Notes under the pieces: model-generated
Told to the model about the DNA's origin: nothing
The model's input: the letters and a program-made list of their open reading frames with translations, nothing else
Database searches by the model: none
Position numbers and translations under genes: made by a program
Part shown: in pieces, positions 1-64,000 of the stretch
How the letters are laid out: each line of letters starts with the position of its first letter
Numbering within the stretch: position 1 is the first letter of the stretch
DNA from: Rhynchosporium graminicola
Lineage: Eukaryota > Ascomycota > Leotiomycetes > Helotiales > Ploettnerulaceae
Assembly: GCA_900074885.1 (NCBI GenBank)
Contig: FJUW01000012.1
Span: 124,001-188,000, forward strand
Reading direction: 5' to 3'
DNA length: 64,000 nucleotides

Positions 1-1431
1 GAATTAGTAGATACTGCAAACCGTGTTTACGACCCCACAGAGACCCGGATCTTTATCACTCACGCCTCACCTGCCCGTGAAGGCATCCTGAATCAGCTTT
101 CCGTCACGCTCAAAGCCGACTTTTCGATATCTGCTGGTCTGCACTTCAGATATGGAAGTTCATATAACGAGTTCAGCGTCAACCCAACATTGGATCATTA
201 CCGTGGAAAGCTGGCCGCATCGAAGGCTTCGTTCAACGATGTATGGGAGACTGTCAAGAGCGAGGTTCAACCTGCGATTTCTCAAAACGAGGCCCAGCAA
301 AACCTTTTACAGAATGCCCTTGGAATAGTCGACAAGATGCCAAGTACAGCTCTGGGAGGAAACCCTTTCGGTGGCCCAGTTGGAGGAGCCAATGCTGCCG
401 GTGTTGGACAGGTTGATGAAAGCGCGTTCAAGAACATGTGGAACTTCAACTTGGCAGATGCTGCTTTTGGATGGTTGGTTCTCGAGGTTCAGGATGGCCG
501 CATCGGTACGGAAATGAAGGCCCAAGGATTCAACTTTGCACACCGAGGAGCCAAGCAACACCCAATTCAACAACAAGCTAACCAGCCTCAAGCTCCAGCA
601 ACAGTTTCAGGAACCCCGGGTGCTAGCCATGCTGTTGTAGCTGCAGCTCCACCCACCGGCCCAGCTCAGAGACAGCCGCCTACGCAGCCTCAAGTACCTT
701 TCAACCAGAGGGGCGCGCAGCAACCACTAAGAGGACCAGCTGTTCCTGATATCAAACCAGAATCGCCAGCTCCTCAACAGAAGCCTGCGACTCCTCAGCC
801 TCAGACCAATGTTGTCAACCTTCCTGGACCATCTGACAAGAAAGAGAACGAGAAGGCTTCAACAACAACCAACGGAACTGGCCCTGATGCAACTTCGCCG
901 GTTTCCAAATCCACTGGAGAGCCCATCGTTGGTCTGTTCATCATGAACGTGACCTCGGACGAAGCAGTTCGTGAGCTTTTCAAGGATGAAGACAAGGACA
1001 AGATTTTGAAGATCGAGAAATGGGGTCAATCTAATAAGGTTGCTCATTTCAAGACAATTGAGGAGAGAGATGCTATCCTTGCAGGCTTGCCGGATGATGT
1101 CAAATCTCGAAATGGCGAAGATAGAAGTCGACCATTAGTTAAGATTTTCCAACCGAGAGAAAACAGCAAGCCTTTCACGGGTACCCGTGGTGGAGCTGGA
1201 AGCTGGGGTAGCAGCCGAGGTGGAAACAATGCTGGTAACGCCCCAGGCGGCTACAGAAGCGGAGGTGCGAGCGACAGCGAAGGTGGACGCGGTGGTCGTG
1301 GAGGACGTGGTGCACCAAGAGGTGCTCGAGGTGAGGGACGAGGAGGGCGAGGTGGGCGCGGCCGTGGATTCAAGAACGACTCTTCGCCAGCACCAACCAG
1401 CTCGACTCCAGCCACAGGGGGCGAAGCCTAA
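1..1431 (+). CDS. DUF2433 metallophosphoesterase-like protein with RGG tail (5' partial)
   Basis: The frame is open from the first base of the window, so the 5' end and any phosphoesterase core lie outside. The first visible residues (THASPAREGILNQ, SAGLHFRYGSSYNEFSV) resemble the conserved DUF2433 region that in fungal proteins follows a calcineurin-like phosphoesterase fold; this family call is from memory. Then come a Pro/Gln/Ala-rich linker (about 540-900), an RRM-like segment from EPIVGLFIMNV to VKIFQPR (about 918-1164), and a Gly/Arg-rich RGG tail (about 1180-1380) ending GGEA. The RRM-like and RGG parts suggest RNA or ribonucleoprotein association in the cytoplasm or nucleus, which is inference. 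No intron is needed in the visible part. The gene converges on COQ5 downstream. The family's biochemical role is not established. Confidence 0.75.
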   Translation, partial: ELVDTANRVYDPTETRIFITHASPAREGILNQLSVTLKADFSISAGLHFRYGSSYNEFSVNPTLDHYRGKLAASKASFNDVWETVKSEVQPAISQNEAQQNLLQNALGIVDKMPSTALGGNPFGGPVGGANAAGVGQVDESAFKNMWNFNLADAAFGWLVLEVQDGRIGTEMKAQGFNFAHRGAKQHPIQQQANQPQAPATVSGTPGASHAVVAAAPPTGPAQRQPPTQPQVPFNQRGAQQPLRGPAVPDIKPESPAPQQKPATPQPQTNVVNLPGPSDKKENEKASTTTNGTGPDATSPVSKSTGEPIVGLFIMNVTSDEAVRELFKDEDKDKILKIEKWGQSNKVAHFKTIEERDAILAGLPDDVKSRNGEDRSRPLVKIFQPRENSKPFTGTRGGAGSWGSSRGGNNAGNAPGGYRSGGASDSEGGRGGRGGRGAPRGARGEGRGGRGGRGRGFKNDSSPAPTSSTPATGGEA

Positions 1432-1869
1432 TCTGATTGTTCGACATGAGATTCCCTTGCTTTCTACGAAAAGTCCGCTTTCTAGTACATCTTCCTAATG
1501 GCCACATCTTGTGAGCCGAAGACATCGATCGGCCGCTTAGCTTTTCGGCTTTTATCAGGGTTAATTGTGAATTGGGATGGGGACGGAGTTCAAACAGCTT
1601 ATGCTTCGAAGTGGGGAAGCGATGATAGCTCTTTCTGCTCTATGTACTCTGATATCTCTATTGCATCATCGATTTGCCTTCATATTGAAATAGCGTTGCG
1701 TGTATTCTAGTTCTGCCAGATGACAGGACCTTGGCTGGTGGTACGATGGTGTTCGCATAGAAATACAATAAAATCGTTTGTAATCGAACGAATCTTCGCC
1801 GGAATACCATCTGTGATTTCTTTTGTATCTAGGTATTTTTCTATAATACATGTAGTACGATTCGTACAT
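1432..1869. other. Intergenic, convergent 3' flanks
   Basis: This 438-bp spacer lies between the stop codons of the DUF2433 gene and COQ5. It is moderately AT-rich and should hold both 3' UTRs. I see no gene or repeat. Confidence 0.6.
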
Positions 1870-2949
<1,080 letters not shown>

Positions 2950-3487
2950 TAGATCTACTTGGCGAATACAGAATCTCGATTGTCTATTGTCTTAAGAATA
3001 AACAGTAGATAGCTCGAAGCGTGATAGACATTTTCCTGCGATTCCTCAGCCTCGTTGCCTAAGGCTGACTGTAGCTTCTTTTAGCCAATCAACTTGTTCA
3101 TATGAAAGGGAAACAGCTACTACTTATAACTAGGATGGATTTTTTGGCAGCTCGGGTTCGGAACTTCCTCATTTGGAACATGTACAAGGTATTCTTTTGC
3201 CTTGAGCGAGGCGTGATCTTGGGCTGAACCAGTATTTTTTAAAGTGATTTACTTCCTCCAGTCTCACTTAGCATGCATATGTTGCTCAGCTGTCACTTCT
3301 AGTGGTTTTCTACCCATGAATTTATTTCCAGACACCCGAATCCCTTTGCGTCTGTTCGTGAAATACTAGATACAGCTGATAACTAGAGTACCTCTCGATC
3401 AGTCATAATGTCAAATATTCAATTTTGATGTATGCGATATTCGAACTGCTCAGATCTCGCTTCTTTTACCAGTCGGCAGTAGGAATA
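2950..3487. other. Intergenic, COQ5 upstream region
   Basis: This 538-bp spacer holds the COQ5 promoter and the 3' flank of the next minus-strand gene. I see no conserved element or credible ORF. Confidence 0.5.
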
Positions 3488-4288
3488 TCACATCAGCTCT
3501 ACCACAACTCGTAACTTCACAACTATACCCCAGCCTTTCTCAGTTCCATACATACCAAACTCATTCTCGGTCCTAAATACGACTTCTTCTGCCTTAATAT
3601 CAACAACCACTCTATCCTCGCCTTCTCTACCCAAACTCGTTACACCCGCCTTCGGCTGTGAACTCTCATCCTTTCTCTCCTCAATCAAAGGCGGTCTTTC
3701 CTCTCTCTTCTTCTTCCCAAAGAATCCCCAACTTTTAAACTGAGTCGGCAGTGGGACTTGCTCTTGCCTCTTTGGTAGATCTACAGTTCTGGGATCTGGT
3801 AGTGAAGGTCTCAGATACCCAGCTAAACGCATCGCCATATTCTCATCTTCCCAGTACCACAAATCTTGAGTGGCGCCATACCTATCGATTTCCTTATCGG
3901 TGACTTTGACTACACGGTCATATTCCGATGGTTCGCTGAAATCGTAGTCTGTAGGTATAGCTTTTGGATCTTGAATTGCCTTTGCAGGAACGAGAATGAG
4001 ACTCCCCTTTCGAAGTCCGGTATTGGCAAAATCGGAGATATAGAGGTGGATGTGGTGGGCCAGGAGAGAGAGGATCTTTTCCTCTTGGACGTGTGAGAGG
4101 ATGTCTCTTTGTGTTTGGATGGAGGCTATTTGCGCGTTGAGGGTCTTTAATTGAGACTGGATTTGCGAGGAATAGTATTGGGATGTTGGTGATGCCGCTG
4201 TGGTATGATGACTGGATATTGTGTCGTCGTAGGAAGGAGGTCCAGCATCCCCTTCCGTGTATGCTGGGACGGCATTCTTGGAGTCCAT
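3488..4288 (-). CDS. Conserved hypothetical protein with N-terminal PPSY motif
   Basis: I start this protein (266 residues) at the ATG at 4288 (MDSKNAVPAYTEGD), because the 47 residues upstream in the same open frame look like untranslated leader rather than protein. Near residue 18 is GPPSYDD, a PPxY motif of the kind bound by WW domains of Nedd4/Rsp5-type ubiquitin ligases. A Gln-rich coiled-coil-like stretch (SQLKTLNAQIASIQTQRDIL) follows, then a mixed acidic/aromatic region (DLWYWEDENMAMRLAGYL) and a basic patch (GFFGKKKREER). There is no signal peptide or membrane helix. I do not recognise the family and propose no function; adaptor or ubiquitin-ligase binding through PPxY is only a possibility. 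No intron is needed. Confidence 0.6.
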   Translation of the reverse strand: MDSKNAVPAYTEGDAGPPSYDDTISSHHTTAASPTSQYYSSQIQSQLKTLNAQIASIQTQRDILSHVQEEKILSLLAHHIHLYISDFANTGLRKGSLILVPAKAIQDPKAIPTDYDFSEPSEYDRVVKVTDKEIDRYGATQDLWYWEDENMAMRLAGYLRPSLPDPRTVDLPKRQEQVPLPTQFKSWGFFGKKKREERPPLIEERKDESSQPKAGVTSLGREGEDRVVVDIKAEEVVFRTENEFGMYGTEKGWGIVVKLRVVVELM

Positions 4289-4537
4289 CTTGATGAAGGT
4301 GTAAAAGTGTGAAGAGTGCGTTAGAGTTGGAGAACAGCCGATAGTAAAAGCAACCAAGGTTCCGGAAACGGTTATTGTACCAGCTTGAGTCCGGTATCTC
4401 GGACAATATGCAAGAGGAATTGATGTCACTTGACGCTTGGAGATTTCGTCAATGAATCACACGAGTATAGGAAACCCACGAAACGGCTCCACTTTGACGT
4501 TCAATCTCTCTCTGGAATGTCGAAGCGCAGAGTCTAG

Positions 4538-4717
4538 AAAACTAGAAGGTCTCTAGAAGCTCTGAAGCGTATGTCCGATCAGATAAAGAAAGGGCAAGGA
4601 GGTCATGCGGTGATCGTTGATCAAAACTAGAAGGTCTTCGAAAGCTCTAGTGTATGCCCGATAAAATAGTAAATTGCAAGGTGCAAGGAGGTCGGTCATC
4701 CAATAGTCGTTGACCAA
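4538..4717. repeat. Diverged tandem duplication, two copies of about 86-94 bp
   Basis: Copy 1 (4538-4623) and copy 2 (4624-4717) both start with AACTAGAAGGTCT, share GAAAGCTCT/GAAGCTCT, a TGTATG/CGTATG core and GCAAGGAGGTC, and end in CGTTGATCAA or CGTTGACCAA. The copies differ by small indels and substitutions, so the duplication is old. It is not coding. Confidence 0.65.
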
Positions 4718-4823
4718 CCAAGGTTGAAGATTTTGGATCAAACGGTATAAATGACGTCGGAAATCGGAGCTTCGCAATACTTATACTCGGGTTGTAAGGG
4801 AGTGACTCTGTGAATCTCAGGTG

Positions 4824-4892
4824 AGGCTCCCTGCCCGAGTGGACGTTGTCTAGTAAGGCTCTCCGCTAGAGTGCGACTGTGGGTTCCAATAT
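4824..4892 (+). other. Degenerate tRNA-like sequence (A-box and B-box relic)
   Basis: CTGCCCGAGTGG at 4831-4842 resembles a class II tRNA A-box, and GGGTTCCAAT at 4881-4890 resembles a B-box. Between them the complementary TCTAG and CTAGA could form an anticodon-like stem. The acceptor and T stems do not pair, so this is not a working tRNA; it may be a tRNA fossil, a SINE piece or chance. Confidence 0.25.
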
Positions 4893-5682
4893 ATCAAAAA
4901 AGCCTGAGGAATGCCGAGTATTATGATGTGTCAAAGACAAGGTTGAAAAAATTCGGTTCGGGAAGGGACCTTTTTCCTTTTTGGATAAAGTTATCGATCA
5001 ACTGTTGTGATTTTAAAGTATTACCTGACAAAATATTTTGTGTTTGGAGTCACAGACGTATGAATGAATGTTACAGGACATTACATAAATCAGTAATACT
5101 TGACATCGTATGATTATCAGTTGACTTAGCCTAGCTGATGAATTCGAGTTCGCGTCGCCCCGAGGCGAATTTGCCCAGCCTCGAGGAGACGGGAGAGAGC
5201 TTGATATTGGCTTGGCTGGTCGATCGAAGGATCACTCACTCAGCCCCAGCAAGAATCAGCCTCACGCCAATAGAGCCAGGATGAGGCGAGGAGGCTATTC
5301 TTACCCTTTCCCCAGGGTTTTCAAGCTACGGAGAACAAAGAGTTATGATGCAACGTTACTGCTGCGGATGTTTGGAGGAAGTCACCGAAGTTCAAAAGGA
5401 GTCCTAGAATACCCGCTAGAAGGTATGCCTAAAAGGTGGGTCTGGTCACGAGTTGCTCTAGTCAAGCGCCAAGAGTTAGCTCATTAATTAATGCCGTTAC
5501 TAAAAGTCGTATGCCGACGACAATCATTTTCAAGCACCGCCTTCTGATTCTCTTTCTTTAGCTATCTATGACAGGCCTCAGCTGCGCATCTAAATTGCGA
5601 ATATGCCGGACTATGGAGGCTGTGGACTCGATCATGACCGAACAGGCCAGATACGATTCATATGAACATATTGCGACTACTC

Positions 5683-5708
5683 GGCATCCAGGCATCCAGG
5701 CATCCAGG
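5683..5708. repeat. (GGCATCCA)3 short tandem repeat
   Basis: Three perfect copies of an 8-bp unit followed by GG lie in the gene-free spacer upstream of the flotillin. Confidence 0.9.
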
Positions 5709-6349
5709 ACCTGAAGGCAGTGCATTAATTCTTGAGAACGCACTATTAGCAGCCAGGTTGACAGGTTATGAGATGATATGTGATTAGAGCGACGAACGAA
5801 CTTGCCACATTCATCCAAGTGTTCTTTGTTATCGTCTTATACATCTCAGATAGTCTGCTTGGAGTGCATTGCGCCCTGCTACTGCTGATATGCAGTGGAT
5901 ACTCGAGGCATATTCTAGGATTGCAAACAGCGATGCCAATTCTTGACATGTTCCTCATTTGTAGTCAGTCAGCCCCCGTCAAACTGCCAAACACTGTGTC
6001 ACACATATATGACCTGTGTCAACAGCTCAGCTGCAAGTCATTCTGGCTCCATCATTTTGGTTTGGTTTCAGCGCACAAAGCTCTACCCGACCTCTATCAT
6101 TTAACGTCATCCCAATGCGTTACTCCTCTACTACTTGACTTATTCCCACCAGAATCCGTGATAGGATCAGAACGATCGATTAAGCCTCTAATAAGACTGC
6201 CAAGTATCTAGAGTCTCCAGAAACGACCCACTGCCGCTTGGTTGGAACTAGGTGGGGTCACCTGATACGTAGACGAAATCCGTTTGTTGACTTAGCATGC
6301 TTAGCTCCTAATCACTACCGACAGTCATACATCCTGTTGATAAGATATG

Positions 6350-6472
6350 TCTATTTAAGCAATCGATTTCCCCCTCCAGTCTGAGACCTTTCTCGAGCCA
6401 CCAAGATACTTCTATCTAAGCAATCAATTTTCCCTCAAGTCTGAGATATCTTTTCGCTTCATCAATACTCTT
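6350..6472 (+). repeat. 61-bp tandem duplication in the flotillin 5' flank
   Basis: Two imperfect copies (6350-6410 and 6411-6472) share TCTATYTAAGCAATCRATTT, the pyrimidine run, AAGTCTGAGA/CAGTCTGAGA and a CATCAATACT/CACCAAGATACT end. They sit 77-200 bp before the floA start codon, so they are in the promoter or 5' UTR. Confidence 0.75.
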
Positions 6473-6548
6473 CTCAACAGTCGATCAACACTGCTTTCGA
6501 TAAGCAAGATTACCTGCCCAAGCTTAAAACCCTCACTCGTCTTTCAAG

Positions 6549-8501
6549 ATGTTTTATGCCTCAGCAGAAGCCAATGAATACCTCGCCATTACTGGTGCAC
6601 GGATCAAGACTTTGAAGATTGTCAAGAGTGCTGTGATCTTGCCTTTCCAAAAAGTAAGTGCTCACTCGATTTCGGGACATTACTACCATACTGACCAACC
6701 CAAGTGCAAACGTTTCAGCATTCAACCGAATGACTACCCAATGAACCTTCAGGCCATGACAAGGTAAGAATTTCAGCACAGTATCGAATCCAAAATGTAC
6801 AGGCTGACAGAAACTAGGGAGAAGCTTCAGTTCCTCCTACCAGTAGTTTTTACAATTGGGCCTAACGTAAATCAACGTGGCGGTACTGCTGGGCAAGCCC
6901 CCGTAGACGGAGGCAGAATCGAAGATGCTCCAGAAGACCACGGCGATGCTCTGATGAAGTATGCCATGCTTCTAGCCGACGCGGAGTCCACAAAGAAGAA
7001 GAGTGGCGGCGCTCAAGCTCCCAAGGAGCATCTTCAGAACATTATCAAGGGTATCATTGAGGGAGAAACTCGTGTTCTCGTCAGTGAGTTCACAAACTAG
7101 GTCCTATCGCGTGACCTCCCACGCTAAAGCGCGATGAATCACCACTAACTCTTCTCAAGGCTCCATGACTATGGAAGAGATCTTCGCCCAGCGAGATGAG
7201 TTCAAAAAGAAGGTCTCCAAGAATATCCAGGGCGAGCTCAGCCAGTTCGGTCTCAAGATCTACAACGCCAACATCAAGGAACTCCGCGACGCTCCTGGAT
7301 CAAGCTACTTCGACTCCCTCTCACGTAAGGCTCACGAAGGCGCCGTCCAACAAGCTCGTGTCGACGTCTCCGAGGCCCAGAGATTAGGTACGGTCGGTGA
7401 GGCGCAACGTCAAGGAGAACAAAACCGAGAGATTGCAAAGATCAACGCCGAGACAGCCGTTCAGAAGACGGAGCGAGATTCCGAGAGAGCTGGTGCCGAG
7501 GCTGTACTCGCTACGAGACAGACAAACTATAACAAGGATGTCAATCTCGCTCAGATTGAAGCAACTCGCGCCACCGAAGTCAGAGACGAAGAGCTCCGCA
7601 AAGACGTCGAGGTTAAGCGTGCTGAGACCGAGTTGGAGAGACTGAGAGCAACCGATGTCGTCAAGGCCACCATTCTCCGAGAATCTAAACAGCAGGCCGC
7701 CGATGCCAATAACTACGAGGAACAGGCCCGCTCTAACGCTGGTACGGGACCCCATCGATGGTTGAAATACATATAAAATTAAACTAACACTTCCTAGCTT
7801 TCTACACCCAGCAAAAGGTCGCAGACTCCAATGCTTACACTGAGCAGAACCGCGCCAACGCCGGTACGTCCCGATCTCATGTTGCAATTCCGCTCTATGA
7901 CTTTGATAGTTGACTTACGAAATGAACAGCCTTTTACTCCGAGCAAAAAGCCACTGATGCACATGCTTACAAGATGAAAGTCGAAGCCGAGGCTCGCTTT
8001 CACGCTGCTTCCAAAGACGCCGAAGCAAATCTCATCCGTCAACAGCGCGAAGCAGCCGGTCTGTCCGCCATGGCAGGCGCCTACTCGGATCTCTCCGCCG
8101 CGTTCGGCGGTCCAGCCGGTCTGATCCAATACATGATGATCGAGAAGGGCGTGTACCAAGAACTAGCCCAAGCCAACGCCGATGCAGTCCGTGGTCTGAA
8201 CCCCAAGATGACGATATGGAACACTGGTAACCAAGCCGGTGGAAGTGTAGAGGGTGGACAGGGTGGCCAGGGTGGTATTGACTCGATCCGGAATATGTAC
8301 CAGATGCTGCCGCCGCTTATGTCGACTATTCATGAGCAGACTGGTGTCACGATGCCGGAATGGCAATTTGGCAAACTCGCTCATCAGATTGGCGAGGGTG
8401 AGGGTCAGGTTGCGCAGGTTAATGGTCAGGCTGCGGGTGGAAAGATGGTTAATGGGAAGGGCGTCAAGGGTGCTAATGCAGCCAATGGTGTTCCTCACTA
8501 A
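6549..8501 (+). CDS. floA: Flotillin/reggie-type SPFH membrane scaffold protein
   Basis: Flotillins coat the cytosolic face of sterol-rich plasma-membrane domains; fungal homologues act in polarity and endocytic patches. I place six exons at 6549-6653, 6705-6763, 6818-7083, 7160-7741, 7798-7863 and 7930-8501, giving 549 residues. The N-terminus (MFYASAEANEYLAITGA) and EKLQFLLPVVFTIGP begin the SPFH/PHB domain. GETRVLVSSMTMEEIF, rebuilt across a splice junction, is a flotillin signature. Residues of about 220-400 form the Ala/Glu-rich coiled coil, including two adjacent 22-residue units (AFYTQQKVADSNAY and AFYSEQKATDAHAY). The C-terminus is Gly/Gln-rich. There is no signal peptide, as expected for a peripheral protein. 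Intron 1 (51 bp) is in frame and lacks stops. The symbol follows the Aspergillus name. Confidence 0.93.
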
Positions 8502-9690
8502 GGGCTGGATTGGTCTTTGATCTTAGGATCATTTCCTTTTGTTTGGAGTTGGACGGAACGATGTCTAGCATTGCGTCGTTGGCCAGTCTTGAATTTTGCA
8601 CTTCCTTCTTTTGTTTTCGATACACACCTTTTACTTGCATAGGGCTCGCTCTGGTACCTGGCGCCATGGTGTATAGATTGGGCCGGGTGGTGGTTTTGCA
8701 GTTTTCTCGCAATTTGGGATTTCCTCAAGGCGGGCCAGGCCAGGCCACACCCTTCCCGGACGAGAGGCTTGAGCTCGTCCTAATATTCTGTGTCATAAAC
8801 CATCTATAGATCATGGAAGAAATAAATCCGAGAATTCCGGAAATTTCATAACACTGTTATAACTTATAAGAAATTTTTACTTGGAGCAGAGAGAGAGTTA
8901 AAGGCAGGAAGATGTCAGAGGACACCACTTGGAGAATGTTCGAGGTCGTGAACGCTTTCCAAGAACTTCGATAGGGACGTCCTTCCAAGTCACGGAAGTA
9001 TCAGAGGACACCGAAAGTAGCGAATAATCCAAAGTCACGCACCTTTCTAGATCTCAAGACTTCCGAGTGGGGCACGTGAGAATTTTAAATCACCTTAGCA
9101 AGGACTGATATAATACTTTAGAATCATACAATTGCCTTCGATGTTACGAAGGAATTAGTGGATGTTACTTGGGAACACAGGGAAGGGAGTGGTTTGGAAA
9201 TACGAACATTTCGCCAGACCTAATTCTACCGAGTAAGAAAGTAAGGTCGCGAGAGTAATGCGAGACTTTTGTATGCAGTACAGTACGACTACTTGTAGAG
9301 TCACGAAAGTATCAGAAGATATTACGTAGAGATCTATTGTATATCACGAACCTATCATAGAACTTCTGCTTCAAATTATAATCAGTAGTCGGGTTCGCCC
9401 TCTGTTGCGTCCAATAAGCGACATGTAGCGCAACAGAAAGGGAAGAGACAGACAAACTTTCATGGAATGTAGAAAGTACTCGATATTTCACTTCTCTTCA
9501 CCGATCACGAAATCCCGAGGGACTCGCATGCTATTTATTACTCATTGCCTAGGAATTGTGTGTCTACAGAAAATATACAATAATCCCAAATATTATGCTC
9601 ATGCTTAATTCGTTTTCTCATCATCCCCATCCATGCATAATGCAGACGAATGCCCAATGCCCAAACTCCATGAATGACCATTCAGCTGTC
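8502..9690. other. Gene-free spacer, flotillin / App1-like gene
   Basis: This 1.2-kb convergent spacer has scattered copies of a GTCACG(G/A)AAGTATCAGA(G/A)GA motif (8991-9012, 9301-9322 and part at 8914-8926), suggesting decayed repeats. An imperfect inverted repeat lies at 9398-9442. I see no gene. Confidence 0.5.
9398..9442. repeat. Imperfect inverted repeat (hairpin)
   Basis: CCCTCTGTTGCG is followed after about 19 nt by CGCAACAGAAAGGG, which can pair except for a two-base bulge. It lies in non-coding DNA about 250 bp past the stop of the App1-like gene and could be a relic. Confidence 0.55.
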
Positions 9691-11300
9691 TCACAACGTC
9701 CCAAACACCGCTGCGAAAAGCATAACGAGGCCTGCCAACGTAACAGCATTCCCAATTTCTATTCTTCCGGCGGCACCCTTCTTGCTCAACCCGAATGGTA
9801 AACCCTGATAACTAAATGTCAATGTCTGCTTAACTGTTGAGTTAACACACTGCCCGTTCATGATATCCAAGCCCTTCAAATCATCTGGAACATTAAAGAA
9901 CATATACGTGCTGTTGTCCAGACCCTTGAATCCAGATGTGTCGTACGGAAACTTATCGCTAGGATCAGTGGATGAGGTATTGCGCAGGAAGATGCATTGA
10001 ACCTGTCCTGGGTAGTCTTTTGCGAGCTGGGGATAGTCTTTCATAACATCTGAGTTTGAAGTGTCGGCTACAAGAATGAACTTCCGGTTTGGGTAGGTCA
10101 TGAAGATGCGGTCGAGGAGGTATTTTCTGATCGAGAGCGTGGCGGAGACATCACTGAAGTTGAGGGGGCGGGTGTCGAAGGATCCACCTGGATAGGTCTT
10201 GTAGATGAAATCCATGTAGTTCCTCGTGACTTGTTCGGGTGTAGTTGTCAGGTAGTGGAAGTGGAAATCCGGGATGCTTCGACTCCAGTTTGCATAAACT
10301 TCGGGCATGTTCATCCAGGGGACGAAAGCGCGGGCGAAGGAGTTAAGAAGACCTTCGGCGGGCTGGTAGATCTTCGTGACACGAAGAATATCGTCGATAT
10401 CTGAAATGATGGTCAGGCCAACAGTGGGGACAAGGTAGGAAGTTGCATTTCCAGTGTTGGTTCCTGTAGCATAGACATTTAATCTTTGGATGTTTGTTGT
10501 AGCATTTCCAGGTTTCAGAAAGCCGCCTGGACCTGAAACGTTTGCGATTGGCAGGAACTGGTCATAATCTCCCTGAGCGGTCGTTTGTCCAACAAGTGTG
10601 ATGTTCTGAGAGCCTCCGCCTGGGGTAACAGCATTGCTTCCACCATTTGTGCCATCTACACCCTGACTCGACGCAGGCTCAATGTTGAAAGAGACATTTC
10701 GGTCGCCTTGTTGGACGACGAAGATCTCAGCTGTCAAGTTTCGGGCTTGAGTCTGCTGGTCGGGTGGTAAATCTTTGATTTTTGTGCCGATGAGGAAGAC
10801 GTCTGCTAGGTCGTTGAGTTTTGATTCGGAGATGTTGGGCTGCTTGAAAACATTTCCGCGGAATCTCAGATTCCAACCTTGCTGTGTCCAATTGGCGTAG
10901 GATCTAGGTAACCTGTTAGCATTACTGGCGCGCTTGCAAGATGCATATTTAATACTCACGGAATGTTTAAAACTTGTGTTGGAGCAGCAGCCAAATCTCC
11001 ATCACTTATGCCTAGGCTGCTCTGTACTGCCGATCCCGTGGGGAAATCCTGGAAGAAGTTGGGCACACCAGACGCAACGTAAGAAGGAAACGAGCCTAGA
11101 AGACTCTCTACATAACCTCCAGCCCCTTTAATCGAGTCGAGAAGATCGCGCTCTTGGACTCTGGTAGGGGTCTTATCGGTCAATGATGCACGCGGTGTGA
11201 TCATAGGATGTGGTTCGGCGACAGGATCTGGAGCTGGGGCTGGAGCTGCGAGCGCAAGTGGAAGCACGAGAAGTGCGATTTGAGTGAGCGAGGTCAACAT
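9691..11300 (-). CDS. Secreted App1/DUF2183-type phosphatase, probable GPI anchor
   Basis: This protein belongs to the family named for the phosphatidate phosphatase App1 catalytic domain. Two exons are placed at 11300-10960 and 10903-9691, giving 517 residues. The start at 11300 (MLTSLTQIALLVLPLALAAP) gives a clear signal peptide; the longer upstream frame is leader. The HAD-type catalytic motif is SDIDDILRVTK, where Ile replaces the Thr of a classical DxDxT, a change I believe is usual in the secreted fungal subgroup. FILVADTSNSDVMKDYPQL and FLRNTSS follow. At least ten NxS/T sites fit an extracellular location. The C-terminus is a hydrophobic tail (EIGNAVTLAGLVMLFAAVF) after a small-residue stretch, typical of a GPI signal. 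The 56-bp intron has two in-frame acceptor candidates. Confidence 0.85.
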
Positions 11301-11331
11301 CTTGTCTGCGACGGCAATATTGCGAGCGACG

Positions 11332-11356
11332 CGATACGATACGATACGATACGATA
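11332..11356. repeat. GATAC pentanucleotide microsatellite
   Basis: Four GATAC units plus a GATAT unit lie 30-55 bp upstream of the App1-like start codon, so within its 5' UTR or core promoter. The same unit recurs at 25728. Confidence 0.9.
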
Positions 11357-13985
11357 TGACAATGCTCAATCTGGAGGCGGTCGCGTGGATCAGGGAGGGA
11401 GCTTGTCACTTGGTGGATAGTCTGACGGGCGACTGACTGGGCGAATGCTTTCTTCTTCTAAACTCTTCGGACTCGTCAATGGTGAACTCGAAATCGAATT
11501 CGGAAAGCAACAAACAATCTTTCTCACGATCTTCCAGATTCCGGATGCCACAAAAGGAGGAGGAGGAGGAGGAGGAGGGGAAGAAGAAGGCAAAGTAGGA
11601 GAGATACGAAAGGAAATGAAGAAGGCTGTCGCGGTCGGGCAGGTGGCAGGTGGCATGGGCATGGGCATGGGCAAATTGGTGATGTGAATAGAATTAGATG
11701 TTTTGCATCGCGACGGACGGGGTTCAAGCTCGGTCTGGATCTCGCTGTCTCGCTTGCGATTCCAAGGCAGCTCGACGCCTCTCGTTTGAAGCTTCTTTAT
11801 TACGACGTCATGGAAAGGGATTCCTTCAAATCAACCTTCTTTCTTACCTTCAACTTCGAACTTCAACACCAACATCAACGTCAACGTCAACCTCGTGACA
11901 AATCACCCTCTGGAGAAATCGCTGTAGCGGAAGCCGCGGCTATCCCCTGTCCAGAGTTTTGACTTTCTCGAATTTATTGTTTATTGTTAAGTCTAATTTC
12001 ACTGAAGTCATGTCGTGTCGTGTCGTGGGGGGNGGGGGGAGGGGGGCACTTCTTGTTGATCCGAGCGGAAATCCCGGTCCGAATCTGGGGAAGGATTACA
12101 TGTACATGCAGGTACGTACATATTGACGTTGCACAACAGCGGCATACAGAAGACAATATCCGCAAGAGAGTGGTGGAGGATTTGCAAGTATTTGTATTGA
12201 ATGAAGGTTTCGGGGACATGAGCATGGATTCACGAATGGGTCATAAACCGGCACCCACACAGACGTGCAGAACACAGAACACCCAACAGAGGAAGATGAA
12301 GTAGGTAGGTAGGTCAATAAACTGAATAATCTCTGGAGAGGCTGCAAGTTGCGGCTCGAATCTGCCACACATGTAAACGCTTAAATTCTGCTGATTTAAT
12401 TTCACTATTTCTTATCAAGATTCCTTTTTTTTTCATTTCTGGTCCACTCCTCAAGTCACTAGTTCCAGTACGAGCATTGGCCATTTCGTTTCTGATAGGA
12501 ACCAACGGCTTGGGATCACGACTTTGAGTTTCCATTACTGAGGTCCAGCAGACTGTATATCATCGTCCAATCTTAATTTCATATAATCTTTAGTAGTCGA
12601 CTATTGAGTTGCTTTCCACTCGGAGAATTCATCATCTGGGCATAGCCAAGTGGTTGTAATCCTGTATGGGGTATAAAGCTCCCAGGAAAATTCTGGGCAG
12701 GCTCGAGGAGTCACAATTAACTTATGTTCTCCATGCTGGCATGCTGGCATGCTTGATATTCGTCAAGGACATTATTCCGCACCTTTTATAAAAGCCCTTT
12801 GTTTCAATTGATTCAGACCCTGCGAAATTTGGAAGCAGCTGCATACAACGAGGGTTCCTGATCTCAAAGTTGAGGATCCGGCACGAGACTTAGCCCATTT
12901 AGTGACCTTCAGTCAGCCATGTCTGTAGATGATGACCATTAACCAGCTTTTTCCTTCTCGACAAAAGTTATCTCTTGACTTTTCTTTCAGTCTCCAAGGA
13001 TTAAATCATGAAGTTCTAGTGTTTAGAGTAGATTGGCTATCGATGCAAGAAATAGTAGGCTGTACTCCTTATGACAGGAGAATATTTGAATCACGAAAGT
13101 ATTTCAGAACTTCACTTAATTATCATAGTAACATGGCAAAACCATATGGGATTGGCTTGAAATACTACAGTCCCGAAATTGATTTGGAACAATCATTATC
13201 TTACTCGAGGGATATCAGCATCGCCAGAATCGGCCACCGTTTTCTGACACCGATAGAGTGGGAAGTCCAACCGCTATAGTCCCCCTTGACCCCTTTGAGG
13301 CAAGGCTTGGCGCCAGACAATACTATACCGGTATGTAGATCTCGGTCCCAAAAAAATTATTCCACTTTCTCTTTCCTTTCAAAATCTCATCCAAGTCGAG
13401 ATTTCGATTGCTCACACAACCATCCATCTTCGACGTGAACAAATTTTCCAAATGGAGTCCATACACAATTCACTTCCATACCACCACAAGCCGAAAATAG
13501 CTGCAACTACTTCACATACCTTTCCTTCCGATTTGGAGCTACACACAAGACCTACCGCATTATCGAATTCTCCGCTGAAAAAATAACCATTGGAGATTCT
13601 GTTATGCATAACAGACCACTTATGCCCCGCCTTCAGCAGCATCCTTCTTCCTCTCCTGCCAACACCTGAAAGACATACTTGGTCCCGAGAGATTCAGAAA
13701 ATTAGCATCCTCGGCATCGACTCCCAAGTACATACTGGCACTCCTCGAAATCTTATCAAAGGGCTTACCCAACGCCATCGCATGCGGTCCTTGCCAGCGC
13801 CTACATACGACAAAGCATATGAATATATACAACTGTGCTTTAAATTCATTTCTTCTACGACCTTCAACACGCGCACCCACGACGAAAGCCCCTCCTGCAC
13901 GCCACTGCACGCACTGGGGAACTCAGAATCTAGTCCTGCCATTCATTCTCAGCCTCCTCTACGACTTCCGGCATGCAGATTTTAA
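11357..13985. other. Gene-poor region with low-complexity tracts
   Basis: This 2.6-kb stretch has a GGA-rich tract (about 11560-11590), GGGCAT repeats (11655-11672), a CAACGT/CAACAC stretch (about 11865-11895), a GTCGT repeat running into a G tract with an N (12010-12046), GTAGGTAG repeats (12301-12315) and a doubled GCTGGCAT unit (12735-12751). ORFs are short, compositionally odd and unrecognised, including 12929-13279 (+) and 13620-13910 (-). I call no gene. Confidence 0.5.
12026..12046. other. G-homopolymer with an unresolved base (N at 12033)
   Basis: A run of G interrupted by N at 12033 and one A follows a GTCGT repeat. It is a local sequencing or consensus ambiguity, so its length should not be trusted. 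Confidence 0.95.
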
Positions 13986-14536
13986 TCCAACGAAGGAAGC
14001 CTCATCTCGCTTTCTGGTCTGTTCAGCACGACGGCTTTCAAAAAGGCCATCAAGAGATGGCACCAACAGCCTAACTGCACGGAGCTGCTGTCAAGAATGG
14101 CAAACAGTCGAGCGGACTTTGTACAGAACAAAAACTTCATATTGCTATATCGCGAAGATTGTCGTATTGTTAAAGGACATCTGTTCCATCGGCTACAGAG
14201 CGTTCGCCTTCATCAAAGTAAGTCCTCAGCCCTTACGGCTTGCATAGAGAAAATGTCTTTGAGAGGATCTGTCCACACACCGGCGTATTCGGCGAGTCAG
14301 ACAGGATTAGAAGATGTCCCGAGTGCCGCACCGAGTACAGTATTGTTAATCCCCGTGGGAGTTACGAGGGCAGCGGCCAGGCCTTATCATATACGGTGTG
14401 AAAGGACTTGGGACCTGAATTAGAGAGCGATATCTGGAAACAACACTTAACCGACCCCGACGATAGCAAGTACACCTTCTGGAAGGCTCGTGAGATTAAC
14501 CATCCTCTAAATCAAAGACACAATCAGATGATCTGA
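13986..14536 (+). pseudogene. Decayed ORF of a fungal hypothetical (F-box-associated-like) protein
   Basis: Frame 1 (from 13986) reads EGSLISLSGLFSTTAF, KKAIKRWHQQPNCTELLSRM and FILLYREDCRIVKGHLFHRL. From about 14261 the likeness continues in another frame as ERICPHTGVFGES, RIRRCPECRTEYSI and DIWKQHLTDPDDSK, ending at a TGA at 14534. One internal TGA at 14399 sits where KDLGPE suggests a Trp before it. The paired Cys pattern CPxCxTEYxI followed by WxDLG resembles a large family of short-lived fungal hypothetical proteins that often carry an F-box; no F-box is visible here. The frame change could hide an intron, but the only GT-AG pair nearby spans 30 bp, too short to splice. I therefore read this as a broken gene. 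Confidence 0.45.
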
Positions 14537-14785
14537 ACGTAGGTTCTGCTCTGGGGGAGATCGCTGCAGCTTTTGGAGATGGCGATGGCTCTATGCTTGA
14601 TTCGTGGGTGACTGCGGAGAACAAATCCGAATTGCTCAAGAGGCAGACATATAAATTGTCTCGTGACTTTGATGCGCCAAGGATTGACATGCCGAGAGTG
14701 CATCCGGTAATGGAGTCTATGCCTTGGATCTCTTCAATGGAGCCTGGGAGTGGATTTAAGTATGAGTTTGTATTGATAGCACGAG

Positions 14786-15262
14786 GTCCGTTTACATATA
14801 ATTAAGTAAATTACGTAAGCTATAATAGAGTATTGTCTTTATTGTATCAGTTGTATCTCAGCTTTAAAATCAAGGTATTCGAGACTCCGGAAGGGAGATA
14901 TACCTGGCCGGCTGAACCCCGGCATATATACTCGGCGAACTCGTGACAACCTTATGAACCAACAGTTTGAGTAGAGTACTTCGGTTTTCGTATTCAGAGT
15001 AGGCTCAGAGTGTTGTAAGCAGTATAATTAAGTATAAAGTGAGCAGAGAAGCAGGTATGAAAAGTAAGATTAGAATCAATTATGAGTATCGAGCTATAAA
15101 GATGTACGTAATAACTGCCTTACGGCCCACGAGAGAAGATCTAGTTTGTAGAATACAAGTAGAATAAAGGTAGTAAGATAAATATTTATACTCTTTACCT
15201 TTATAAAGAGTTTACACTTGACTAGTTTGTTTTCCTCTAATTATCTTTCAAGTAACTCTTAA
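14786..15262. other. AT-rich island, possible RIP-mutated relic
   Basis: This stretch is visibly richer in TA steps (TATAATTAAG, AAGATAAATATTTATA and similar) than its surroundings and has no ORF of note. It may be a transposon remnant altered by repeat-induced point mutation; I recognise no transposase or terminal repeat. Confidence 0.4.
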
Positions 15263-16412
15263 GTTGGGTTGAGTACTAACTACCCTGGAGTGAGTCCTGG
15301 AGTTCTAGACTCAACTCAATCACTGCGCCAGTATAAATCAAGCATTAAGCAAGCACAAGGGATATACAAGCAATTATCTAGTAGACTTGCCAGTCGAGAC
15401 GATTCTACAAAAATTATCCCCTCCATACTTCGCGTCTTTCAAATCAACTCCGCACTCGCCTCCCTCCGAGCCAAAATCTATTATCAACACAGACGTCCTA
15501 GCTTAGCCACGAACATCGGAAGTCGATATCCAAAGATTGCACTTATCCGATACCTTACAACTTGTGATATGATGACAATCATTTGAAGAAAAACCACCCA
15601 CAACTCGATGTCGAGATTAGCCACAAAACATCCCATCCATCCTTGCGATTGCGAGCGCGAGCCATCTTTGCTTACTACAGAGTTAGGCGCATTCGTCTTC
15701 GTCTTCATCTTCGTCGTCGGCGAACGAGAAACAGCTATATATATACATACAAAATTTTCAGAAATCGCAATTTCAATAGCATGGCGTTCGATACCACGAA
15801 ACCATCCATCTCAGGCCATGGAATTAAACATTCCTCGGAAGGAAAAAAAAAAACCCCCCTCCTTCAAAGTCATCTACCCACCTAATCCATCATATAATTT
15901 TCGAAGGACTTGAAAAAATCAAAGGTCACTACGAAAAATCTCAAGTCGCTTCGCCGGTGCGGAATTTGGCTGGGTTTCACTCACTAAGTCGGAATACTAT
16001 TAATTCGATCGTTACTGTGATCCTCGTATCTAAATCTGACGTTTAGACGTGTTCAAGGAAATCGCGCTTTTCGCCTCTCGCTTAGAATCGAGCATGTCAA
16101 TAAATGCAGCCCGCGGGCCGCGATACCCTGACTCCCTTGGCACTTGTCTTGTCTATTGAGAGTGCTTCGTAATATAGCTGGTCGTGCATTTGTATCTACC
16201 AGCTAAATGATACTATCTATTACAGAGAAAATTTCCAGTCTTGCAATTTATAACAGGCAAGCGTATAGGTCTAAAAAGAGTATCGCATTTTCATCTTTTC
16301 ACATTTCTAGCGAAACTCTAGATATTTCCGTCATCCCATCATATTCATTACCCAGCTTCATCCATATGAGTCTGTCTCAGACAAAATCGAAAGCTTTAAA
16401 TCGACGATCTAC
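15263..16412. other. Gene-free spacer downstream of ARG4
   Basis: No ORF here shows a recognisable protein signature. Notable are a TCGTCTTCG-type simple repeat (15693-15722) and A and C homopolymers at 15842-15858. The ARG4 3' UTR lies at its right end. Confidence 0.5.
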
Positions 16413-17944
16413 TCATTCATCAAACGACTTCTTCAAAGCCTCGAGCTGCTCCAACACCGCGCTTCGACTAGTACCGCCCGTGGTGGATTTCATCTCCACA
16501 GAGCGTTCGTAGTCGAAAACGCTCAAGACGTCAGCGCCGAAGCGTTTGTCAACGCCTTGGAATTGCTCGACTGTAAGTTCATCCATGCCTTTCTTCTCGT
16601 CTTCAGCTAGTGCTACCATCCTGCCTGCCAGGTGATGGGTTTCACGGAATGGTACACCTGGGAAGCAATGATTAGCAGATTGATCGCACAATGTAGGAGA
16701 ATAGATGTATGGAATAAAAAAGAGTCTTACCCTTGCGAACCAAATACTCGGCCAAGTCTGTAGCCAACATATCCGGGCTCAGAGCCGCACGCATCTTTTC
16801 TGGATTGATCGTAGCCGTAGCCAGCGACCTCGCAGCAATCTGCAAACTATCCTTCAATGTTTTGACCGTATCCAACATCGGCTGCACGCTTTCCTGCAAA
16901 TCCTTATTATATGTCGATGGGATACCCTTGATACTCATCATCAAGCCAGCCATGGCGCCGAATATGCGACCAGACTTGCCGCGGAGAAGTTCCAGGGAGT
17001 CGCTGTTCTTCTTCTGAGGCATCAAGGAGCTACCGGTTGTGTATGCGTCTGCGAGCTTTACGTAGCCGAATTCGAGGGAGCTGTAGATGATCAAATCTTC
17101 TGACCAGCGCGATAAATGACTCCCGATCGTAGCGGCGCATTGGAGGACTTCGACGACGAAATCACGGTCACCGACTGCAGACATACTATTCATAATCAGA
17201 CCTTCGAAACCGAGTTCCTTAGCCATAGCTACACGATCAATACCAAACGCATTACCGGCCACAGCTCCACAGCCCAGCGGAGACTTATTGACAGTCTTCT
17301 TCGTGAATCGCAGACGCTCGAGATCTAATTGGAAGGCTACGGCGTAGCTGAGAAGCCATTGACTCCAACGAATGGGTTGTGCACGTTGGAGATGTGTGTA
17401 TGCTGGCATGATATAGTCGATATCCTGCTCGGCGCGCTGGGCAATGACTTTCAGTAGATCGACGAGATATTCTTCGATTGTGTTTAATTCGTCTCGGAGC
17501 CACATTCGCATGTCTGTCGCTACTTGGTCGTTACGGCTGCGTCCTGTGTGTAACTTTCCTGCAATATGGGTGCCGATAATTTCACCAAGGCGGCGTTCGT
17601 TGGCTGTGTGGATGTCTTTCCTCATGCCTCAATCAGCAATTGACCTTCCTGAAAGATAGGCAATGGTCAGATAGAGCCTGCTTACCTTCATCTCCAGGAC
17701 GAGATACAAATTTCCCCTCCTCCCACTCCTCTGTGATCTCTCCCAAGCCCTTCTCAATGATATCAAACTCCTCCTTCGTGAGAATGCCCGTCTTTACATT
17801 GGCCCTGGCATATGCAATTGAACCCTTGATATCCTGTGAGTACATTACACGGTCGACCGAAAGACTCTCATTGTACTGGTCCATCAATGGATCTGAGGCA
17901 CCAGTGAATCGGCCGCCCCATAGTCGAATTGGTTGTTGAGCCAT
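16413..17944 (-). CDS. ARG4: Argininosuccinate lyase
   Basis: This enzyme splits argininosuccinate into arginine and fumarate, the last step of arginine synthesis and part of the urea cycle. Three exons are placed at 17944-17686, 17615-16731 and 16657-16413, giving 462 residues, the family's usual length. The introns (70 and 73 bp) have GT-AG ends and restore [17 protein letters not shown] and [17 protein letters not shown]. Visible landmarks are LWGGRF at the N-terminus, [28 protein letters not shown], and the mobile signature loop [10 protein letters not shown] with its catalytic Ser. The ATG at 17944 ([13 protein letters not shown]) was chosen over the longer upstream frame because family members begin there. 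There is no mitochondrial presequence, consistent with a cytosolic fungal enzyme. Confidence 0.96.
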
Positions 17945-18558
17945 GATGAAATGGTACGTGATTTTGCATGTGTTGAGTTCGAGCCAGCGTTTCGATTGGG
18001 GCCAGTTGAGATGGTAATTTGGGACTATGTCGAGAGCGAGGTGCTTACTTTCTAAATGTGGTAGTTTACCCAAATGATATCTCGTCGTACGTAAATAGAG
18101 GGGTCATGTGTGTGCAAGGAAAAGAAACTTGTTAGTAAACTGCGACAAATAACAATCCGATGTTCGCTGCAGCTGACCCCTGCAAGCAGGAGAGGACCCT
18201 TGAAAATGCGGGCACCGCCCCGCTTAAACACTCTCTCCAAAAAATGGAAAAGTAAAACAGCTTGTAGAAGTACTTCAAATATTCCACAAGATTCCCATTC
18301 ATGTCATTCGGAGTCTGTTATTGCTTGCAATAGCTGGTTATGACTTGGATTGGAACCGCAAGGGATTCTTTAATCCAACCAGTCCTTGGCTAAAGGGGAA
18401 AGAGTTCGACGTATCTTGTAGGTATTACATTTATTAGATGATTACAAGCCGCTGCTGGGTGTCTAACTCAACAAGCGTTATACCGACACTATCCTAAGGT
18501 ATGTCCCCATTACTTTCCCTGCAGGCTAATCAAAATCTCGCAGCTTTGATATCTAATT
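17945..18558. other. Intergenic, ARG4 promoter and hydrolase 3' flank
   Basis: This 614-bp spacer holds the ARG4 upstream region. A GGATTGGAACC stretch near 18349 resembles a tRNA B-box on the minus strand but has no matching cloverleaf. I see nothing else. Confidence 0.5.
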
Positions 18559-21500
18559 TTATGGTGCTGGCCTTGGGAAACTCATTATATCCGAAGCCGT
18601 GACAAAAGTCTCAATGGGTGGTCGCTCAGCACTGACAATCTCTCCATTTTCAACAGCCTTCCCCTCACTGCTTGTGGCAGCAACAGCTTTCCCATTCACC
18701 AAATTCTCTTCGAAGCTACCCTGTTGAGGCTCTTGACCAGCTTTCGACGCCTCAGTACTCATCCCTGTCGAGGTCGTAGCCTCGAAATCAGCCTCATTCT
18801 GAGGCACTCCACTACTGAAAGTTCCCGAATTACGAACGTCGCTTGCAGGAGGTATTCCGATGGAACTAGTGAGCGTTGTCATGCTTGCACTTGATTGATG
18901 ACCCTTCAATGAGAATGGGAAGGCAATTCCTTTAGCCTTGGGTCTTTTGAGATTGTACTCTTCATCATTTGTAGGCGCCCTGACCAAAATAGCCGGATTG
19001 TTGCTCGAGGGAGATGCTTCGTCCGAAGGAGGTGGCTGTGCTGCGAATGCTGGAGTAAGATTCTCGTCTAATGGTGTTCCAACTTGCTGCTTCTGCATTG
19101 CAAGTAGATCAAATGCTGGCGTATTTTCGTCAACGTCACCAGCATTGTCCGTCTGATGCTCATCCTTAACGGCTCTTCGTCGAGATCTGCTACGGCTGTA
19201 GGTAGGTCTCTCGCCCTTGTCCATCTTCCTCCCTTGGGTTGTCTTCGTGTCACTTAATGATCGAGCACCAGCACCATCTACGGCTGAAGTTTTTGTAGTC
19301 TCTGGAGCTTTGTCGGCTTCCTTTTCAAGATTCATAGTCTTTTCGTCATGCTTGCTTCCCCAGAGGGCCCACATAGTCATACCCATACTCTTCTTGTTCT
19401 TTTCTTCCTTCAAGTTGTCGCCAGCCTTTCGTCTGCCAGCAAGAGCAGAAGGTGGTGGAACGTCTCCATCTTCGAATTGGCAGTAGCCCTTTGCCATTTC
19501 CTTCGCTCTCTGTTTTTGGATACGTCGCTTAGTAGAAGCAAACTTGGTGTCCCATTCCATCTTGGCCGCCATCCATTTTTTCACTGGACCTTCTTTGATA
19601 ATGCCGACTTCGCTTGGTGGTAGATTGCATCCAGCAAGCTCGGAGGCAGGTTCCAAATTGTAGATATTACCATGGCGGTCGACACGCTGGCGAATCATGT
19701 GGTTCTTAAAAGGCGGTAGAGGGTCGCCGGCCTTGCCCACTTGACCAGATGATTGTCTTGGATCCAGAGCTGCTGCCTTTCTCTATACCACCATTAGCAT
19801 TGTTTATTGAAACCAGAGCTCTCTAGTCTTACTTGCTCGGCCGCTTCCTCTTCTTCATCAGACTCCGATTGGGAGATGACGGACACATCATCGTCATCCA
19901 AGATCTCAATTTCAGTCTTTTGTGCTCTTGCAAGCGTCCAAGCTCCAAATTGAGCGATAGACCTATACATATATTTTGCCGGTCTCGTGAAACTAAGCGT
20001 AGGAACAACATGACACAGGTCATCCCAGACTTGGAGCTGCACATCTGTTGGCTTCCATCGATTGACTTGATTTCTATTATGATCGTGAGGACTCTCATCG
20101 AGATAAGCATCTCCCGGGGGGTATTTTGTAGGGTTCGCTGCTTTATGAGCCAGGTAAATCTGTTCATCTCTAAGCATTTCACCGCCCCCAGTCAAGATTA
20201 GTAGCGGAGGAAGACCTCCTAGAGATGGTTGCAGGATTGGCGATACCAAAGGATGCGAGATGAGCTGATTCGAAGCATACATTTGGATTTGATCTTTGAC
20301 CTCGACCAATTTTCCGTCGATCATAATCGAGAGATCGCGACCAGAGCCCGGCATCGTATTGGCCGTTGGAACGCTTCCGTTCGTACCAGCAGCTGCATTC
20401 TCGTTTTGAGTTCCGCTTGGTGGATCTGGCTCAACATGGAAGCCCTGGACGGCATCTACTTCCATCTGGGGGTTCGGATTTATATTATGATCTTTCTTGC
20501 TCAGTGATTTCACGATGCCCTCTTCTATAGCTAAGAGGTCATCAGAGTTTGGTGGCGGCCATGACGGAGATGGTTTCTGGTGAAATCCATGAGGCGGTAT
20601 GTAATCCAGAGGGTTGTTGGCGGCCACACTGGGGAAAGAATGCGTCAAGTCCACCCAAGGAGAGATCAAGACAGCTCCTGCGGGCAGTGGAATACCTCTA
20701 TCACGCATGATTACCAGCATACTACATATAGTTAGCCACTTTCGGGAGTATACTACTGATAACGTACCTGACGACCATTCCCCCACCAGCAGAATCACCT
20801 GCTAAGATAATAGTTGTTGGATCCTGGACTGTAAGAAGGTATAAATACGCAGCTAAGCAGTCAAGTAATCCACATGGGAAAGGAAATTGAGGTGCCAATC
20901 GATAGCGCGCTACAAATCATTAGACAAATCCAGCCGCTTAAACATAGCACGACTCACTGCAATCAATTAGTACTAAACATCAAAGTCCCGTCCAAACCAC
21001 TTACCGAGCAAATACCCTTGCCTTCAGTTTCCGTGCATGTCTCTGCATTTGGTAACGATGCTCGTCCACACTACCAAAGAAGTACGCGCCACCATGAACA
21101 TAAAACATAACCCTCGTACCAGGTTTATGGGTAGCTTTCCTCTCATTGTAATCGGACCTCATCTCAATCCACTCAGCCTTTAATTCGCTGCCAGGCCTGC
21201 GCCATTGCCACCAAGTCTTTCCCCCGACTCTCTCGATACCATGATGGCCGAGTTGTTCTCGTATATGCTCTGCTGCTTTTTTGACGTACTCATCTGAAAT
21301 CTTGACTTCGTCTAACTTGATCCAGCGAGGATGGGGTACCCATTGAGCAGTGAACCGCTGGATGTCTTCGACAGTGTGATGGGAAGCGTAGAGAAGGAAT
21401 TTGCGAATTAGGGAAAGACCTTCGTCGTAGGAGATGTGCGCAGTTGGTTTCTGTGCAAGAGGCTTCCGATTGAGGTACTATGTTTATCAGCAGATGCCTC

Positions 21501-21598
21501 TTTCCAGGGCATCATAGCAAAGAACGTACATGGCTGAAGAAAGTCTTGATAACATCTGGCGTCACCGCGCCCCCAACAGTAGCCGTATTAAAGACCAT
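18559..21598 (-). CDS. Large alpha/beta hydrolase, HSL-like esterase/lipase
   Basis: This is a long fungal member of the hormone-sensitive-lipase-like alpha/beta hydrolases. Five exons are placed at 21598-21530, 21477-21005, 20909-20768, 20721-19833 and 19782-18559, about 931 residues. The oxyanion-hole motif is FYVHGGAYFFG. The nucleophile elbow is LAGDSAGGGMV, split from SMLVIMRDRG by an intron. ISPWVDLTHS, the acid-bearing region GGGEMLRDEQIYLAHKA and the His-bearing VWDDLCHVVP complete a Ser-Asp-His triad. The last 400 residues are low-complexity and Ser/basic-rich with no known fold. With canonical splice sites the exon 2/exon 3 junction is one nucleotide out of frame: FA then PRYRLAPQ is expected, but the donor leaves an extra G. 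This is an assembly error, an unusual splice site or a damaging indel. Substrate unknown. Confidence 0.8.
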
Positions 21599-22146
21599 TG
21601 TATCCGAATCTCTTGCTCAATCAACAAATGAAAGCTCTCCTGACGGCTGGTTCAAAGTGTTCGTTGAGAACTAATGGTCGCTACGGAAACACTTCAAAAG
21701 TGTAACGGCTTCATTACATGAACAGAAGGAGAAAATGGAAGAAAGGACAGCCAATTGCCTCTATCACATCCAATTACACATTAAGATAATAGTTGAAGAT
21801 GGATTCATTCGGTAGTACTATAGTGCCACGTCGATTGACAAACAAATAACAGCTGCTCGAGCGTGGTTCTTAGCCAAATTAGCTACTTCGTAAACATTCT
21901 GGACCCCGGCACGCACGGACCCCGATCACGACGTCATTTATCGAGCCAACAGGGATAGGAGATACTCCAGAAATCCCAATCGAGAAAGAATCCACATCGG
22001 CATCTTGAAGCACCGACCTTTTTTTTTAATGTACCTGGCTGACCAAAGTTTATTGAAGCGGCTGACATCCCACTTCAACCCCCGCTATAGAAGCGTATTC
22101 TGAGTTATCGTTCCTACATTACTCAACCGCTTATTACCTCTACAAG
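21599..22146. promoter_or_regulatory. Divergent promoter, hydrolase / TSR2
   Basis: This 548-bp spacer separates two start codons on opposite strands and so holds both promoters. It contains a T9 tract near 22019. I see no defined operator. Confidence 0.5.
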
Positions 22147-22784
22147 ATGGATTCTTCTAATGGATCTAGTTCGCGAAATGCGCCCTCACCAGGTACACCT
22201 CTCCTCTCGAGACAGAATGCGAATTCAAATTAATGCAAGTCCCAGAACAGTGTCAAGCCCAATTTGAACTCGGCATCGCCCTCTCGCTTTACTCCTGGCC
22301 CTCCCTCTCCCTAGCCGTGACCAACAACTGGGGCGGCCCCGACAGCGAAGAAAAGCGACAATGGTTCGTTGGTCAGACCATCGATCTCTTACAAGAGAAC
22401 CCTGACGTGGACGATGCGTGGATCGAGGAGTTCCTGTTGAATGTCATGCTTGATGAGTTCGAAGTCAATGTGGACGATGAGAGTGGCTATGAGGTTGCGG
22501 AACAGATTGTCAAGTTGAGGAGGGACTGTGGGAAGGGTGATTTCAAGGAGATCGAGGAGATGAGGGTGAAGTGGGAGAGTAAGAGGGGAAATGCGGATTT
22601 GGGGAAGATGTTTGAGAGGAAGGAGAGGGCGGAGGAGGAGGATGAAACGGATGGGAGTGAGGATGATGACGAGGATGAGGATGTTGATATGGATGATGCG
22701 CCGCCGTTGGCCAGGGTTAGGGAACCAGTTGCGGCAGAGGTAGATGAGGATGGATTCACAAAGGTTACGAAGAAAAAGCGTTGA
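22147..22784 (+). CDS. TSR2: TSR2, pre-rRNA processing / eS26 escort protein
   Basis: Yeast Tsr2 escorts ribosomal protein eS26 to pre-ribosomes and is needed for 20S pre-rRNA maturation. A 46-nt exon at 22147-22192 (MDSSNGSSSRNAPSP) and a second at 22240-22784 give 196 residues; the 47-bp intron rebuilds SPVPEQCQAQFELG. The WGG-domain hallmarks are present: SLYSWPSLSLAVTNNWGGPDS near residues 30-50, then IEEFLLNVMLDEFEVNVDDES. The C-terminus is highly acidic (DETDGSEDDDEDEDVDMDD) and ends in a short conserved-looking DEDGFTKVTKKKR. The acidic tail is a family feature associated with binding basic r-proteins. It is divergent from the hydrolase gene and convergent with the BSD gene. Confidence 0.93.
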
Positions 22785-23006
22785 TCTTTCGAGGATCAAA
22801 AGTAAAAAAGTCTTGGAAATGTGCATTGCATATGGAAACGGCGTTCATAGGGATATCCGTGCTGCTTCAAAAATTTTCCAGTCTACAGGAAAAGCAGACT
22901 CGAAGACAGCTCAACAAAATAAAAAGCCTTAATTCAAACGCCAAAACCAGAAAGAAACCCGCAAAACAATACTCGAGAATTCCTATCAACAACATATAGT
23001 AATGTC

Positions 23007-24338
23007 CTACTCCCAATCCTCTTCCTCGCTTTCATCGCCCTTTCGCGGCTCCTTGGGACTACCAGGAGCACGGCTCGGGGCACCAGATGCAGCGCCAACA
23101 ACGTCGTAAGAGCCATCGCTGTCAGCTTGAGACTTTTCATCTTGAGATCTGCGCTTCTCTTCTGGCTTGAGTGATGCGGCATCTTGGACTTGGGCAGCCG
23201 GGTGAAGTGTGGTAGAGGATTCAGTTGAAGCAGGGCGAGGTGTCTCCGCTTTTGGCTTTGTGACCTTTGAGGAACTCTCATCCTCGGAATCTTCATCCCA
23301 CGCAACCTCTTCTTCTGTGGAAGCCACAGCGCCTACTTGAGTTAGTAAGACACATTATGGCATAAGAAGTGTGCTTACCCTTTAGCAAGTCTCTCCTCCG
23401 TGCTTCAGCCGTCTCGATACTATGTCTCAGGAAATAATAGCGGGTCCAAAAATCACCGTAGGTAACAGTATCAGGAACAAGCTTTTCCATCGAAGATCTT
23501 AACTCAGTGAAAGTCTCCAGATCCTTGCTGATATCGTCTGTCTTGCTGTCCAGACCAAAAGTCTTCTTCCAGGGCTCGTATTCCTCACTAACCGGATCCT
23601 TCGTAAAGCTATCTTCAGAGGAATGAATGACATGTAACTGGGCATCAAATCGTGTGGTATGGATCACCCTCTTGCCCGAAGCATCTTTGCTTTCAAAGAG
23701 GACGGTGCTTCCTTGCGCACCGGCTTCCTCAGACGGAGGTGCAATGCTGACCGCATCCCGAAGGAAGTTCCGCAGATTTGTGCCGAATTTGAGAAGCGCC
23801 TCATCTGCAGCATCTTCGGCCTTCTCGATCTCCTTTAGTCGTTTGCCAGCCTCAAGTCGCAACCTAGCCAGAACGCCTTCTGATTCCTTCAATGCCTCTT
23901 CTGTTGATTTGTCTTTCTCTTTGCTGGCCTCACCATTTCCCTCTATCCCCTTGTCCGTTTGCTCGCCAGTCACCGGCGTCTGAACTGCGGACAGAGCTCG
24001 AGTTCGACTGATAAGAGATGAACGTAGATCCGTGAATCCTTTAGTCGCTTCCTCCGCAACCTCATTTAGTTCCTTCTGGCCTTGCTGGTAAACGGACTCG
24101 CCCTGCAGTAATGTAAGCCAAAATTGCCTCAATCTATAGCCTAGTAAGTATTGGTCACCTGCTTGACCACATTTCCAAAGAAGCCTCCAAGCTTTGCGCC
24201 CCACGGGCTCGAGGAGATCGCTTTGTATGCTTCTTGGAAGTCGGCGTTGAGTGTTGTTTCAGGCTTCTTTTCCTGCTTTTCTGCTTCGTTTTCAGGAGCT
24301 ATTGCCTGCTCCTGGATGTGGTCATAGGCAAGATCCAT
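23007..24338 (-). CDS. DOS2: BSD-domain protein, DOS2-like
   Basis: Three exons at 24338-24159, 24102-23379 and 23332-23007 give 409 residues; the introns (56 and 46 bp) restore VVKQGESVYQQGQKEL and LLKGAVASTEEEVAWDED. The BSD domain lies near residues 220-300 and ends in the aromatic-rich FWTRYYFLRHSIETAEARRR. Before it are a hydrophobic/Gly segment (SPWGAKLGGFFGNVVKQ) and long Glu/Lys-rich helices likely to form coiled coil. The C-terminal third is acidic and Ser-rich, ending ESEEEDWE, a tail often seen in Dos2/BSDC1-type proteins. Yeast Dos2 is a cytoplasmic protein of poorly defined role, linked genetically to ubiquitin metabolism. The family assignment is firm; the symbol is by similarity only. 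Confidence 0.85.
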
Positions 24339-24733
24339 GGCTGCGTGCTAATGCTGCGGCTCTTCCAGCTTTATGGAGAAGTGGAGTGGTTGTCTTGTTG
24401 ATCAAGCGCAGCCGTCCGAACGCGTCATAGCGTTTGGGATTTGGTCACCTGATGTTTTACTTCTTCAAGGCATTTCTTTCATCGTGTCCCTCCCTATATT
24501 ACTTCGTATAAGCGTTTCTTACCTATTAAATCTCAAAGGAGTATGTAGAGGACTGTAAAGGAAACCTGCATGTAATAGCTGGACTTGAAACTTGCCACCT
24601 TGCAGTTGTTTTCAGGGAATGGCAGAGTAGTAACGAAGTAAGTACACACTATCTTGTTAGCTAGCATGGCTGAACGCTTGTGCCTGGGACCCTATCTAAT
24701 CCCATCTGATTGCTGCGGGCCCGACTTCCCTTA

Positions 24734-24856
24734 AACCTACAGTAGGCACATGTGTAGCTAGCTACCTAGGTACATTACCTAGATATTCACCTAAGTGTAG
24801 GTAGCTTTCTGAAGCTCGTGCATACCTACATAGGTGCCTAGGTATGGAAGCTACAG
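24734..24856. repeat. Cluster of TACCTA / CCTAGG motifs
   Basis: The hexamer ACCTAG or its complement CTAGGT, plus near variants, recurs about ten times in 120 bp, including the palindrome TACCTAGGTA. The same motif recurs at 25068-25100 and near 25245. It may be a protein-binding array or simple-sequence drift. Confidence 0.6.
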
Positions 24857-25727
24857 TAGATCACAAGTAGCGAGGTTGGCTATTAAGTGATAGATTTATT
24901 TATGGTTATGAATGTCATTGTGACCGGACGGACGTTAGAGAAGACCAGTGATTTGCTTCAAATTCAGTTCGATAAGATAAAAAAAAAAAGGCATGATAAA
25001 GACAAGACTAAGAGCAGGATCCACTGTGAAAGACCCGCCTTATAAGTTATAAGTATGAGCTATTAAGTACCTAGGTGCCTACAAAGCTACATTACCTAGC
25101 AGAGAGAGATGACATGTAAATTGACATGACATTCTCCCTCCTGCAATTCAAAACACCGTCCCGTAGCCCTACGGTAGGCAAGACAAGGCATAATGGCGTC
25201 ATTGTAACTTTATTCTCACCTGCCGTGAGAGTCACACGAGGGTACCTAGAGCCAACAGCAGGCAACACATCAATTAATGACTGCGTGTAATTACAAATCT
25301 GGTAGATACCCACATACACTATAGGTTTTCAGTCAGTTCAGGGACTTGCAGGTAGTTTTCTGTTCTCATGTGAAAAGAAAGAAAGAGAGAAAGAGAGAAG
25401 GAAAGATCTCGAACATTTTCGGAGATAAGATAGCGTACTCCGTAGCGAATTACAAACCATCCCATCCATCCATCCATCCATCTATCATCCGACCCCACCA
25501 TCCCTACAGGACTCAACTCTCTCGCTTCCACCTACCTACGGACGGATTGTAGGTACGCTTCATACGACGGAAACTGCTGGTGGGCGTCTGCGTCTAGAGT
25601 TTCTTCCTCCTGAGGCACCCCTTACCTACTTACTGTATCAACTGCTCTATCCTCTTCTCCCAAAATCACAGCGTCGTGCGTACAGTACTTTCCAGCCCCC
25701 AGCCCAGCCCAGCCCAACCCCCCGTCC

Positions 25728-25757
25728 GATACGATACGATACGATACGATACGATAC
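25728..25757. repeat. (GATAC)6 microsatellite
   Basis: Six perfect GATAC units lie 335-365 bp upstream of the YAP1 start codon. The unit is the same as the one upstream of the App1-like gene at 11332. Confidence 0.95.
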
Positions 25758-26092
25758 AACGCTATCGGCGGTTCAGTGGGAAGGAAGTCGGGACCCTTGG
25801 ATATCCGACGGCATATTTCTGCGCAAAGAAAGCACCACTCACTACCACCTTACCTACCTGCAAGCTGACTCCGTCCTACTCGTTTGTCTACCCTCTCTTG
25901 ATTCTGCTTTGCCTCGCCGCAATTCAGTTCCTCTTCTCTCCTCCCTTCCCTTCCCCTCTTCCCCTTCTTTCCTCTCCTCTCCACTTGATATCATTGTACG
26001 ACGTTGTCGATCCGATTAACATCCAATGAGGTAAAGGACTGAGTGCTGATAGTCGTCTCTCCAGCCTTCGACAAACCAAGACAACATTCCAC

Positions 26093-28140
26093 ATGGATTC
26101 TACTGCCGCCCGGTCCACAACCGTCCATCCTCGACTTAATTTGTCAGCGCGACAAGAGGAGCTACTGTTCGCGGCTTTAAACTCCAACAACAAGACCACC
26201 AAACTAGAAACTACCAGTTTTCAGTCACCGGACCAACTCGCAATGGCTCCTGTTGCTCTTACCGAATCTCCTCTTCAAGCTCCCGGCTCTGGTACTGTTG
26301 GCTCTGAAGAGAGTCCTTTCATCGATTACGACTATGAGTTTGAAGGGGACGGAAGCTTTGACTATGGTGACTTCAACAACGAGTCGCAAGTCCAGATGAT
26401 TGGCAACCTGCCTGGTAGCTCTTCAGATGGTGATAACGAAAACAATGACAAGCGTAGCCATCCTGAAGTCGATGGCGAAGAAGAGGACGGTGGTGGAAAA
26501 CGAAGAGAGGGCGATGACAAGACCGCGAAGAAACCAGGACGAAAGCCCTTGACCTCCGAACCTACTTCGGTGAGTGTCCTATGTTGGCTATCGTCTCCTA
26601 CGCTGTTACTGATTTCCGAAACAGAAGCGCAAGGCGCAAAATCGTGCCGCCCAACGAGCCTTCCGGGAACGCAAGGAAAAGCATCTGAAGGACCTGGAGA
26701 CCAAGGTTGAGGATCTAGAAAAAGCATCGGAGTCGGCCAATCACGAAAATAGTATTCTGCGTGCTCAGATAGAGAAGATGTCGATGGAGCTGCGAGAGTA
26801 TCGCAAGAGGGTCTCGTCCAGTGGAGCTCCCGGTCGCAATACTGCTCCTAACAACGGCCTGCCGACATATTCCAATGGATTTGGCAATGGAGGACTCAAT
26901 AACCCAAACGACGTCAATTTTCAATTCGAATTTCCGAGGTTTGGTCGTCTTCCTGGACCCCCGGCTGCTTCTATCCTCAATGCTACCAGGAGCTCCACCG
27001 CACCGTCTGTTGCAAGTAAGCAGGATCTAAGCCCTGTGGACCAGGGACACATTAGTCCTCGCAATCAGTCTTCACAATATCCTGTCAGCAACGGCTCAAC
27101 TGCTGGCTTGGCACACACATCTGCGCAGTATGATGGTGGAGATATGTCAGCCCTATCAGGCCTGTTTAGCCCTTCACTACTCGAAAGCGTCGGAAAGACC
27201 CCCCCATTTGAGTATTTTGCGAATAACAACAACAACAACAACGGCTCCAATGGATCGAGATCTAGCACAGATTCTGCTAACGGCCACATGAGTACCGGTC
27301 ACAATACTTCGTACAGCTCTCCTTCAGCGTCGTCAAATTCAAACCAGGGACCAAGTTCGTCTTGCGGTACCTCTCCAGAGCCTACTATGCAGTCTCCAAT
27401 TTACAATAAATCTTTGGACAGCACACTGACCACAATTGGCGAAGAGCACTCTGCAGCAGATACCACTGGCGAAGGTGAGCACACCTTCTGCGACAAGCTC
27501 AACATGGCTTGTGGCAACCCAAATAACCCTGTTCCGCAAACACTGTCTGAGACGGGTGCGAATTCAGGAAACTTTGGAACTCCCGCTTTCGATATCAATG
27601 GGATCGATTGGTTCGCCCAACAGAATAATAACCAGTTCGACCCACAGCTCTTCGGTGATTACAGAGAGCCTCAAGATAACATTCTATCGAGTGAGACTTA
27701 TGGCGATACCTTTTTCAGTGATGCCTTCGCCTTGGATTTCACCAGTCCGTTCAACATGGCGCCAAGTCCTGCTCCACCCAAAAAGGATCTGGTTGCTCAG
27801 ATTGATGAGAAGCAGAATGAGGAGGACGAAGTCGTTCCAGGAGAGGATACCACACAGATGCTAAGCTGTAACACAATCTGGTATGTATCATTTTAGATGT
27901 TGACTCGATTATTCAGCGGCTACTCAACTTCTACTTCTTGAACATTTTGCTAATATAAACTCCAGGGATCGCTTGCAAGCCTGCCCTAAGGTCAAGGACG
28001 GTGAATTTGACCTTGATCTTCTCTGCAAAGACCTGCAGAAGAAGGCGAAGTGCTCAGAGACCGGCGCTGTAGTCAACGAATCCGACTTCAACAAGATTAT
28101 GAAGTCGTACGCCGCCCAGCAGGCGGCGAAATCTACCTGA
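26093..28140 (+). CDS. YAP1: AP-1-like bZIP transcription factor (Yap1/Pap1 type)
   Basis: Yap1-type factors switch on oxidative-stress genes; disulfides between two cysteine-rich domains mask a nuclear export signal. Three exons at 26093-26569, 26625-27880 and 27966-28140 give 635 residues. The basic region KRKAQNRAAQRAFRERKEKH starts at the exon 1/2 junction (residue 160) and leads into the zipper LKDLETKVEDLEKASE. The n-CRD is TFCDKLNMACGNPNNPVP (about residues 446-463). The c-CRD has Cys at about 574 (SCNTIW), 584 (ACPK), 598 (LCKDL) and 607 (KCSETG). The middle is Asn/Ser-rich with an N7 run. Intron 2 (85 bp) cuts the c-CRD after its first Cys; reading through it stops within five residues. 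Length and layout match Pezizomycotina orthologues. Confidence 0.95.
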
Positions 28141-29234
28141 GCTTAGATGTCATTCTTGACTCGGCCCACTTGACACCAACAACAAGAAGCAGGGAGTATG
28201 GACAAGCACTTTAAGGAACATGGAGGCGTTGAACTAAGGTGCAAAAGGCCGTCTTCACGATGAGAGCCATGGACTATGTTATGGACTGGAATGGTATGGA
28301 ATGGTCACAACTGGCGTTGGGGCATGCAGGCCTCTTTATGGATCACTTTTTGGTTGACAAAACTTTTTTTTTGCTTGACGTGAAATAGGACACAATGGGA
28401 TGGGGATGAAACTTGACTTATTGGAGTTATTGGAATGATGAGATGTGGCTTCCAGCTACAGTACCAGCTTGCATAGTGTTTCTTTCACAATTTTACGAGT
28501 ACAAATCAATCAACGAAGTGTAAGAAACTTCGCCGTCTTCATTTGGGGCTCATACGTGAAACAAACAGATCGTTCTCTGGCTCATACACGACCATGACAG
28601 CAAATGTATAGTCTGTACACGTTTCCCTCACTATTCGCTGCGAGCTGTAGCATTCACTTGCGAGGCCATCGAGACATCTGGTGTCGGTATGAACAACATT
28701 GAAATCGAACACTGGTATTATGTTACTATAAACGAGCTTGGCACATATTTCATGTTATGTTGCTGTAATTCTCTTGGACAACTTCCATGTATCTTCAAAG
28801 GATGGCAAATTCTGGTGGAGCAAACAACGATCCTGTCAAACGTTTTCTGGCAATGATGCCGTGAAATTCAGATGGCGACCCAAGAATCGAAGTTACACTC
28901 CTATCCAACATATAATTCAGTTTAATAGGCTCCAGAATGTCAGAGTAAAACAAGCATGCAGTCGTGGAGAAAAGAGATATTCAAAGGTCATAAGTACTCC
29001 ACGTGATTACGCGTTGTAATATCTCGCGTCTCGCGATCCTAGCTCTTTCAATAACAACCTCGAAATTCACGTCCGCGGCTGTCTGCAGACTTTTGACTCC
29101 ACCACCAAGATAACTCCTTACCTCATTCTCCTACAAAGAGGCGGAGCAAGCCTCGCTCTGTATGTAAGTGTGATAAATCACATCTCGAGCAGGCGCATGG
29201 AGTAATAATTACAGAATCCTCGGGACATGGCAGG
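28141..29234. other. Intergenic, YAP1 3' flank and upstream of the repeat protein
   Basis: This 1.1-kb spacer carries the YAP1 3' UTR and the next gene's promoter. It has a GGAATGGTAT-type near-repeat (28288-28304) and a T9 tract at about 28365. I see no ORF worth calling. Confidence 0.5.
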
Positions 29235-32200
29235 ATGATGACAGGCCAACGAACCTTCGAGCTCATCCCCACCTCGCTGGTGAAATCCAATGGCCAACGA
29301 CGGCCCATGACCAGCAAAGCCGCGAAGAAGGCATACCAACAAGCGAACCGCGGACCCAAGGTTTCCAGAGCTGAGCAGCGCAGGCGCGATAATGCAGAAT
29401 TGGAGCAGCAGAAGAGGGAATACGAGAAGGAACGCGCTGCGGCAAGAGCAAAGGCTGCAAGAGAAAAGAAGGCGGCTAAAGCGAATGCTGAGAAAGATGC
29501 GAGGAGGAAACAGGGCCTGCCGGAACCCAGTCGGTTTGTGAGACCGAGTCAGTCTACGATATCGAGGTTTATGAGGAGTGAAGGGGGGAATAAGAGGACG
29601 TGGCAGCAGATGGAGAGTTTGGCGGAGGATTCGGATCGGACGATTTCGGATGCGGAACAGGGTTATGAGGGACCATCTGCAAAGAGGCAATTGATAGATG
29701 AAGGTTCTGATGACGAGTTTGGAGACTTTCCAGCGTTTTCACAGTTGGATGTCCTTGAGCAGATCGCCAGCTCTGAGTTATCGGTCAAGGAGAGCCCTGC
29801 TCCAGGATTACCTACGAAGAGTCGCTTGTCTTCGCAGAAATGTCGTAATGGAGCATCGCAGGAGCTCCCAAAAATGGAGAAAGCCGACGAGGATTCAATA
29901 TTGAATACCCAGGCTCTCGATGATCTGGTAACGACCCAGCTTTTGTCAGATCTGGTAGAAGCGGTCACTAAATCAGACTCTCTTGAGCCACCTGATAGAT
30001 CTCTTACAAAATCACAGCGAAACACAGTACAAGTACCGTCGATATCCCAACCGTCCCCAAGACGCTCTGGAAGAGTTGCCGAGAAATTCGGTAAAGCACA
30101 TCAATCTTCAAGTCCTTTCAGACGATCAACAGTGCCTGTTGTTGAGATTCCGGCAAAGTCAGCTGAAACTATGCGAGCACTTAACGAGGCAGTAAGCAGT
30201 CCCAGGAGTGACGGTCCAACCACGCCAGCAGTATTACAGACACGCTCTACTAACATGCCGCCGCCATGCCTCCCACCGAAAGTGACAATGGCTACGAAGC
30301 CCACATCTACGCCGCAAAAGCCGCACTTCCCACTACAGGCTGCTCGAAACCTTCCTACCAAACCAGTATCAAATCTACCCCCATCTTCCACACAAGCATT
30401 CCTCGAGAGCCACATGGATGACTTCTTTCCGAGCCCAACCCAAGCAGTACGAGATCTCCTCGATGATTTAGATGATATTCCCTCCAACACGCAAGTTGCC
30501 CGAGAGCTCAATCCAGAAAACCCAGGTAAAGGTCATCTTGAGACTATGTTCAGTACACAAGATTTCATCTTGTCTCCAGAAGACTTGGTGGACATCATTT
30601 CACCACGTCGTTCGCCTTCAAAGCCTCTCCGAGAAGCTACTTCTGAGTCTTTGAACCGAAGGGAACGTCCACATGGTTATGGGAGCCTATCGCCCAAGGA
30701 GATCAAGAAGGTCGAACTTGAAGACTTTATCAGTACGCAAGATCTGGTTCTGTCACCGGTAGATTTGGAGGAGATCATTTCGTCACGTCGTACGCCACAA
30801 AATCCCCTTCAAGTAGCGAATCCGGGGGTCCTCAGCAGCAGGAACAATATGGATGGTAGAAAGTCTACACCCGAGAAGACGAAAATCGACGATCACGAGT
30901 TTATGAATTCGCAAGAACTAGCATTCTCACCAGTGGACCTGGAGAAAATCATTTCATCACGCCTTACGCCCCTAAAGCCTCTCCCAGAAGCTAATCCAGT
31001 GTCTCTAAATCAAGGGGAAAATGCAGATAGTGGCTTGAAAACTAGCTCAGAGAAGACAAGGAACGACTCTGACTTCTTCATGAGTACGCAAGGACTGGCC
31101 TTTTCACCGGGTGACCCGGAGGAGGTCATATTACCACGACGTACACCCCCAAAGCCCTTCAATGAAGCTGCTGCCAAGGCTCTTAACGAGCAGGAGTACT
31201 CGCATGTTGCAAGACAGCGTACTGCGCAGGATCCGAAAAACGATACGAATGACTTGATAAGTTCTCAAAAGCTGGTACTTACACCAGTAGACCTAGAGAA
31301 GATCGTTTCACCACGTCGTACATGCCCGAAGCCGCTTCAGGAAGTTACTTTGGAATTTCTGAATCACGGCAAACATGCGTCTAGTGCTAAGAAGCCTTTT
31401 CCTGAGAGGCCCGAAAACGAGCTAGACGAATTTGTGAGCACACAAGATCTCATCCTATCTCCGGAGGACTTAAATGAGATACACTCGTCACCGTATCGCC
31501 CAGCATTACCCTCTCCTCCCAAAGGAAAACCGTCTTTTTCAAATCACCAAAGGCACAAACCGTCTCAAGCTCGAGCCAACTCTAAGCGTCGTTTCTTCGA
31601 GGAGAAAGATGAAGATCTTTACTACGCTGCTATTCACGAGAGTAAGGCTGCAGGAGGTCAAGCTGTACCTATAAAGCCTCCACCCAATAACTTCTTGTCA
31701 GCTATTCGGAACCGATCCGATTCCACAGACTATGGTGATTTCGATTCCGACTTACCAGGTCTGTTTGAGGACAAGGAAGATGAGGAGTTGGAAGCTGCTA
31801 TCCGAGAGAGTAAAATCACCGCCGAGTTGGAAGCGAAGAGACTGGCTGCTTTGACAGCCGAGACGGAACAACTAGAACTGGAAAGAGTATTGTCGAATTC
31901 AACTGATTATGCAGATTTCGACCTCCTCGGCCTCTCCGAAGAGCACAATCAAAATACGCACAGCACCAAACCAACGAACAAGACGAGGGCGGAAAATTTA
32001 GGAGATGTAGCAGTAATGGGGAAGGATAACGGCGGTAAAGCTAAGCCGCGACGTTTCTTCGAAGAGAAATATGAAGATCAAATGCATGCCGCTATCTACG
32101 AGAGTAGAACAATGGAGGCGACAAAAATCAGCATCATGGGCAAGGAAGTGGTGAGCCCGAATAGATTCTTCAAGGAGAAATATGAGGATCAGGTTCATGC

Positions 32201-32471
32201 TGCTGTGTGTGAGAGTGAGAGGCTGGCGATGAGGGATGGAGTTGGGAAGGACGAGGAGAAGAGGAATGCGAAGGAGCAGGAAAAGGAGAAGGAGAAGAGG
32301 AAGGCGATGGAAACTGGCAAGGGAAATGTGAAAGATAACGGGAAGGAGGAGAAGAAGGACACGGGCCCGGGGAAGGAGAAGAGGAAGATGAAGAGGATCT
32401 TGTCTGCGGCGACGGATTACGGCGATGATGATTTCATGGACTGTGAGCTGGAACTTGTGGGGCTGTGTTGA
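29235..32471 (+). CDS. Unknown 1,078-residue protein with TQ/SP repeats and UIM-like motifs
   Basis: This is a single uninterrupted ORF starting MMTGQRTFELIP. Residues 25-110 are a basic, Ala/Lys-rich coiled coil. A short motif SRFVRPSQSTISRFM follows. Six tandem repeats of 58-60 residues start at about 440, 500, 559, 617, 677 and 735, each opening with S(T/S)QxLxxSPxDLEEI and then RRTPxKPL and LN; a related STQAFLESHMDDFFPSPTQ sits at 385. The C-terminal third has four FFEEKxEDxxxAAIxES units (about 785, 848, 940 and 977) that resemble ubiquitin-interacting motifs, best in EDEELEAAIRESK. An STDYGDFDxxLxGL acidic motif occurs three times, once at the very C-terminus. TQ and SP are consensus sites for PIKK and proline-directed kinases. 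A DNA-damage or ubiquitin adaptor role is inference only; I do not recognise the protein. Confidence 0.8.
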   Translation: MMTGQRTFELIPTSLVKSNGQRRPMTSKAAKKAYQQANRGPKVSRAEQRRRDNAELEQQKREYEKERAAARAKAAREKKAAKANAEKDARRKQGLPEPSRFVRPSQSTISRFMRSEGGNKRTWQQMESLAEDSDRTISDAEQGYEGPSAKRQLIDEGSDDEFGDFPAFSQLDVLEQIASSELSVKESPAPGLPTKSRLSSQKCRNGASQELPKMEKADEDSILNTQALDDLVTTQLLSDLVEAVTKSDSLEPPDRSLTKSQRNTVQVPSISQPSPRRSGRVAEKFGKAHQSSSPFRRSTVPVVEIPAKSAETMRALNEAVSSPRSDGPTTPAVLQTRSTNMPPPCLPPKVTMATKPTSTPQKPHFPLQAARNLPTKPVSNLPPSSTQAFLESHMDDFFPSPTQAVRDLLDDLDDIPSNTQVARELNPENPGKGHLETMFSTQDFILSPEDLVDIISPRRSPSKPLREATSESLNRRERPHGYGSLSPKEIKKVELEDFISTQDLVLSPVDLEEIISSRRTPQNPLQVANPGVLSSRNNMDGRKSTPEKTKIDDHEFMNSQELAFSPVDLEKIISSRLTPLKPLPEANPVSLNQGENADSGLKTSSEKTRNDSDFFMSTQGLAFSPGDPEEVILPRRTPPKPFNEAAAKALNEQEYSHVARQRTAQDPKNDTNDLISSQKLVLTPVDLEKIVSPRRTCPKPLQEVTLEFLNHGKHASSAKKPFPERPENELDEFVSTQDLILSPEDLNEIHSSPYRPALPSPPKGKPSFSNHQRHKPSQARANSKRRFFEEKDEDLYYAAIHESKAAGGQAVPIKPPPNNFLSAIRNRSDSTDYGDFDSDLPGLFEDKEDEELEAAIRESKITAELEAKRLAALTAETEQLELERVLSNSTDYADFDLLGLSEEHNQNTHSTKPTNKTRAENLGDVAVMGKDNGGKAKPRRFFEEKYEDQMHAAIYESRTMEATKISIMGKEVVSPNRFFKEKYEDQVHAAVCESERLAMRDGVGKDEEKRNAKEQEKEKEKRKAMETGKGNVKDNGKEEKKDTGPGKEKRKMKRILSAATDYGDDDFMDCELELVGLC

Positions 32472-33024
32472 TGGGATACTTACTGCGCCAGTGTTCCTTT
32501 CATCCGCTAGAAATAGTATAAGATTGCCGTTGCGAGGTGTTGGTATTGGTGTTGGCCCATAACTCAAACTTGTATAGTTGGGTTTGCGTAGCATAGGTAG
32601 GCATGGATGGATGGATGGAAACATAACAAGAGACTTGTTGCATGCAGAGTTGGTACTGGCTAGCATTATGAATTGTACGTATCTCCAGTGAGTGAAAGTT
32701 CATGAGGGAGGATTGCATGAGATAGGATATAAAGTAAAAATATCTATAGCATCTTGATGGCGAAAAGTAATGAAAACGATACAACAAATGTCAAAATCTT
32801 CGAGTTTATATTATCTTTTCATTGAATGTGAGTGAGATCTTAAGATCCGAACAAGGATCAGTCTCGGGGTATGCGAAAAACTAAACTATCTAAAAATCAA
32901 ATCAAAAGAGCTAAACAATCATCCTACGTCCAAGTGTATCTTGATGACAAGACTATATACGCCTTTTATCTACTCCTCCACGTTTAAATCCATCGTCAAA
33001 ATCCTCAAGTATCCAGCAAACTGC
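32472..33024. other. Intergenic, convergent 3' flanks
   Basis: This 553-bp spacer lies between the stop codons of the repeat protein and KAP123. It has a (GGAT)n-like run (32603-32618). I see no gene. Confidence 0.55.
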
Positions 33025-36000
33025 TTAGCCTCGGACAGCAGCCAATAAAGCGGGGTGTCCTTGAATTAGCGATGCGTTCTTCTCAGCAATGAACTTGACG
33101 GTAGCGATAACTTTGGCACGGGTCTCATCCTCGAGTTGCTCGGCTGGCTCGCCGAGGACGGCTTCGAATACTGGGACGAGCTTTGGGGTGAGAGAGATGA
33201 CGTCTGCATTCTGGTGTTGGTCTGTAATGATGAATTAGCATATGAAAGAAAGTTTTGTTCGGACTGGAGTAACTTACACAGTCCAGCAATGCAGGTGAAG
33301 ATGGGCTCGTTCTCTTCGTAGTCCTCCTTCAACGGCAGGAGGTCAACGAGAACTGGTAGAATGTCGCCAATGGGGACCTTGTCTGGATGGGCCATGATCA
33401 TGCGAGTGACACATCCACAAGCGTTATCCAGAGTTCGGGCACGCTGGGTTTGGAGAAGCGGCTCAAGTTTGCCCAAGATGCTGTTGTAGCTTGGGAGGTA
33501 GGCGGCCGAATCTGTGGAGTGGAAGATTAACAATCCAAGAGCGTATGCGGCGTTTGACTTGGTCTCTGGGTCCTCATCTGTCAACTTGTGGATGAGAAGC
33601 TTGAGAAGAGGTGCGGTGAAAGGAGTGACACCAGCACCCATATGTCTGGTGCATTCAGCGATGACACCGACGGCTGTTGAGCGCTCGTAATTGGTCGAAG
33701 AAGAGGCGAACTTAGTGATCGGCTTTTGGTAGACCTTGAAGAGCTCGCCAAATTGAGTGCCGAGTGCCTTGGCCATGCCGATTATCACGTCGAGAGCGGT
33801 GTCAATAACAAGCCAGTCGTACTCTGAGGACTCCTCTTCATCCAGATCATCATGGTCATCTTCGTCACCCATGTCATTTTGGCAAGGATGCGACTTGGTG
33901 AGAATGGCGGCAACAGTAGAGGTCATGAGCTCAGTGAATTTGTCTTGGGTCATGATTGCTGGACCACAAAGCTTCAAAGATGCGGATACGTTACGGTTGA
34001 TGTCGGTAACGACAGCCCTATTGAATCAAGTTGTCAGTATATGAAACACATGAAAATATTGCAACAGAACTTTTTGGTAGTTTGATCAGAATATAGATAC
34101 GTGTTCGCAGCATCCGCAAATTATGCGTCTGAGTGAGCTGGGTATAACGTCATGTGCCTCATAATTTCAGTGAAACTTTGAAGGGGTGGTACTTGCATAG
34201 AGAGAACGGACTTACCGGTCGACCTCATCTTCCCAGACAGACATTGTAGCAGCAGTCACAACTTCTCCAAGCTTCAGTAGCTCTTCGGAAGGCTGCGACT
34301 TGAGAGGAAGACCTGGAGTCCACTTCTCGCCAGTGTGGTCCTCCATCAAGGCCCAAAGGCATGCGTATGCACGCCACAGAGTGCCAATAGCAGCCTTTCG
34401 TACTCCCTCGTAGGAGTGCTCTACCAAGACGACGATAGTCTCGATTGCCTTCTCAAAGTATGGCATAAAGTTCTTTCGAGTATTCGACAGAACATCACCC
34501 AAAACCTCAATGGCAACCTCTTTCTCCAAAGCAACAGCAGTGACAGCTGTAAGATCATCCCAGTCCTCATCCTCATCATCGTCATCTTCCATGTTGTCGA
34601 GATCATCGATCTCAACCTTGCTGGTAGCTGGAGTAACAAGCTTGACCTTCTTTCCAGCGATAACAACTTCGTCTCCGAGAATCTCTCTTGCCTCTTCACC
34701 AATTTCGAAGTCAAGATCAGACTCCTCCTGGTTGAGAGAAGCCATCAAAGCACCAACTACGCCTTCAAGGAATGGTGTAAACTCCTCCTTGTAGACCTTT
34801 GCCAAAGTGCTCCAGAGAATGTAGCTTGTTTCTCTCAATCTTGCGTGGCCAAGGTTCAGGCCTTCTTCGCTGGCTTGCATCAGAGGCTGGACATACTTCT
34901 GGAAAGCAACTGGGCCGACAGCCTCTGCCATGCTTCCCATAGAATCAGTGACGATGCCTCGTAAATCAAGCTCCTCGGTACTGTCCTTGATGGTAACATA
35001 TTTAGACATCGCCTCCATAGTACCCTCGAAGTAAGGCAGGAAAGCATCCATGGCGGAGCCAGCAATGGATCCAATTGCACCAGCAGCACTTGCTTTGACA
35101 TTAAGATCCTCGTGGTTGAGCAGTTGGACAAGACGGGGAACAAGTTCTGGGACATATTTTGCGACGGTTTCCTTATCCACGCCATCCGTGACAGAGTCCA
35201 GGGCGCTGCAAGCGCCCTTCAGAGTTTCGAGATTCTTCTCATTTTCTGCTTCGCTAGATGCCTGAACAGTCGCAGCGTCAAGATTCTTGAGCAAAGCTGG
35301 AATGAGCTCAGCATGATGCTTGCAAAGCTCCTCGGCAAGGTCATCGGCCAATCTGGCGACACCATTGAGGGCGGCACCTCTGACACCCATGACTGGGTCG
35401 TTGAGAAGCTTTAGGACTATTGGCATCAGGCCGTCCAGTTGAGTCGCAATGAAATCTGGAGCTCCTTCAACACACATACCCAGAGACAGGATACCGGCTT
35501 GGCGATATTTCGGGTTGTCACTGTTGACATATTGAGGCAAGGCTTTTAGGAGTGGCACAATGACCTGGCGAGGAGGGAGACTGGTTGCGAGCAGGTCCAA
35601 GAGACCAAGCGCCGTCTTGTGCGGAGTCACATCATCTTCGTCCTCATCATCATCAATCTCAGTAGCAATTTGCATGGCCTTGAGTGTCAAATTCTCTCCC
35701 ATATCCCTGATACCTTGGATCTTCATCTTTCTGTATCTTGCGCACTGCATCAAGAAAGACAGAGCCTGTGTTCGGGACTCGTCTTGGATATCTGTATCGG
35801 CACCCAAATCGATCATGAAAATCAAGAGATCCTTGAAGTGCTTGTTCAACAACGCAGATTCGCATCCTAGAAGTGTCTGGAAGACTTCGAAAGACTGCAT
35901 GACGCGGTCATCATTTTCCTCATCAATTGCAGCTTTTAATACAGCGACCATGGCAGGGAACATCTCTTGGAAACGTGCAAGGTTTTCTGGGTCCTCATCA

Positions 36001-36637
36001 GGCTGGATCAACATAGCAACTCTGCTAAGACAGAGTAATGTGTTGACGCGAACATCTGGGCTCTCGGGGTCTTTTATTGTGTTGGACAATAGGGAGAATA
36101 GACCAGGCAGTTTATCCTCGAAGACATCCCCAGCAGTCTCAAGCAAAGAGAAGAGTGTATAGATTCCAACCTCGCGATGAGCAACTTTATCAGATGTAGA
36201 GGCCTGGAATAAACTTTGAGGAAGCGAGGCCCATTGCCCATCTTCCAAATCAATAGCGGCGATGGAAGCGATGACACGCGCAGCGGAATGTCGAACAAGT
36301 GGCTTGGTCTCATTGAGAGTGGTTTCGAAAAGTCTTTCGCGGATGGCTGGCTTCTGATCCTCGGGTAAGGCCACCCAGTGCTTTGAGATCAGACGAAGTG
36401 CCTCTACAGCGGCTTGTTGGCGGACTTCAGGAGCATCGTGGGAGGTGAGAATGTGAAGGAGCCATAGAAGAGACTGGGGGTTTGGGTAGTAGGTCTTTCG
36501 GAGTTCGGTCGTCGAGGCCTTGACGATTTCAGTATCAGCTAGAAATAATTAGCAGGTTGTTGATGGCGGGGTCAAATGGGGGCCAAGTTACGGGTTTGGA
36601 TGCCCTTCAAGAGCTCGAGAAATTTATTTTGATCCAT
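33025..36637 (-). CDS. KAP123: Karyopherin beta-4 importin (Kap123 type)
   Basis: Kap123 carries ribosomal proteins and histones H3/H4 into the nucleus. Four exons at 36637-36592, 36538-34216, 34017-33278 and 33221-33025 give 1,101 residues, the expected size. The N-terminus MDQNKFLELLKGIQTPDTEIVKAS is split by intron 1. HEAT repeats fill the rest, for example KYRQAGILSLGMCVEGAPDF, GVRGAALNGVARLADDLAEE and NVKASAAGAIGSIAGSAM. Two acidic insertions are typical of the family: EIDDDEDEDDVTPHK and NMEDDDDEDEDWDDLTAVTA. The C-terminus ends ASLIQGHPALLAAVRG. The introns are 53, 198 and 56 bp; intron 2 is unusually long, but its flanking sequence DEVDR/AVVTDINRNV joins cleanly. The Ran-binding N-terminal importin domain is partly visible but was not scored. 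Confidence 0.94.
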
Positions 36638-37884
36638 AATGATGCTGTATTGTATGTGCGAATATGCAGCATACAAGAAATTTTGTGTGAGAAGAAGAAA
36701 AAAGTCTTGTGCCTCAACACATCGGCGTTGATCAAAGAATTTAGTAAAGGCCGTGAGAAATTCCTGGTGGGGGAAGGCAGGAAAAATAATTTTGGTGGAC
36801 CTTTTGGAGCGGGACCCACTCCGCTGAGCTGCCAGCAAGGCTCAGCCTTGTCTTTGTTTATCACTTGAAAACTACTCTAAACTTGTTTGGTTTGTAAAGA
36901 TTAACTATTATCATCCAACGATGTTTGAATCGATAATTACAATGGCTTAGCATGGCTTTAGTATTTTTTTTCTTTCAACACTTCATTGGAATCAGCTATC
37001 CACACGCTTATTCCATAACCTAGTCAATGGATATTAGTCTTCGGCGAATCGTGAATCTATAAATGACTATCGCACCCCATAAAAGGATCTCACGGCTTGC
37101 ACAAAGTGAAATTTCAATTGACGGTAACATACGTTATAATCTTAGATCATGGATTTGCAACGAGCTTGCAGAATCGCTTCGCTAGAGACGAATTTCCTTA
37201 GCCTCAGATTCACTTCATCATTTCGTGCATCAAGCTGATGCCAAACCAGTACATTGGGACGAAGGAAGGGCGCTTCCCGATCCATCGTCCCCAACGGAAC
37301 CAGCTACTCAGCTCAAAATTCGTACCTCAAACCCAACCGTCGACCAGATGCTCGAGGCGATTTCGAGGTAACATCACCGCCATATTCTTCTTCTTCAGGG
37401 TTTTTGATGAGAATATCATCAAGCTATCGAAAGGGGGAAGAGGAGTATGGTAGTCAAATGTGAGTATTACACTATGCTTTTATCATGCTGAGTCTGTAAA
37501 CAGAAAAGGCAGATGTAAAGATGCAGTGGAATGTACGAGTGCCGTTTGTTCTCCCGGTAGAACTTCTGTATGATGTTTCAGACTATGAATGATTCGATAC
37601 CAATTTACTATTTTGTCTTCCAAATTCTGAATATATAACCCATTATATCCCATGATACATTACCTAGCAATCAGAACACTTTGCTGTAAGTACATTGCCC
37701 ACCTAGCTGCAGCCGTCTCAACCACAGCCTAGCACACCACCCGGGCCGTACCGCAGAGTCATCTAGATTCCACGCTTCTCTAGCTCTAGCATCTCTTTCC
37801 TCCAATCTGCGTGAAACTTATAGACCAACCTTCTTTCCAACGACCCTAAGATCTACCTATTATTTACTTGTCACCCGAGTCATA
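36638..37884. promoter_or_regulatory. Divergent upstream region, KAP123 / GNAT gene
   Basis: This 1.25-kb spacer separates divergent starts. It contains a T8 tract (36966-36973) and moderately AT-rich sequence. Small ORFs (for example 37238-37453 and 36557-36868) have no recognisable features and are not called. Confidence 0.5.
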
Positions 37885-38585
37885 ATGTTCTCCCCAACCT
37901 CATGGCACTTCCCCAACTTCCTCATCTCCGCAAACCCCACTATCATCCAACCCTCCGCCATCAACCAAGCTTTTGGCACCGATGCCATGTATAGGGCCAA
38001 GCCTATGAACGAGTCAGTGTTGAAGAAGATGTTGGATAACAGTCTCTGTTTTGGGGTATATGCGTTACCGAACAGCTCGGCGGAGATAGCTGGTATGCTT
38101 CTCTACTCCCAACATCGATCTAACTTCGCGATTCCTGGAAGAGGACGCATCTCTGTTTCATATTTAGATTTGATAAGATATCTGTTGTTAATGAGGTGGA
38201 TAATACAGGCCTTTCCAACCCCCCACAGATCGGTCTCGCAAGACTAATCACAGATCACGTCTCCTTTGCTTTTCTAACAGACGTCTATATCCTCGAACAG
38301 TATCAGTAAGCTCTCCTTCCTACCACGCAAAGTAAAAACACATATTCGAAAAAAAGAAAAGCTGATCTTCATTCTGTTAGAGGTCAAAGACTCGGTGAAT
38401 TCCTGATAAAATGCGTCGACGAGACGTTGAATAGCTGGCCAGAGTTCAGACGTGCGTTGCTTGTGTCTGATACCAAGGGCAAGGGCTTTTATGAGCAGAT
38501 GTTGGGCATGAAGGAGCTTGTGCAGGGTGGGAATGGCTTTACGATGATGACAAGGAAGGGGGCGGGGAGTGTGATCCAGATCTGA
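37885..38585 (+). CDS. GNAT-family N-acetyltransferase
   Basis: Three exons at 37885-38092, 38209-38305 and 38381-38585 give 169 residues. The reading frame is kept by acceptor 38208, which restores AEIAGLSNPPQIGLARLITD. GNAT landmarks follow: the beta-4 strand FAFLTDVYILEQYQ and the acetyl-CoA pyrophosphate loop QGQRLGEFLIKCV, a Q/RxxGxG/A-type motif (here Q-G-Q-R-L-G). After it come ALLVSDTKGKGFYEQMLGM and the C-terminal MMTRKG. The size fits a small single-domain acetyltransferase of the kind found in many fungi near nothing in particular. The substrate cannot be read from sequence, and no signal peptide is present. Introns are 116 and 75 bp. Confidence 0.85.
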
Positions 38586-39248
38586 GAGGTAGATATAGCT
38601 GTGGGATGTGGGTTGCGAGTCTAGAGTTGTGGCCTGATCTCGTTTAGGTTCGTCCGGTTTCTGGGAAGAGATTTCGACCGGAGTTGCTGGGTGAGTGAGG
38701 TTGCCATGAAATGAGCTTGGATTACCCGGGGTGTAGTGGACTTTGGAAGCTTAGTTGCCTCTTATGCTACGATGGAAAGTTGAGCTGAGATCCCTTAAGG
38801 GAACATTCTTGTTCGGGAGAATTACTCCTTACTACAATTCAAATGTGAAATCGACTGCGGAAGCAATATTGAAGGAATCTGTCTCTGGTGGAGCCAAAAA
38901 AAAACCATTCACCTACTAACAGTGGTGTGAAATTGTAGCATTGCTTGCTAAATATCTGAATCACTCAGGGTTATAAGTTATAACTATACTCGGAAGTGTC
39001 ACCCCGACCAATGAAGTGAGACCTCAAAGCCGCGAACATTCATTGCAGGACAATCGCTACAGTATTTTTTTTTTTCAAATCATATGAAGATGCGATGTAA
39101 TTAGCTGATTGTCAATTTCAGGCGATGAGCCTCCTCGGCCACAAAAAAGCGTCCATAAACTCGAGGCGCTGAAGTACGACTCGCTGAGCTCGTAAACAAA
39201 CACCAGCTCCTTTCGTTTTTACACGCTCTCTATCATCTCGAGGTCATC
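38586..39248. other. Intergenic, GNAT 3' flank
   Basis: This 663-bp stretch is AT-rich near 38880-39120 with an A9 and a T10 run. I see no gene. Confidence 0.5.
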
Positions 39249-39526
39249 ATGATTTACTCAACAGAGAAAGAAGACGCTGTGATTATTCTTCATGCACTTA
39301 CTCACCATAGTAAGTTCAAAGCCGCACTTCCGACCAACTTACCAAACGAGCAATCAAGTCATATGATATAAATCATACCAAAACATGTAATTGAGTGACT
39401 TAACCCTCTCTACTTGCCCATATAGTGATCGAATACTACGGGTGGTATCGCAGCGCAAGTTTTCGAGCTTCTATGATGAATTGCCTAAAAGAAAGAAAGA
39501 TATGTGAATATGCATTAGGCAATTGA
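39249..39526 (+). CDS. Candidate spliced microprotein (53 aa)
   Basis: The ATG at 39249 opens MIYSTEKEDAVIILHALTHH. A GTAAGT donor at 39310, a CTTAAC branch site followed by a pyrimidine stretch and a TAG acceptor at 39425 outline a well-formed intron of 116 bp, after which the frame continues IEYYGWYRSASFRASM to a TGA at 39524-39526. The exons are 39249-39309 and 39426-39526. I recognise no family. The good splice signals argue that at least a transcript exists; coding potential is uncertain, and the second exon overlaps a minus-strand candidate. Confidence 0.35.
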
Positions 39527-39861
39527 TGGGGTATTTTCTGTCAGTGACGTGAGATGGGTATGAGGTCGGCGCGAAAGTGCGGTGATTTTTGAGGTATTAT
39601 TCTCGAGAGGCTGCAGTGTGCTTCAAAAAAAAGGGGAAGGTTGATATCTTGATATTTAGACATCAGTAAAGTGTAGAGGTGCCATGCTGGAAGAATATAA
39701 GGATATGTCCAACATGGAAAGAAAGTAAGTGTACAGTAGATAGCAAGCCATAACAAATAATAGTAAGGAGGAAGAGATACGCACAACATCATCGTAATGA
39801 GCTCTTTCTTCATTTGATTATTCTCAAGCCATTTTTCGGACCACTGAGAGTCAAAAGCCAT
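39436..39861 (-). CDS. Candidate spliced microprotein (41 aa), antisense to the previous one
   Basis: The ATG at 39861 opens MAFDSQWSEKWLENNQMKKE. A GTGCGT donor at 39784 and a strong acceptor (CTAAT branch site, TCTTTCTTTCTTTTAG) at 39485 define a 300-bp intron. Exon 2 (39484-39436) gives LQFIIEARKLALRYHP and a stop. The product would be a charged, helix-forming 41-mer. I recognise no family. If the intron is retained, a 106-codon ORF runs on to 39541, rich in aromatic residues. It could be a non-coding or UTR transcript instead. Confidence 0.3.
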
Positions 39862-41787
39862 AGCAAAAACACAGCCCCGAATCTAGATTCCTGAGCTCGC
39901 ACCGTAAAGTAAATCCATGCACAAAGTATAGGGTCACGATAACCTAGAAAAGTGTGGATGGACACTTCGCAGTGCGCACTTTGTTATACTATATCTCGGG
40001 TCTATCCGGGTTGTCTTGGCCGGAAGAGCCCCGCCATCTTCTCGAAGCCCGTCTCGGGAGAAATACCCGAAGCTTGTATTTCTACGGAGATACGGAGTAG
40101 AGGAGGAGGTGTTTCCATCCGTGGATGTTTTTGTTCCGTGGGAAGTAAGTAAATAAAGATATGGGGATGTGGGCTGGCCTATCCAGTTTGGGTTTCCAAG
40201 GATTTATTCGACTGAAATGATGTTTTCGTTCTCGTGTTGTGAATGTTTTCTCGTTGGCATCCACAGAGATTATTAATGTTCGAATCGGGACACATCGTCT
40301 TTCATAAAGCCCCCCACTAATCAGCCCCTCCAATGGCGGATGGGCAATCGGGTTAGGTGGGCTTGGTGGGGAGCGGCAGAACTCTTACCCGCTGTGACTT
40401 TCAAAAAGACCAATCAGAATGAACCATTACTAAACAATCCTTTCGGGGTGAAGCTGTTCACTCGCTCGTGTGATGTTTTTTTGTACTGGCTCCGAATGGC
40501 GATTGGGAATTCAAAGCTGAATCACCCGAACCATGCATAGGAAGCTCACGGTGGAATCATAGCACGATTTGCTATTACCACTCACCCGAAACCTGAGTAC
40601 AACCATATTTGAAATATTGTCAGCAGGGAGTGCCCAGACTCGGACCAAAGACTGACTGACATAACAGGTGATGGACAGATATAGATAACTGCCATCTCCC
40701 CTCCCTTCCCTTGGCGTCCTAAGCACCAAATAGCGTTTTGCCGAGCTGCGGGGGACGGGGAAGGGAAGGGGAAGGGGAAGACAAGGGAAGGATATACTCG
40801 GGACGCTTCCTCGTACCAAGCCCGTCTCGTGCGCAGCAAGGCTGGCTGTGCTGCTACTTTACTTGGCAAGCATGTTTGTTTGTTTGTTTTGTATGGGATG
40901 AGCATGAGAGGGAAATTAGGTACGAAAGGTACATCCATCTCCATGTCAGCCCTGGCGAAGTACGTATCCAAGCTTTCCCGAAGCGAAGCGTTTGAATCAT
41001 GTTCGCGTATCCTCCCACTACTGACTGTGCTGCCGCAGGTACGGTACGGGACGGGAGGACTTCCTGACGCTGCGAATACCCTACCCACCCAAGTGACCCA
41101 ACCGGTCGTCCGTCCTACCTAGTCCGTGCAATGAGGCGATTTGGATATGAGAGGACAGGGAGAGAGATGGCGAAGAGCCTCAAGAGTCTGATGGGACTGT
41201 TTTTCCTTGGTAGTTAGTTTGTTAGTTATGACTTGGCATGTTGTACTGGTGCTGCACGCTGGATATTGTAATAACATAGAAATGGTGCAGCTGATACGCA
41301 CAGTGCATGACATGCCATGTGAATGTGATGGGAGAGAGAGAGGCTCCCTCCCACGACAAACATACATCATCCAAGCAAGCCCGTCGCTTCACCTGCCAAT
41401 TATGCGCGCGCTCCGACGTACTTGTATTTCTCACTCTCACCCTCACCCGCACCCTCACGATCCGTCCTGATCGAGAGATGAAAGAAAGAAAAGGTAGGAG
41501 GAGGTCGTGAGACATGACAGACAGCACATACAGCCTTGTTCCGCATCCGCCCGATGTTTCTGCCCGACTCGCCCGTATTGTTTCCCGTCCAGACCCGGTC
41601 AAGCAGAACGACGAGATGGCGGGCTTGCCTCATTGGCTGCGTGGGCATCTTGTCCACCTCGGTCCCTCTCATCCACAGGCCCAAATCTCCAGCTCCCCAC
41701 CACTACTACCACTACTTACCATCATCCCGTAGTCAAACCCGCCATTCCAGCCATAGCCAGACCCGCAACTCCAGCCGGGCTCAAAAG
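39862..41787. promoter_or_regulatory. Upstream region of PCK1, GA- and CA-rich
   Basis: This 1.9-kb spacer should contain the PCK1 promoter and leader. It includes GGGGAAGG repeats (40748-40780), a (TTTG)n run (40873-40889), TCACCCTCACC repeats (41433-41459) and a run of ACTACC triplet-like sequence (41700-41720). Many small overlapping ORFs on both strands reflect composition. I assign no specific regulator site. Confidence 0.5.
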
Positions 41788-44410
41788 ATGTCGAAGCCTT
41801 CGTCCTACTTAAATAACTCTGCCGACCCCGTCCAGCGAACCTCTTCTCCATACCCCGATCCCCGCGAACTTGGTCCCAAATCGAAAATTCTCAATAGTCG
41901 CACCGGAAACTTTCACAGCACAAGCTTAAGAAATATGGTTACCATCAATACTGTCAACAAGACGGCCCTCCACCCCGGTGGAGTTCAGTACGTCCAGCCC
42001 CTCTCACGTCGCTGCCGATGGCGATTACCCCTCTACAACACGAAGCTAATGAATTGAAAGGCCTGTGAAGGAACATACAGAGCTAGAAAACGAGTTACAC
42101 GAGAAGGCACACATCGATTATGATCGAGTAGCAATTGTACGTTCTGGCAGATCCAATACAAAACATTTCGTTGTCAAATCACTAACTCGTTTACTTACAG
42201 GTTCCCAATCCATCTGTCGCTGCCCTTTACGAAGATGCCCTCGTCTATGAGACCGGTTCTGCCATTACATCTACTGGTGCCCTCACAGCATACTCTGGAG
42301 CGAAGACTGGTCGTTCGCCTTTAGATAAGAGAATTGTTAAGGAACCTGGATCGGAAAACGAGATCTGGTGGGGGTAAGCACACATAATCCATAATACCTT
42401 CTGTACCAATGCTGATTTACTACACAGACCAGTCAACAAACCTATGACACCCGAGGTAAGCTACTTCTACACATGATCTTGTCCCTGCTATAGCAGACAG
42501 CTATTGGAGCAATTATTTTATTTTACTTCATATCCATAACTCCTAGAAATTTCGTCCTTTGGATTCACACTCAAGCAACCCTCTTTACCACTTTATTTCT
42601 TAACGCTATTTTCACAATTCCACATTATGTCACATTCACTTTCAACAGCAGAACCAATCTCCTTTCGTCCAATTTCGCTGCACAAATCGGGGAGCAACGG
42701 AAGAAGCTTCGAAAAGCTTCGGGTGTGAACCCAGACCCCGCGTTTCGCATCGAGGGGCTTGCTGCACTATTATGTCATAGCTCTCACTACCAGCACCCCC
42801 TTTCTCATCACGTGGCTCTCGGCTCATTCACTCTATTTTGACGACAACCTTTGCACACGACCACTTACTAATTATGTCTCCTTAGGTGTGGAGAATCAAC
42901 AGAGAAAGGGCAATTGATTACCTGAACACCCGAAACCGTATTTACGTCGTCGACGGATTTGCAGGGTGGGACAAGAAGTACCAGATCAAAGTCCGAGTCG
43001 TCTGCGCGCGTGCCTACCATGCTCTATTCATGAGGAATATGCTCATCCGACCTGACCGGAAAGATCTTGAGCATTTCCACCCAGATTACACGATTTACAA
43101 TGCCGGATCTTTCCCTGCCAACAGATACACCGAGGGTATGACTTCAGGTACCTCGGTGGCTATCAACTTCGCCGATAAGGAGATGGTTATTCTTGGTACT
43201 GAGTACGCCGGAGAAATGAAAAAAGGGTAAGTACCGGATAAATCTTGATTGTTTTTGTCTGGGTCAATGTCCCAAGAGCTTCTTGAGACATTTCTTACCA
43301 ACCCCATTACTTGCCTAGTGCATCATTCAATGAGCAAATGCTAACCCTGGTGTTCAGTGTTTTCACAGTCCTATTCTATGAGATGCCCGTAAAGCACAAC
43401 GTTCTCACTCTCCACTCCTCCGCAAACGAGGGCAAGAACGGAGATGTCACTGTTTTCTTCGGTCTGTCAGGTACTGGAAAGACAACTCTGTCTGCAGACC
43501 CCAACCGTATGTTGATCGGTGACGATGAGCACTGCTGGAGCGACCGAGGTATCTTCAACATCGAAGGTGGTGTGAGTTGCTTTCCATGAACTTGTACTTG
43601 ACAGGCGCTGAATTCTGATAGTGCTACGCGAAATGTATTGGTCTCACAGCCGAGAAAGAGCCAGATATTTTCGGTGCCATCAAGTTCGGTTCCGTCCTTG
43701 AGAACGTTGTTTTCAGCCCAGAGACCCGTCATGTCGACTACGAGGATACTACTCTTACAGAGAACACTCGTTGCGCATACCCTATCGAGTATATTCATAA
43801 CGCCAAGATTCCTTGTTTGTCAGAAAATCACCCAACTAACATCATCCTCCTCACTTGTGACGCCCGAGGTGTCCTGCCACCCATATCGAAACTCGACTCA
43901 GCCCAGACTATGTTCCATTTCATCTCCGGTTACACCTCTAAGATGGCTGGTACCGAAGATGGTATCACTGAGCCACAAGCTACCTTCTCCTCTTGCTTCG
44001 CACAGCCGTTCTTGGCTTTGCACCCAATGAGGTACGCGAAGATGTTGGCTGATAAGATCGAGCACCACAAGGCCAACGCCTGGTTGTTGAACACCGGATG
44101 GGTCGGGGCTGGTGCCGCTACTGGTGGAAAGCGTTGCCCATTGAAATATACTCGTGCCATTCTGGATGCGATTCACTCTGGGGAACTTGCAAATGTCGAG
44201 TACGAGGTTTACGAGACCTTCAACCTTGCTGTACCCAAGACCTGCCCCAACGTTCCTTCAGAGCTTTTGAACCCAAGGAACGCATGGAGCCAGGGACATG
44301 ACAGCTTCAGGCAGGAGGTAACAAAGCTTGGTGGTCTTTTTGTTGAGAATTTCAAGAAGTACTCCGATGAGGCTACCGAGGATGTCATCAAAGCTGGCCC
44401 ACAGCTGTAG
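41788..44410 (+). CDS. PCK1: Phosphoenolpyruvate carboxykinase (ATP type)
   Basis: PEPCK turns oxaloacetate and ATP into PEP and CO2, the committed step of gluconeogenesis (acuF in Aspergillus). Seven exons at 41788-41987, 42061-42136, 42201-42373, 42428-42455, 42886-43226, 43358-43571 and 43622-44410 give 606 residues. The P-loop [11 protein letters not shown] and the second nucleotide/metal motif [11 protein letters not shown] are intact, as are [21 protein letters not shown]-like [28 protein letters not shown] and [10 protein letters not shown]. The start is ambiguous: 41788 is the first ATG of the open frame, but an ATG at 41935 ([18 protein letters not shown]) matches where yeast-like enzymes start and would give 557 residues. 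Exon 4 is only 28 bp and is followed by a 430-bp intron, far longer than its neighbours. Confidence 0.95.
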
Positions 44411-45275
44411 GTCAGGTTGTTGGTGGGGCGTGACGAATATTGAGAATATGGACTGTATATAAATTGTAAGGAGTCCCTGATGTTGTTTAGCACAAGCAAG
44501 CAGCACAAGAATACAAAAACATTGTAAAACCGATCATGAACGGGTTCCCTGTGGATTGCCATGCAAAAATGTAGACTGTCTTCGTCCCGGTCTTTTAGTT
44601 ACATTTGATTACCATTGTCAAGCTTATGAGCTGGCCCAACGTAGGAATTCGAAATGCAGCACATCTTTGTTCAATTGAGGCTGGGCAAACTTCGACGAAG
44701 TCATCCAACACTTGAGTCACTTCCAAAGAAATACTTTGGGTAATGTCCTGTGATGATTTTGTGACATTAGCATTGAGTTGCGATCTGGAAATGCGATGGC
44801 CCGTTCGTTGCCCATTTCCCGAAGACGGTTGGATTTGCCTCGCCTCGACTAAGTGAAGATGATCCCGATTTCTAAGTCATCGTCCTGATTGGTAGCCTTT
44901 CAGTGAGGGATTAATAAGGAATACTAATTTACAGTTTGAGGGCAGCTTAGTGTGCGCATACTTCTAATGAATCACACGACGTATTCCCGAGGCAATTCTG
45001 CGATTGGATACGGTATGAACACCGTACCCTAGGTACTTGTAGTTATAGTGATTGATAGAGATGAGATCTACGAAGATTGCCAACACAGGAATGCCGAGCC
45101 AGCCAGCCAGCGCATCCGAGCCACGGACCTGACTAGCTTCCTTTTTGCCCAACCATAACTTGCGGGCTCCCACGACACGCCGTCCAGTTACACAACCAGA
45201 CAGCAATTACAGCCCTGCTTTGCATGCTTTGCAGAAAGAATCAAGGCAGGAAAAGGTAAGCAAAGGAAGCACAGA
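44411..45275. other. Intergenic, PCK1 3' flank and TCO89 promoter
   Basis: This 865-bp spacer lies between two tandem plus-strand genes. I see no gene; a CCAGCCAGCCAG triplication sits at 45100-45112. Confidence 0.55.
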
Positions 45276-46847
45276 ATGCCATCCGAGACGTACGCCTCCC
45301 AATCGCAAACGCGACCCTCAATCGGCCAGCATCGGTCAACGAATTCCATCCACAGTGAACAGACCAACTCGCTCTCAACCACACCACCGCAATATGGCAA
45401 GCCCAAGAAACACGGGCACGTAGTTGGAGGAGGAGGACGAGGCCATGCCAGAGTACCATCGAGTAAAGCTCTGCATAAGCTCACCAAAGCTGCACATGCG
45501 AATGATGCTGGTGGGTCGCACACGGATCTGAAGAAGCTGGCGAGGAATACTTCGTCAAAGGATCTGAAGAAGAACTCATCACATGTTAGTCTGAAGCGTA
45601 ATCGCTCGGCTGCAGACGTGCAAAAGCGGACAAAGGCAGCTCAGGAACAGGAGGATAAGAGACGGAGTGTTAATTTCGAGATTGGGGATACAGAAGACGC
45701 TTGGGAGAACGACTCCTCCGCCTCGCCAGCTTTGTCGAGATCCGCTTCGAGACCTGCAAGTGGGAATTCATCTTCGAAACCTAGCGCTCCAAATTCACAG
45801 TCACATTCACCACCACAATCACCTTCGAGTACTGCTAGATCGAATGCTGCTACAAATGGTTCAGAGGAGAAACAAACTTCGCGACAAACGGCAGATGCAA
45901 AGGTCATCACGGAACGACTTCTCCAGCGTACACAGTCACACAACACAACCAAGATGTCTCTAGCTACAGCCACACCATCAGCATACGTCCCCGACTCTCC
46001 AGAGAAGAGTCAGAACGGCACACCGACTGTAGGAAGTGGTGGTAATGAAGTAGTTTCCCGCTTCGTAGGCGGATCCTGTACGCCGAGCGAAAACTCACCA
46101 TTTCTCAACAATCATAAGAATGACGGGAGAAGCAAACAAACCAGCGAAGACATGAAGAGAGCGCAATCAATGGGCAACTTAGCGCGGCCAGATCAAGAGA
46201 GAGACGACGATGAAGAGAGTGTTTTAGCACCCCGATCTAGGAAATCTTCTACAGGGCATGCGTACGTACCGCCGCAGCAATCGCGCACGCAGCAGAAACT
46301 CTGGCTGCAGAGAGCGAGCTCGAACATCGAACCCCAGCAGATGGCGCCGGGCGTGGCTATGAACGGTCTCGCTGGTCTACATGGCAATCTCGGGGGTACA
46401 TCGCTCGTTGGAGCAGCTGGCTATGACGGAAGGGATCCTCGCATCAAACTCCAACTCGAAAGAACAGGTCTCGAATACCTAGTCGTACGTCGCCATCAAG
46501 ACCCCATCGGCCAAGCTATAAAACGCCTCAGTCTCCTTCCGGGCGCGGAGAAGAACCGTAGGATCCCAGCGCATAAAGCGAAGAGTGTGAATGGTGAACA
46601 GAGTATGAATGCGGGCCATTATGGACTGAGTCAGAGTCTGAAGGAGTCGAGGAGTCGAGCTAAGAAAGGCAGTAACAAGCAGAATGCCGGGTCGAGTGCG
46701 AATGGTGCAAATTCCAGCTATGAGGGTCACTCGGGCAGTCTGGATGAAGGGGATATGAGCGATAGGGGTGGGGATAATAATGATACTGGAGCGCTGCTTA
46801 GGAGTATGTGGGATAAGAGCTATGATTACAGCGCGAGCGCTGATTAA
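45276..46847 (+). CDS. TCO89: TORC1 subunit TCO89-domain protein
   Basis: This 523-residue single-exon protein matches, from memory, the Pezizomycotina TCO89-domain family, a non-essential TORC1 component on the vacuole/lysosome surface. The N-terminus is basic and Ser-rich (SSKALHKLTKAAHAND, LKKLARNTSSKDLKK, SLKRNRSAADVQKRTK). It is followed by the family's acidic core SVNFEIGDTEDAWENDSS and SPALSRSASRPAS. After a long disordered, Ser/Thr-rich centre come QQKLWLQRASSNIEPQQ and a conserved C-terminal block, GRDPRIKLQLERTGLEYLVV then RRHQDPIGQAIKRLSLLPGA. The C-terminus is low-complexity. Many S/T-P sites suggest phosphorylation. The call rests on these blocks, and a short spliced upstream exon cannot be excluded. 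Confidence 0.75.
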   Translation: MPSETYASQSQTRPSIGQHRSTNSIHSEQTNSLSTTPPQYGKPKKHGHVVGGGGRGHARVPSSKALHKLTKAAHANDAGGSHTDLKKLARNTSSKDLKKNSSHVSLKRNRSAADVQKRTKAAQEQEDKRRSVNFEIGDTEDAWENDSSASPALSRSASRPASGNSSSKPSAPNSQSHSPPQSPSSTARSNAATNGSEEKQTSRQTADAKVITERLLQRTQSHNTTKMSLATATPSAYVPDSPEKSQNGTPTVGSGGNEVVSRFVGGSCTPSENSPFLNNHKNDGRSKQTSEDMKRAQSMGNLARPDQERDDDEESVLAPRSRKSSTGHAYVPPQQSRTQQKLWLQRASSNIEPQQMAPGVAMNGLAGLHGNLGGTSLVGAAGYDGRDPRIKLQLERTGLEYLVVRRHQDPIGQAIKRLSLLPGAEKNRRIPAHKAKSVNGEQSMNAGHYGLSQSLKESRSRAKKGSNKQNAGSSANGANSSYEGHSGSLDEGDMSDRGGDNNDTGALLRSMWDKSYDYSASAD

Positions 46848-47348
46848 AGGGAGAGGGAGGGAAAGAGGGATTGGATTTCCTCCTCGAGGGGTAGATGCAG
46901 GAGATAAGTGGTGAAACATGCCTTTTTAACCTGATGTCGATGTATTCGACCTTTTGCATGGCGTTCAGCGGGAAAGGCTCGGGTCGGAGAAGCAGGTTTT
47001 GGGTTTGCTATTCTTGGTTTGCTTCATGGTCGGAGAATGGCGTTTGGTGGGCGATATAGCTAGCTGCTTGCTGGGGATCATGAACGGTTACTCAGAGCGA
47101 GGCAGACACTCATGATGAGCTGGGGCGACAATAGATGATGGGTAGCGTTGCTTCACGGTCGTCGAACTAATGTGATCATACCACTACTATAAATTATCAC
47201 TGCACGTCTTTCTTTCGTGCACGTTCTATATACAGTTCAAGTTTCTCCAATTTTTAATCACTAATGAGACATCATCACAATAAAACCGCTCATCTCCTGT
47301 CATCCTATATCCCCTTCCACCCTCCTAGCCAACACAACCTCCTGGTAA
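46848..47348. other. Intergenic, convergent 3' flanks
   Basis: This 501-bp spacer lies between the stops of TCO89 and PAN2. I see no gene or repeat. Confidence 0.55.
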
Positions 47349-50300
47349 CTATCTCAACGGTGACCCACTCAACCCACTCCCTCCCTTTCCCGGCGTCCAG
47401 CCCGAACTAAACGTCGTGCTCCCCGTCCCTGGCGCCAGTCCGACTGGTTTCCTCACCGGCGTCGTCGGTCCGCTCCCACCCCCCACCACCGCATTAACAG
47501 CATGATGTGCTCCCGAGCCCGACCCCTCAACCGGCAAATCCGGCGTCATCGTCCTCTCAATAAGATGGCCATCCTTCCTCGCCGCCGGAGCTTTGAATCC
47601 CATACTCCTGCCATTCTGATAGATATCTTGGATCATAAGCTCCAGGATTCCCGCGTCTTGGAATTCCAGGAATTTCTTGTAGAGTTTGAGTGCCGTGCGC
47701 GCGTCTTCGATACTATCGTGTGTATCGAGCTGGATTTCTTCTTTGAGAAGGTAAGAAGCTAGAAAGGAGAGTGAGAGACGACGAAGGTTTGCGGCGCTGT
47801 AGAAGAGGTCAATTGTATCTATGACTTTGCTCTTTGGGATATGGACGTTCAGAACGCGGAAATCCTGTTTCAGGCCGTGGCCTAGGAAGCGGCAGCCGAG
47901 GTTGAGTAAGATCCAGAGCTTTTTGTAGACGACTTTTAGGGCGACGAGATTGTGTTTGGAGACGCCGATATCGAGATCCCCAGCGCGGATGCCGGAGTAT
48001 TCGGTCAGGTAGTCGACAACGGTGTCGCGGATGTGAATGTAATCGTCGATGAAAGGGAGGCCTTCATCTTCGCCTGAGCAACGGACGACGGAGACGCGGG
48101 CGAGTGCGTAGACTATAGGCCGGACGGTTGTGCGATCGCCTTTGGCGTTGACTTCGATTTCTGGGCGGCGGACGGAGACGAATTCTGTATCTAGGGCGAT
48201 AATGGTTCCCTCAATTGGGGCTTCTTGTGGAAATGCCAGTGGTTGATAGGTTTTTACTGGATTGGCACTTTATGAGTGTAAGTATTCGCTACTTGAGATG
48301 TGGCTTCGGTTTTAGGACTTACTTGGTATCCATATATAGGACTTTGGTATCTAATGTTTGTTTCCAGCCATCGTCTATTTTATTATTGTATGCCTTCATC
48401 TGGTATGTGATCACAGAAGGCAATTTCCACGTTGTGTTGAAAGTCAATGCTTCTGCTGCTTTGATGGGGCGGACAAGGAAGTCATTGAAGAGATGCCATC
48501 GGTTTTCTTCCGGCCTTGTTGGTAGAGAATGTGCGACTAATTTTTGTAAGCTTCGAATCTCATCTCAGATTGTTTACTTACCATTCACGAGAGAGACAAG
48601 ATGTGCCTTCTGGTTGACACCACTCATGATTTCCGCAGCCACTCCAACTAGCGAGTATACAGTGATATTATGCATACCCCGCTGTATATGAAGCTTCAAG
48701 TCGTCACCTTGGTAGCAAAAGAATTGTCCCTGATCGATGATGATTCCAATCTCTTCTGGAAGCCAACCGGGTATAGCCCAAAACTGTTTGGCTTCGGCAC
48801 TGTTGACAGCGGCATTGAGCATCAGAACAGCAGGTACGCCATGAACAGTCTTTTTTGTTGCGAGAGATTGATATCTCTGGCACCTACTACACCATCCTCG
48901 GCTTGTTGTCTCACGCTCGACACTTGACTTCAGAACCTGTGAGAAGGATGGCTTATGGGCTCTTGTATTTCGCACGGGAATTTTCTGTGATTAGTCAGGT
49001 AATGTTGAGACTGGCAGTCTTACTAACTTACAGGCAAAGGATAGAGGAGCTCATTCACGAAAGTAGTCCCAGGCCGAGTATGCTCACTCCGGCAAGCCAT
49101 ACATCGAATACCGGTTGTTGCTGAGGTAGCCAAAATCTTTGGAAATAAGCGAGGCCATATTCGAGAAGAATGCTAAACATTACCTGATCAAATACCGTAT
49201 TCTGCGGGAGTATACTTTTCCAATCTTGCGTCAGTCGATCCAATAAGAAGCGGTTCAATCCTTGTAGCATAGTTGTTAGAGAAGAGCCAAGTGCATCTTC
49301 TTCTAATAGTCCTAGTGGTCCCGCTGATGATTGTTAGTACAGGAACCCTTTTAAAAAAGCAGTTTTGATCTACCTTGTGGTTGATAGCTGAATGTCTTCA
49401 GAAAATTTGTAGCCTGGCAAATAGAACCTTCGGCCCTCTCAAGCATATCAAACAGAAATCCCATCTCACATAATAGGCACAACTCGTTTACACACCTTGT
49501 TGCAGTATGTTGCAAAGCCAGATTGCGAATGAGAGGAGTGAAATGTAGAATCTGAAGCAACGGATTGGCATAGGAATTTGGAATATGGATTTCAAGTCCG
49601 GAGTACTTTGTCTTGTTGTAATATCTAGAGTCTGTCAGTTGCCTTGCTCGAACCTTCTCAGACTGTAGCTTACCCGAAATCAAAGTCATCCACTCCAAAC
49701 TTGCTGTACTTGATCTCCACGTTTTCATACCACACAGGCACATCTGCTTTCAGGCTCGTATCGTCACCGACTCCGACGTCGTGGGCATTGCTTAACCTTC
49801 GCTCGTCTGTTCCATCGTGAGAGGCTTCTCTCGCCTTTTCACTCAAAAACTTGGGGGCCTGTAAGCTAGCAGGAGTTCTCTCAGAAGTTCTCGTGTTCTC
49901 GACTTGGTATCTTTTCGAGGTACTGCGATTACGTCCAAAGGTACCCCAATCAGCAGATTTCAGTGTTGCCAGAAACTGCGGATCAATCTTTGGTGGTGGA
50001 GCACCAGTCTCGAAGATTAAGTGACTGGGCCAAGATGAGAGCAATTGTTCACGATAGTATGGCATGCCGATGCTGCTCAGTGGGCTAGAGTTTGTTAGAA
50101 GTGCTTTGGACACAGAGAGCACATGCTTACATATTAGGATTCCAGTCAACTTCGATATGGGTTTCTTCTGGATCAGTAAACTCGACTGGATGACTGACAT
50201 CTCCAAAGCGCATCCTCGAAGGAGAACCCCACAAGTGAATATTGCATTCAGCGTCTGCCAAAACAAAAGCCTCTCCAGATGGTGCGATTTCAATCATACT

Positions 50301-51392
50301 GATATAGGCCATAGTGCTAACTTGCTTTATGTTGCTTGAATTGGGATTCATGAGGTCAACTATATGCATTTGACCATGCTGGGATACAACAATCAAGGTC
50401 GTTGACATTCGTGGGTGCATCCGTAGATATGCTGCACCAGCAGGAAAGGGGACCGGACTCGAGGCCACCATGTTTTTCAGGTCGAAGACATTCACCATTA
50501 CATCTAAAATATAGGGCTGACCTTGCCGAATTTGACATCCGCAACTGACTATAAAGTCATTTTGCGCATCCATATCATGTATGAGTGATGAATGAGCGTT
50601 CCAGACCTTGACAACACGGAAGTCAGCGGGGTCAATGATATTGATAGACCCTTTTTGAGTGGCAGCACAGATATATCGACTTCGCCTCATCATAGTATAG
50701 TGATTGCTGGTTGGAGCCTAGAAGTTTTAGTACAAAGCTGTCTTTGGAAACTGGGTTTGTCGAATACCTGCTTCGTAATGACACCCTTCTCAACATCAAT
50801 TACGAACATCTGATCTTGTAGTCCGGCCACTAAAATCTCTCCTGTCCCTTTATTTGTGTAACTCATGCATCGAAGATCCTTCATTTCATTATGCCTTCAC
50901 TTGTATGTCAGTCGTGTTTCAGCAATCACTTGGGACGGTCATACGTGATATGCCATATCGGAGGACCTCTTCTCATTGCCATATGCACACATTTTGCCCC
51001 CAAAGCAATGACTCCTTTCTCGTGGAACAGTAATTGGTACACTGGGCCATCTCCGCATTTGAAGGAAGTGTATCGTTGCAATTCATTGCCGTAGAAGGAG
51101 GAAACTCGTCCGAATTGGTTTCCACACCAAAGCAATTCCTGGGAATTATCGAAAGCGAAAGTTGAGACGGGCGTTGGGAGCACATTTGGCCCAGGTGGTG
51201 GAAGGAGCAGACGCCCGACCTGCATAGAAATGATTCAGCACTGTCAATGTTAAAGTGAAGCTATGGGATGTCGAGGTCCTCGAGGCTGTAGCCCGGCTGA
51301 GGTTTCGTGAACATGCCTCTTCATCTCGCAGAGAAAGACTTGTTTGCATTTTTTCTTTGGATTTTACTCACTTCCTCCCAATCGCCATCCAT
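47349..51392 (-). CDS. PAN2: PAN2, catalytic subunit of the PAN2-PAN3 deadenylase
   Basis: PAN2 trims mRNA poly(A) tails together with PAN3. Eleven exons are placed: 51392-51372, 51219-50945, 50894-50768, 50717-50131, 50084-49674, 49624-49374, 49323-49184, 49136-49032, 48984-48582, 48536-48323 and 48267-47349, giving 1,150 residues. The first exon is only 21 nt (MDGDWEE). The N-terminal third is the WD40 propeller ([38 protein letters not shown]). The middle is the inactive UCH/USP-like domain ([40 protein letters not shown]). The C-terminal DEDDh exonuclease shows ALDTEFV (about residue 871), [14 protein letters not shown] and [14 protein letters not shown], so all catalytic acids and the His are present. 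A low-complexity Gly/Pro/Ser tail follows. Every junction restores both frame and family sequence. Confidence 0.95.
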
Positions 51393-52069
51393 AAAGTCTG
51401 CTTAATTTGTCCTACCAGTCCATGGCTGGGCATCAACGAACGTAAGGTCGACTTTCGAAAGCACCCTCGACGCGGGTGGGTTGACATGCGCATTCTGCCG
51501 TCTCGATATGGTTAATTAGAGTTTGGCGGTGAACACTGTTGGCTTGGCAAACTGGGAATTTAATTGTTTACCTCGCCTCGCAATAACCGATATTTGAAAC
51601 CGACTGGAATGTAAAGGCTGACATACTACACGGCAAAATATTTTGATCCGAGAATCTTCCTCGATCATCCTCGTCTTGCTGTATGGTCTCAAGGATTTGT
51701 TTACATGCAGAGCAGAAGCCGAGCACATGAGTGCTAACAGCTTCGGAGCTCATACCGTACACATCTCGTCGGTCTCAGAGTCCTAGTATCGCGTCTCATA
51801 AAGGTCCATGAGATGACAAGATTCAATTGAAGTATGTCCGAGTCGTTTTTTCAGACAAGAAGTTCACTGGTAGTCCTGTGTCAATCACATACATCGAATT
51901 CTGTTTGACGTCTTCTCATGTGGCATCTCCAATTTCTTCTCTACTTCTGTTCCTTTTCGTAGCGTAGGCAGCTTCATTTTCTATACTATTTGACATGATA
52001 GAATTCTGCGATTCAGCTTCCCTGCTGCTGTCGACAGTTATACACTGGCGAGGAATCACCAGAAAAAAA
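51393..52069. other. PAN2 upstream region
   Basis: This 680-bp spacer holds the PAN2 promoter and runs into the transporter pseudogene. I see no separate gene. Confidence 0.5.
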
Positions 52070-53453
52070 ACCCTCAGCCCAGTCCCGTTTTATTCCTCAA
52101 GCGAGGGCCGAAGCTACCCTATCTACTTGTCTTTTCCGTACAGTATACTGTCTAGAAATGGGATCGATCTCTCAAATTTCGCCAGTTTATTTTTACTACA
52201 CATACAAGGACCTTACGTATAAAAGTTTATACAAAGACCAATTCGGGCTCCTGTCGCCGCCCTCTTCACATCCGGCGTTCTAGCAGACGGTACAAGCGGA
52301 TACATCGTAAGCCAATTCGCGAATTATTAATGCCGTAAGACAGCCTGTCTCGTCTTCTGCTTTACCTTTCATCATTATTGCCTGCCTCTCAACACTCATA
52401 TCAAGTGTGGCAGCCTATTCTTCGATCGTTGAGACTTTGGGATGGTCTCAGTACAACTCTGATGTACAACACTTTTGAGAGCTAAATGGTTACGGAATAC
52501 CATAAAGACAGATCGATAAGACGGGCTCGAGTCTCGGTGGTATACATGGGGTTATGACGACGATGAATAGTATCGTTGCTATTCTGTCTGGTGTATGCAG
52601 CGACTGGCTCGTCAACGCTACGAATACCAAACGCGCACCTTTCATGGTAAGTGCTGGTCTGCTTATGATAGCCTTATGGAAGATCCTAGTCTTCTGGGTA
52701 AAGATTTCCTGGCCTCATGTCCACATATCAGATCTACTGAGACTCTCTTCCCTCGACCGAGAACTACGGGGACAGTCACCAATCCTCCTTTCCCCCCTCT
52801 TTCCCATCTTCTCCGCCCAAAGATGCCCTAAAGGCCCTCTTCACCGACAAACGAATCCTCGCCAAGGTCTCCCATCCAATTTCTTCAAAGGCACCATATC
52901 CAACTTCATATTCCTGTGAAACACCCGCCCTAAAAGTCACCCACCAAATCTCACACCATTCAACCTGACTCAACACAAAAGAAGATCCCCTTACCTTCCA
53001 CTCACTCAGCATGACATCCATCTACTTCGTATGCTCTCTCTAGCCTCCGCACTCCTCGTCTCCTTCAAATACCAACTCATCTCATCATGCACCCCCAACT
53101 CCTTACCATACATAATCTTCGCCATTCCCTCCTTATCGCTCTTGATCATCGCATCATGACTTCCTCCGAACCGCTAACATTCATCTCATTCTGCGTCTTC
53201 AAAGCTTGTGTCGGTACGTACTGGCCAGCGTCGGGTGCTTGAAAGGACAAAGGACAGTATATAGAGGATGGAGTCAGGGGCTGAATATACGGCATTTGGA
53301 GGATCTCGTTGAATATTTTGGTGGTGCTTGCGTTGCCATTGGTGGAGGAGGGAGAGGGGTATAGGAATGCGGTGTTTATAGTATGTAGTGGGTTGTTGGT
53401 GTGCATGCCAGGGGTGTTTCAGTATGCGGTTTGTGAGAAGATCAGAGATTGAG
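52070..53453 (+). pseudogene. Decayed MFS transporter, MFSD5 / molybdate-anion transporter-like
   Basis: Fragments in all three plus-strand frames line up in order with the MFS_5 (MFSD5/MOT2-like) family: IQGPYV and YKSLYKDQFGL, VAALFTSGVLADGTSGYI, CRKTACLVFCFT, GLSTTLMYNTFES-stop-MVTEYHKD, SSLGGIHGVMTTMNSIVAIL then SGVCSDWLVNATNTKRAPFM, DALKALFTDKRILAKVS, FFKGTISNFIFL, FISFCVFKACVGTYWPA, GQYIEDGVRG-stop-IYGIWRIS and RISLNILVVLALPLVEEGE. At least five frame changes and several in-frame stops separate them. The stop at EGVRG-x-IYG can come from an Arg CGA by a C-to-T change. Introns cannot explain the stops inside conserved blocks. The 5' limit is approximate, since the first transmembrane helices are hard to trace. 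In intact relatives the product is a plasma-membrane transporter. Confidence 0.8.
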
Positions 53454-53804
53454 GAGCCTAGGGAGCTCTGGAGTATAAGAAATTCATTGAAACGAAATAT
53501 GCAGGAAAAGAGAACTCCACGTCTTTCCTCAAGAATCCGTGGGATTAGTTGAGATCTTGGGTGACAGCTTACTTAGGTTAAAATTGCTCTGTGGTCCATC
53601 CTATCTCAAATCCTGCGCCATAAAGTCTGCGCCAGTCGCAAGGCAAACAATATCTTCATAGAAATGCTATCAACTGAATACTCCGTAGGCAAAAAAGCGA
53701 CTTGATATCCACTCCCCGAAAACACCGTAATAATATGCAAGGGAATCCATTGCGTCAGACCATGACGACCATGGGGGAAAACACGCTCGAATGAACCCAC
53801 AGAT
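53454..53804. other. Intergenic, 3' flanks
   Basis: This 351-bp spacer lies between the pseudogene and the UBC8 stop. I see nothing in it. Confidence 0.5.
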
Positions 53805-54811
53805 CTATACTTCCTCCATGGGCCCTGCCGGCTCATCGTCCTCATCATCCCCAAAACTGCCAACTGATGACATATCGTCATCGTCGTCCGTCTCGGCTCC
53901 TGCTTCGTCTGCGGCTTCCTTACTGGCGTATTTCGCTACATATTCTGTGAGGCATCAGCTATGTCCAGACCCTTGTTACTAATTATCACCCACCCTTAAC
54001 CTTAGCATCATAACTCTTCGGTTCCCGCATCAGCAATGCCGCCGCTTCTCCATTCAAAGGGTCCGTAGGGTTCGGGTATCGCAGGAGTTGTGGAAGGAAG
54101 ACCTCGAAGATATTGATCATGTCGAACATGGGAGACCAGGTCTGGTTGATTACGTCGAGGCATACGGAACCGGACCTAGGTCTTCGTCAGGATATATGCA
54201 TTTGGTTTGGACAGGTTCGTACAACTCGTCAATATTTGGGTGGAAAATCCGGTTCACGAAACCGATACTGGGCGACTTGTAGGGGTATTGATCGGGTAGC
54301 TCGACGTGAACTTTCCATAAGCCGCCTTGGAATGGTGCTTCACTTTGTTAGACTTTCTCGGTGCTTGTATCTGCCATGGAACCTACTCTCTTCGGGTCCC
54401 TTGAACCGGACGTAAAATTCCTGCCTATTTTCCAACCTATCAATACCTTGTAGACCGATCCCAAGGAATTAAAAGAGGGCATACACTGGTGAGGCATTAG
54501 CTTTAAGTGACGAGCCCGCAGAGTCGCAAGACTTACTGTTATCATTGACCAGGGTAACCTCATAGTCGCTCATCAACCTAAAAATGTCAGCCACCACCCA
54601 GACCTGAATTTGCAAAGTTCAACAGAGCATCGCATACATCCTATAAGATACCAAGTTAGCAGTGTCACTCCGGCGAAGCAATGCGACAATCCGACTTACT
54701 TCATGACCTATAAACCACAAGCAACAGTCAGCCACTACCATTATTCTGTATGACTTCTCAGCTTTGTCTTTCACTCACATCCGTCTCAATACGTCTTCGC
54801 GGAGAAGACAT
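53805..54811 (-). CDS. UBC8: Ubiquitin-conjugating enzyme E2 H (Ubc8 type) with micro-exons
   Basis: Yeast Ubc8 acts in glucose-triggered degradation of fructose-1,6-bisphosphatase as E2 of the GID ligase. The product is 185 residues. Exons: 54811-54779, 54707-54700 (8 nt), 54577-54537, 54485 (1 nt), 54424-54387, 54337-54223, 54175-53994 and 53944-53805. The sequence runs [20 protein letters not shown], then [20 protein letters not shown]. The active-site Cys is in [15 protein letters not shown], and the HPN motif is IFHPNIDEL. The C-terminal tail is acidic ([19 protein letters not shown]), as in Ubc8. The 1-nt exon supplies the middle base of the Met codon in NDNMQEF: A from exon 3, T at 54485 and G from exon 5. 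The flanking introns are 51 and 60 bp with GTAAGT/CCAG and GTATGC/ATAG ends. Confidence 0.93.
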
Positions 54812-55860
54812 CTTAGCCTTGGTCCCGTGTACTGGGTTCGGATGTGGAACTGTTGTACTTGCGATCGGAGGACGATGTGGAGAGCTTCGACAAAGGCGCG
54901 GGCGGATTCCCTGTATATCGATCGGGTGTTCGAGGGGATCTTGGTGAGATTGAGGTATTCGTGGAAAGATATTTTTGATCGTTCGTTAAGGTGGGAGGGC
55001 AGTTGGCTGTCGAGGCTGTAGAGTGAGTGTATGTGTGAGTCCGTTGTTGAAGAGTGAAGCAATGTAGTCAGAGGAAGCAGGCTGGCAGGCTGTTCTTATC
55101 GCTACGCTTTATCGGCTCGCTTCAAAGATCTCTCCCCTCATCTAGAGTGGCAGAGTGGGCGCGGGCGCGGGCGCGGGGTACCTACAGAGGTCCTCCGTTC
55201 AGCTGGTACTTGTTTGTGTTCGGTCGGCTCGTTGAGTGGATAAATATTGCTCTGTGCTTCGGATATTTGAGAAGAGAAGAGAATTCGCGAAGTGACTCTA
55301 TGCTTTTGTGGGGACGAATTAATTAACGTAGTTATTCTGATATCTGTCTCATGATATAAGGAGTTTCTATGCAGAAAGATACACGAGTCACTCCGAAGTC
55401 ATGACTGGGAGGGTCACATGCCTCTTTCGTCAGTCACAACTACAATGGCATCATACAAGTACTTTCGGTACTACGCAACATGGCAATGCTTCCTCGACAT
55501 TGTGAACCTCTTCACAATATATCGATAATGAAATTTGTACCCAAAAAGGCAAAATTTGGAACTGGATAACAAAAGATAAACAACAGACAAAGAGCTCCAC
55601 GCTCGGATCGAGCTCAAGCTTGAGAACCCTAAATGGCCTAAGTGCGGCCGAGGCAAACTGGTCTCAAATCCAGAACACTCAGACACTCCGGTCTTCGTCA
55701 GAAGCAGTATGAAATCCACCGCGAGGAACTCATCACGACCCATTACAATAAAACTAACTCAACCTCCCCGCAAAATGCTCTTTTTTCCTTTCTCCTCTAC
55801 GCAGATTTCTGTCCATTGTCAAGAATCCCAATTTCTGCGCCAAACGCACCTTTTAACGCC
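54812..55860. promoter_or_regulatory. Divergent promoter region, UBC8 / panB
   Basis: This 1.05-kb spacer separates divergent start codons. A GGGCGC triplication (55157-55176) and the upstream open frame of panB (55642-55860, probably leader) lie here. I see no specific site. Confidence 0.5.
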
Positions 55861-56909
55861 ATGTCAACACCACATTCCCTCATAAAGGGAGCTCGTGCTC
55901 TCGTTTCGCTGTCTTCCCGACCGGCTTCATCTGCGGCTCGGCCTTTTGTTGTGAATTTTCAGGAAAGATACAGTTCACATTCACCTATGGGATCTTCAAG
56001 TCCAAGTCAGAGAAAGAAAGTTACTTTAAATACACTTCGTTCCTTATATAAGAAAGGAGAACCGATTACTGTTCTTACGGCCCATGACTTTCCCAGTGGT
56101 CATGTTGCCGACGCTGCCGGAATGGAAATTATACTTGTGGGAGACAGTCTTGCAATGGTAGCCCTTGGGATGGAAGATACCAGCGAGATCCTGGTGGAGG
56201 AAATGTTACTTCATTGTCGCTCAGTAGCTCGAGCCGCAACATCTGCCTTTACTGTATGTTAGCACGTGCCCCCACCAAGTCTCAACTAATCTCCTTTCTT
56301 CAGGTTGGCGATCTTCCCATGGGATCTTATGAAATATCCCCCGAGCAGGCTTTAGAGACCGCCATCAAATTCGTCAAAACGGGCCGTATGCAAGGTGTCA
56401 AGCTGGAGGGAGGCCTGGAAATGGCTCCAACTATCAGGAAAATTACAGCCGCTGGAATTCCAGTCCTCGGCCACATTGGGCTAACACCTCAACGCCAAAA
56501 CGCCCTCGGCGGTTTCCGCGTGCAAGGCAAAACCTCCGCTGGTGCATCAAAAATCCTCGAAGACGCCTTAGCCATCCAAGAAGCTGGTTGTTTTGCAACG
56601 GTAGTTGAAGCTGTTCCCTCAGAAGTCGCGGCTTTGATTACAAAGAAACTATCCATTCCAACCATTGGTATCGGTGCCGGAAACGGCTGCTCTGGCCAAG
56701 TGCTGGTCCAGGTAGATATGACCGGCAATTTCCCACCAGGTCGATTTCTCCCGAAGTTTGTCAAGAAGTATGGTGATGTTTGGGGCGAAAGCTTGAAAGC
56801 TATTGAGTCGTATAGAGATGAGACGAAGAGCCGTTCTTATCCTTCGCCAGAACACACGTATCCGATTTCGAAGGAGGAGCTTGCGAAATTCGAGCGTATC
56901 CTGGATTAA
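55861..56909 (+). CDS. panB: Ketopantoate hydroxymethyltransferase (3-methyl-2-oxobutanoate hydroxymethyltransferase)
   Basis: This enzyme adds a hydroxymethyl group from methylene-THF to alpha-ketoisovalerate, the first committed step of pantothenate and CoA synthesis (ECM31 in yeast). Two exons at 55861-56253 and 56304-56909 give 332 residues. The start at 55861 (MSTPHSLIKGARALVSLSSR) gives an amphipathic, Arg/Ser-rich N-terminus suitable for mitochondrial import. Family blocks are KKGEPITVLTAHDFPSGHVAD, ILVGDSLAMVALGMEDT with a Mg-binding Asp, VGDLPMGSYEISPEQAL, VKLEGGLEMAPTI, PVLGHIGLTPQ, and IPTIGIGAGNGCSGQVLVQVD. In bacterial enzymes the corresponding metal-site stretch is usually GDSLGMVALG, so the Ala is a mild difference. 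The 50-bp intron contains a stop if retained. It converges on ATG12. Confidence 0.95.
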
Positions 56910-57069
56910 CAAAGTGATTGAGTTCATGGCTGTGTGATCTTGTATCTCGTGATAGCAATATTGCGCCCGTTGTTGACATTGCATTATGGTTGTTTTTTCC
57001 CGCATGTTGGGAATCGGTGTTGGGCGCCAGGAAGCATTGTAGCATATTGATATCCAGAATAAAGCTCCT

Positions 57070-57599
57070 TCATCCAAAAGCCGGTGTCATTGAATAAGTG
57101 ACAATAAGTTGATCCTTCGAATCCTTAAAGCACTACCAAACCACAAACATTAGTATACCATTCCAACACCACCGATCCCCAAATCCTCCAAAGATCAAGA
57201 TAGGCAGAAAGGACTCACCCTATGCAAATTCCCCACCACCTCATCCAGCGCCGGCGCAAAACTACTATTAACATACAAAAACACGCTCTCGCCCTCCCCA
57301 ACCTTCAAAACCCTCCTCAGATAGGCAACCACGACCTCGAATCTCTGCGCACTACTGATACTGCAAACCTGTTTCCGCAACGTCGGCGCGCTGCCCACAG
57401 CTTTGAAATGCACCGCGACTTTCGGATTGGGGAAATCGAGTGCCGTTTGCAGGGCGCTGGCCGCGGAATGGGGCAGCGAGGTGAGGATTATAGACGAGGC
57501 TAGCGTGAGCGGGATGTCGGGGGCGTGGGTTGCGGAGTCGGGAATCGTGTTTGGATTTGGGGTTGAGGAGCGTGAGGGGGTGGGTGATGGGGAGGACAT
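57070..57599 (-). CDS. ATG12: ATG12, ubiquitin-like autophagy modifier
   Basis: Atg12 is conjugated to Atg5 by Atg7 and Atg10 and helps lipidate Atg8 during autophagosome growth. Exons 57599-57219 and 57132-57070 give 147 residues. I start at the ATG at 57599 (MSSPSPTPSRSS); the frame is open upstream but has no earlier ATG nearby. The N-terminal half is Ser/Pro/Thr-rich and disordered. The ubiquitin fold begins KVAVHFKAVGSAPTLRKQVC and continues RFEVVVAYLRRVL, VFLYVNSSFAPALDEVVGNL. The 86-bp intron rebuilds VGNLHRCFKDSKDQLIVTYS, and the chain ends MTPAFG with the conjugating C-terminal Gly intact and exposed without processing, as in other Atg12 proteins. Confidence 0.94.
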
Positions 57600-58022
57600 T
57601 CTGGGAGGTGTGTTGGTGGGAGAGTGGTTGGTTGTTGAAGGTGAGGTTGGGGGAGAGAAGGTACGCAAGGCTGTGAGGGGTCGCGAGGCCGTTGAAATTA
57701 TCTCGGCAGCGCGCTCTGGTGGAGGGGGTTTTGTTTACTACATCACTTTCGAGCAGGGAATTATAGCTAGGTATTTATTATAGCTTGATGAACGGCTGCA
57801 TTGGCTGCTGGAAAATTGCTTTATTTGATAAGGACGAGATTTCCGACGAAATCATGTAAGGACCAATCTTTGCTTTGATTTTGGGGTTTTAAAGCTCGAG
57901 TGATAATTTTGATATTAACATGATTGCAATTTTCTCGAGGCAGTGAATCATGTTGATATGGATACAAATTGCCCTAGAATTTTATACAGGCCATTCCTAC
58001 AGTCGCATTTGTTACATGTGCA
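57600..58022. other. Intergenic, ATG12 promoter and ICP55 3' flank
   Basis: This 423-bp spacer is GC-richer near ATG12 and AT-rich near ICP55. I see no gene. Confidence 0.55.
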
Positions 58023-59609
58023 TCAATCCCGCAATGCCTCAATATCGACGACTTCTTTAACGGCTTCGGTTGTCAGAATGAGTGGTGAGTCTTCTTGAAC
58101 ACAGACACTATCCTCTATCCTGATTCCCATGCCTCTGAAATGTGCTGGCCATCTTTCATCATCTGGCACATAAATTCCGGGCTCTATAGTAACACAGTGA
58201 CCCGCTTTCAGCTGTGTGGCGCGAGAGTATCCAGGGCAATCATGTACATCCAGCCCAACATAGTGTCCAACGTGATGAGGAAACAAAATATCCATAGCAT
58301 CCCCACTCACATCGAAGCCCAAAGACTTAAGTCCTTCTTTCAGTCCTTGTTCTGTTATCTGATGCAGTTTATCCAGGGTCGTATTTGCACTATCTCTACA
58401 CAGCGATACGCTGCTCCTCTGCACACGCAATATGGCCTCATAAAGGTCCTTTTGAGGATCTGAGAACTTTCCATTGACGGGCCAGGATCTTGTGATATCT
58501 GTAATGTAACCACCGTACTCTCCACCGGCGTCCACTAGGACAGTTTGCCCATCTTTCAGGACGTCGTTATTTCGAACATAATGAATGCTTAGAGCGTTAC
58601 TACCTCCGGCAATAACCGGTATGTATGCTGTCGTATCACATCCACAAAACTTGAAATCGTAGTCAAGAAAAGCCGCTAGATCCTTTTCTCTGGTCCATTG
58701 CCGGCGCATGGCATTGGTGAATGCTCTTCCGGAGTACTTTCCAGCCAAGCGCATATTCGCTATCTCCCCTTCGCTCTTGACGATCCTCAGTTCATGTATC
58801 AATGGCTTCAGTGGCTTGACCTTGCTGTCTTTGATCATCTTCTGAAAGTCGTTCGGTGGCGCATCTTGATTCCGGAAGAAATGTCCGAATCCAGAGCACT
58901 TTGCTATATCTGTATAGACTTCACTTGCGGCTGAAATCAGTGGTGGGAGCAAGGTATGCAATTGGTTGATATCACCTGACTACTTTCATCAGCACTTGCT
59001 CAGAAGTCTCAAAAGCGAAACCAACCTCATCCGCATTAAATACATCTAACGCCGCTTGTTCGCCAGATCTTGCGCCTTCCCATTGTTCTGCCTTGGTATC
59101 TTTTGGACGAAGGAAAAGATGGAAGGTATAGTCTGAAGATGACCCCGCTCTCTGTATCACAGCCACTGCTTCTGGCTCATTGAAACCGGTCAAGTATAGA
59201 AAGTTTGGTTCCTGATGGAATTCGTAGAACACGGCGCCTGAGCGGTACTTTGTATTGGAAGAGGCCAAAATCGCTACGCCATTGGGAGGCAAACTTGCAG
59301 CAAGCTTCGCTCGTCGGTTTGCATACTCCTGGGCGGTAATACCGGGAGTTACTGAATAAGGTCAGGAACTAGCATCGTCCATATCTGATGCGTAAACCTA
59401 CTTTCTCCCGCCCTCAAGAGATGGGGATGTGTCTCATGAACAGGCTGACCAAACTGGAGTTCCGCTGCGGATACTGATGCGTATGTTCTTCGTGTATATG
59501 ATGTGGTGCGACTTCTATGTGCAGATGCAAGAACTTGGAACCGACATCTGGGACGCGTGGGTTGGAATGCTTTGTGCAGCTGTTGTAAGACAGGTCTGCT
59601 GAACTTCAT
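58023..59609 (-). CDS. ICP55: ICP55-type mitochondrial X-Pro aminopeptidase
   Basis: Icp55 removes one residue from imported mitochondrial proteins after MPP cleavage and so stabilises them. Three exons at 59609-59402, 59351-59026 and 58979-58023 give 496 residues. The N-terminus (MKFSRPVLQQLHKAFQPTRP) is a strong mitochondrial presequence. The creatinase N-domain shows PPNGVAILASSNTKYRSGAV and EPNFLYLTGFNEPEAV. In the metallopeptidase domain the five Mn ligands are visible: two Asp in VDAGGEYGGYITDITRSWP, His in FPHHVGHYVGLDVHD, Glu in TIEPGIYVPDD and Glu in GIRIEDSV. Intron 2 is only 46 bp, with a GTTGGT donor and a CTGAT branch site. Length agrees with yeast Icp55. A cytosolic AMPP paralogue is a less likely alternative given the presequence. 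Confidence 0.92.
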
Positions 59610-60132
59610 GGCTTAAAATGTGCGAAAATGCGAATGTACCTTACAGAAAGTAGTTGACTCACTATCAAGCCATAGTTATGACTGACCTAGGAGGATATTA
59701 GACATATATCATATTCGATGTAGTGAGCTGATATTTGCACAAGGCCAAAGTTTATCAAGCATAAAGTCTTATGACACGCATAAATGATTTGTTAGCTGAC
59801 GTTGCTGGGTGGCCAGCGGCCGCTCCAAGTCGCGTGGAATTCCTGTGGTGGGTCCGAGCAGAGCAGGATTGCTTGTTGACCTCCAACTGCCCTGACCTCA
59901 ATATACAAACATCTAGGATCCTCAAGACGAGTCCGATTTATCCCTCCACGCTCCTTGACTTGTGTTCTCGCGCAGTTCGCAATCTAGTCACCAACGAGTA
60001 AAGCATCATTCTTCCTCAATGTCTTTATAATTCTCGTCCGAAGCTGGTCGGACGTACACTGTCGCGTGTACCTTACCCCCCACTCCACTCCTTCACGCCG
60101 TGAAGCTGCCCGAAGCTTAACAATAATTTCGT
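59610..60132. promoter_or_regulatory. Divergent promoter, ICP55 / DBF4
   Basis: This 523-bp spacer separates divergent start codons. A NotI-like GCGGCCGC-type cluster sits at 59816-59823. I see no defined operator. Confidence 0.5.
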
Positions 60133-62330
60133 ATGGCAGCAGTATCTATATCGCCTTTACCACACACTCTATCTACCATGTCGAGCAAGAGGGCACCCTT
60201 GTCCAGCAATCCCAATGCTATCAATTCACCCTATCGAGCAGCGGCAGCTACTGCGAGCAAACAGAAACGATCCTATGCCACAGTACAGCGCGAAGAAGCC
60301 TATGGCCAACCACCTCCGGCAAAGAAGCAGATGCTCGAAAACTACCAGACCATTAGAACACCACCTCGTCAACAATTAAACCAAAACTCGGTGGAAGGAC
60401 GTGTGTTTACTCGAAAGTCCAATGCCTCTCAGCAATCCGCGTTCGAACGGAAACTGGTTGCCGCTCGGGAGAAGCCCCAACAGACTGTCACAAAGGCAGA
60501 GAAGACCACAGAAGAGAATCAGGACTCGATACGGCAATGGCAGAAGCATTACCGGAAGATCTTTCCTACCTTTGTCTTCTACTTTGAAAGTATCTCGGAG
60601 GAAGTTCGTATCAAGTATACAAAGCAAGTAGTTGCACTTGGAGCAGTAAGTCCTTGACTACGTCGAACTTCGTCGCACTTTACCGGAAGCATTGACTTAT
60701 CGTAATCGTAGCGCGAGGAGAAATTTTTCTCTAATGCCGTCACTCACGTTGTCACGACACGGTCTATTCCTCCGATCCAGCCAAGCAAATCAGCAGAAAC
60801 CCCCGTCACTTCCTCGACAAACGACTCTCAGGAAAGTCAACCTCAAACAATAAACCCTACTCTCCTAGAACGGTCATCAGAATCAGCAAACACACATTCG
60901 GACTTAGGAGGAAGGACAAAATTCGCATTCGAGGCACCCATCAACAGAAGGCCAGCACCACAAGGTCAGGATGGGGAAGTCAGGACACATCAAGGTCGCA
61001 ATGCAGATGTTCTGTACAGGGCCCGGGAACTGGGCATGAAGATATGGGCTTTGGAGAAACTATCACGAATGTTGGGTGCTATGTTCAATGAGGAAATCGG
61101 ACAAGCAAATCACGGACACAACACCAGGAGTAACTCGGTTTCGACGACACTTCCTAGAACTGCACGCGAAGCAGATCTCTCGCAATTATTGCGCAATGAA
61201 AGGATCAATGGACCATCGGACAGAGATCCTACGGTAGCTGCCAAGGAGCTCACGCTATTCAAAGGCCCGTTCATCTATATTCATGATATTGACGAGAAGC
61301 AACGCCCGATAATGGTTCGAGAATATGCAAAGGTAGCTCACAAAGAGGATGGTGATTGGCCCCAATTTCGGAGTGTGGCAAATGGCAAATGTCCCTTCGT
61401 CGAGGAGATCGATTACACTCAACGGGAAGCCGAGAAGGAGAAGGAGGCAATTCGTCTGCAAAGGCAACAGGAAAAAGAGAAGGCTATTGTCCCACGAACG
61501 CGTGCGGCAACTGTACAAGCTGCCAGAATGCAGCCACCAAGAATTACTGGTAAAAGGTCCTTGGCTGAAATGGAAAGCGCCTCCAACCGAAACATTGTCA
61601 CCGTCTCTACGAAGCAGACGAATCCATTTACTTCAAACAACAACTCGTTTCCAACTTTATCGGAACGTGAGGCCTCCTCTCGGAGTAATCAGAACGCTTT
61701 CGTCAGCCGTGCTGGTGTTGGCCGACTGTGTGGCGGAGAACCTGTTGCATCAGGACTGCAGCAGTCAAACATCACATCTGCGATCAGATCCACCATGATT
61801 TCCTCCACAGCAGCTCAACCAGGGGCCAAAGCTGGAACCAGTAAGGAGGTCCACGGCTTGCAGAGAAAGGTGCTCGAGAAGAATAGCGGCGGCCCTGGCT
61901 CTTACGGCTTGACGAGTTCTCATCGTATGACCGATATTGTTGGTGCTGTTCGGGAGGAATCAGCAGCTCGACCATCCCGATTGCGGGCACAAGACAAACT
62001 CTCACTGATCGAAGAAGATGTGGATCCATCCGAAGTCGAGGACAATGCAAGAAAGGTTGAAGCTACTCGAAAAGCAAAGGCGGTTCAACAGAGGAGGCTA
62101 GAGAAGCGTGATCCGAAGCCTGGATATTGTGAGAACTGTCAGGACAAGTTCGAGGATTTCGATGAGGTAAGATTTGTCGATGACTTCTTCGCAATGAGAT
62201 CAAATACTTATATTTACCCTAGCACGTCTTGTCTCGCAAACATCGAAAGTTCGCCGAGAAGCTTGAGAATTGGGCAGATCTCGATGCTCTTCTGAATAGA
62301 TTAGCCCGGCCCCTTCGCGCTGACTACTGA
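60133..62330 (+). CDS. DBF4: DBF4/nimO-type regulatory subunit of Cdc7 kinase
   Basis: Dbf4 activates Cdc7 to phosphorylate MCM helicase and fire origins. Exons 60133-60645, 60712-62166 and 62223-62330 give 691 residues from the first ATG; an ATG at 60178 (MSSKRAPLSS) is an alternative. The N motif, part of a BRCT-like fold, is IRQWQKHYRKIFPTFVFYFE through KYTKQVVALGAREEKFFSNA and VTHVVTTRSI. The M motif is ELTLFKGPFIYIHDIDEKQR followed by PIMVREY and DGDWPQFR. The C motif is a CCHH zinc finger with CENCQDKFEDFDEH and HVLSRKHRKFAEKL. Intron 2 (56 bp) splits the finger exactly between the Cys pair and the His pair. The long centre is disordered and Ser/Arg-rich. All three Dbf4 motifs are intact. 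Confidence 0.94.
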
Positions 62331-62878
62331 ACCAATCAATTTCACGACTTAGACGACTTCTACCCAAAAGCTCGCCCTCTACAACAAGGTCCTGGATCCA
62401 ACGTATAATGAACCCCACGTAATCTTTCACACCGGCGTCACGGGGAAGGTGTTCTGGAGACTTGCGTACGGACCTGTATTTTGGTCACGTATGAATTTGA
62501 ATTCTCTTGCTTGACAGCTTCGCAAACTATACCATTCCCAGCTTCTTTCGACGCATTTCAGCCAGGCTTGCGTGCATTTTTGGGCGGGATTGATCATTCT
62601 GTTTCTTTTTTGGTGGGAATCTTGCATTTACATGGGCGCCTTTTTGGTCCCTTCGTCTCGTAATCTTCTCTGTCCGATCATTCGTTGGCCTCGCTTGTTG
62701 TGTATTGTTTACCTTGTGTCAAGCGAAGCTGGTTGTCTACTTTCTCTCTTGCATACTCTTGCATACTCGCTACACCCACAGTCAAACTATCTGATTGCCA
62801 GGTATCATTGCTATCATTTCGTCGGCTGGGAACCTGAGGCATGGGAAGGAGAAGACGATGAGATCGAAAAGATAACTT

Positions 62879-62949
62879 GAAGGAAAGGAAAGGAGAGGAG
62901 GGGAGAGGAGGGGAGAGGAGGGGAGAGGAGAGGAGAGGAGAGGAGAGGG
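62879..62949. repeat. Purine-only GGAGA/GGGGAGAGGA tract
   Basis: Seventy-one consecutive purines on the plus strand are arranged as repeats of GGAGA and GGGGAGAGGA. Such mirror-symmetric polypurine tracts can form triplex (H-DNA) structures. Confidence 0.9.
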
Positions 62950-63512
62950 TTGTGTGTTGTAATGTCTTTCAGTGTACATACGAACATGTGTGTAGTCGTC
63001 ACATGAAAGGAAATCACAAGAACCAATTTAACAAACTCATCCCTCGCTTCCGTGCTCTTCACCTGGGTGACGTGCTATCTATTTACCTTCCTATTCAAGA
63101 TTCTTCCTAGTCAAGATTGCCGCCTGCAACATACATGTTGCAACTTGAGTATGGAATTTTGGAGATGATTGTGACGCGGGCCTTGAGAACCTTTTTGGTG
63201 ATATCACTCCCTACCTGCTCTGCTATAGCTCGAAATTCAGCGGTATATAGTAGCAGATCGAAGCCCCTGCACCTACCTCTCCTTGTGACGCCAACACCTC
63301 ATTCATGGATGTGTCTTGCGCAGCGTAGAGCGGCTCAAAGACTTACTTGCCACTTGTGATTTATGATTGCGATCACTAACCACTCATATACTTATCCCTC
63401 CCTCCCTGCCTGAATATCCTTGCCCTCGTCTGTAGAGATGCGTGATGTGACGGGCAAGGAAGGAAGCTAGGGGGTGGTTGATTTAAATTCGGTTGGGTAT
63501 TGTTCTGCGTGG

Positions 63513-63537
63513 TTTTTTTTTTTTTTTTTTTTTTTTT
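63513..63537 (+). repeat. T25 homopolymer
   Basis: An uninterrupted run of about 25 T lies in non-coding DNA. Its exact length may be uncertain in the assembly. Confidence 0.9.
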
Positions 63538-64000
63538 CCCATCAGGGTGAGGGTTTTGCTTGGTATGGTGTGTGTGAGATGTTGTTAGATGAGATGAGAT
63601 GGGATGGGATGGGAGGGGAGGAGGAGGGTTTGCCGATGTTGATATGTGTTGTATGTTACGTTGTGTTGAGTTGTGTTGTGTGGCTTGAGTGTGTAGCTTT
63701 TGTCGATGAGGGAGTGTAGAGAAGAGGGAGGAAGGAGTACTTGGATGGGAGCGAGTATTTCATTGCATGCCTGCCTTTCATGGCTGGGGATATCTGGTTG
63801 GGTTCTGGGTGGGCAGTGGGTGTTGGGCATTCATTAGATTTGCCTACCTGGCTCGCCTCAGCTCAGGGGTCTTGGGATGTTTTAGATGTGGGTGTCGACA
63901 TCGACGTCGATGTCAATTTGCTGGTAGTGCAATATACAATTCCCCGTGTCATTAGCTCACCTAGCAAGAGTAAGTCATGTCTGTTGTTGCACTTTACGGA

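Follow-up and report, generated by a model that had tools for sequence, protein, structure and literature searches.

The T at position 54485, read on the minus strand, is very probably a genuine one-nucleotide exon of a UBC8 gene. The best account of the data is that this T is an exon between two ordinary short introns, which would be removed successively, and that the arrangement is probably ancestral in Pezizomycotina. The window, the whole stretch of 64,000 nt analyzed here, is part of a 55.3-Mb assembly of 121 contigs. The UBC8 gene occupies 54811 to 53805 on the minus strand, and its product is a ubiquitin-conjugating enzyme of the Ubc8/UBE2H type. The gene model has nine exons (33, 8, 3, 41, 1, 38, 115, 182, and 140 nt) separated by eight introns, each between 47 and 71 nt long, and it encodes an uninterrupted protein of 186 residues. 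The features of the model are as follows.

54779..54811, minus strand: exon 1, 33 nt, with the start codon
54700..54707, minus strand: exon 2, an 8-nt microexon, GTCATGAA
54638..54640, minus strand: exon 3, the 3-nt microexon GAT, giving MKMLM instead of MKLM
54537..54577, minus strand: exon 4, 41 nt, terminating in AAC A
54486..54536, minus strand: intron 4, 51 nt, GTAAGT ... GCTAAT ... CCAG
54485..54485, minus strand: exon 5, the putative one-nucleotide exon T; A+T+G gives the Met of NDNMQEF
54425..54484, minus strand: intron 5, 60 nt, GTATGC ... ATAG, with a weaker branch motif (TTGAT)
54387..54424, minus strand: exon 6, 38 nt, starting G CAG GAA
54223..54337, minus strand: exon 7, 115 nt
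53994..54175, minus strand: exon 8, 182 nt
53805..53944, minus strand: exon 9, 140 nt, with the stop codon
54577-54387, minus strand: predicted mRNA junction of exon 4, T, and exon 6, AACATGCAGG

For the protein assignment, the Pfam score, the structure matches, and the first protein search were obtained with a 185-aa version lacking one Leu at the exon 7/8 junction. This version contains a UBC domain (PF00179, 138.3 bits), and its nearest solved structures are of the Ubc8/UBE2H type, the best matches being the E2-24 kDa chain of 8pmq, which we take to be yeast Ubc8, and the E2 H chain of 8pjn. At the site matching NDNMQEF, the 8pmq chain reads NDSMQEF and the 8pjn chain has Leu in place of Met; thus, members of the wider family do not all have the Met of the motif. 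The matches listed include high-identity homologues from Drepanopeziza (95%), Mollisiaceae (90%), and Cadophora (97% over 85% of the query), all of which belong to Helotiales, as does the related Diplocarpon, whose lineage was looked up; the host is accordingly a probable leotiomycete.

Other frames of the window were matched to Pfam families: an APP1 phosphatase (9694-11001, minus strand), a PAP1-type bZIP factor (26613-27893, plus), an importin-beta-like protein (34215-36548, minus), a ketopantoate hydroxymethyltransferase (56088-56906, plus), an M24 peptidase (58026-58979, minus), and a DBF4-like kinase regulator (60712-62292, plus). Two plus-strand open frames, 29097-32468 (1124 codons) and 45159-46844 (562 codons), gave no Pfam match at E 0.001.

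Exon 4 ends in GATAACA, followed by GTAAGT, and exon 6 starts with GCAGGAA after AATAG. Within what would otherwise be a single intron, the T sits between AG and GT in CACCAG-T-GTATGC. Each of the two introns is complete, with a donor, a branch motif, an acceptor, and a viable length (51 and 60 nt). The branch motif of intron 4 is the consensus CTAAT, starting 15 nt before the intron end, and that of intron 5 is the weaker TTGAT, at 19 nt. The position of the T, the two intron lengths, and the donor and acceptor letters reported in an earlier note are thus borne out on the minus strand. The place of the T in that note, between a third and a fifth exon, has to be revised to exon 5 of nine since the N-terminal part contains the 8-nt and 3-nt exons.

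To list the possible products of 54577-54387, we enumerated one- and two-intron splices in which donors were GT or GC, acceptors were AG, and no intron was shorter than 40 nt. The enumeration resulted in 162 products; 131 had no stop, and 39 of those were in frame with exon 6. Only one of the 162, the product with the T exon, reads VNDNMQEFYV. The proposal that the T supplies the Met and restores the frame is therefore supported, as it is the sole enumerated GT/GC-AG route to the motif. Skipping the T, with exon 4 joined to exon 6, gives a frameshift and several stops; the expectation that a direct junction loses the frame was confirmed by both the enumeration and a model built without the T. 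The remaining eight exons join into an open frame. From these products, the T is predicted to be necessary in every functional UBC8 mRNA.

The AG-T-GT site with its branch motif is more than chance. We scored the pattern YAG-N-GTRNGY, requiring CTRAY upstream of it and 40 nt or more in each half. Random 112-mers from 264 kb of the genome, the locus included, carried it in 158 of 400,000 cases (114 with T as the single base), and dinucleotide shuffles of the 112-nt stretch in 46 of 100,000 (10 with T). Among 1113 GTRNGY-to-YAG stretches of 100-125 nt, again with the locus included, three had the pattern, all with T, and eight had it when CTRAY was not demanded. Ab initio statistics of intron length and signals from the 264 kb yielded 29 candidates each time, mixed with false joins, and were discarded.

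For the homologue survey, we combined the best 120 of 5659, 714, and 701 matches from three protein searches, which resulted in 203 distinct proteins. These were sorted by hand into 65 transcript-like records, 23 from fungi outside Pezizomycotina, 112 from Pezizomycotina, and three plant-named records (P0001, P0109, and P0148), which were set aside. Placement in Pezizomycotina followed the organism name, and eight lineages were looked up. The 65 transcript-like records are known solely from jgi, lgn, merc, or ena sources and carry no organism names. They appear to be mostly transcripts, judging by their unbroken frame and by the lengths of their contigs, mostly about 0.9 to 2 kb with a few up to 7.3 kb (merc records give none).

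Among the records listed, the motif NDNM[QS]EF or a near variant was intact in 65/65 transcript-like records, 23/23 records from other fungi, and 18/112 from Pezizomycotina. The transcript-like set comprised 58 NDNMQEF and seven with HDNMQEF, NDSMQEF, NDNMSEF, or NNNMSEF. The remaining 94 of the 112 annotated Pezizomycotina records were broken at the motif, 93 of them directly after NDN; the 94th, P0115, has nothing before QEF. The first search alone, run with an intact query, gave 61 broken records out of 73 listed Pezizomycotina, whereas the second and third used region queries that already had the M-Y reading described below and are consequently enriched for that class. The 18 intact records, which include four from Cladosporium, may reflect intron loss, correct annotation, or frame-patched models. 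Judging from these proteins, automatic annotation apparently misses the T exon in most of the records seen. Searching the genome contigs for relatives' DNA of the locus found no relative, and the viral contigs searched gave a single short E2-like match (L031, 23 residues); conservation beyond this genome is accordingly read from the wrongly annotated proteins.

The wrong residues themselves point to the hidden DNA. The residue after NDN has a codon starting with A (I, M, T, N, K, S, or R) in 93/93 broken records: 43 S, 19 M, 11 K, 8 R, 8 T, 2 I, and 2 N. The residue before QEF has a codon ending in G in all 75 records with an NDN...QEF stretch, a count that leaves out the 19 of the 94 broken records without such a stretch. 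In 35 of these 75 that residue is R, as predicted if AG/G is read through. With sense codons equally likely, the chance per record is 0.39 for the A-starting codon and 0.75 for the G-ending codon. The combined pattern implies that the upstream exon ends in phase 1, that the downstream exon supplies the last codon base, and that one base is missing.

Two classes of broken records match particular misreadings. In 15 records, the sequence is S-x-QEF, with x being K, M, T, E, G, or Q, which corresponds to a donor moved 4 nt from GTAAGT, GTATGT, GTACGT, GTGAGT, and the like; this kind of product was also enumerated here, and the class includes Tuber indicum of Pezizomycetes (P0182). In 14 records, the residue after M-Y is V, A, D, or G, and no record has M-Y with any other residue, as predicted for A/T-GTAYG when the T opens an exon and the donor is read through. 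The M-Y genera are Diplocarpon, Beauveria, Fusarium, Hortaea, Salinomyces, Aspergillus, Penicillium, and Sclerophora. They span Leotiomycetes, Sordariomycetes, Dothideomycetes, Eurotiomycetes, and Coniocybomycetes, with one species looked up per class and the remaining genera presumably belonging to the classes in which we placed them. M-F-V or M-S-V stands in four more records, readings that GTTYGT and GTCNGT could produce.

A simple GT-AG reading does not fit nine records with K-FYV, five with R-QEF, and P0004 (M-H-P). Neither NDN-K-FYV nor NDN-R-QEF occurs among the products printed in the enumeration of the window. The NDN-K-FYV form (P0054, P0061, P0075, P0077, P0080, P0096, P0098, P0116, and P0194), which is not derivable from a GT-AG choice, is perhaps a frame patch by annotation software.

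The same gene contains the 3-nt exon GAT. Enumeration of the N-terminal part resulted in 51 products; two stayed open and in frame, VMKMLM if GAT is included and VMKLM if it is skipped. The family length matches VMKMLM, that is, with GAT included; this length was found in 63/65 transcript-like and 22/23 outgroup fungal records, the other two and one being unmatched by the pattern, and in only 48/112 annotated Pezizomycotina records listed. The other Pezizomycotina were one codon short (42), otherwise broken (14), or unmatched (2). Moreover, in six of the 112, VMKMY precedes a G-codon residue, which equals readthrough of GAT/GTAYG. As far as the proteins indicate, the GAT exon is missed in many Pezizomycotina records.

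Regarding the order of splicing, introns 4 (GTAAGT...CCAG) and 5 (GTATGC...ATAG) are probably recognised by intron definition. As the acceptor and the donor are one base apart and could hardly be occupied at once, the introns would be removed in succession. Most likely intron 4 would go first, and the T would then be attached to exon 4. This would rebuild the donor ACAT/GTATGC, whose C and A at -3 and -2 should give it better pairing with U1 than the unspliced AGT/GTATGC has, and removal of intron 5 would then give AAC ATG CAG, or N-M-Q. The reverse order would leave CCAG/TGCAG, where a GCAG lying 5 nt downstream would compete as acceptor. We favour intron 4 before intron 5, with modest confidence, because of the better rebuilt donor and the competing acceptor left by the reverse order.

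Given the survey, we infer that the one-nucleotide exon is old and shared by many filamentous ascomycetes, and the arrangement is probably ancestral in Pezizomycotina. A further reading, which we consider doubtful, adds a single origin in the Pezizomycotina stem with retention since then. The conservation together with the 3-nt exon would then mark a splicing switch, in which skipping of the T would yield frameshifted mRNA for decay and lower the E2 of the GID/CTLH ligase, which we take Ubc8/UBE2H to be.

The earlier note had also raised the possibility that AG-T-GT acts as a recursive-splicing intermediate instead of an exon. As the likely stepwise way in which the exon is handled, recursive splicing stands: the introns would necessarily be sequential, and splicing out intron 4 recreates the intron 5 donor, so that as a mechanism it is compatible with the T exon. 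As an alternative to the exon, be it a recursive or a stwintron intermediate, it is quite unlikely, since one base would remain in the mRNA and would be an exon by definition. Zero-nucleotide ratchet points leave no base behind. In a [D1,2] stwintron, as the excerpted text of PMC12403724 defines it, the donor is interrupted after its first base. UBC8 differs from this: the last letter of exon 4 is A rather than G, and the T lies between the introns.

The possibility that another splice choice is the real one is smaller still. An open, in-frame product results both from the donor at +4 (NDNSKQEFYV) and from TGTAT as a 5-nt exon followed by a GC donor (NDNMYEFYV), S-x-QEF is stated by 15/112 Pezizomycotina records listed, and the +4 reading is that of Drepanopeziza. 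The Pfam scores of the T-exon protein and the +4 variant are barely apart (138.3 vs 135.9 bits). However, these choices need poor donors (GTCTTG and GCCCTC), and MQEF or MSEF immediately follows NDN or one of its variants in 65/65 transcript-like and 23/23 outgroup fungal records. Least credible of all is that the 112 nt form one intron and that an assembly error or a mutation removed a base at the boundary of exon 6. The frame would equally be restored by a T ahead of GCAG, and neighbouring E2 matches in the genome can lie about 110 nt apart (one such gap is on contig C56, where a single intron is not established). Proteins of many species, however, show the identical one-base deficit, so that an error confined to this assembly is very unlikely; the internal AG-T-GT, branch motif, and right base would be coincidence, and the other eight exons form an open frame.

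The T exon of UBC8 resembles the one-base exons of plant APC11 and VPS55, which, according to the excerpts of PMC4674806 and PMC8831610, are conserved over large land-plant clades and absent from reference annotations. In both cases, one base lies between AG and GT, is critical for the frame, is missed by annotation, and appears clade-wide, disappearing where introns have been lost. For APC11, the authors prefer intron definition, the introns being removed one after another, and they cite a potato gene with a 9-nt exon where the second of the two flanking introns is removed first (excerpts of PMC4674806). In the same excerpts, the APC11 base is an A in a stretch annotated as a 422-nt intron, whereas the fungal T lies in 112 nt; the APC11 and VPS55 exons were confirmed by RNA, and the UBC8 T is known here from sequence.

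The statement that no fungal case had been described is now outdated: the authors of an article on Fusarium CYP621A, published in 2026, present it as the first fungal gene with a one-nucleotide exon (PMC12940212). As in UBC8, this is a fungal nuclear gene with short introns, and the base is the middle of a codon in a conserved motif, PKG in CYP621A, which the excerpt gives as wrong in all listed transcript models but one. The CYP621A base is a G in a P450 gene with RNA reads, in contrast to a T read from the DNA of a core ubiquitin enzyme. The excerpt covers 20 orthologues from Fusarium and names used for Fusarium, whereas for UBC8 five classes are inferred. In the mitochondrial rnl gene of Ophiostoma, and of Ceratocystis as cited, a single base also separates two fungal introns (excerpts of PMC12308204); unlike in UBC8, these are group II introns of the self-splicing type in an rRNA gene, with no spliceosome and no reading frame. 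The [D1,2] stwintrons, so far as excerpted, share with UBC8 two adjacent ascomycete spliceosomal introns removed successively, but the inner intron splits the donor and no exonic base lies between (PMC12403724). Among the best matches in the open-licence literature, no title was found on a one-nucleotide exon in UBC8 or UBE2H.

One-nucleotide exons were therefore already known, and it is the depth of conservation that would be unusual for a fungal case. The survey indicates a correctable error in public UBC8 protein records, affecting 94/112 of the Pezizomycotina examined. If true, the UBC8 T would join the land-plant and Fusarium cases as an old and stably kept one-nucleotide exon, in a core gene shared by one of the largest fungal groups, and it would offer many easily grown species for studying the spliceosome at an acceptor and a donor one base apart. 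If the single-origin reading were also true, the depth of the exon in fungi would parallel that of the APC11 and VPS55 exons in land plants.
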